The position numbers were made by a program, and so were the translations under genes. A stretch of DNA of 31,473 nt, taken from IMG/VR virus record IMGVR_UViG_3300025120_000299, positions 1 through 31,473 of that record; one strand, written 5' to 3'. How positions within the stretch are numbered: the stretch's first letter is position 1; every line of letters begins with the position of its first letter. Below the pieces are notes generated by a model, which saw only the letters and a program-made list of their open reading frames with translations, was not told where the DNA came from and searched no databases. This document shows positions 1 to 31,473 of the stretch, piece after piece. The DNA is from a virus.

Positions 1-160
1 GGAGCAACTCCTGAGAATTACTCCAAATCTTTAAAAAGTAAATTTCGCGGTCTACTTTTAAATGCGTTCTGGACTTACTCTACTTCGCAATTAAGCTTCT
101 TACGATGCCAGATTTATAAAACTTATTATACAAGAATTTTCGTCGAAGTTAATTCTTTGT
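1..160 (-). ncRNA. Candidate phage small RNA / long leader (left copy, 3' end cut off)
   Basis: Left copy of the candidate RNA described at 30375-30543. The start is inferred from the promoter at 167-196. The terminator hairpin starts at base 24 and is complete to base 1, but its T-tract lies outside the window. Substitutions against the right copy are at 128 and 159. The inverted repeat around 31-61 (TTTAAAAAGTA with TACTTTTAAA) is unchanged. Confidence 0.4.
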
Positions 161-166
161 TGTGGT

Positions 167-196
167 CAAATATAATTATAATTAATTAAATACAAA
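167..196 (-). promoter_or_regulatory. Bacteroidota-type promoter downstream of terL (left copy)
   Basis: On the minus strand, TTTG (196-193) is followed after 18 nt by TATATTTG (174-167). This fits the Bacteroidota consensus of TTTG near -33 and TANNTTTG near -7. The transcription start should fall near 158-161. The 18 bases CAAATATAATTATAATTA (plus strand) recur in the promoter at 10145-10175, which supports both calls. Confidence 0.6.
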
Positions 197-220
197 ACAT
201 TTTACAACTTTTTTTTACTC

Positions 221-274
221 TTTATCTTATCTTATCTTTTCTTATCTTAATGCTTAAGGGGTGCTTAAGCGGGG
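221..274 (-). repeat. Palindrome plus GATAAG tract after terL, shared with the replication gene
   Basis: Just beyond the terL stop the minus strand carries a perfect inverted repeat, GCTTAAG-CACCC-CTTAAGC (270-252). An ATTAAGATAAG-type purine tract follows, down to about 221. Nearly the same 50 bases occur inside the DUF1376-like replication gene at 6101-6149, where they are coding. Here all three frames of the copy are broken by stops, so it is non-coding. The right copy is at 30604-30657. It could be an origin-like or packaging site, or a relic of a rep gene. There is no T-tract, so it is not a classical terminator. Confidence 0.6.
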
Positions 275-1474
275 CTAATAGAAATGATATTCACCTAAAT
301 TTGGATTCTGCAACTGATAACTTACTGCATATCTCAAAGCATCAATAGCGTGGTTAAAATTGTCAACTGGTGTTTGGCTTTTCTTTTCCAACCAACAATA
401 ATTGTTAAGCTCTTTAATTAAATCTGTACTATCTTCAGTAATTACTAAATCATAATCTTGAAGCAAGCTAATACCAAATGTTATAGAACCTTGTCCTTTA
501 ATAGCAGGTACTATATTACAATCTTTGCTTAATTCATTTATTAATCTTGGTTCTGCTGAATCACCTACAATTAAATTATTAGCAGCAAACTTTTTATTTA
601 ATACTGATATTTCACTTGTAGTTAGTTTAGGTTGGTAGAAACATAATTGAACATAAATAATCTTATTTTGTTTATCTATACTTGTTTTAAGTAGTGTGCT
701 TGGGTCATTGCTAAATCCATAATCTTGGCCAAATACAATTTTACCTACTTGCTTAAATTCTCCAATGCTCCAATTGTTAAATATAACACCTTCTGCTTTA
801 TCAAGCCAAGCTCCTTCAATAGTGTGCTTATATCTTTCAGGCCTTCTTTGTTTCATTTCATTTATCTGCTCAATGTAACTTGCTGATAAATTTTCTATAT
901 TATCTAAATAGGTTGTATGGCAATAACTTGTATTACCTTTGATTAAATTACTACCTGCTTCAACACCTCTAATCTCAAAAAACCTTTGATATATCCAATG
1001 TTCTTTAGTTGCTGGATTCATTATCATTATCACTCTATTTCTTGAGCCTTGTTGCCTTACTGATAAATCTATCTTGTCAAATATATCTTCATCAACCATT
1101 TCTTCTGCTTCATCTATTATCCAAGTTGTAATACCTTGCAATGATTTTAGATTTGCAGTCTGGTCTCCAGATGAGGTTTTAATACCTCTAAACAATATCT
1201 TGCTTCCTGTTTCTTTACATACTATCTCATCCTTTGTTATATGAAATAGATGATTGTAATTTAATAAATCAATCTTTTCTTTAAATTCTGGAATAATAGA
1301 AATAGCAGCCGAACGCAAAGTATATCTTGTAAATAATATCTTGTGCGGTTCATTAGATACAGTTAACAATAAAGCAAGCGTAGATACTGCAAAAGATTTT
1401 CCAGAACCTCTACCGCCTGTATAAATAAAATATCTTGTTAGATTGCTTAATATTAAGAATTTATCGTTTATCAT
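275..1474 (-). CDS. terL: Terminase large subunit (complete copy)
   Basis: This ATPase/nuclease motor packages phage DNA into the prohead at the portal. The 399 aa carry Walker A GGRGSGKS (20-27), Walker B IIDEAEE (119-125; D121, E122) and an MNP coupling motif (152-154). The C-terminal RNase H-like nuclease shows acidic residues at D251 (GQDYG), D305 (GDSAEP) and D378 (HAIDAL). This is the Terminase_3/PBSX-type pattern, at a normal to slightly short length. The start overlaps the putative small subunit by 14 nt. An intergenic island follows directly. A second, diverged copy lies at the right end of the window. Headful packaging would fit the wrapped ends but is inference. Confidence 0.95.
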   Translation of the reverse strand: MINDKFLILSNLTRYFIYTGGRGSGKSFAVSTLALLLTVSNEPHKILFTRYTLRSAAISIIPEFKEKIDLLNYNHLFHITKDEIVCKETGSKILFRGIKTSSGDQTANLKSLQGITTWIIDEAEEMVDEDIFDKIDLSVRQQGSRNRVIMIMNPATKEHWIYQRFFEIRGVEAGSNLIKGNTSYCHTTYLDNIENLSASYIEQINEMKQRRPERYKHTIEGAWLDKAEGVIFNNWSIGEFKQVGKIVFGQDYGFSNDPSTLLKTSIDKQNKIIYVQLCFYQPKLTTSEISVLNKKFAANNLIVGDSAEPRLINELSKDCNIVPAIKGQGSITFGISLLQDYDLVITEDSTDLIKELNNYCWLEKKSQTPVDNFNHAIDALRYAVSYQLQNPNLGEYHFY

Positions 1475-1811
1475 TCTTTTTCATTGCAGCAAGTAACTCA
1501 TCAAAATCAATTCCAACTTCATTAGTATTTATATCAATAGTATCTTTAGCAGTTCCATAGCCTGAATCCATTAATGCTTTATACGCTGATACATCGCCAT
1601 CTATAGCCTTTCTAATTAAAGCTAATGTAATAACATCTTCTTGTGTTAAAACCTCATCTTTACCAGTTAAAGGATTCTTTCCTTTTCTTGTTGCTTCCAA
1701 CCATCTTCTTGCTATTGTGCTTCTATTTAAAGAACCTTTTGGTCTGCCTTTAGGATTACCACTTTGTCCTTTTTTAAATTCGTGTTTCTTTATATTATCT
1801 TCATTTGCCAT
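1461..1811 (-). CDS. terS: Putative terminase small subunit (DUF5681-like)
   Basis: The 116-aa basic protein has an N-terminal motif KKGQSGNPKGRPKGS (13-27). This motif is typical of DUF5681-type phage proteins, which are often found next to terL. A helical C-terminal part follows. Its position immediately upstream of terL, with a 14-nt overlap, suggests the DNA-recognition subunit of the packaging motor, which would bind the packaging site and load TerL. The role rests on position and the N-terminal motif. I do not see a convincing classical helix-turn-helix, so a different regulator remains possible. Confidence 0.65.
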   Translation of the reverse strand: MANEDNIKKHEFKKGQSGNPKGRPKGSLNRSTIARRWLEATRKGKNPLTGKDEVLTQEDVITLALIRKAIDGDVSAYKALMDSGYGTAKDTIDINTNEVGIDFDELLAAMKKNDKR

Positions 1812-1812
1812 T

Positions 1813-2550
1813 TTATATTCCTTTAATTGGTACTTTTAATATTGGGTTAAAGTCAAAACTCTTTTTACTTGTTCTATCTCTTTTAATTATATCTTTTCCC
1901 CATTTTTTTTGTAAATCAAAAAATTGACTTTTTTCAAAATCCAAATTTCTATATGCTGCACAACCTCCTTCTTGTTCTGATTGTTTAACCATATAATGAG
2001 CATAGTTAATTCTTAAGCATCCACCATATTTTTTAATATGTTGCAAAGTTATATCATAATCTTCTTTTAAAGGTAGATTTTCATCATATCTAATTTTATT
2101 TTTTAAATGTGCTTGAAAAGGTCCACCAATATATTGTAATGTTCCATAAGGCGTGTACTCCCTATAAGCACCTTTATCTGTTACGCAATTTAACCCCCAA
2201 AATTTAAACCCAAATTCTTTGCAAACATTTGCTTGGTTTTCGCAAAATTCTTGCAATTGATTATTGTTAAATATTTTTTTTTCTTGATTTTCCCATCTTC
2301 CAACGCCACTGCAATCGTCATCAATAATTATAATACAATCTGCATTGTCATATAGATTATTTAATATCCAATTTCTTACTCTACATAAATTGCCTTGCAC
2401 AGAATCTGGGCAAACTACAATATCATTTCCGTTTTTTATATATTCCTTTGCTTCGCTTTCTTTAACTACTAATTTAATAAAAGGATATTTTTTTTGTGTT
2501 ATGCTTTTTTCTGGTCTTTTATATGAAGGTGCAAAATATTTAATTTTCAT
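1813..2550 (-). CDS. GT-A glycosyltransferase, TET-associated (TAGT) type
   Basis: The 245-aa protein starts at ATG 2550 (MKIKYFAPSYKRP), overlapping the ParB-like gene by 11 nt. A longer form from 2580 would add ten residues with a deeper overlap. The first part looks like a nucleotide-sugar-binding Rossmann fold. The metal-binding DxD motif is in IIIIDDDCSG (residues 77-79), followed by GRWEN. This layout matches the phage TET-associated glycosyltransferase family, which has been proposed to glycosylate modified bases in phage DNA. The ParB and terminase neighbourhood also fits that family. No TET/JBP dioxygenase, thymidylate-synthase-like or hydroxymethylase gene is visible here, so the acceptor may be a host-made or different modified base, or a protein. 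Confidence 0.7.
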   Translation of the reverse strand: MKIKYFAPSYKRPEKSITQKKYPFIKLVVKESEAKEYIKNGNDIVVCPDSVQGNLCRVRNWILNNLYDNADCIIIIDDDCSGVGRWENQEKKIFNNNQLQEFCENQANVCKEFGFKFWGLNCVTDKGAYREYTPYGTLQYIGGPFQAHLKNKIRYDENLPLKEDYDITLQHIKKYGGCLRINYAHYMVKQSEQEGGCAAYRNLDFEKSQFFDLQKKWGKDIIKRDRTSKKSFDFNPILKVPIKGI

Positions 2551-3163
2551 CTTGTATTTTTTTAATTGCTTGACTTCCATTTAAAACCCTTCCAATTCCT
2601 TTGCTCCATTCTTTTCCATTAGCTCTTCTTGCTGTTTCTGTCTGTAATCCAAATAATGTTTTTGCTTGAATCCAATCAATGTCTTTGTCAAATTTCAAAA
2701 CAATATAATTGCTTTCGCTATCTAATTCAGTAGCAAATTTATTTTCTGTTTCATCATTAAATGGGTTGTTCATTTCAATTATATCTTCTTCACTAAATGG
2801 TAAATCTAATCCCCATTCATTTGTCTTTTCTGTATCCCATTCATTAGCAATCATATCCCAATCCCATTCACCAAATCCTACATTATCCTTTACTATGAAT
2901 TCTCGTTGTTGTTCCGCTGATAATTCATCTGCTTGTATTACTGGCACTTCCTTTAATCCAGCTTCTTGACAAGCTTTCAATCTCATATTCCCGCCAAGCA
3001 CAACCATATCTTCATTTACTACAATTGGCCTTATTTCCAACATTTCAGGAAAGTCTTTTATTGATTTAACCAGCTTATGAAATTTATTATCCTTTATCAA
3101 TCTTGGATTGTCTGGATTCCTCTTTATTTTCGATAGTTTTATTTTCTCTGTTTTCATCTTCAT
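2540..3163 (-). CDS. ParB/Srx-like N-terminal domain protein
   Basis: The 207-aa protein opens with a ParB N-terminal domain. The pattern is KIKLSKIKRNPDNPR (start of domain), then IRPIVVNEDMVVLGGNMR (the GGxxR box) and KEVPVIQAD. The second half is acidic and ends with a block around NYIVLKFDKDIDWIQAK that is common in phage ParB-like proteins near terminase genes. Free-standing phage ParB-like proteins are thought to act as DNA-binding or nucleotide-hydrolysing proteins, or as modification accessories, rather than in partition. No ParA is present. The start could also be ATG 3157. It is followed by the glycosyltransferase with an overlap, suggesting coupled expression. Confidence 0.8.
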   Translation of the reverse strand: MKMKTEKIKLSKIKRNPDNPRLIKDNKFHKLVKSIKDFPEMLEIRPIVVNEDMVVLGGNMRLKACQEAGLKEVPVIQADELSAEQQREFIVKDNVGFGEWDWDMIANEWDTEKTNEWGLDLPFSEEDIIEMNNPFNDETENKFATELDSESNYIVLKFDKDIDWIQAKTLFGLQTETARRANGKEWSKGIGRVLNGSQAIKKIQDEN

Positions 3164-3227
3164 TTAGTTTTAAGTATTCTAAAAGCTTTTCTTCTGCTTC
3201 TTTTTTAAGCTTGTGTTTCTTGTTCAT
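3090..3227 (-). CDS. Possible small basic coiled-coil protein (45 aa)
   Basis: An ATG at 3227 opens a 45-codon frame that is very rich in Lys and Glu (starts MNKKHKLKKEAEEKLLEYL). It overlaps the end of the Cys-rich 123-aa gene by 23 nt and the start of the ParB-like gene by 74 nt in another frame. It would fill the only gap here and keep the chain of overlapping genes. The long overlap and low complexity leave it uncertain. No function is suggested. Confidence 0.3.
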
Positions 3228-3576
3228 ATTCTTCAAATAATCTTTTCATTGTATTATATAATTCTTTTACGCAGCTTCCACAAGTAGATGGTTTTCTTGT
3301 ATCGTTAAATACTCTATTATGTATTTCGAGTAATGCAGTTTGTTCGCTTGCTGATAGTATTAATTTATTTACTTTAAAAAAAGCTTTTAAAAACATATAT
3401 TCAGCTTCATTTAAACATTCAATTTGTTTATAAGGAAACATTTTATTTAGCTTTTCTTTTCTTATATCGCATCCGCAATCTTTACCAAGCTTATCGAATA
3501 CCCAATCTGTGGCTGCTTTTATTCCTGTTGCTTTAGTTATCTTTTCGATACTGTCTCCAAGTCCTTTACTTTTCAT
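3205..3576 (-). CDS. Conserved phage protein with Cys pairs, function unknown
   Basis: The 123-aa protein carries CGC (34-36) and a distal CGSC (about residue 98-101), a possible zinc-binding arrangement. The N-terminus GLGDSIEKITKATGI followed by DCGCD is a pattern I associate with small conserved proteins beside sigma-like genes in flavobacterial phages. It overlaps the sigma-like gene by 11 nt, so the two are probably translated together. It could be a structural, anti-sigma or accessory DNA-binding protein. I cannot choose between these. Confidence 0.75.
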   Translation of the reverse strand: MKSKGLGDSIEKITKATGIKAATDWVFDKLGKDCGCDIRKEKLNKMFPYKQIECLNEAEYMFLKAFFKVNKLILSASEQTALLEIHNRVFNDTRKPSTCGSCVKELYNTMKRLFEEYEQETQA

Positions 3577-4078
3577 TTAACTTTTTTTTTATATTGTTTC
3601 TACATTTATTTATTGTGTTATAAACTGTAACGTGGCCAAGCTTTGTTTCTTTTGCAAGTGTTCTTACGCTATTGAATTTCTTAACATATAGTTTAAATAG
3701 TTTTCTATCAAACCAGTGCATATCTTGTAATATTTCTTCAATCTTTGTTGTTAGTTCTTCAATGTTTTCTTTTTGTTCTTCAGCTATGTTTGTTAATACT
3801 ATATTATCAGTTTTTGGTATCTTATTGTCATTATTAGCTTGGTGTTGTATTATTTGCTGAATAGTTCTTTTTATAATTCCATAGTGTGGTTTGTCATTTA
3901 TTATAACTTGTTGCGGTTCTAATTTAGCTTCTTCTAATTGTGTATATATACTTAAATACATTTCTTGTATAATATCTTTTACTGCTTGTTCATCCTCCCT
4001 GTATAATAAATTAGAAGCTATTTGAAGCCACTTTTGTTGATGCTTGTGTAATATGTTTAAAACATCATTTGTTTTCAT
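3566..4078 (-). CDS. Sigma-70/ECF-like factor or terminase-region HTH protein
   Basis: The 170-aa protein has a region-2-like N-terminus: QQKWLQIASNLL followed by VKDIIQEMYLSIY (33-45), the helix that in ECF sigma factors binds the core polymerase. A variable middle follows. The C-terminal helix-turn-helix resembles region 4: SVRTLAKETKLGHVTVYNTI (137-156), followed by a basic tail. It could redirect the host RNA polymerase to late promoters. The paired 30-bp elements at 20947-20976 and 30239-30268 are candidate targets. That link is inference. A simple DNA-binding regulator is the alternative. Confidence 0.7.
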   Translation of the reverse strand: MKTNDVLNILHKHQQKWLQIASNLLYREDEQAVKDIIQEMYLSIYTQLEEAKLEPQQVIINDKPHYGIIKRTIQQIIQHQANNDNKIPKTDNIVLTNIAEEQKENIEELTTKIEEILQDMHWFDRKLFKLYVKKFNSVRTLAKETKLGHVTVYNTINKCRNNIKKKLNEK

Positions 4079-4418
4079 TTCTTAGCTCGTCAAGTTCTAA
4101 AAGTAAATTAACAAAATCTTCATAACGTAAAGCAGCATAATCATTTTCGAAATTCTTTGTAAATATTACAACAGGTGTTTTTCTTGTTCCTGCTGCATCG
4201 CCTTCGCTTTGATGTAATGCTTTCCAGATGTTAAGCTTTTCTTGATTCTTACATTCCCAGCTATATTCTGAAAGTATTCCGCTTGTAGTTAGAATGTCGC
4301 CTTTAATAGAAAGTCCACCGCTGTTAGGTGTTCTTCTTATATTAGTATCAAATTTCTTTGCTAAATCTTTTGCAATTCTTAATTCGAAACGTTTTCCTTT
4401 TTGATTAGCATTTAACAT
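4065..4418 (-). CDS. Hjc-like PD-(D/E)XK endonuclease (Holliday junction resolvase type)
   Basis: The 117-aa protein shows the archaeal-Hjc/phage resolvase layout: KGKRFELRIAKDLAKK with E12, D41 in SIKGDIL, and the E-x-K motif at 55-57 in SWECKN. A helix with WKALHQSE follows, where related nucleases contact DNA. Phages use such enzymes to resolve branched replication or packaging intermediates. The ATG overlaps the upstream stop in TAATG, so translation is probably coupled to the 53-aa gene. A non-resolvase nuclease of the same fold is the alternative. Confidence 0.8.
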   Translation of the reverse strand: MLNANQKGKRFELRIAKDLAKKFDTNIRRTPNSGGLSIKGDILTTSGILSEYSWECKNQEKLNIWKALHQSEGDAAGTRKTPVVIFTKNFENDYAALRYEDFVNLLLELDELRNENK

Positions 4419-4579
4419 TAATTGTATTTTTGAAAGTGTTTTCTGATTTCTTTTCCGAGTTCTGCATCATTAGAATATAAAGTACACAAATAATTAATGC
4501 TATTTTCAACAGGATAATCAGGATTATTATAGACAGTGTCTTTTGTTTGTCTGTACTCATTTAAAGTTCTTTTTTTCAT
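4418..4579 (-). CDS. Small conserved-looking protein, 53 aa
   Basis: The frame from ATG 4579 gives 53 residues (MKKRTLNEYRQTKDTVYNNP... ending HFQKYN). Its start overlaps the stop of the 39-aa membrane protein gene (ATGA) and its stop overlaps the ATG of the resolvase gene (TAATG). Such tight linking on both sides is strong evidence of a real gene. It is polar, mixed in charge, has one Cys and no membrane segment. The function is unknown, probably accessory to replication or recombination. Confidence 0.75.
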   Translation of the reverse strand: MKKRTLNEYRQTKDTVYNNPDYPVENSINYLCTLYSNDAELGKEIRKHFQKYN

Positions 4580-4695
4580 AACGCATTTTTTTCATTTCTA
4601 TCATCTATAAATGTTTTAAATAATAAAACAAAACAACACCCAGCAATAAAGCATAAGATGTGCGATAATAACATTAAGTAAAATATCTTGTTCAT
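4576..4695 (-). CDS. 39-aa single-pass membrane protein
   Basis: The frame from ATG 4695 encodes MNKIFYLMLLSHILCFIAGC and continues with a hydrophobic CFVLLF stretch, so residues 4-26 form one clear membrane segment. A short charged C-terminus (KTFIDDRNEKNAL) follows. The ATG overlaps the upstream TGA (ATGA), and its own TGA overlaps the next ATG. These overlaps make it a real gene despite its size. A small inner-membrane protein in the early block may affect host membrane processes or superinfection. This is a guess from topology only. Confidence 0.7.
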   Translation of the reverse strand: MNKIFYLMLLSHILCFIAGCCFVLLFKTFIDDRNEKNAL

Positions 4696-4955
4696 TTTTT
4701 AAAATTAGTAAATTTATTTTTAAGTTCAGCAGTTTCTTTGTAAGCTTTTATGTTTTGTAAAGTTACTAAAGTATTTTTTCTATTTAACTCATCCAACATA
4801 CTTCTTAACTCTAAAATCAATTTTAAGCTACTTTGCAACGTTTCTACTGCATCTAATTTAGATTGTGTTACTTTACCACTCTTTAAGCCTTCTTGCGCCT
4901 TTAAAAGCAATATTTCTAATCTATTTTTTGTTATTGTATAATCTAAGTCATTCAT
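4692..4955 (-). CDS. Small helical/coiled-coil protein, unknown
   Basis: The 87-aa protein is almost entirely helical in composition, with heptad-like Leu and Ile spacing (RLEILLLKAQEGL, LKLILELRSMLDELN). It is near neutral and has no Cys or membrane segment. It overlaps the preceding gene by 4 nt and the 39-aa membrane protein gene by 4 nt. The position behind the helicase-like ATPase suggests a replication accessory role, for example as a loader or regulator. There is no motif to prove this. Confidence 0.75.
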   Translation of the reverse strand: MNDLDYTITKNRLEILLLKAQEGLKSGKVTQSKLDAVETLQSSLKLILELRSMLDELNRKNTLVTLQNIKAYKETAELKNKFTNFKK

Positions 4956-5191
4956 CTTTTTAAATCTTCTGAATATAAAAATTCATCACCAAGCTTTTTA
5001 TCAAGCGTTTTAATTAATCTATATATTATTAAACTTTTTCTTTTTACTTCTTCTTTTTCTTCTTTGGTTGAATCAGTTCCAAGATTAGCATATAAATTGC
5101 AATCAATATGTAATAGCTGGTCAATCTTCTGTTTGTCGCTCCAAGTTTTATATTCCATAAACTTGTCTATGTTTTCATAATTATATTTCAT
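4952..5191 (-). CDS. Conserved small phage protein, unknown
   Basis: The 79-aa charged protein contains YKTWSDKQKIDQLLHIDC, which I recognise as a recurring pattern in small hypothetical proteins encoded next to the DnaB/RecA-like gene of Bacteroidota phages. Its start overlaps the ATPase stop by one base (TAATG) and its end overlaps the next gene by 4 nt. It is probably soluble and helical and may help the ATPase. The function is not established. Confidence 0.75.
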   Translation of the reverse strand: MKYNYENIDKFMEYKTWSDKQKIDQLLHIDCNLYANLGTDSTKEEKEEVKRKSLIIYRLIKTLDKKLGDEFLYSEDLKR

Positions 5192-6042
5192 TATTTTTGT
5201 TTTAATACGTTATTACCTCCTATTGTGAATCCTAATCCACTATTATAATCGAATCTTAATGGCTCACCTAACATTGTTGGCTTGCCTCCAGTTTCTTTGT
5301 CTTTAATTTTATAAACGTGTACTTCTGTCATCATCCAAAGTTTATCGTGTGAAATTAAGCGGTGCAAACAAAGTAGATTGTCCACGCGATTTGGAAACAC
5401 CTGCCCTCCCTCGCAGTCGGCTTTTCTTGGTGGTTGTATATGTCCATTCAATGTATGGTCTGGAGGATATACTCTTCTTGCTGCTTCTGTTTGCGGATGC
5501 ATTGCAATAAACATTGTTTTACCTGTCTTGTTGCAAAACTCTCTAACATCATTACATACTTGATAATTTCTTTCAAATTGTGATATTCTTCTATCGTGGT
5601 TTATTCCAGTGTAAGGGTCAATTAAACAGCCGTCACAATCTTCTTCTTCAAATATCTTTAATAGTTCTTTATGATTGTAAAGTTTTTTATTATCTACAAA
5701 TTTAAAATACTTACTAATTTCATCGTGATAGAACAAATATTCATTTAAATCATTTATTGTTTCACCTGTCCACATTTGTATAATATCTCTTTTTAATTGG
5801 CCTGCATTGTTTTCTCCTGACCATATACACCACTTCTTACCTTTTAATTTACTTAGTGCAGTCAAATACCACAAGATAAAATTAGTTTTACCAACATTAT
5901 CTAAGCCAAGAAACATATTGAAGTTTCCTTTCTTATATAAAAAGTAATCATCAAGAATACAACCTATACCAACACCTTTTTTTATTCTACCTTCTTTAAA
6001 TGCTTTTAAATAAGGAACTGTTGCTTTATCTTCTAAAATCAT
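5191..6042 (-). CDS. RecA/DnaB-superfamily ATPase, likely replicative helicase
   Basis: The 283-aa protein has a RecA-like ATPase core: Walker A GLDNVGKT (46-53), a glutamate in WSGEN (E77) in the place of the catalytic Glu, and Walker B GCLIDPY (D142). The later IAMHPQTEA stretch resembles the sensor region of DnaB-family helicases. It lacks a long N-terminal primase-binding domain, so it is a minimal helicase or recombination mediator. The DUF1376-like gene directly upstream (4-nt overlap) is a likely initiator/loader partner. It probably unwinds the phage replication fork in the cytoplasm. Confidence 0.85.
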   Translation of the reverse strand: MILEDKATVPYLKAFKEGRIKKGVGIGCILDDYFLYKKGNFNMFLGLDNVGKTNFILWYLTALSKLKGKKWCIWSGENNAGQLKRDIIQMWTGETINDLNEYLFYHDEISKYFKFVDNKKLYNHKELLKIFEEEDCDGCLIDPYTGINHDRRISQFERNYQVCNDVREFCNKTGKTMFIAMHPQTEAARRVYPPDHTLNGHIQPPRKADCEGGQVFPNRVDNLLCLHRLISHDKLWMMTEVHVYKIKDKETGGKPTMLGEPLRFDYNSGLGFTIGGNNVLKQK

Positions 6043-6446
6043 TTTTCAAGTAGTTTTTTAACTTCATCACTAACTTTTAAAAGATTGTCATTCTCGTAAT
6101 TATCTTTTCTTTTCTTATCTTTTCTTAATGCTTTAGCGGTGCTTAAGCCCCCCTTACGACCATTAGCAACATTTCTTTTATGTTCTGCTAATCGTTCTTT
6201 GTGTTGTTCGTCAAGCCATTTAATTTTAATATTATCTTCTTCAATCTTAAATAGTTCACAATCAAGTAGTAAGCTCCATTGTTTAGGTATTAAAGACTTT
6301 ATTTGTGTTCTTGTAACATTGCATTCTTTGCTCCAATAATAGCAGCAGACTTTTAGAAAAGCTCCTTGTACATCTAAATCCATAAATGATATTGAGCCTG
6401 TTATCCATTGATTAGGATAAAATTTAAAGTATGGTAATTCTTTCAT
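6039..6446 (-). CDS. DUF1376-like replication initiation protein
   Basis: The 135-aa protein starts MKELPYFKFYPNQWITGSIS, the typical beginning of DUF1376-type phage replication proteins with a winged-helix core. An NVANGRKGGLS linker (about 91-101) and a very basic stretch KALRKDKKRKDN follow. In related proteins the linker leads to a helicase-loading tail, which here is short (LLKVSDEVKKLLEK). The DNA encoding the linker (6101-6149) is nearly repeated downstream of terL as a palindromic non-coding copy. As in lambda O, an origin inside the gene is therefore plausible. It overlaps the helicase gene by 4 nt. Confidence 0.75.
   Translation of the reverse strand: MKELPYFKFYPNQWITGSISFMDLDVQGAFLKVCCYYWSKECNVTRTQIKSLIPKQWSLLLDCELFKIEEDNIKIKWLDEQHKERLAEHKRNVANGRKGGLSTAKALRKDKKRKDNYENDNLLKVSDEVKKLLEK
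6101..6149 (-). repeat. Repeat shared with the terL-downstream palindrome; possible origin
   Basis: On the minus strand GCTTAAGCACCGCTAAAGC is followed by ATTAAGAAAAGATAAG and more GATAA/GAAAAG units. The copy after terL reads GCTTAAGCACCCCTTAAGC plus ATTAAGATAAG, so the first 30 bases differ at only a few positions. Here the sequence encodes the basic linker of the replication protein. Purine-rich repeats inside an initiator gene are a common place for a phage origin. The origin role is inference. Confidence 0.5.
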
Positions 6447-6456
6447 AGTTAGTTGG

Positions 6457-6810
6457 TTATAGTTTGGTTAAATCTTCTAATGGCAATAATATACCTTTAG
6501 ATGTGTTATTATCACCGCCTTTTACATCGCGATTTGTATTTAAATATTTTCTACATAGTTTTTTTAATTTAGTTACTGATATAAATATTAAATTATTATT
6601 TGATATTACAAAGCAATACCATTTAGATTGTGTTTTAGAAATTCCGCTTAGTTTATTTCTACTTTCATACTCTACAAATACATTTCCAGTGTCTTTTGCT
6701 TTAAAATCTGTTTTAACTTCTATTTTAACATCAGATAATGCTTTAGCAACAAAGTTTTCACCTTTTATACCAATTTCCAAATCATATTCAAAATTATTAT
6801 TTTGTTTCAT
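6457..6810 (-). CDS. PD-(D/E)XK-like nuclease of phage type
   Basis: The 117-aa protein has the small-nuclease pattern: a helix with GIKGENFVAKAL (E18), then KIEVKTDFKAKDTGNVFVEYE, with E31-V-K33 as the E-x-K pair and a later E47. The sequence SGISKTQSKWYCFVI follows, and in related proteins this strand/helix completes the fold. It may act in replication or recombination, or in breakdown of host DNA. It is smaller than most restriction enzymes and has no visible modification partner. It overlaps the upstream HTH gene by 14 nt. Confidence 0.75.
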   Translation of the reverse strand: MKQNNNFEYDLEIGIKGENFVAKALSDVKIEVKTDFKAKDTGNVFVEYESRNKLSGISKTQSKWYCFVISNNNLIFISVTKLKKLCRKYLNTNRDVKGGDNNTSKGILLPLEDLTKL

Positions 6811-7117
6811 AATATGCTTTGTGTTTTAATTCATAATTTCTGTAACCTTTTAAATCTTCTTCAGTTAATGATTCAATTGTATATTTCTTATTAAAAGTAA
6901 AGGAAGCAGCGTTAACCGCTTCCACTTTTACTTCTTTATTAACTGTGTCAAAATATTTAAAATTTTTCTTAATAGGCTTATAGTTGTATACTAATCTCTC
7001 ATATGGTAAATCTAATTCTTTTGCTATTTCAGGTATTGATTTTCCTTCAATTAACAATTGTTGTATTTTTGGAGATAGTAACAACCAATCCTCTTTTTTT
7101 AAATTCTTTGAGTACAT
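6797..7117 (-). CDS. HTH-containing small protein
   Basis: The ATG at 7117 (MYSKNLKKEDW) is preferred; a TTG at 7123 would add two residues. The 106-aa product has a helix-turn-helix-like stretch QLLIEGKSIPEIAKELDLPY (about 20-39), similar to the DNA-binding segment of many small regulators. A lysine- and tyrosine-rich second half follows. It may bind phage DNA during replication or regulate early genes. It overlaps the nuclease gene by 14 nt. The fold is supported only by the pattern. Confidence 0.7.
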   Translation of the reverse strand: MYSKNLKKEDWLLLSPKIQQLLIEGKSIPEIAKELDLPYERLVYNYKPIKKNFKYFDTVNKEVKVEAVNAASFTFNKKYTIESLTEEDLKGYRNYELKHKAYYETK

Positions 7118-7125
7118 AATCAATA

Positions 7126-7386
7126 TTAAAAGGGTAAATCGTTTGAAGATTCACTTGCAGTAGCTTTTACTGCTTTTTCTTGAGGCTTCCAAGTGTCAAC
7201 ACTAATGCTAACATCTTTTCCATACTGGTCCGCTTCAGGTTTAATATTAACATTAAGTTTTATAAACTTATTGCCGTTATACTCTTGAATGTATTCAGCT
7301 ATCTTTGAAGGATTAATAGTTACTTTTAACCATTTTTCATTCATTACTTTACCGCTTCCGCAGTATATTGTTTCATCTTTATTCAT
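7126..7386 (-). CDS. Probable single-stranded-DNA-binding protein analogue
   Basis: The 86-aa protein is rich in beta-forming segments (KWLKVTINPSKIAEYI, KFIKLNVNIKPEADQYGKD, VSISVDTW), as expected for a small OB-type fold. It ends in SSNDLPF. A short acidic tail ending in D-(I/L)-P-F is the hallmark of SSB proteins, which use it to recruit replication and repair enzymes. It lies among nuclease and replication genes, which fits. I do not see a clear canonical SSB core, so it may be a divergent phage SSB. Confidence 0.6.
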   Translation of the reverse strand: MNKDETIYCGSGKVMNEKWLKVTINPSKIAEYIQEYNGNKFIKLNVNIKPEADQYGKDVSISVDTWKPQEKAVKATASESSNDLPF

Positions 7387-7405
7387 TGTTATTTGTTTTT
7401 ATTGG

Positions 7406-7426
7406 TTTGCACTTTGCACTTTGCAT
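7406..7426 (+). repeat. Three tandem 7-bp units before the SSB-like gene
   Basis: The plus strand reads TTTGCAC-TTTGCAC-TTTGCAT. It lies in the 50-bp gap between the zinc-finger gene and the SSB-like gene, about 20 bp ahead of the latter's start. It could be a small operator or a chance slippage product. Confidence 0.6.
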
Positions 7427-7436
7427 TTTATTACTA

Positions 7437-7742
7437 TTAAATTATATTATCTAAGTGTTTTTTTGATTTTAAATGTCTTGCAATATTAGGCTTACTAACA
7501 CTTGCGCCACAACTACATTCAATTTTAAAATTATTTACAGCTCTATATTTTCTTCTTTTAAGAGCTCCTAAAGTAATACCTTCTATTTCGGATTCTTTAT
7601 AGTAATGATTTTTTGAATGTTCTCTATTACTCTCTGGATTATTTAATTTCCATTTAGCAGTCCTTTTAATTACTTTTTCTCTATTTTTTAAATAATGTTT
7701 TCTACTTGCTGCTTTTTGGTCTTCTTTATTTTTGTATGGCAT
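7437..7742 (-). CDS. Basic protein with C-terminal C2H2-type zinc finger
   Basis: The 101-aa, strongly basic protein opens with KNKEDQKAASRKHYLKNREK, a leader seen in HNH-type and other phage DNA-binding proteins. It ends in a finger: ECSCGASVSKPNIARHLKSKKH (about 76-97), with C-x-C followed by H-x5-H spacing like U1/BED-type fingers. No complete HNH catalytic motif is visible. It probably binds nucleic acid. It could be a truncated homing-type endonuclease or a phage regulator. Confidence 0.65.
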   Translation of the reverse strand: MPYKNKEDQKAASRKHYLKNREKVIKRTAKWKLNNPESNREHSKNHYYKESEIEGITLGALKRRKYRAVNNFKIECSCGASVSKPNIARHLKSKKHLDNII

Positions 7743-7752
7743 TTTTATTAGT

Positions 7753-8478
7753 TTATATTATTTCTTCTATTTCTGTTGCTACTTCTATAATTGCATTGCT
7801 ATATCCTTGAGGTTTACCATTCCATTCAGTGAATTTTTGTGTATAATGGTCGTAATCCATCCAGCCTTTAAATAACAAACTTTCATCTAATTTATAAACT
7901 TGTACATTAAATGGGCTTGTAGTTTCAATTGCTATTATATAAGCATCACATTCTTTTCCAAACTGGTCACTGTACATTGCTAATTGCATTTTGTAATCAT
8001 TATAGTATAAATCTCTATAAAAACGATTACCAGCATCAGTAGTGGTTTTAATATCTACTACACATTGCTTACCTTCAAAAGTAGTGATTAAATCTGCAAA
8101 GCCTTTAAAATCAACTCCTTTGTGTTTCCAATTAAGTTGCAGTTCTTTATCAGTTGCATTTTTTAACATTGTTTTAACTACTTCGTGGTTTATAGCATTA
8201 TTTAAAATATTATTTGCTGCATCTAATTCAGATTGTTTAATAATTGTTTTATCTTGGTTGGTTTTGCTAAATTCTTGCCAAACTTTTCCAGCTCTTCTTG
8301 AGCCTTTAAAAACTGCAAAGTCATCACCAAATGATTCAGGTTGTAATAATAATTTATGTAATAATGAACCAAACTGCATTGCATCAGTTCTTTTCATATC
8401 TCCATTCCAATACGCAAGTAAATGATTTGGTGATTTCTTAAATTGTGATAATGCGCTGTAACTAAGATGCTTTTTCAT
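7753..8478 (-). CDS. ExoVIII-like PD-(D/E)XK exonuclease
   Basis: The 241-aa protein has the RecE/ExoVIII-like (DUF3799-type) order of motifs: LSYSALSQFKKSPNH at the N-terminus, GSLLHKLLLQP (H41), GFADLI (D129), VVDIKTT (D142, K144) and QLAMY (Q165, Y169). These make up a metal-dependent 5'-3' exonuclease core. It would produce single strands for annealing-type recombination of phage DNA. The nearby 127-aa protein is a candidate annealing partner. The length is normal for the phage form of the family. Confidence 0.88.
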   Translation of the reverse strand: MKKHLSYSALSQFKKSPNHLLAYWNGDMKRTDAMQFGSLLHKLLLQPESFGDDFAVFKGSRRAGKVWQEFSKTNQDKTIIKQSELDAANNILNNAINHEVVKTMLKNATDKELQLNWKHKGVDFKGFADLITTFEGKQCVVDIKTTTDAGNRFYRDLYYNDYKMQLAMYSDQFGKECDAYIIAIETTSPFNVQVYKLDESLLFKGWMDYDHYTQKFTEWNGKPQGYSNAIIEVATEIEEII

Positions 8479-8587
8479 TTTGTGCTATTTTAGATTTATA
8501 AAACTTTTTAAGTGCTGCATTCCATTGCTTTTCTGTTTGTTCTTTATTCTTAAGAAGGCTTAACAGTTTTTTGTATTCTTCAGTCAT
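8462..8587 (-). CDS. 41-aa helical protein linking two recombination genes
   Basis: The ATG at 8587 overlaps the end of the 127-aa gene by 8 nt. The frame gives MTEEYKKLLSLLKNKEQTEK and continues with a basic helix to NEKAS, ending at 8462, 17 nt into the ExoVIII-like gene. It fills the only gap here and keeps the overlap chain, so it is probably real. It is charged and helical with no motif. It may be an accessory to the exonuclease. Confidence 0.6.
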   Translation of the reverse strand: MTEEYKKLLSLLKNKEQTEKQWNAALKKFYKSKIAQNEKAS

Positions 8588-8963
8588 TGCTTTTCTTTTT
8601 GAAGTTATCTGCTTCTACATCTGAATAAATACCAAATTCATAAGCATTAATTAATTTAAGTGTTAATCTGTCTTTCAATCTCTTTTCGCACATTGCAAAA
8701 GGATAGGGAGCTTTACAGTTTTTTGGTGATGCTTCACCAGTACTCCAAGCAATTTTATTGCCACGCTTTGCATCTCCTACCATTGCAACATCTTGATTGC
8801 TGTCTCTAAATACTGTTGGCGCGCCAAATTGAATGTTTTCTTTTGCTGCTATCTTTTCACAAGCATCGTGAGTTAATATCCACATACTTGATGCACCTCT
8901 TTTAAGTTCCCAAAAATCATCTTTAGTTAGATTGTATCTTTGTGCTATTTCTTTAATTTTCAT
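8580..8963 (-). CDS. Conserved phage protein beside ExoVIII; candidate recombination partner
   Basis: The 127-aa protein has ILTHDACEKIAAKENI near the middle and later GEASPKNCK, YPFAMCEKRLKDRLTLKLI and YSDVEADNF. The last three resemble a block I know from hypothetical proteins next to exonuclease genes in Bacteroidota phages (GEA...N...AMAEKRA.DR.ILKL...YSE.EAD.F). Its position suggests a single-strand annealing or recombination accessory role. No RecT, Erf or Rad52 motif can be claimed. It overlaps the upstream gene by 11 nt. Confidence 0.7.
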   Translation of the reverse strand: MKIKEIAQRYNLTKDDFWELKRGASSMWILTHDACEKIAAKENIQFGAPTVFRDSNQDVAMVGDAKRGNKIAWSTGEASPKNCKAPYPFAMCEKRLKDRLTLKLINAYEFGIYSDVEADNFKKKSND

Positions 8964-9270
8964 AGTTTTGTATTTTAGTTAATATAGTTTGTATTTTATT
9001 TATTCTTTTTGCATTATAGTTAATTCTTAACTGTTGCATTTCAGTAGCTATTGTGTCAACTATTGCCATATATCTACCGAATCTATTTTTATGTATTTCA
9101 ATATCATTATCTTGCATTACAAAATTTTTATTACATAAAATTCTTTTATTCCAATTAGCTTGAATTATTATATTTAATAGTCTTTGTGCTAAAAAATTAT
9201 GTCTTGTATATCTTTCGTGATACTCAAGCTGCTCATTGTAATATCTATATATTGATAAATCTTCTTGCAT
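8953..9270 (-). CDS. Unknown 105-aa helical early protein
   Basis: This basic, helix-rich protein is rich in Tyr, Asn and Arg (LSIYRYYNEQLEYHERYTRH at the N-terminus; RINYNAKRINKIQTILTKIQ near the end). It begins 2 nt after the stop of the small ribbon-helix-helix gene. There is no recognisable domain, signal or membrane segment. The early-block position suggests a regulatory or host-directed role. Confidence 0.7.
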   Translation of the reverse strand: MQEDLSIYRYYNEQLEYHERYTRHNFLAQRLLNIIIQANWNKRILCNKNFVMQDNDIEIHKNRFGRYMAIVDTIATEMQQLRINYNAKRINKIQTILTKIQNYEN

Positions 9271-9272
9271 AG

Positions 9273-9431
9273 TTAGTTAGCTTTATTGTAGTTTTCCATT
9301 AATTCAACTAATACTTCAGAATAAGAGCGTCTGCCATTGTTTCTGCATTTCTCTTGAAACTCTACAAGTGTATCAATTTTTTCTGCCTTTACATAGAAGG
9401 TTCTTGTTGTGTATTTTATTTCTCTATTCAT
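9273..9431 (-). CDS. Small ribbon-helix-helix-like regulator (52 aa)
   Basis: The frame from ATG 9431 gives 52 residues. A short strand (TTRTFYVKA, 8-16) is followed by a helix and then by NNGRRSYSEVLVELMENY (31-48). A polar-basic strand followed by R-S-x-S-E-V-L-x-E-L-M is the usual form of MetJ/Arc-type ribbon-helix-helix repressors. It starts one base after the stop of the preceding 36-aa frame and ends two bases before the next gene. It may repress the promoter at 10145-10175, although no operator has been shown. Confidence 0.7.
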   Translation of the reverse strand: MNREIKYTTRTFYVKAEKIDTLVEFQEKCRNNGRRSYSEVLVELMENYNKAN

Positions 9432-9432
9432 T

Positions 9433-9543
9433 TTATTTGTTTTTATTTGTTATTTTATTATATATTTTTTGTGTATCTATTTTATTAAATAAATCTTCTA
9501 AGAAGTCATTGTTTTCTTGAGTGTTTGATTTGTCGCTTTTCAT
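9433..9543 (-). CDS. 36-aa polar peptide, possible gene
   Basis: ATG 9543 opens MKSDKSNTQENNDFLEDLFN and a Lys/Asn-rich end. The frame stops one base before the ribbon-helix-helix gene. Its tight spacing supports it, but the composition is low in information and AT-driven. No function can be assigned. Confidence 0.4.
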   Translation of the reverse strand: MKSDKSNTQENNDFLEDLFNKIDTQKIYNKITNKNK

Positions 9544-9571
9544 AATTGTTGGTTTTAAAATATAAATATAA

Positions 9572-9784
9572 TTATTTATTTGTAAGTTTCTTAATTTCTG
9601 ATAAAATATTTTTTTTATTTTTTTCTTGCTCTTTTAAGCAGTATTCTATAATATGCGGTAAATCATTAAAAAGGTTTTTCATATTAAATACAACTTCAGC
9701 ATTTTCAGTACAAAGATGAAGTTCACCGCTATCAGCATATATAGTATGTGTTTCGTGAACATATATAGTTTTAAAATTTCCCAT
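9572..9784 (-). CDS. Unknown 70-aa early protein
   Basis: The start of this protein is beta-rich (FKTIYVHETHTIYADSGELH), followed by HIIEYCLKEQEKNKKNILSE, a basic helix. It begins 5 nt after the 109-aa gene, in the block driven by the early promoter. No family is recognised. It may be one of the host-takeover proteins common in the first genes of such phages. Confidence 0.65.
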   Translation of the reverse strand: MGNFKTIYVHETHTIYADSGELHLCTENAEVVFNMKNLFNDLPHIIEYCLKEQEKNKKNILSEIKKLTNK

Positions 9785-9789
9785 AATAT

Positions 9790-10119
9790 TTAATTTAATT
9801 CTAATTCATTACATATTTCATAGCCATACCAGTAAACTAAATTATTCACTAACTTTTCAGCATTATCAAAAGTTGTTTGTATTTCTCCGTAATTATCAAT
9901 TTCAAATTCATTACATATTGAAATAGCTTCAAAAACACTTAAATTATGTTCTATTAACCATTGCTCAGCGTTATAATATCCGATAATGTAATAGTCTTCA
10001 TTAAATGCTTTGTAGTGTATCTCATCATTAAGATAACTTTCTACAAGCGTTTTTGAATCTAAATACTCAATAGTATCATTTAAATGTTCTGTTAATTCTG
10101 TTTTGATTGATTGTTTCAT
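9790..10119 (-). CDS. Strongly acidic first early protein; DNA-mimic/anti-defence candidate
   Basis: The 109-aa protein contains about 22 Asp/Glu against about 5 Lys and no Arg. Acidic residues are spread along the chain, with aromatic patches YYIIGYYNAEQW (43-54) and VYWYGYEIC near the end. It is the first gene after the Bacteroidota-type promoter at 10145-10175, so it should be among the earliest and strongest transcripts. Small acidic early proteins of phages often inhibit host restriction, RNA polymerase or nucleoid proteins. That role is an inference from charge and position. No homology is recognised. Confidence 0.8.
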   Translation of the reverse strand: MKQSIKTELTEHLNDTIEYLDSKTLVESYLNDEIHYKAFNEDYYIIGYYNAEQWLIEHNLSVFEAISICNEFEIDNYGEIQTTFDNAEKLVNNLVYWYGYEICNELELN

Positions 10120-10144
10120 AATATAAATTTTAAGTTTGATTATT

Positions 10145-10175
10145 CAAATATAATTATAATTATAACAATAGCAAA
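10145..10175 (-). promoter_or_regulatory. Early promoter of Bacteroidota type
   Basis: On the minus strand TTTG (10175-10172) is followed after 19 nt by TATATTTG (10152-10145). The expected start is about 10137-10140, some 20 nt before the ATG at 10119. The 18-base core CAAATATAATTATAATTA (plus strand) is identical to the promoter downstream of terL. This is the only sizeable gap in the early half of the genome. Confidence 0.7.
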
Positions 10176-10213
10176 ATATTTAGGTACTTTTTTTTAAAAA
10201 AATTATTCTACTC

Positions 10214-11287
10214 TTAAAATAAATGTGTTATTCTTGCAACTTGGCCAAATTGCTTGTGAAATATAAAACTTTCTATTGCTTTATTATTACTTGATTGATA
10301 ACCGCTTTTATGATGCCAAGCATCTGCTTCTGATGGGCTGCGTAAACTTTCTATTGTGCAGCCTATCATATCTTTATTACTTACCTTGTGATGAACGTGC
10401 TGCGTAAACATATATCTATATTTAGTATTACTCCAGTGCTTACATTCATCAGCCATTAACATTGGAAGTAAATCCCACTTAATTTTATCACCGTGACAAG
10501 AACCAATTAAATTATTGTAATACTTGTGATATTTACGCATAGTCAAATCAATATCAAAAGAAACATTTTTACTTAATCGAAAATGCGCCTGTAATACTTG
10601 AGCCATTAAAAAGCCTGTAACGTGGTCATGATTACCAGCAGTGAAAAGAATTTTAACATTAGCTAACTGCATTAACATTTCAATGATTTCTACCATTAAA
10701 CGTTTAGCAATCATAAAATTGTCACTAAATAATCCGTCTGTATCTTGTGGCGTGCCTGCAGTTGTAGTGTTCTTCAAGCTATCTACGTGCAATAAATCGC
10801 CTGACAATAAGAAAACAACCTCATCAATATGAAAACCTTTAGCTTTTTCAATACAACCTCTTACGCCTTCTAAAGCTCTTAAAACTGCTATTTGTGAATT
10901 ATATTCAGAACCTGAAACAAAGCTCTTACAAAGCTTGCCAATGTGCAAATCACTTGGGCAACAGAAGAATAAATGACCATCTATTTTCTTTTGGTGCTTT
11001 ATCTTTGTGTATTTCGGTGAATACTCTTTTAAGTCTTTTATTAAATCTTCGCATAATTTTTTTAAATCTTGTTCTTCTTTTTTTGGTTGCTTAAAATATA
11101 ATGAAGCGTTTTCGTTCTTAATCCATCCACTGTGCAATGTTTCAGGGTCTAAACCTTCTTGTTCACATTCATATTTAGCGCGCCTGTATTGTGTTATAAT
11201 ATCAGCTTCATCAGGCTTTAGTCTAAATCGTGGATTTGATTTATTAGATTCTGAATAACGTTTAGAATGATGTTTATTTTTATTCAC
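10214..11287 (-). CDS. Calcineurin-like metallophosphoesterase
   Basis: The 357-aa protein shows all dimetal motifs in order: D113-L-H115 (PSDLHIGK), GD (163-164, SGDLLHVD), GNHDH (218-222), H265 in SCHGDK and H297-V-H299 in TQHVHH. The N-terminal 100 residues are basic and helical and may bind DNA. Members act as phosphodiesterases or nucleases (SbcD/Mre11-like) or as phosphatases. In phages of this kind the gene lies between lysis and early genes, and the role is often thought to be DNA processing. The exact substrate cannot be told. No SbcC partner is present. Confidence 0.85.
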   Translation of the reverse strand: MNKNKHHSKRYSESNKSNPRFRLKPDEADIITQYRRAKYECEQEGLDPETLHSGWIKNENASLYFKQPKKEEQDLKKLCEDLIKDLKEYSPKYTKIKHQKKIDGHLFFCCPSDLHIGKLCKSFVSGSEYNSQIAVLRALEGVRGCIEKAKGFHIDEVVFLLSGDLLHVDSLKNTTTAGTPQDTDGLFSDNFMIAKRLMVEIIEMLMQLANVKILFTAGNHDHVTGFLMAQVLQAHFRLSKNVSFDIDLTMRKYHKYYNNLIGSCHGDKIKWDLLPMLMADECKHWSNTKYRYMFTQHVHHKVSNKDMIGCTIESLRSPSEADAWHHKSGYQSSNNKAIESFIFHKQFGQVARITHLF

Positions 11288-11312
11288 TAAATTTTAAAAA
11301 AAGTAAATATAA

Positions 11313-11756
11313 TTAATTTTTTCTAATTGATGAGCCGTAGAAATAACCAAACAAACTCAAAGTAATTCCTTCAACTAAACCAATTAAAGTATAAAATGTC
11401 TTTTCGTTATGTTCTGGAATTTGAATATATACAATTGCATAAACTAAAAAAATAAAAGTTCCTAAGCCTACAAGTCCAGTTAAAGTGAACATAAAGTCAA
11501 ACTTTCTAACTTTAGCAATCTCAACTTCGCGCTTCCTTGCGCTGTCTCTATCTTCTACTTCTAATTTATAAGCTTCAAGTATTTCTTTATGAAGTTGTGC
11601 TTTATCTTCAGAACTTAAATCTGGTTCGCTGTCGATGAGGTTTTTAACAACTCCAAGAATACCTTTTTCAGGTAAAAGATTACCAGCAATTTCAAGTATT
11701 TTTGGCGCTTTGTTTTTTAGTATTTTACCTATTTTAGTATCTTTTAATTTTTTCAT
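11313..11756 (-). CDS. Holin-like membrane protein
   Basis: The start is placed at ATG 11756 (MKKLKDTKIGK), which overlaps the stop of the Cys-rich micro-gene in ATGA. A TTG at 11765 would add three residues. The 147-aa product has a soluble N-terminal part of about 85 residues, then two membrane segments (FTLTGLVGLGTFIFLVYAIVY and TFYTLIGLVEGITLSLFGYFYG), ending in a short basic tail. This matches multi-TM phage holins, which open the inner membrane to release the amidase. It lies two genes after the amidase. Another lysis-linked membrane protein is possible. Confidence 0.7.
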   Translation of the reverse strand: MKKLKDTKIGKILKNKAPKILEIAGNLLPEKGILGVVKNLIDSEPDLSSEDKAQLHKEILEAYKLEVEDRDSARKREVEIAKVRKFDFMFTLTGLVGLGTFIFLVYAIVYIQIPEHNEKTFYTLIGLVEGITLSLFGYFYGSSIRKN

Positions 11757-11863
11757 CCTGAGCAACTTTCACAAGTTTCATCATCAATATTACAAGTCCT
11801 TTCAGGAACTGGTAACTTTTCCATTTTCTTAATTAGTTCTTCTAAGTTAGTTTGTTTATTCAT
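11753..11863 (-). CDS. 36-aa Cys-rich micro-protein in the lysis cassette
   Basis: The ATG at 11863 overlaps the amidase stop by 8 nt. The frame ends at 11753 with a TGA that shares bases with the holin ATG. The peptide starts MNKQTNLEELIKKMEKLPVP and ends with C-x6-C-x2-C (CNIDDETCESC). The overlaps on both sides argue for translation and coupling of amidase and holin. The Cys pattern suggests metal binding or disulfides. No signal peptide is visible, so it may act in the cytoplasm, for example in lysis timing. Confidence 0.65.
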   Translation of the reverse strand: MNKQTNLEELIKKMEKLPVPERTCNIDDETCESCSG

Positions 11864-12365
11864 CTTTTTTCTTTTTAGCTTTTTGACCTGCTGCGCTTTT
11901 TGGTTTAAATCCTTTTGGTTGAAATTCTAAATATTCAGCTTCTGCATCAAAACAAGGACACTGTTTCATAAATTCAAATTCATCAATTTTACCATCTTTG
12001 TTTTTATCAGGTGATAAATCTCTATGGCCGTAAATCTTAGCATCAGGATAAATATGCTTAAGTTGTTTAATCATCTTAATCAATAACTCCTTTTGTCTTG
12101 GTGTTCTTGTGTCTTTTGCTTTACCATTAGCATCTAAACCACCAATATAGCATATAGCCGCAGCATTAGAATTATGTGACCTCGCTGATGCTGGAATTCT
12201 TTTAAGTGGCCTACCGAATTCTATTTGCTGATGACCTATTATATAATGGTAACCTATGTCGCTCCAACCTCTATCTAAATGCCATCTTCTAATGGTGTCT
12301 GCTGTTATTGCTTGTCCCTCTCTTGTGGCAGAACAGTGTATATGAATTTCTTTAATCTCTCTCAT
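11856..12365 (-). CDS. N-acetylmuramoyl-L-alanine amidase with EF-hand-like loop (endolysin)
   Basis: The 169-aa amidase of the Amidase_2/T7-lysozyme type cuts the amide bond between MurNAc and the stem peptide. The zinc ligands are H10 (IHIHCSAT), H114 (YGHRDLS) and a Cys in KQCPCF (C136 or C138). GWSDIGYHYIIG (33-44) is the usual substrate strand. Between H114 and the Cys lies DKNKDGKIDEFE (120-131), a full EF-hand loop signature D-x-N-x-D-G-x-I-x-x-x-E, so calcium may regulate or stabilise the enzyme. The C-terminus is lysine-rich. There is no signal peptide, so holin-dependent release is expected. Confidence 0.92.
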   Translation of the reverse strand: MREIKEIHIHCSATREGQAITADTIRRWHLDRGWSDIGYHYIIGHQQIEFGRPLKRIPASARSHNSNAAAICYIGGLDANGKAKDTRTPRQKELLIKMIKQLKHIYPDAKIYGHRDLSPDKNKDGKIDEFEFMKQCPCFDAEAEYLEFQPKGFKPKSAAGQKAKKKKDE

Positions 12366-12657
12366 CTTTGTAACGTTTAGTGTCGTTTCTTTTTTTAGCT
12401 GTTGCTATTAATCGAGCTTCCATTTTTACAATCTTTACTTTAAGATGAGTATTCTCAGTAATTAACTCATCAATCTTATGTTCAAGCTCTCCAATCTTTT
12501 TAGTAAGTGTATCTATTTGTTCAGCGAAAACATTATCTACACGCTCTTCTTTTTTAGCGTTAATATCAATTTTCTGTTTTATTATTTGCCAAATTTCTTT
12601 GATGCCTAAAGCACCCACTAAGCTACTCACGATAATGAGTAAAGATTCACTTTCCAT
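12352..12657 (-). CDS. Membrane-anchored coiled-coil protein of the lysis cassette
   Basis: The start at ATG 12657 (MESESLLIIVSSLVGALGIK) is preferred because it leaves a 20-nt gap from the preceding stop. Starting at 12702 would add 15 residues and overlap. The 101-aa protein has one hydrophobic N-terminal segment, then a long coiled coil (VFAEQIDTLTKKIGELEHKI and on), and a basic end. This topology recalls i-spanins or small holin-like proteins. It overlaps the amidase by 14 nt. Spanin or holin activity is inferred from topology and position. Confidence 0.65.
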   Translation of the reverse strand: MESESLLIIVSSLVGALGIKEIWQIIKQKIDINAKKEERVDNVFAEQIDTLTKKIGELEHKIDELITENTHLKVKIVKMEARLIATAKKRNDTKRYKDERD

Positions 12658-12677
12658 TTTTAAGATTTTTATTGTTT

Positions 12678-12920
12678 TCATTCTGGCATAGGTTCGCTCC
12701 ATTCTGAGCTACTCATTAGCTCTAAGCACTCACTTTGATTCATAACACTTCCTACTATAGGTAAACTTCCATTTGTAATAAATGAAGGTTCTACAGAGTA
12801 GCTTAATAAACCTTGAGTATTGGCTAAATTCCTTCGCATTGTTTGTGCGCTGCTTTGATTAACTTGTGAAAAGATTACTTTGTCTGTATTCTCTAAATTA
12901 ATTACTACGTATTGTCTCAT
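12678..12920 (-). CDS. Small conserved protein after the LamG genes
   Basis: The 80-aa protein starts MRQYVVINLENTDKVIFSQV, contains TMRRNLANTQGLLSYSVEPS and ends ECLELMSSSEWSEPMPE. It resembles a short protein often seen downstream of tail-fibre genes in Bacteroidota phages. It has no membrane segment. It may be a small fibre-associated or assembly protein. The function is not known. Confidence 0.7.
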   Translation of the reverse strand: MRQYVVINLENTDKVIFSQVNQSSAQTMRRNLANTQGLLSYSVEPSFITNGSLPIVGSVMNQSECLELMSSSEWSEPMPE

Positions 12921-12941
12921 TTTTTTATTTATTTAATATTA

Positions 12942-15110
12942 TTAACTCGGTACTGAAGTGCTTTTAGCATCTGCTCCCATTCCATAACTTAAAGCATTTG
13001 AAGTGCTGTAAGGTGCTTCGCCTATTATATTATCTGCTCCACCCATTCCAGAACTTATGCCGTTTCCAGACGTACCAACTCCGTTTACTAAGTCATCTTC
13101 TGCCATATTTACACTTGTGCCGTTGTTAGTTCCTTTCTCATCTATTACAGTCCAGTTAGTATTAAAAGAGCTGTTTTCACCTAAAGTCCACCAGCTAACT
13201 AAATTTGAATACGAACTATGATTTTTGAGATTTGAAGGAAGCCCATTATTATAAATTTCTGTTACTTGTGCAGATGTTAAAGCTGTATTCCAGATTGACG
13301 CGTTTGAAAGTTTGCCATAAAAAGGTTGATTATAATTTTGACCGTTACCTATCCAAAAGTCACCAATAGAAGCACTTAATGAAGCTGGAATGCCGTTAAC
13401 AGCAGGAACATAAGTAAGCAAAGAACTTTTATCAACTCCATCTACATAAATTTTAACTTTATCCGTATTGCTTGCTCCACTTCCATTATAAACTAATACA
13501 ACATTATGCCAAGTTCCAGCAGTAACTACATCTGTTAAAGTTAAATAAGCAAAAGTTCCTGTTCCGTATTCAAAATACATTCTATTAAGACTACCCCAGT
13601 ACTCAAAAGAAAAAATAGGAGCTGAAGAATTATCACCAAACACCACTTGGTTTTGTGAAGTGCTATCTGTGTTAGCCCAAAAAGAAACACTTAATTCAGT
13701 AGCAGATGGAATTGCAGAAACACTGCCGCAATCTATATAATCATTTGAACCATCAAAATCTAAAGCGTATCTACTATAAGGACTTAATATATTAAGATTA
13801 GATTGAACTAAATTAGAAGCTGTCATTCCGCTAGAAGTTCCAGTGTTTGAATTAGAACTTGAGTCTTCAATCGACCAGTTAGAGCCGTCAAAAGTAGCTG
13901 AAGCATCTAACTTCCACCAACCTTGTAAACCACTGTAAGAGCTAATGTCTGGAGGAGTTCCATAGTTATATAGAGATGCTACTGATTCTGTTCCTGTTGC
14001 TGGTAAAGCTGTGTTAAATACTGAAAAATTTGACACTTCTCCAGTAAGGTTGAAACCCGCATTATAATAAGAACCTATAATAAAATCTAAATTATTTAAA
14101 TCTAAGTCTGTATAAGTCCAGTTGGCGGAAACAACACCATTAACATAAAAAACAGAGCTAGAAGGTAAAAAAGTTAAAGCAAAATTTGTCCATTCATTGT
14201 TAGGGTTTGTGTAACTTACTGCAAATTTCTGACCATTATTATAAAAAATAAATTTACTTGCATTAAGAACTAAAGCCATTTCATACCCTGTAAAGTTACC
14301 GAACTGGAATACTCCATCATCACTTGTGGTAGTGTTTGGATTTATCCAACCAGAGATAGTTAAACCACCTGTGTAATTATCACCAATACTATTGCCAATT
14401 CCTTTCCCACAGTTGATATAATCTCCTTGCGGTATAATCTCAAAAACATAATCACTAACAGCACTATTAGGAACTAAATACTCTGTTCCGTTATAAGCTG
14501 AATAATCACCGAGAGGGTAAAATGCTACTGGCTTTCTTCCATTTGTAATAGCCATAGGATTACCTACTCCAGTGCTTGAGCTACCATATAAAGCTGTTAT
14601 TTGAGCTTGTGAAAGAGCATAATCGAAAGCTGCAAAATGGTCAAGTTTGCCACTAAAAAGGAATGTTCCATTTGGCTTTGCTCCAATTGTATTAAACTTT
14701 GTATTTACACTTGTGCCGAATCCTGTTTGTGTTCCTAAAGATGTATTATTTTGAAAAACTTCAATACTGTTACCTTCTCTTACTATTATAATATTATACC
14801 ACTGTCCTGTTGACATAGAATGTGAAAATGGCAACCCTACACCAGTTATATTTACATAAATGTTTGCTCCATCAATATAAATGAAATAATTATTACCATA
14901 ACTGATTTCACCTAAAATTACTGAACCTAAAGCATCACTATTTACCCAAAAAGATGCTGTAGAATTTAATCCTAAGTCAATAGAGCTTGTTAGGTTAACT
15001 CTATCGTTATTAAACTGCATTGAATAGTTTGAAAACTTTGAGTTATTGTCTTCACTGCCATTAAATGAATTTGGCATTCTAAAATTTCTATTGTAAAATT
15101 CAGTACTCAT
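12942..15110 (-). CDS. Multi-LamG tail/receptor-binding protein
   Basis: The 722-aa protein has three concanavalin A/LamG-like modules at about 27-170, 200-400 and 445-625. Each has a ...DFDGSNDYI(D)-type start, a W(H/Y)N(V/I) strand and a terminal SNASIWNTALTSAQVTEIYN-type strand. A linker such as GLQGWWKLDASATFDGSNWS separates them. The C-terminus (about 660-722), rich in Gly, Ser and Met (NALSYGMGADAKSTSVPS), resembles the end of many Bacteroidota phage LamG proteins and may dock to the tail. LamG modules bind glycans or proteins, so a role in host recognition is likely. It overlaps the shorter LamG gene by one base. Confidence 0.82.
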   Translation of the reverse strand: MSTEFYNRNFRMPNSFNGSEDNNSKFSNYSMQFNNDRVNLTSSIDLGLNSTASFWVNSDALGSVILGEISYGNNYFIYIDGANIYVNITGVGLPFSHSMSTGQWYNIIIVREGNSIEVFQNNTSLGTQTGFGTSVNTKFNTIGAKPNGTFLFSGKLDHFAAFDYALSQAQITALYGSSSTGVGNPMAITNGRKPVAFYPLGDYSAYNGTEYLVPNSAVSDYVFEIIPQGDYINCGKGIGNSIGDNYTGGLTISGWINPNTTTSDDGVFQFGNFTGYEMALVLNASKFIFYNNGQKFAVSYTNPNNEWTNFALTFLPSSSVFYVNGVVSANWTYTDLDLNNLDFIIGSYYNAGFNLTGEVSNFSVFNTALPATGTESVASLYNYGTPPDISSYSGLQGWWKLDASATFDGSNWSIEDSSSNSNTGTSSGMTASNLVQSNLNILSPYSRYALDFDGSNDYIDCGSVSAIPSATELSVSFWANTDSTSQNQVVFGDNSSAPIFSFEYWGSLNRMYFEYGTGTFAYLTLTDVVTAGTWHNVVLVYNGSGASNTDKVKIYVDGVDKSSLLTYVPAVNGIPASLSASIGDFWIGNGQNYNQPFYGKLSNASIWNTALTSAQVTEIYNNGLPSNLKNHSSYSNLVSWWTLGENSSFNTNWTVIDEKGTNNGTSVNMAEDDLVNGVGTSGNGISSGMGGADNIIGEAPYSTSNALSYGMGADAKSTSVPS

Positions 15111-16069
15111 TATTCTCCCATTTTATACCACGCTTTCAAATTGCTTGAACTCGCATTAGTTAAACTTGTTAATTCTGAAGGCCCTGCTGCTATCTCTGTG
15201 ACTGCATCGCTGCTTAAAGCTGTATTCCAAACTGAAAATTCGTCAATGTTTCCAGTATAGAAATAAGTGTTATTTGCTCTTCTACCTATGTTTAAAGGAA
15301 CATTAAAGAAATTAGGAGTACCAGCAGCATTACCAATATAGGATTGATTACCACCTGACACACTGTTTTGATAAAATGTTATTCCACCAGTAGAAAGTGT
15401 TTTATCTATTACTATAATAACATTTACCCATTCATTTAAAATGACTGGAGGATTACCCGAAGAGAAAACTACATTTCCAGATAAAGACATAAACCAAGAT
15501 GAACTTTTATAAAGCTCAAAAGATGCAGATGTTTTTTGTCCAAAAACAAAACCAAAAGAAGTTACGCTTGTGTTATACCAGAATGAAATTGAAATTTGAT
15601 TTACACTACTTAAAACGTCTAAAGGAGAGTTTTGTATTTCAAAATAGTCGTTCACCCCATCAAAAGAAAATGAACGGGTAGAACTATAAGGCGCAGCTGT
15701 AACACCTACAGTCTGACCGCTTTGAACTCCGTCTACAGTGTAAGTAATAATATGATTATCAATAGTAGTAGCACTTAAATCTATTTGACCAGTTGAACTA
15801 TTAAAACTTCCTGTATCTACAAACACTACTCCAGCATCTGCATTGAAAGAACCGCCAGCTGTTCCTGTTATTGTTGGTGTTGGGTCAGCTTCACCTTGAT
15901 TATATGAACTTTTGCCATATGCAAAGGATGCTGAAGTACCAATTAAAGCAGTATCACCACTCCAACTATTTTCATAAATAGCACCTTCATTAATAGTATT
16001 AGTGGCTAATTTACCAAATCCATTTGTGCTGTTTTTTGCTGCTTGTCCCCAATCGTTTGTTACTGCCAT
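15110..16069 (-). CDS. LamG tail/fibre protein with Ig-like flavobacterial repeat
   Basis: The 319-aa protein begins with WGQAAKNSTNGFGKLATNTI and ENSWSGDTALIG, a block recurrent in structural proteins of Bacteroidota phages. Residues about 60-115 form an adhesin-like repeat of the type found in secreted flavobacterial adhesins (DPTPTITGTAGGSF ... STGQIDLS ... HIITYTV). Residues 130-310 are one LamG module, ending LKAWYKMGE. It probably attaches the recognition apparatus to the particle and takes part in binding the cell surface. The host-like repeat suggests capture of adhesin modules. Confidence 0.8.
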   Translation of the reverse strand: MAVTNDWGQAAKNSTNGFGKLATNTINEGAIYENSWSGDTALIGTSASFAYGKSSYNQGEADPTPTITGTAGGSFNADAGVVFVDTGSFNSSTGQIDLSATTIDNHIITYTVDGVQSGQTVGVTAAPYSSTRSFSFDGVNDYFEIQNSPLDVLSSVNQISISFWYNTSVTSFGFVFGQKTSASFELYKSSSWFMSLSGNVVFSSGNPPVILNEWVNVIIVIDKTLSTGGITFYQNSVSGGNQSYIGNAAGTPNFFNVPLNIGRRANNTYFYTGNIDEFSVWNTALSSDAVTEIAAGPSELTSLTNASSSNLKAWYKMGE

Positions 16070-16080
16070 AATCTATTTTT

Positions 16081-16581
16081 TTAAAGTACCCATCCTCCAA
16101 AATCTGCATTTGTATCAGGTGACATATCATCATTACTATTACTGTTGTATTCAGGAAAAGTTGTTTGATTAAAAGTCATATAGTCAATAAATCGATTAGT
16201 ATAGAATTGAGCTGTTGTTCTACTTCTTTCAACTAAGCTATCAACGTGTTCTTTTGTTAGTGCTGTGCTATTTTCAGGATTCTTTGTATATATTCCACCA
16301 TTAGCAATATTAACTCCAGCATATGGTAAGTATTCAACCATTGCCCAATGTAAAAGCATACTTTTTATATAATCAGAAAGTAAAGCTAAATAAGGATTTG
16401 CTAAAGTACCTGCAACAATATCTGCTTGAATTTTTTCGTATAAATCAGTGCCTAAATAATTCTGTATATGAATGTCCTGAGCTTGGTTTATAAATGGTAA
16501 AAGCTTGTCATTATCGATGTTACCATTAGCAGCAGTGAAAACTGAAATATCGTGTCTTGTTACAAATAGTGCTTTGCTCAT
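16081..16581 (-). CDS. Head-tail connector/adaptor-like protein
   Basis: The 166-aa protein is mostly helical with KLLPFINQAQDIHIQNYLGTDLYEKI near residues 26-51. That is the helical start seen in gp6-type connector proteins and in the DUF6712-type proteins of Bacteroidota phages. YIKSMLLHWAMVEYLPY follows. It sits directly after portal (4-nt overlap), where a ring adaptor that links portal and tail is expected. The C-terminus is acidic and disordered. The family name is from memory and not verified. Confidence 0.7.
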   Translation of the reverse strand: MSKALFVTRHDISVFTAANGNIDNDKLLPFINQAQDIHIQNYLGTDLYEKIQADIVAGTLANPYLALLSDYIKSMLLHWAMVEYLPYAGVNIANGGIYTKNPENSTALTKEHVDSLVERSRTTAQFYTNRFIDYMTFNQTTFPEYNSNSNDDMSPDTNADFGGWVL

Positions 16582-18353
16582 TTCTTATAGTTTGGATGAT
16601 GACCATTGTTAGGCATATTTACAGGAGCTTTAACAGCTTGTTTTCTACCTCTTGGTTTTGGTTCGTAACTTTTAGGAATAGCTTTAGTCGTTTTGTAATC
16701 ATCTAAATCTTTACTTCCTGTTTCTTTTCCTTTCTTAATTTTGTATAATATTTGTTGCCATTTATGTCTGCAATAAACACCGCCTTTAAACTTAAATAAA
16801 TCGTAGTTTTGACCATTGTGCATAGGTAGTTCTGCAGCTTTAAAATTCATATCTCTACTTGCTTTGTCAATATCTTCTAATCTATACACTATGCCTTGTC
16901 TTGTTCTTGCCATCATTTCTTTACAAAACTCTCTACTTTCACCACCTCTGCTGCTGCCTTTAGCATATTTGTATCTTACTTTATACATTGATTTATCTAA
17001 AGTAGAAAAACCATCCTCTTTACTATCTACAGTTTCACTTAATTGAATCATTGAAGCTGCCCAATCTTCTTCACTTTCGTTATCTTCTTCAACATCTCTA
17101 ATATCAATCATTTCAACTTCATCAGAGTTCATTATCTCGCCTTTAAGAGAGTTTAAAGCATCGTGAAGTAGTTTATCACTATCTTTATCTTTTATTTGCT
17201 TAGAAGCCATTATTTCAAGTTCTGTTTCTTCTTTCTTGATTCCTGTTTCTTCTTCGCGTTGTTCTTCACTCACTACATCATCAAGTTCCATAAACTCTAA
17301 AGGCTCAAGAGTTTTAAAATATAAGTTTAATGAAATATCATTATAAGCAAGTATTTCATCAAGCGCATCAATAATTAAATTTTGGTAAGGCTTAATAACA
17401 ATATTATCAAATAATAGTGTAGCATTTTTAATCTCATCTGCATTACTTGAAAAGCCGTTTGCAGAACCTAAACCAAGTAATAAAGGTGAAGTAACGCGAT
17501 GTGTTACCATTATTTTAGTTTGACACTCTGTACTTAAATATTCATAATGTGCAGGCGCATCATTCAGCGGAATATCTTCAACAGTTGTTTTACTTTCTGC
17601 ATTATTATTAAACGCAACGATTACCTTTTCGCCATAGCTTCCAGTAAGTTTATTTAGTACATCAGTTTTTATCTGTAATTGTTTTTCTCTATCAGGAACA
17701 CCATTATTGAAGTTCACTACTTTAGTACCTGAAAAGCCGTTTTGAGTATCGTTAATTAAATAGTCTGCAATTTCTTTTTCTAATATTGCATAGCTTGTTT
17801 GATAGTCTGCTGGTGAATAGTAATAAAAACCAGTTAAGCTTCTTTTTACAATGTAGATTTCATTTTGTGCGCCACTACCAAAAACAGGAAACTTTGTTAG
17901 CTTTGTGTTTTTTGTAACTTTTGTCCAATCAGGCGCATAGTAATAATTGTTAATGTTACCCTTTTCATCCATTTTTTCAGCTCTTAAAGTTTCTCTTGGA
18001 AAATATGTAATTGCTGAAATTTTATTTTTATTATAAGTTATTTGAAAAGATGCTTCACCTAATATTTTTAAATCTTGTGAAACACATCTTAAATCTTTTG
18101 GTTTTAACAAACTTTTCATTTGAGCATATTGCTCAGGCTTTTTACTTGAATCTGTTGCATCAATGCCTTTACCATAAATAAGATTAACAATACCATTAAT
18201 TACTGCATTGTTAGTTGTGCTGTCCATATAAGCATCAATTAAACATTGATAGTAATCGTTATTGTCTCCTATTCCTACCCAGTTTCTATTACGTTCTTCT
18301 GTAATAGTTGGCCTTTCATATTCGTTAAGCTGTATTAAATGTAAATTATCCAT
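16578..18353 (-). CDS. Portal protein with C-terminal MuF-like domain
   Basis: The 591-aa protein has a portal core in residues 1-390: an N-terminal wing, GIVNLIYGKGID, TYFPRETLRAEK, TSYAILEKEIADYLIND, and the SPLLLGLGSANGFSSNADEI stretch of the clip/stem region. The portal is the 12-fold ring at the capsid vertex through which DNA passes. An acidic linker (about 395-450) leads to a second domain (about 460-545) with GGESREFCKEMMARTRQGIV and GGVYCRHKWQQILYKI. The SREFC...CRH pattern resembles the C-terminus of MuF/SPP1 gp7 minor head proteins. This is an apparent fusion. The start overlaps the 118-aa gene by 8 nt. Confidence 0.85.
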   Translation of the reverse strand: MDNLHLIQLNEYERPTITEERNRNWVGIGDNNDYYQCLIDAYMDSTTNNAVINGIVNLIYGKGIDATDSSKKPEQYAQMKSLLKPKDLRCVSQDLKILGEASFQITYNKNKISAITYFPRETLRAEKMDEKGNINNYYYAPDWTKVTKNTKLTKFPVFGSGAQNEIYIVKRSLTGFYYYSPADYQTSYAILEKEIADYLINDTQNGFSGTKVVNFNNGVPDREKQLQIKTDVLNKLTGSYGEKVIVAFNNNAESKTTVEDIPLNDAPAHYEYLSTECQTKIMVTHRVTSPLLLGLGSANGFSSNADEIKNATLLFDNIVIKPYQNLIIDALDEILAYNDISLNLYFKTLEPLEFMELDDVVSEEQREEETGIKKEETELEIMASKQIKDKDSDKLLHDALNSLKGEIMNSDEVEMIDIRDVEEDNESEEDWAASMIQLSETVDSKEDGFSTLDKSMYKVRYKYAKGSSRGGESREFCKEMMARTRQGIVYRLEDIDKASRDMNFKAAELPMHNGQNYDLFKFKGGVYCRHKWQQILYKIKKGKETGSKDLDDYKTTKAIPKSYEPKPRGRKQAVKAPVNMPNNGHHPNYKK

Positions 18354-18702
18354 TGTAGTATATAAATTCGTTATCTCCTGTGCTTTGCTCTATATAAACA
18401 CCATTGCTTATTTCATAATCGCTTAGTGTTTGATTGCTACAATACATCTTATCTTTAAATATAATATTGTTATCTGTTGTGTTGGTAATTGTTATAGTAT
18501 AGTAGTTATTTTCTGTCAAAGCTTGTGTAGTTGTATAAGTGTAAAAATAATCTAATTCTGTAAAAGTAGCTGCTTCATCTGTTAAAATAATTTTATTTTT
18601 TGCTTCAGATTTAATTACGAGCTTATAAACTTTAACACCATCAATTGTTTCTCTTGGTATAAAGTTAATTACTCTTGTTCCGCTTTTCGTTAATATCTGC
18701 AT
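18346..18702 (-). CDS. Beta-rich structural protein, unknown
   Basis: The 118-aa protein is rich in Thr, Asn and Tyr, with alternating beta-like segments (NNYYTITITNTTDNNIIFKD, YCSNQTLSDYEISNGVYIEQ). Small beta-rich proteins of this kind lie between tail tube and portal genes in Bacteroidota phages. It may be a head-tail joining, decoration or tail protein. It follows an intrinsic terminator (18714-18743) by about 12 nt and overlaps portal by 8 nt. Confidence 0.7.
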   Translation of the reverse strand: MQILTKSGTRVINFIPRETIDGVKVYKLVIKSEAKNKIILTDEAATFTELDYFYTYTTTQALTENNYYTITITNTTDNNIIFKDKMYCSNQTLSDYEISNGVYIEQSTGDNEFIYYNG

Positions 18703-18713
18703 TATCTTAAAAT

Positions 18714-18743
18714 AAAAAAAAGGGAGGCTAACTACTTCCTCCC
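18714..18743 (-). terminator. Strong intrinsic terminator after the tail tube gene
   Basis: On the minus strand the stem is GGGAGG (18743-18738) with CCTCCC (18727-18722) across a 10-nt loop, followed by eight T (18721-18714). It lies between the tube gene and the 118-aa/portal genes and should reduce transcription into portal. Confidence 0.85.
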
Positions 18744-18792
18744 CTTCAAACCAACTATATTATGAATTACACAACTATTAATTGAGTATTTT

Positions 18793-19341
18793 TTAACTAT
18801 TAGTACCTACTGTTACAGTTACAGTTGCTGAACTCATACCAGCAAAAGGATTCGCAGCAGTTCCACCACTTATAAAGTTAGCAGGCTTCAATTCAGAAGC
18901 AGCTAAAGTTAAAGAGTATCCGCTCAAATCACCAAATGCAGTACCAGTCGCAATTGAACCTCCAGTTACTTCACAACCGTGTGCAGTTCCACAAAGCATA
19001 AAGTTTCCATTTCTGTCTTCTATTGCTATATGTGGTCTACCGTAAGCCATTAGTTTTAATTCTTTATTATCTTCTTTAGATAATTTAGGTAAAGTTAGTG
19101 TTAATGTTTGTTCGAAGAATGTAGTTCCATTCTCTCTTGAAGAAGTAATAGCTTGTTCTAAACTATTTGTTCCTTTCAAGTCGTATTGGTAGCAGGTAAA
19201 TGTTCCGCTTAAATCTGTTATTTCGTCGGCTGTTTCTGTAACTGTACCTAAATCTCCGAAGTCTACAAACCAAGCTCTAACAATTCCGCCAATCTGGTCT
19301 TTACAAGGATTCTTACGTCCTGCTGATAAATCGCATGCCAT
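18793..19341 (-). CDS. Major tail tube-like protein
   Basis: The 182-aa protein begins MACDLSAGRKNPCKDQIGGI, a start typical of a family found directly after the capsid gene in Bacteroidota siphophages. A beta-rich body includes TFTCYQYDLKGTNSLEQ and FFEQTLTLTLPKLSKEDNKEL, compatible with the tube fold, and the end is Thr/Val-rich. Size and position fit the protein that stacks into the tail tube around the tape measure. It is flanked by a weak and a strong terminator, which would tune its amount. A capsid-decoration role is the less likely alternative. Confidence 0.7.
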   Translation of the reverse strand: MACDLSAGRKNPCKDQIGGIVRAWFVDFGDLGTVTETADEITDLSGTFTCYQYDLKGTNSLEQAITSSRENGTTFFEQTLTLTLPKLSKEDNKELKLMAYGRPHIAIEDRNGNFMLCGTAHGCEVTGGSIATGTAFGDLSGYSLTLAASELKPANFISGGTAANPFAGMSSATVTVTVGTNS

Positions 19342-19354
19342 TTGTTAAAGTTTT

Positions 19355-19378
19355 AAAAGGAGCGCATTTCAACGCTCC
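19355..19378 (-). terminator. Weak terminator/attenuator between capsid and tube genes
   Basis: On the minus strand GGAGCG (19378-19373) pairs with CGCTCC (19364-19359) across an 8-nt loop. Only four T follow, then AAAAC. The stem is G+C-rich, the T-tract short. It may be a partial terminator or an RNA-stabilising hairpin after the capsid gene. Confidence 0.65.
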
Positions 19379-19395
19379 ATTGTTAATTAATTTTC

Positions 19396-20322
19396 TTAAG
19401 CGTGGTAAAGAACGATGTCAGAACCAATGCCATATTGAACACCAGCCGTATATCTCATTACAACTCTTGCATTCTGCGAACCATCTAAATCCGCCATATC
19501 TAATAACTTAACTTCGTTATAATCAGAAAGTAATCCTGTACCAAAGAATAAGTTTGATTTTTCAGCAGCCATTGCAGTATCGTCATTTAGTCCATTAGCT
19601 ACGAATAACTTAACACCATCAAAAGATAATGCTTGGTCACCATACCACATATGAGATTTAGCGTCTACACCTGAGTTAGTAGCAGCAAATCCACCTAAAG
19701 CTCTTACGTAAGCTCTTGCAATGTTTTGTGAAATGTAAATGTGTAAATCTTCTTTTCCATAAAGAGCTGAAGGAATTGCATCTACAATAGAACCTAATTT
19801 GTCAACTACGTTTGCGGCAGTTACAGCAGCGTGTGAAGCTACATCAATAACATCAGCATCAGCTAAAGCTAAAGTAACTAATCCATCATATTCACCAGCG
19901 TTTGCATTAGCGCCTTCCCAAATGTTTTTCTCATTCTTTTCAGCTACTAATCCAGCTACGTGGCCAATCATAAAATCTGAAAATTTAGGAGGCATATTGT
20001 CAAATGCAGAATATCCCATTTGTACTGCTTCCCAATCAGAAGTGAAATTTGATTTACATAATTCAAGATTTACTTGAAATTCTTCAGGCTGTAAAATTCT
20101 TTCAGTAAGAGTTACAGTTCCTGTTGGTGTAAAATCACAAGTTGCATCTTTAATAATATTAGCATCTGTTGCTACTTTCTTGATTACTTCTTTAAATTTT
20201 ACGTTTGGTTTTACTTCAATACCACCTTGTTCGATAGTTGCTCCACTAAGTAAAGCTGCAGAAATATATTTTCCTGCAAATTCACCAGCGTAAGTTGAAG
20301 TTATACTTGTTGTTGTTGCCAT
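19396..20322 (-). CDS. Major capsid protein (HK97-fold type)
   Basis: The 308-aa protein starts MATTTSITSTYAGEFAGKYI. The pattern of an N-terminal arm, a central FLNLE-like strand region and a long A-domain fits HK97-type capsids of Bacteroidota phages. Marks include GGIEVKPNVKFKEVIKKVAT, LTERILQPEEFQVNLELCKS, SDYNEVKLLDMADLDGSQNA and VVMRYTAGVQYG near the end. It follows an acidic scaffold-like gene and precedes the tail tube gene. Several hundred copies form the shell. The length is typical. Confidence 0.88.
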   Translation of the reverse strand: MATTTSITSTYAGEFAGKYISAALLSGATIEQGGIEVKPNVKFKEVIKKVATDANIIKDATCDFTPTGTVTLTERILQPEEFQVNLELCKSNFTSDWEAVQMGYSAFDNMPPKFSDFMIGHVAGLVAEKNEKNIWEGANANAGEYDGLVTLALADADVIDVASHAAVTAANVVDKLGSIVDAIPSALYGKEDLHIYISQNIARAYVRALGGFAATNSGVDAKSHMWYGDQALSFDGVKLFVANGLNDDTAMAAEKSNLFFGTGLLSDYNEVKLLDMADLDGSQNARVVMRYTAGVQYGIGSDIVLYHA

Positions 20323-20333
20323 TTTATTTTATT

Positions 20334-20927
20334 TTAATTGTTAAATATTTTATTATAAACTCTATCTTTAGTTGTTACAACCTTATTAGCAGAAATTTTG
20401 AAGTTTAATTTTTTATCTTCTTTTTCTGGATTGTGTTTTACAGGTTCAGCAGATAGTTCAACTTCTTCTACTTCTTCCTTAACTTCAGATAGTTCTTCTT
20501 TTTCTTCTTTGTTACCCATTTTTTCAATCATTTCTTTAAGCTCATTCATAGCTAATGAAAATTCTTCTTTAGTAACATATTTCATTTCTTCTTCTTCTTC
20601 CAATTCAGTTTCTACTTCTTCAGATACTGTTTCTTCAGATAATTCTTCTTCAACAGCTTCTTCTTCTGCTGCTGCTTCTTTAATACTGTCGATTAATCCT
20701 TCTTCAGATACTATAAGAATTTTGCCATCTTCTAATTCATATTCACCAACAGGAAGCGCAATTTCTTCTTCTTCTGTTTTAATGAATATTGATTTACCTG
20801 CTTCAAAAGATTCTGCAACAAGTATAGTACCGTTCTCAAGTACCATTTCAGCTAATTCTGTTTTTTCTTCAGAAAGTTCAACACCAACAATATTTTTAAT
20901 TTTGCTTAGTATTTCGTTTGCTTTCAT
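20334..20927 (-). CDS. Acidic scaffolding-like protein
   Basis: The start is taken as ATG 20927 (MKANEILSKIKNIVG). Upstream GTG 20945 and ATG 20936 would add up to six residues. The 197-aa protein is extremely Glu-rich in its middle (for example AAAEEEAVEEELSEETVSEE) and has a helical segment YVTKEEFSLAMNELKEMIEK. Its basic C-terminus could bind the capsid protein. These are marks of scaffolding proteins, and it lies just ahead of the capsid gene. The candidate 30-bp regulatory element lies 20 nt before the start, so a new transcript may begin here. Confidence 0.75.
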   Translation of the reverse strand: MKANEILSKIKNIVGVELSEEKTELAEMVLENGTILVAESFEAGKSIFIKTEEEEIALPVGEYELEDGKILIVSEEGLIDSIKEAAAEEEAVEEELSEETVSEEVETELEEEEEMKYVTKEEFSLAMNELKEMIEKMGNKEEKEELSEVKEEVEEVELSAEPVKHNPEKEDKKLNFKISANKVVTTKDRVYNKIFNN

Positions 20928-20946
20928 AATTATCATATTATACACT

Positions 20947-20976
20947 TAATGTAAAAAAAAGTCCAAAGTGTTATGT
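20947..20976 (-). promoter_or_regulatory. 30-bp element before the scaffold-capsid block (copy B)
   Basis: On the minus strand ACATAACACT, then a 4-base variable stretch and CTTTTTTTTACATTA (with one C/G change). It is identical at 27 of 30 positions to 30239-30268. It sits in a 50-nt gap, 20 nt before ATG 20927. It lacks the host TANNTTTG form, so a phage-specific (late) promoter or operator is suggested. Confidence 0.5.
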
Positions 20977-20995
20977 GTTTTAACAATATTTATTT

Positions 20996-21463
20996 TTAAG
21001 ATGCTTTTTTCTGTATAATAAACCACTCAGAACCATCACTCCAAATTGTAACACCTTCATACGCTTTGTTTATTTCATAGTTACTTGAAGAACCATCTAA
21101 ATTTTGACCAGAAGCTGGTGTTACATATACTCTTGTGTTAGTAGCAAATGAAGAATCTGAAATTAATCTTATTACTCTATTTGTGTTGTTTGCATCTGTA
21201 CAGTCAGGAAGTGTTAAAATCATAGAACCATTTGCACCACTCCAAGTTAGCTTTATCATTTCAGCATCTGCAAATATTGAACGCCCTAAATCATCATTAA
21301 CACTTGGAACAACTGTTAAGCTATAAGGAACTAAATAATTTATTATTTCTTTTTGTAGATTTTTAAAAGTAATTTTTTTTGTTTCATTACTTTGAACAAC
21401 TGCAAATTCATCACTTTGTGTTAAATCAGTAGTTGCATTTAATTCTGATATTCTTTTACTCAT
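20996..21463 (-). CDS. Capsid decoration or head-fibre-like protein
   Basis: The 155-aa protein starts MSKRISELNATTDLTQSDEF and continues AVVQSNETKKITFKNLQKEI, the common N-terminal adaptor block of phage fibre and decoration proteins. A beta-rich domain follows (MILTLPDCTDANNTNRVIRL, then YEINKAYEGVTIWSDGSEWF) that looks like a small compact trimeric head-fibre or decoration domain. It lies among capsid genes, between protease and scaffold, so attachment to the head is more likely than to the tail. The adaptor block alone cannot decide. Confidence 0.7.
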   Translation of the reverse strand: MSKRISELNATTDLTQSDEFAVVQSNETKKITFKNLQKEIINYLVPYSLTVVPSVNDDLGRSIFADAEMIKLTWSGANGSMILTLPDCTDANNTNRVIRLISDSSFATNTRVYVTPASGQNLDGSSSNYEINKAYEGVTIWSDGSEWFIIQKKAS

Positions 21464-21465
21464 TT

Positions 21466-21678
21466 TTAAAGTTTTATATTATTGTTATTTTCTTGTTTTA
21501 AATTTGCGCCTGTTTCTAATAGTAAAACTCCAGCGCCTGTTATAACTCCGATTCCTTGTGCTTGGTGTGAACCATCGCAACAGTTTACGCTATACGTGCC
21601 ATCATCACATAAACAACCTCTTCTTCCTCCTGTTGGTGAAGTTCTGCTTAGTGTTTTTGATTTTCTTCTTCTTTTCAT
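21466..21678 (-). CDS. Cys-rich small structural-region protein
   Basis: The 70-aa protein has a very basic N-terminus (MKRRRKSKTL) and the compact pattern GCLCDDGTYSVNCCDGSHQA followed by QGIG. I recognise C-x-C...CC-D-G...QGIG as a recurrent motif of small proteins in head gene clusters of Bacteroidota phages. A hydrophobic stretch (VITGAGVLLLETGA) follows. The Cys residues could make disulfides or bind metal. The function is unknown. It starts one base after the protease gene. Confidence 0.75.
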   Translation of the reverse strand: MKRRRKSKTLSRTSPTGGRRGCLCDDGTYSVNCCDGSHQAQGIGVITGAGVLLLETGANLKQENNNNIKL

Positions 21679-21679
21679 T

Positions 21680-22879
21680 TTATTTCATTTTTACACAGTT
21701 AGGAACTCTTCTACCATTTTTTATTTTAAAGCCAATCATTTCATAACCATCATAACAAGGCTTTTTTAATTCGTGCTTTTCGCAAGGCATGTACCATTCT
21801 TTATTTTCAAACTCGTGAATGTGAAAACCTTCGCATCCTATGTTTGCTGCCATTTCTTCTGCTTTTTCTTGTGTACTATAAGCAAGCCTATCATCTATAA
21901 TAGCGAAGTCATCATTAATCATCATTGAAGCTAAATTAATTTCACCAAGTTCTTTAAGTTTGCTTTCGCTCCAACGTAAACCAGCTTTACCACCCCATAA
22001 TAAATAAGAAATAGTTCCGCAAGCTTCTTTATCATTTTCATCATAGTATTCAGCAGCTCGACTTAAATAGCTGTACATTCTTTTTAATGTTTCTTTACTA
22101 ATGTTTTCTTTTTTAGCTAATTGTTGAGCTCTTATTTTACCAACTTGAGTTGCGCATTTATTATTAACTTTTTCATTGTATTCAATTCCACGTTTAGCAT
22201 TGTTGCTTACTGCTGCAGGATAATCATTAAATGTTTCAAGTTCTAATCTTTTACCTTCTTTAGTTCTATTATCTTTTTTAATAAGTGCTTTAATATTGCT
22301 TAACATATATTGCGCTTCATCTTCCATAATAGCTTTCATTTCAGATTTTATGTCATCTTTTTTTTCAATCTTCGCTTTGTCTGCAAAATAGCCTTCGATA
22401 CTAAATCCTTTTACTTTTCCGCTTTTTACATAATCATTCCAAACCTCATCATTTTCAACTTTCATTGAAATCATCCACGTTCCAACTGGAACTTCTAAAT
22501 CATACAATCTGCTTTTATCTTGTTCACCTTCTACAATCCACGATTCCACAACTGTTAAATCATTAATGCTCATTTGATGTTCTAAAGTTGCATTGTTTTG
22601 ATTGCCGTTCATAAAGAATAATTCTGAAGCTCTTCTAACTGTTTCTTTAGAAAAATAAACATAAAACATTTCTTCACCTTGTTTTCTAAATATTGGTTTG
22701 TTAGGTATTAAAGCAGCTCCCATTAAGATTCTTTTTTCTTCATCTACTTTTGCCAATTTTATTTCTTGGTCTGCTAATGCAAGAAAGTTGCTTTCAATTG
22801 CTGGATTCTCTACGATTGAAACGGCATCGATTCCATTTACCTCGTTTTCTTCGTCTAATAATAATTCTACTATATTCAT
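21680..22879 (-). CDS. XkdF-type prohead protease with C-terminal extra domains
   Basis: The 399-aa protein opens with a phage serine protease domain of the XkdF/Peptidase_S78_2 type in residues 1-180: ILMGAALIPNKPIFRK, MFYVYFSKETVRRASELFF, NATLEHQM with the likely catalytic His, VESWIVEG, VPVGTWMISMKVENDEVWND and KGFSIEGYF with the likely Ser. Residues about 215-310 form a second domain (AVSNNAKRGIEYNEKVNNKC, ACGTISYLLWGGKAGLRWSE). The last 70 residues are a small domain with several Cys and the repeat-like end CYDGYEMIGFKIKNGRRVPN. It cleaves scaffold and capsid arms during maturation. The role of the extra domains is unknown. Confidence 0.82.
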   Translation of the reverse strand: MNIVELLLDEENEVNGIDAVSIVENPAIESNFLALADQEIKLAKVDEEKRILMGAALIPNKPIFRKQGEEMFYVYFSKETVRRASELFFMNGNQNNATLEHQMSINDLTVVESWIVEGEQDKSRLYDLEVPVGTWMISMKVENDEVWNDYVKSGKVKGFSIEGYFADKAKIEKKDDIKSEMKAIMEDEAQYMLSNIKALIKKDNRTKEGKRLELETFNDYPAAVSNNAKRGIEYNEKVNNKCATQVGKIRAQQLAKKENISKETLKRMYSYLSRAAEYYDENDKEACGTISYLLWGGKAGLRWSESKLKELGEINLASMMINDDFAIIDDRLAYSTQEKAEEMAANIGCEGFHIHEFENKEWYMPCEKHELKKPCYDGYEMIGFKIKNGRRVPNCVKMK

Positions 22880-22890
22880 TTTATTTTATT

Positions 22891-24822
22891 TTAAAAAGTT
22901 GCTGTACTTACAATTTGATTATCTAACTGCTGTTGTGTTGTTACTTCACTTGCTACTACAAATGCTTGAATTGGTTGCTGCTGTCCTAACGCTCCAGCGA
23001 TTTGATTAAAACCGCTTTGACCTACTACATTGAAACTTGGTGCTTGTGGCTGTGATGGTGCGCCTCCTGAAGATATACCACCTGTACTTGGTGATGGTGC
23101 TGGTGGAGTACCACCACCTGTAGATTGAAATTTTTGTTTTCTAATTTGATTCACATTTAATAAACCTGCTGAAACCGCCGCTGCTGCTGCTGTAAAACCT
23201 AATGCAGGGCCAATTACTGGAATACCTGCAAGTGATTTGTAAGAAGAAACAGCACTTTCATAGGTGCTTATTAATCCTTGACTAATGCTTACGCCTTTTT
23301 GAATATCAAAAGCTTTCTTTTGTTCTTTTTCACTTTCACCTGCAAAAGCTTGAGCTAAGTTTCCTATTGTTGCTAAACTATTTGAAACAGCTTTTATTTT
23401 AGATTGTTTTAACTGTTCATCGTCAGCTTTTTGTTTATCATTAGCAGCTTTATTATCAGAAACTCTTTTGTCATCAAACTTTTTGTTAATGGCTGCAATA
23501 TCTTGATTTTGTTTTTCTGTAAGTTCTTTTTCTAATTCAGCATTACCAACAGCTAATTCAAACTTTTTGTCATATTGTTGTGTGAGCTCAAAAATTTCTT
23601 GTTCTTGTGCGGTGTTTTGTAATTGTTGAAGAAGTTTGTATTGTGCATCTTCTCTTTTTATTTCGTCAAGTATTTGTTTTTGTTTTAATGCTTCAACTTC
23701 TTCTAATCTTTTTATTTCATCATCAGTAAGCCTTTTATCTTCTGCCTCTATTTGTTTATTAATAGTATTTAATTCTCTTTGTAGCGTTCTTGCAATGTCA
23801 GCACGTCTTGCTACAAGCCTATTGACATTAGCTATTGCTTGTGCTTCTTTATCTTTGTTTTCTTTATTTGTTCTGCTAAATGTGTTTTCTAAAACTTGAG
23901 CATCTTTTCTAAGTATTAAAGCTTGTTTCTCTTGATTCAATAATTGGTCTTCTAAATCTTGAGCTTCTAATAAAGCAGCTTTTCTTACTTCAGCACTAAA
24001 CTCATCTTCTTGCCTTGCCTTTAATCTTAATAGTGCAATGTCGCTTTCAAGTTTACTTCTATTTACTAATAGTTTTCTTTCAACTTTATCTGCTTTAGCT
24101 CTCATATCAGCAACTTCACCTGCTAATTTTGCTTCTGTTTTTTGTTCTTCAATAAATTCTTTAGTAACAACAATTGCTTCTTCTACTTTATCAGTAATAT
24201 TTTCAACACCTAAAACTATTTTAGCATTCGCATTAATCGCTACTTTTCCAGCTTCAGCAAATTCACCTTCAAATAATAATTTAACAGCTTTTCCTAATTG
24301 TGGAATTAATTCAAGTAAACCTTCAAATCTATTAACAAGATTATCTTTAATTAGTTTAGTAAAATCTCTTAATGCTTGTTGCGGATTCTCAAAAGCTGCG
24401 ATTAATTTTTCACCTAAATCAGCAAGTAAATCAACAAGGTTGCCAATTAAAGCACCCATAATAGTTGACAATCTATTAAATGTATTTTGCCCTTCTTCAC
24501 TTGATGAAAATGCAGCAGCTAAAGAACCAAGAACAACTACTAAAGCACCAATACCAGTTGACATTATTGCAAGCTTCATTGATTTAAAACCGCCGTTAAC
24601 AGCTCTTATTGATTTTAAAGCTCCTGTAAATCCTGAGACTAAACCACCAGTAAACTTATCACCTATCGCAGCAACTCCATCAATATTGCCTTCAACTTCT
24701 TTTGATTCGCTGCTTGTTTTTTGTAGGTCTTTATTTAATTTGTTAACCTCTTTATCAAGATTTTTAACATTTTGTTCTGACTTTTCAGTTTCTATTTTAA
24801 GACTGTATGTAACTTGCTTCAT
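22891..24822 (-). CDS. Tail tape measure protein
   Basis: The 643-aa protein begins with a coiled coil (SEQNVKNLDKEVNKLNKDLQ) and has a hydrophobic segment MKLAIMSTGIGALVVVLGSL (about 81-100), a second mixed helical part, a long coiled coil (230-480) and a late hydrophobic block IPVIGPALGFTAAAAAVSAG. A Pro/Gly/Ser-rich end follows. This is the usual tape measure build. Its length sets the tail length; at about 0.15 nm per residue it would give a tail near 95 nm. The gene follows the 45-aa frame with an ATGA overlap. The order tail tip then tape measure is reversed from lambda. Confidence 0.88.
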   Translation of the reverse strand: MKQVTYSLKIETEKSEQNVKNLDKEVNKLNKDLQKTSSESKEVEGNIDGVAAIGDKFTGGLVSGFTGALKSIRAVNGGFKSMKLAIMSTGIGALVVVLGSLAAAFSSSEEGQNTFNRLSTIMGALIGNLVDLLADLGEKLIAAFENPQQALRDFTKLIKDNLVNRFEGLLELIPQLGKAVKLLFEGEFAEAGKVAINANAKIVLGVENITDKVEEAIVVTKEFIEEQKTEAKLAGEVADMRAKADKVERKLLVNRSKLESDIALLRLKARQEDEFSAEVRKAALLEAQDLEDQLLNQEKQALILRKDAQVLENTFSRTNKENKDKEAQAIANVNRLVARRADIARTLQRELNTINKQIEAEDKRLTDDEIKRLEEVEALKQKQILDEIKREDAQYKLLQQLQNTAQEQEIFELTQQYDKKFELAVGNAELEKELTEKQNQDIAAINKKFDDKRVSDNKAANDKQKADDEQLKQSKIKAVSNSLATIGNLAQAFAGESEKEQKKAFDIQKGVSISQGLISTYESAVSSYKSLAGIPVIGPALGFTAAAAAVSAGLLNVNQIRKQKFQSTGGGTPPAPSPSTGGISSGGAPSQPQAPSFNVVGQSGFNQIAGALGQQQPIQAFVVASEVTTQQQLDNQIVSTATF

Positions 24823-24956
24823 TTTTTAAATCTTAATTGTTCTAATCCTTCTTTAATTGTCATAGGCACTTTGTTTTTACCTAATGCTATATTGATGTTT
24901 TTATCATATAACTTGTGTTCTTTACAAAATGCTAATGCTTCTAATATTATTCTCAT
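24819..24956 (-). CDS. 45-aa protein between tail-tip gene and tape measure
   Basis: ATG 24956 overlaps the stop of the 733-aa gene (ATGA), and its own TGA overlaps the tape measure ATG. The peptide starts MRIILEALAFCKEHKLYDKN and ends EQLRFKK. It is basic and helical, with one Cys. The two overlaps make it a likely real gene that couples tail-tip and tape measure translation. A small tail assembly factor is possible. There is no homology evidence. Confidence 0.7.
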   Translation of the reverse strand: MRIILEALAFCKEHKLYDKNINIALGKNKVPMTIKEGLEQLRFKK

Positions 24957-27154
24957 GATGGTTCATTTAAAAGTTCTAATTCAGTTTCACCACTTTGCAG
25001 TTTAGTAGTCATTTTATTTATCGTAAATTCTCTTGTTCCTACAATTATTTTGTCATCTAATGACAGTTTTATTAATATGCTTAAAGGAAGTATTGCTTTA
25101 TACTTAAATAATCTTGTTTTCTTATTAAATACTCTTGTAATATAGTTTTCATAATACAATTGAAATAAGCTATTATTAGCACCGCCATAATCAGTAAGAT
25201 TGTATTCGTTTATTTCACTTCCAAAATTTGTATTATATGTAGGCGCTGTTGTACTTGTACCTACTTCATTATAATTACTTGGCATCCAATAATCGTTGAT
25301 ATTATGTTGAGTTCCGCTTGTTGGTGTTCCACTTGCTGGTCTTGTTGTATCTACATAGTTAATTGTTGGTGTTATGTTTTGTCTATAAACACCATAAAAT
25401 AATAAAGGTGCGCCAATAGCAGGCTTTAAATCGTCATCAGTAAATAAACCATATTGAACAGAAGTTTGATTACCATTGTCTTGGTCATTTAATCTTTCAA
25501 ACATCATTTTTTCAAATGGTGCTTCAACTACATATTTACTGCCTTTACTTGCATTAGATATAAATTCAAGCTCACCAAATCTTATATTGTTTTGTTGCAA
25601 AAACTGTTGTGCTAAAATTGTTTTAGGTTCTGGATATTGTAAGTCAATTTCTGTAAATGGTAAATTAGCTCCAATTGTGTTTTTATCAGTTACTACATAT
25701 TTGCTAATATCTATTGTATCACCACCAGAATAAAAAGAATCTAATGTTTTTACTACTATCTCATTGTTGTCATTAACAAATGCTGTTAGGTTGTGCATTT
25801 TAAACAATCCTTTTAAGAAGTTTAAAACACTTATTTTAGGCATATTGTTAATAATAGATAATGTATCATTAACAGTTGTTAGTTGATTAGTGTGCGAATA
25901 AACAGAACTGTAAAATTTTGCACTTGATGTAAATTCGTCTTTACGAACAAAAACTTGAATTTGTGATGTAAATGTTAATTGAGAATCTGAACTTATTTTG
26001 ACAATAATATTTTTTTTGTCCCCAACTTGCATTTCTTTATCAATTACATCGTCAACATTTGGATTAAATAATCCTAAATTTAATGTTTGAGCACCTGTTC
26101 CACTTCTAATTCCTAATTGTACACCAGTTAATTCGTCAAGTATTTCAATAGTATATTTTTGTACTGAACTAGTAGTTATTTCTACACTCATTGAAAATGC
26201 ACTTAAATCAGTTGTTTTTTCAATTTCCCATTTGCCATTATTAAATTTAGCTTGTGATGTAGTTGCAAAGAAATTACAAGAATCACTTTCTGGCGGTGAC
26301 AATAAATTTGTTGCAACTGCACAAGCAAAAGAAGTGTCAATTATTAATTCAGATTTAATTGTTTGGTTTATTTTGCCTTTTTCTCTGTGAAGCCACATAT
26401 ATAGATTAGAGATTGCAGCACTGTCAAAAAACTCACCACTTTTAAAATTTAACCCATACTGTTGCTCGATAGCTTTTAGAATTAAGCTTACTTTTATAGC
26501 TGGTTTTAAATCCTCTGGGAAAACACCTCTTTTATTGTAGTTTGTTCCAGTACCATAAGCAATATTGCCGAAGTTATCAAACTGACCACCACTATCATAA
26601 ATATAAGGTTGTTCAACACTTATTAATGGATAAATTATAGCATCTGCATAAGTAACAGAATTAACTGTAATGTCAAGGCCGTTTTCAAAGCCATTTCTAA
26701 TATTTGTGAATGTAGATAAAACATTAAAATTACTTAACCAGTTTAAATTTTCTAACTGGTCTTCACCTATTAAATTACTTAATGAAACAGTATTACCAAA
26801 GAATGTTACTTTGTATATGCTTGGCGCACCATCCTTCATTACAACTTCTTCAAGTTTAATTTTACCTTCTTTAAATGGTAAATGATTAAGCTCTATAATA
26901 GCAGAAGCCATTATTTGATTGTCAAAACCTATTACATCTGGATTGTACCAATACTTAAAAATTTTATTATTAGTTTTTGAAGCTGGTAAATTGAACGTTC
27001 TTGAATAGTCAGTAAATATTTTGTCAATCTCTTTAACATCTTGAATAACTTGAGTTATTGTTATTAGTTCAGCTTCCATTAAATCAACTCTCACAAAGTC
27101 TTGTGCAGTTTGATTTACTAATTGAGGTTGTATATATAAAATTAACTCTTGCAT
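24953..27154 (-). CDS. Large tail-tip/baseplate-like structural protein
   Basis: The 733-aa protein begins with a beta-rich part and the characteristic stretch KEIDKIFTDYSRTFNLPASK followed by TNNKIFKYWYN (about 41-71), which I recognise from a widespread Bacteroidota phage structural family. The middle has small beta domains (VEITTSSVQKYTIEILDELT, KNIIVKISSDSQLTFTSQIQ) and a segment LKGLFKMHNLTAFVNDNNEI (hub-like). The C-terminus is LTDDGG-poor and ends in KLQSGETELELLNEPS. Its position before the tape measure suggests a hub or tip protein at the distal tail. It may carry cell-wall binding parts, but none is recognised. Confidence 0.75.
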   Translation of the reverse strand: MQELILYIQPQLVNQTAQDFVRVDLMEAELITITQVIQDVKEIDKIFTDYSRTFNLPASKTNNKIFKYWYNPDVIGFDNQIMASAIIELNHLPFKEGKIKLEEVVMKDGAPSIYKVTFFGNTVSLSNLIGEDQLENLNWLSNFNVLSTFTNIRNGFENGLDITVNSVTYADAIIYPLISVEQPYIYDSGGQFDNFGNIAYGTGTNYNKRGVFPEDLKPAIKVSLILKAIEQQYGLNFKSGEFFDSAAISNLYMWLHREKGKINQTIKSELIIDTSFACAVATNLLSPPESDSCNFFATTSQAKFNNGKWEIEKTTDLSAFSMSVEITTSSVQKYTIEILDELTGVQLGIRSGTGAQTLNLGLFNPNVDDVIDKEMQVGDKKNIIVKISSDSQLTFTSQIQVFVRKDEFTSSAKFYSSVYSHTNQLTTVNDTLSIINNMPKISVLNFLKGLFKMHNLTAFVNDNNEIVVKTLDSFYSGGDTIDISKYVVTDKNTIGANLPFTEIDLQYPEPKTILAQQFLQQNNIRFGELEFISNASKGSKYVVEAPFEKMMFERLNDQDNGNQTSVQYGLFTDDDLKPAIGAPLLFYGVYRQNITPTINYVDTTRPASGTPTSGTQHNINDYWMPSNYNEVGTSTTAPTYNTNFGSEINEYNLTDYGGANNSLFQLYYENYITRVFNKKTRLFKYKAILPLSILIKLSLDDKIIVGTREFTINKMTTKLQSGETELELLNEPS

Positions 27155-28308
27155 TATCTTACATTGTTAATTAACTTAAATGACTTTTCAAAGCTCATTG
27201 TGTAATTAATCATTTTATCATTTAATGCTGTTTTGTAAGTAAGTGAACTATCTTTTAAATTTACTGGGTATGTATTATTTGAGCTGTCAGTTAGATAAAC
27301 ATACTCACTAACAATTAGTTCCTTAAAGGTTTCATTCATTTGTTCACTTACAAAACCTGTATTTAATTCTAGTGTTTCAGTTCCATTTGTATTATATGTT
27401 TTATTGCTGTGTTCATTGGCTGAATAAGTGTTATATGTAAAGAAATTTTCACATGGATTGTCAACCCCTCCATCGCCTCCACGTGTTCTATATTTAAACG
27501 CCGCGTTAAAAATTGACCTATTGTAATTTTCTTTTTGAGTTTCTAAGCTTTCGGTTGATTTCTTAAAAAAATTAACAGATTGATACGCCCCCCATCTATT
27601 TAAAAACTTACACGTAAAAACTGGATATTTACATTCATCAACTCTTTCTACTATTATTGTCCTTGTATTTGAGCCGCTGTAAGTAATTACAATGCTTGTT
27701 ATATTACTTGAGGTTGTTAAATCAACATACAGAATTTTTGTAAAAGTGGACGTTGTATCAGATACACTTTGTGTAGAAATTGTAGTATTACCGCTTTTAA
27801 AATCAACCGAACTTACAGCTTCTACATTGACAGGAATTTCAATTGCACTTCCATTATTATATTGTATATAATTAGCAGTTAACATAGCATTTGGTTCTAT
27901 TGTGTAGTTAACGCCTTCTGAAAACTTATTATAACCTTCTTGAGCTAAATAAATAATTGAAGTTCCAGTTGTTATTGCTGTTCCATCAGCTTTATATGGT
28001 TTAGTTGTTACAGTAACCCACAATGATTGAATCCTTCTATATGGTTGTGATAATGCTTGTTGCTGATAATTTTGTTGAAAATAATTATTGACTATTTGAC
28101 TAATATCTACAGTTACCGAATCTTCACTATTAATCGGTTTTTTATTTAATGTAATTGTTTCTGTAAATGTTCTACCGCATTCTGGCAATGTAGCAGCATA
28201 ATTACCAGACAAGATTGCAATTTGAATTTGAAAATAACTTAAATCAACACTTGTTTCTTCAGGTGTTCTTATAAAAAATGGGCTTCGTGTTCTTATAATT
28301 GTACTCAT
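27154..28308 (-). CDS. Tail structural protein, distal-tail-like
   Basis: The 384-aa protein starts MSTIIRTRSPFFIRTPEETS and is almost all beta (SYFQIQIAILSG, TETITLNKKP, VTVDISQIVNNYFQ, LWVTVTTKPYKADGTAITT). This is typical of distal tail or tip subunits that form rings below the tube. The last part (YVYLTDSSNNTYPVNLKDSS, TYKTALNDKMINYTMSFEKS) is a compact beta domain. It is followed by the 733-aa tip gene with a one-base overlap and preceded by the neck protein with a four-base overlap. The role follows from these neighbours, and I do not recognise a named family. Confidence 0.72.
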   Translation of the reverse strand: MSTIIRTRSPFFIRTPEETSVDLSYFQIQIAILSGNYAATLPECGRTFTETITLNKKPINSEDSVTVDISQIVNNYFQQNYQQQALSQPYRRIQSLWVTVTTKPYKADGTAITTGTSIIYLAQEGYNKFSEGVNYTIEPNAMLTANYIQYNNGSAIEIPVNVEAVSSVDFKSGNTTISTQSVSDTTSTFTKILYVDLTTSSNITSIVITYSGSNTRTIIVERVDECKYPVFTCKFLNRWGAYQSVNFFKKSTESLETQKENYNRSIFNAAFKYRTRGGDGGVDNPCENFFTYNTYSANEHSNKTYNTNGTETLELNTGFVSEQMNETFKELIVSEYVYLTDSSNNTYPVNLKDSSLTYKTALNDKMINYTMSFEKSFKLINNVR

Positions 28309-28784
28309 AATTCTAAATTATCTTGTAATATTCCTTGTATCATTTCATCACTATATTTATCAATACCTGCTTCAAAAGGTTTAGTAAAAAACATTGTTGC
28401 TCTAATTCCTTTATTCTTTATGCTTCTTGCTATTAAAAAACTTAAAGATTGATTAGTTATAAATCTACCTGTTTTTTTATCTCTACCTTTTATACCTCTT
28501 TGTTTAATCCATTTTTCAAATACACTTGCTGGAGGTTGTTTAGTAGTAAACTTAAAAGGGCTTGATTGACTTTCTGCATAATCGTGCTTAGAACCTCGAA
28601 CACCTTTATCTAAAAATTCACCATACTTTTCACTTTCAAACGTTACTCTGTTTTTGTTTATTTTATAGCTTAAACTGTTGTATAGTTTTTTAGAAGCATT
28701 ATTCTTGCCTTTACTCAAGTTGCTTCTTGACTGCTGTATTACATACTTAGCGTATTTTTCTAATGCCTTTTTAAATTCACTCAT
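28305..28784 (-). CDS. HK97 gp10-like neck/tail-completion protein
   Basis: The start is placed at ATG 28784 (MSEFKKALEKYAKYV), which overlaps the upstream stop in TAATG; a TTG at 28790 would add two residues. The 159-aa basic protein has YGEFLDKGVRGSKHDYAESQ in the middle and SLSFLIARSIKNKGI, MFFTKPFEAGID near the end. The YA.fvE.GTr/G...hPa.p.f...f...A pattern is that of HK97 gp10-like tail-completion proteins. It joins head and tail at the neck. Order and size fit. Confidence 0.78.
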   Translation of the reverse strand: MSEFKKALEKYAKYVIQQSRSNLSKGKNNASKKLYNSLSYKINKNRVTFESEKYGEFLDKGVRGSKHDYAESQSSPFKFTTKQPPASVFEKWIKQRGIKGRDKKTGRFITNQSLSFLIARSIKNKGIRATMFFTKPFEAGIDKYSDEMIQGILQDNLEL

Positions 28785-29239
28785 TAGCAATAAGTCATAT
28801 TAGATTTTGCACCTATATCGAATGTTACAGCCCAGCCTGCAAGCATATTATCAAAACGTTCTGTAAATGGTTCGCAATTAGCATCATTAATTAATTCAAA
28901 TTCGTTTCTATATAAATCAGCATTTTGCATAACTCTCATAACTCTTGTAGCTAATGATAATTGAGTGTTTAATATATCTTGCCTGTTGTCATTACCTCTA
29001 TATAAGTCAGTTACTTGTTCATTGCTAATATCTACTAAGTCCATAAAGAATATTGTAATATTTAATGTTACATAATTGTTGCTTATTGTAGCATTGTTAA
29101 TCATAACGTGTGCTAATGGAAACAAGCTCTGCTTCTTTAAATCAATGTCTGCAATATCACCAAAACTAATTTCGTGATTGAATGGTTCAGCATCAATAAC
29201 TTCTTTTACTTTATCTATTACTTTATAAAAACTTCTCAT
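28784..29239 (-). CDS. Tail terminator-like protein
   Basis: The 151-aa protein has an alpha/beta outline: an N-terminal helix (FYKVIDKVKEVID), strands ISFGDIADIDLKKQSLFPLAH and NYVTLNITIFFMDLVDI, a helix QLSLATRVMRVMQNADLYRN, and a C-terminal strand DNMLAGWAVTFDIGAKSNMT. That is the fold order of tail terminators (lambda gpU-like). EPFTERFDN before the last strand is a mark I know from Bacteroidota phage proteins. It closes the tail tube at the neck. It is next to the gp10-like gene. Confidence 0.7.
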   Translation of the reverse strand: MRSFYKVIDKVKEVIDAEPFNHEISFGDIADIDLKKQSLFPLAHVMINNATISNNYVTLNITIFFMDLVDISNEQVTDLYRGNDNRQDILNTQLSLATRVMRVMQNADLYRNEFELINDANCEPFTERFDNMLAGWAVTFDIGAKSNMTYC

Positions 29240-29502
29240 AATAATTTTATGTATAAAGGAGCGTGTTCCCCTAAATCTTCATTAATAAATTCATCCAACC
29301 AGTCCATAGCTTCATCAAAATCAGTTCCATCTGCTTGCATAATAATATCTAAGCATTGCCAGTAACTATAAATAGCTCTTGCTGGTTTAAGAGCTGTAAC
29401 ACCAAGAAAAGCAGTTTCAAAACCATCAGCAAGTATAACATACTCATCTTTACCGAACATTTCACGCTCAATTAATTCTTTAAGTATATCATCTCTTTGC
29501 AT
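29236..29502 (-). CDS. Conserved small phage protein with DGFE...GV core
   Basis: The 88-aa acidic protein reads ILADGFETAFLGVTALKPAR near the middle, then YSYWQCLDIIMQADGTDFDE and a C-terminal LGEHAPLYIKLL. DGF(E/D)-A-(F/I)-x-G-V...C-x-(D/E)-I-L...E-A-x-(D/E) followed by H/T-P-(I/L)-(F/Y) is a common hypothetical family in diverse phages. The function is not established. It overlaps the -1 frame chaperone ORF by 14 nt and the tail terminator gene by 4 nt. Here it falls in the tail block. Confidence 0.78.
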   Translation of the reverse strand: MQRDDILKELIEREMFGKDEYVILADGFETAFLGVTALKPARAIYSYWQCLDIIMQADGTDFDEAMDWLDEFINEDLGEHAPLYIKLL

Positions 29503-29749
29503 TTCTATTCAATATATGTTTTTCAAGTTCTGCTTTTTCTTTTTCAAATGCTAAATGTATTAAGCAAGTATGTAATTTCATTTTTGTTACCTCATCTATT
29601 TTTCTAATGTTACCTTCGCAAAGTCCATAAATGGATTGATACCAACCCCATTTTTGATTAAATCCTGAAAGTCTTGAGGTACTTTCACCTCCTTCTGATT
29701 CGCTAAATAATTCAGGATATGATTCTGCAATTCTGTTCTTAAATTCCAA
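29489..29749 (-). CDS. Downstream (-1 frame) part of tail assembly chaperone, likely made by frameshift
   Basis: The frame lies -1 to the 211-aa chaperone gene and overlaps its last 154 nt. Counted from TTG 29749 it has 86 residues. It is protein-like: PELFSESEGGESTSRLSGFN, then KWGWYQSIYGLCEGN and HTCLIHLAFEKEKAELEKHI. There is no ATG or ribosome-binding context at its 5' end, and the frame is closed by a stop about 50 nt farther upstream. So it is probably translated only after a -1 shift at the nine-T run 29756-29748. The fused product would be 247 aa (161 + 86). This is the G/GT arrangement of siphophage tail chaperones. Confidence 0.75.
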   Translation of the reverse strand: MEFKNRIAESYPELFSESEGGESTSRLSGFNQKWGWYQSIYGLCEGNIRKIDEVTKMKLHTCLIHLAFEKEKAELEKHILNRNAKR

Positions 29750-30231
29750 AAAAAAACAAGTGAACCAAATACAATATCTAAAGTAATATTTTGTAAATCG
29801 TATTTATCTGAACTTTGATAATCTTCTATTAAATATTGCTCTTTCTTCTTGTATGTAATTGGCCTAAATAAAACACTAATTGCTTTGTGCATCAATTGCC
29901 AATCTCCAAGATAAGTATCTAAATCAATATACTCACCAAAGCTCATATCGTCTAATTTTGGTATAAATCCAAACTCTGTTTCATTATGATTAAACTTATT
30001 TATGAATTTAGGTTTTTGTTCAAATAGCTTTGTAATGTTTTCGCAAATGTTATTTATATCAATAGCTTTAATTTGTAAGACTTGTTTTAATTCAATGTTA
30101 CAAAATATTTCTACCATCTTCTGCTGAAGAAAATTATCTACTTCTTTACCTTCTGCAATCTTTAACCATTTTTGGTATTGCTTTAGTGTAACTTCATTTA
30201 ATGATTCTGGTATATTTATAGTTAACTTCAT
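29596..30231 (-). CDS. Tail assembly chaperone, zero-frame form (gpG-like)
   Basis: The 211-aa protein starts MKLTINIPESLNEVTLKQYQ and is helical and mixed in charge. It has LDDMSFGEYIDLDTYLGDWQ in the middle and ends LIKNGVGINPFMDFAKVTLE. The order and frame relation to the following ORF match siphophage chaperones, which bind the tape measure and bring it to the tube protein. At codons 159-162 (GTT TTT TTT TGG) lies U UUU UUU, a classic slippery heptamer. Ribosomes that shift -1 make the 247-aa form. The candidate regulatory element is 8 nt before the ATG, so this is the first gene of the tail transcript. Confidence 0.78.
   Translation of the reverse strand: MKLTINIPESLNEVTLKQYQKWLKIAEGKEVDNFLQQKMVEIFCNIELKQVLQIKAIDINNICENITKLFEQKPKFINKFNHNETEFGFIPKLDDMSFGEYIDLDTYLGDWQLMHKAISVLFRPITYKKKEQYLIEDYQSSDKYDLQNITLDIVFGSLVFFWNLRTELQNHILNYLANQKEVKVPQDFQDLIKNGVGINPFMDFAKVTLEK
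29748..29756 (-). promoter_or_regulatory. Slippery U9 run for -1 frameshifting
   Basis: Nine consecutive T on the minus strand, read as GTT TTT TTT TGG in the zero frame, so the P and A sites hold TTT TTT. A slip of -1 continues TTT TTT TTG GAA into the downstream frame. RNA polymerase slippage on the same run could give the same product. Confidence 0.65.
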
Positions 30232-30238
30232 TTATATA

Positions 30239-30268
30239 TAATGTAAAAAAAAGTGCTTAGTGTTATGT
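30239..30268 (-). promoter_or_regulatory. 30-bp element before the tail block (copy A)
   Basis: The minus strand reads ACATAACACT, a variable stretch and ACTTTTTTTTACATTA. It differs from 20947-20976 at only three positions. It lies between the terminator at 30277-30315 and ATG 30231, with just 8 nt to the ATG. It starts the tail gene block. A phage-specific promoter or operator is suggested. Confidence 0.5.
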
Positions 30269-30276
30269 ACGAATTT

Positions 30277-30315
30277 AAAAAAAAAGGATGCAACGCTCTT
30301 TTGCCGACTACATCC
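30277..30315 (-). terminator. Intrinsic terminator before the tail block
   Basis: On the minus strand GGATGTAGT pairs with GTTGCATCC (five Watson-Crick pairs, then wobbles), followed by nine T (30285-30277). It isolates the tail genes from transcripts coming from terL or from the island promoter. Confidence 0.75.
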
Positions 30316-30374
30316 TTAACCATTGACATATACTTAATGGTAAATTTTACACATTTAGTTTGCTATACAAATAT

Positions 30375-30407
30375 AAAAAAAATGGAGCAACTCCTGAGAA
30401 TTACTCC
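30375..30407 (-). terminator. Strong intrinsic terminator of the terL-downstream RNA
   Basis: Minus-strand stem GGAGTAA (30407-30401) with TTGCTCC (30390-30384), seven pairs including one G-T, across a 10-nt loop. One A and eight T follow (30382-30375). It is placed to end the transcript from the promoter at 30550-30579, or terL read-through. Confidence 0.85.
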
Positions 30408-30543
30408 AAATCTTTAAAAAGTAAATTTCGCGGTCTACTTTTAAATGCGTTCTGGACTTACTCTACTTCGCAATTAAGCTTCTTACGATGCCAGATTTAT
30501 AAAACTTATTTTACAAGAATTTTCGTCGAAGTTAATTCTTTCT
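30375..30543 (-). ncRNA. Candidate phage small RNA downstream of terL
   Basis: A Bacteroidota-type promoter (30550-30579) and a strong terminator (30375-30407) enclose about 165 nt with no minus-strand gene. The RNA would hold a 5' hairpin (AAGAATT with AATTCTT around 30536-30508), a closing helix TCTGG/CCAGA (30497-30452 region), a long stem TTTAAAAGTA with TACTTTTTAAA (30444-30413) and the terminator hairpin. Between the two strain copies this region shows far fewer substitutions than terL. It could be an sRNA acting on host or phage transcripts, a packaging-related RNA, or a leader that attenuates tail transcription. The helices are drawn by eye. Confidence 0.5.
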
Positions 30544-30549
30544 TGTGGT

Positions 30550-30579
30550 CAAATATAATTATAATTAATTAAATACAAA
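30550..30579 (-). promoter_or_regulatory. Bacteroidota-type promoter downstream of terL (right copy)
   Basis: TTTG (30579-30576), 18 nt, TATATTTG (30557-30550) on the minus strand. It is identical to the left copy at 167-196. The predicted start is about 30541-30544. Confidence 0.6.
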
Positions 30580-30603
30580 ACATTTTACACTTTTTTTTTA
30601 CTC

Positions 30604-30657
30604 TTTATCTTATCTTATCTTTTCTTATCTTAATGCTTAAGGGGTGCTTAAGCGGGG
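30604..30657 (-). repeat. Palindrome plus GATAAG tract after terL (right copy)
   Basis: Same element as 221-274, without substitution: GCTTAAG-CACCC-CTTAAGC on the minus strand followed by a purine tract with GATAAG units. See also 6101-6149. Confidence 0.6.
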
Positions 30658-31473
30658 CTAATAGAAATGATATTCACCTAAATTAGGATTCTGCAACTGA
30701 TAACTTACTGCATATCTCAAAGCATCAATAGCGTGGTTAAAATTGTCAACAGGTGTTTGTGATTTCTTTTCCAACCAACAATAATTGTTAAGCTCTTTAA
30801 TTAAATCTGTGCTATCTTCTGTTATTATTAAATCATAATCTTGTAGCAAGCTTATACCAAATGTTATTGAACCTTGTCCTTTTATTGCTGGAACAATATT
30901 ACAATCTTTGCTTAATTCATTTATTAATCTTGGTTCTGCTGAATCACCAACAATTAAATTGTTAGCTGCAAACTTTTTATTTAATACTGATATTTCGCTT
31001 GTAGTTAGTTTAGGTTGATAGAAACATAGTTGAACATAAATAATTTTATTCTGTTTGTCTATACTTGTTTTAAGTAGTGTTGAAGGGTCATTACTAAATC
31101 CATAATCTTGTCCAAAAACTATTTTACCTACTTGCTTAAATTCTCCGATGCTCCAATTACTAAATATAACACCTTCTGCTTTATCAAGCCAAGCTCCTTC
31201 AATAGTGTGCTTATATCTTTCAGGTCTTCTTTGTTTCATTTCATTTATCTGTTCAATGTAACTTGCTGATAAATTTTCTATATTATCTAAATATGTTGTA
31301 TGGCAATAACTTGTATTGCCTTTTATTAAATTGCTTCCAGCTTCAACACCTCTAATCTCAAAAAACCTTTGATATATCCAATGTTCTTTAGTTGCTGGAT
31401 TCATTATCATTATCACTCTATTTCTTGAGCCTTGTTGCCTTACTGATAAATCTATTTTATCAAATATATCTTC
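30658..31473 (-). CDS. terL: Terminase large subunit, partial (second strain copy, codons 129-399)
   Basis: The frame stays open to the right edge of the window. It covers codons 129-399 of the complete copy at 275-1474, including the MNP motif and all three nuclease acidic residues. Against about 50 nucleotide changes, only N233S and V344I change the protein. The N-terminal ATPase half lies outside the window. This is a truncation by the window edge and not a broken gene. Confidence 0.95.
   Translation of the reverse strand, partial: EDIFDKIDLSVRQQGSRNRVIMIMNPATKEHWIYQRFFEIRGVEAGSNLIKGNTSYCHTTYLDNIENLSASYIEQINEMKQRRPERYKHTIEGAWLDKAEGVIFSNWSIGEFKQVGKIVFGQDYGFSNDPSTLLKTSIDKQNKIIYVQLCFYQPKLTTSEISVLNKKFAANNLIVGDSAEPRLINELSKDCNIVPAIKGQGSITFGISLLQDYDLIITEDSTDLIKELNNYCWLEKKSQTPVDNFNHAIDALRYAVSYQLQNPNLGEYHFY

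Follow-up and report, generated by a model that had tools for sequence, protein, structure and literature searches.

A candidate non-coding RNA cassette and a second, covarying RNA unit in the hypervariable slot behind a phage terL gene

The stretch of DNA analysed here (the window) is a single IMG/VR virus record of 31473 bases. When its two ends were compared, bases 1-1090 matched 30384-31473 at 95.3% identity, and the differences in terL are mostly third-position and synonymous. Such an overlap suggests a genome that is probably circular or terminally redundant, of approximately 30.4 kb, and assembled from two strains. The genes flanking the island described below are on the minus strand. 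TerL, of the Terminase_3 type, ends at 30658 (a full copy lies at 275-1474), and the next gene starts at 30231 and encodes a 211-amino-acid protein of PHROG 32199. The nearest named TerL, from Nonlabens phage P12024L, is 49% identical; there, terL abuts the next gene. The window contains no tRNA or tmRNA genes, and the Rfam 15 covariance models gave no match to it up to E = 2.

Directly behind terL is a conserved repeat (30609-30655, minus strand), which reads GCTTAAGCACCCCTTAAGCATTAAGATAAGAAAAGATAAG and forms the left edge of the slot between the two genes. A second copy at 6100-6148 lies about 4.6 kb upstream of terL, and a comparable pair is present in related loci. The repeat might serve in packaging, replication or recombination.

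The preliminary description of this locus proposed that a Bacteroidota-type promoter and a strong terminator enclose a gene-free stretch of about 165 nt. On the minus strand both signals are indeed present in the sequence: the promoter occupies 30579-30550 and reads TTTG-N18-TATATTTG, and the intrinsic terminator occupies 30408-30375, consisting of an 11-bp hairpin (TGGAGTAATTCTCAGGAGTTGCTCCA, 30408-30383) followed by T8 (30382-30375). No other terminator-like site detected in the window scored as high. In a pattern scan of the window, the only other full promoter of the kind in non-coding sequence was at 10175-10145 (minus strand); it heads an ORF of 109 aa and is similar to the promoter of the island across about 50 bases. 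In Flavobacterium psychrophilum the TAnnTTTG box sits at -12 to -5 (PMC9723704), which places the predicted start near 30545. The transcript, here called RNA A, would thus run from approximately 30545 to approximately 30376 on the minus strand (about 170 nt, both ends predicted). Its strand contains no ATG and no notable reading frame, so the island is gene-free on the coding strand as proposed. On the plus strand, a 70-codon frame opening with TTG (30360-30572) had no PHROG match and was rejected as a protein of the island. The predicted fold of RNA A is modestly more stable than those of shuffled sequences (z = -2.2).

Comparison of the two strains indicates that this stretch changes slowly. 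In the intergenic part present in both strain copies, 4 of 274 sites differ, compared with 40 of 272 third codon positions of terL (Fisher P = 2e-9) and 17 of 72 four-fold sites; intergenic divergence is therefore about ten-fold below that of third codon positions. Only the changes at 30511 and 30542 fall within RNA A. The island looks constrained approximately as first and second codon positions are, unless recombination has made the strains share the stretch, and the low divergence could come in part from a common recombinant haplotype. The whole cassette had been said to be kept in both strain copies. The unit does occur in both, but the second copy starts at 30384 and so includes neither the T8 run nor any sequence beyond it. 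RNA A homologues were found neither among annotated phages, nor with an exact 18-mer from its 3' hairpin, nor across all fetched terL loci. A search with its core motif returned chance matches and one already known locus (L339).

The surroundings of RNA A become clearer in relatives. Eighty loci with a related TerL were fetched, and in 60 distinct relatives the slot between terL and the next gene (30232-30657 in the window, minus strand) measures 40 to 2217 nt. Its edges are conserved and its middle is not. The related marine phages probably infect flavobacteria. Promoter modules equivalent to that of RNA A were found at 38 places in these relatives. Most head one small ORF (42 to 112 amino acids) that differs between phages, and some head stretches with no ORF; in the slot of other relatives there is a gene that resembles a DNA methyltransferase by its C-terminal motifs. 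At seven aligned loci (L025, L014, L036, L129, L146, L154 and L201) the slot carries a strongly conserved, ORF-less candidate RNA of about 450 nt with its own promoter and terminator (L025:3191-3653). Its strand has no frame of more than 45 codons, the folding z is -3.7 in L025, both sides have changed in 11 of the predicted pairs, and Rfam gave no match in L025 or L014. The Rfam matches in 11 related loci were limited to tRNAs, one sub-threshold match and, on another contig, a glutamine-II riboswitch. The occurrence of ORF-less RNAs in the same place behind an equivalent promoter, together with the promoter, the terminator, the lack of an ORF and the low strain divergence in the window, supports the proposal that a discrete non-coding unit lies between terL and the next operon. 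The further suggestion that its RNA is associated with packaging fares less well. A general role of this kind is unlikely, since many close TerL relatives (L046, L049, L056, L064 and L066-L068) have a gap of only 40 to 54 nt, with no room for RNA A or for the second RNA described below. It could still be a regulatory RNA or a decoy.

A short motif, RNA C (P1-GGCA[UG]C...GUAAGUCC-P1'), lies directly before the cargo terminator in many relatives. Covariation of its P1 stem was 0.412 against 0.077, a value inflated by several distant rows that had been picked for their paired flanks. RNA A contains a similar motif at 30451-30495 (minus strand), UCUGG-CAUC...GUAAGU-CCAGA, with a 5-bp P1 (UCUGG/CCAGA). 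Shuffled sequences reached the RNA C loops with a P1 of at least 4 bp in 14 of 60000 cases, and a model of RNA C built from the relatives only (R2) gave no match to the motif in RNA A. RNA C-like motifs with long P1 stems also occur on other phage contigs (L304 near 1855 and 5780; L330 near 4242 and 4931), where they precede small genes and lie a short distance upstream of predicted tRNA genes. These may represent a wider phage RNA motif or be partly due to chance.

RNA A might be what is left of a protein cassette that has kept its promoter and terminator but lost its ORF, so that the transcript is a functionless remnant. Most slot occupants in the relatives are, after all, small protein genes behind the same kind of promoter, the occupants turn over rapidly, RNA A had no homologue in the collections searched and its internal motif resembles the element that precedes the cargo terminator elsewhere. 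Against a decaying remnant, the intergenic strain divergence is some ten times below that of third codon positions, and ORF-less occupants recur, among them the conserved structured RNA of about 450 nt. We therefore regard decay as a possible but rather unlikely origin of RNA A.

A second unit, RNA B, follows immediately on the minus strand and had been missed in the preliminary description. Its putative promoter has the same -7 box, TATATTTG, at 30375-30368, which shares one T with the T8 run of RNA A (the last of the eight); the box is conserved upstream of RNA B in relatives. From model R1 and folds, RNA B is predicted to be about 85 nt long (30363-30278), with a hairpin at its 5' end that a linker joins to the terminator hairpin. 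The terminator hairpin (30315-30286) has the covarying stem GGAUG/CAUCC and is followed by T9. Within it, the core UAGUCGGCAAAAGAGCGUU (30310-30292, minus strand) is nearly fixed across relatives, while the stems around it differ in sequence: GGATG/CATCC in the window and GTAGG/CCTAC, ATAGG/CCTAT, GGGG/CCCC, GAGGAAG/CTTCCTC and others in relatives. Among 28 distinct sequences, 94.5% of the cells of this hairpin are paired, and pairs changed on both sides make up 8 of 8 in the outer part and 1 of 3 in the inner part. Covariation was 0.517, compared with 0.223 (sd 0.020) in shuffled and at most 0.213 in slid alignments; in a first set of 24 sequences it was 0.527. A second class of core, UAUUUGCAAAAGAGCAUUG, has U-A in place of the inner C-G and thereby keeps the pairing. 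The compensatory changes that had been proposed as a check of the island are clearly seen in RNA B; for RNA A, no homologue was found in which to look for them. The 5' hairpin varies in sequence and was predicted in all ten members that were folded. Upstream of RNA B, almost every one of 74 contexts has a TATATTT[GA]-like box or a close variant of it, while no conservation is seen in the -33 region; a T-run follows the hairpin in the members.

RNA B is present in dozens of IMG/VR phage contigs. Its position is constant, always between terL, with or without intervening cargo, and one downstream gene family, and this synteny holds in two divergent TerL lineages. With model R1, 29 of the 81 terL loci gave a match, as did 29 of 33 further loci. 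Among 16 whole records searched, 11 contained RNA B, at one copy per record of about 30 kb. The R1 match in the window itself (30278-30375, E = 2e-12) follows by construction, because R1 was trained on a set that included the window; what counts there as independent evidence is the exact core and the synteny. R1 also gave a weak match at 18715-18801 (minus strand, E = 0.51), a GGGGAGG...CCTCCC hairpin with T8 between two genes. It was rejected as a second RNA B, being a terminator-like hairpin with no core.

In bacterial genomes the exact core matched 14 times, in every case with neither hairpin nor terminator, and R1 gave no match in 395 Bacteroidota genomes, a search run with no positive control. 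Related queries had no DNA-similarity match in named or annotated phages, and RNA B is absent from Rfam. A search for a partner of the loop found none, with no other match to the loop in the window. Covariation, synteny and the lack of an Rfam entry together make RNA B a new family of predicted phage RNAs, and on this sequence evidence it is a more secure finding than the RNA A unit. Covariation of the stem on its own demonstrates a terminator, because a terminating stem has to pair in any case. For the same reason it is the fixed inner loop, and not the stem, that hints at a further function.

One such function would be in the control of the genes that follow. RNA B, and perhaps RNA A, could be the leader of the downstream operon, with the fixed loop as a site that controls read-through, as at lambda pR'-tR'. 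As expected of a leader, the gene family after RNA B is always the same, and the conserved loop forms part of the terminator itself. However, one of the lineages has another promoter box directly after the RNA B terminator, in the other a non-coding stretch of about 350 nt separates RNA B from the gene, and the slot of many relatives is too short for a leader. Leader function is thus an unlikely explanation. The core might also work as DNA, being a site for recombination or packaging whose place in a terminator hairpin is a coincidence. There are repeat elements nearby, and one contig (L149, near 895, reverse strand) has the left half of one TerL lineage and the right half of the other, joined within the core; it may be a recombinant or an assembly chimera over some 24 shared bases. 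Almost every member has the promoter box and the T-run along with the core, and the second core class, in which the inner C-G becomes U-A, still pairs. A DNA element is accordingly very unlikely.

The reading that we prefer, to which we assign a probability of about 0.58, is that RNA A is an autonomous cargo cassette in the slot, that RNA B is a second unit, and that both have the roles set out here. The anatomy of the units, the variability of the slot and the covariation and synteny of RNA B are read from the sequence, and from them we infer transcription, action in trans and the existence of a target. The island would be an autonomous minus-strand cassette that produces the ORF-less RNA A of about 170 nt from a host sigma-A-type promoter and ends it at an intrinsic terminator of its own. 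It would occupy a hypervariable cargo slot, as an 'RNA moron', where the equivalent promoter of relatives drives a small protein gene or a structured RNA; in this view the slot of each phage has at least one such autonomous cassette. The RNA B unit would start within the T-run of RNA A. RNA A most likely acts in trans as an accessory, host-directed RNA, perhaps one that antagonises a host factor or a defence factor or serves as a decoy for it. The fixed loop of RNA B is most likely presented to a protein or RNA partner that is common to the hosts or to the phages. Both RNAs lie in a slot whose varied small genes and RNAs probably serve the phages in dealing with their hosts. Host-directed action is suggested because small, unrelated occupants turn over under a conserved promoter, which is typical of accessory genes. 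A stronger version, in which the slot is a dedicated site for interchangeable counter-defence or host-control agents (proteins in some strains, RNAs such as RNA A and the RNA of about 450 nt in others), and in which RNA B is their constant companion and uses its fixed loop to bind a factor conserved in hosts or phages, is doubtful.

The open-access papers that were searched contain no description of such RNAs, and they say very little about small RNAs from marine phages of Bacteroidota. The slot offers a simple way of collecting accessory small proteins and RNAs, which is to take the sequence that comes after the conserved promoter module behind terL. If its occupants do act against host defences, it would be a ready source of candidates, RNA-based ones included.

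Several known systems invite comparison. GOLLD and ROOL are phage-encoded, structured non-coding RNAs whose function is unknown (PMC12286853). RNA A and RNA B resemble them as predicted structured non-coding RNAs of a phage, but at about 170 and 85 nt they are far smaller, and they lie in a window with neither tRNA genes nor Rfam matches.

The packaging RNA of phi29 is a phage RNA of about 170 nt that is required for packaging. RNA A is of similar length and is encoded beside the packaging gene; however, the TerL of the window is of the Terminase_3 type, and neither RNA A nor RNA B is present in close relatives by TerL, so TerL functions independently of them. A packaging RNA of the phi29 type was therefore rejected, RNA B being present in only 29 of the 81 terL loci and many slots being too short.

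The late leader of lambda (6S RNA, pR'-tR') is a short promoter-proximal transcript with a terminator upstream of the late genes, and this terminator is read through when a factor recognises the RNA. RNA B is likewise predicted to be a short promoter-proximal transcript ended by a terminator. It differs in keeping a fixed hairpin loop and in that about 350 nt can lie between it and the next gene.

Phage morons are autonomous promoter-gene-terminator cassettes, usually described with protein genes. The RNA A unit has the same layout, with its own predicted promoter (30579-30550) and intrinsic terminator (30408-30375, minus strand), in a slot whose flanking genes are nearly adjacent in some relatives and whose contents differ from phage to phage. 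It departs from the usual moron in its cargo, which would be an ORF-less RNA in place of a protein gene.
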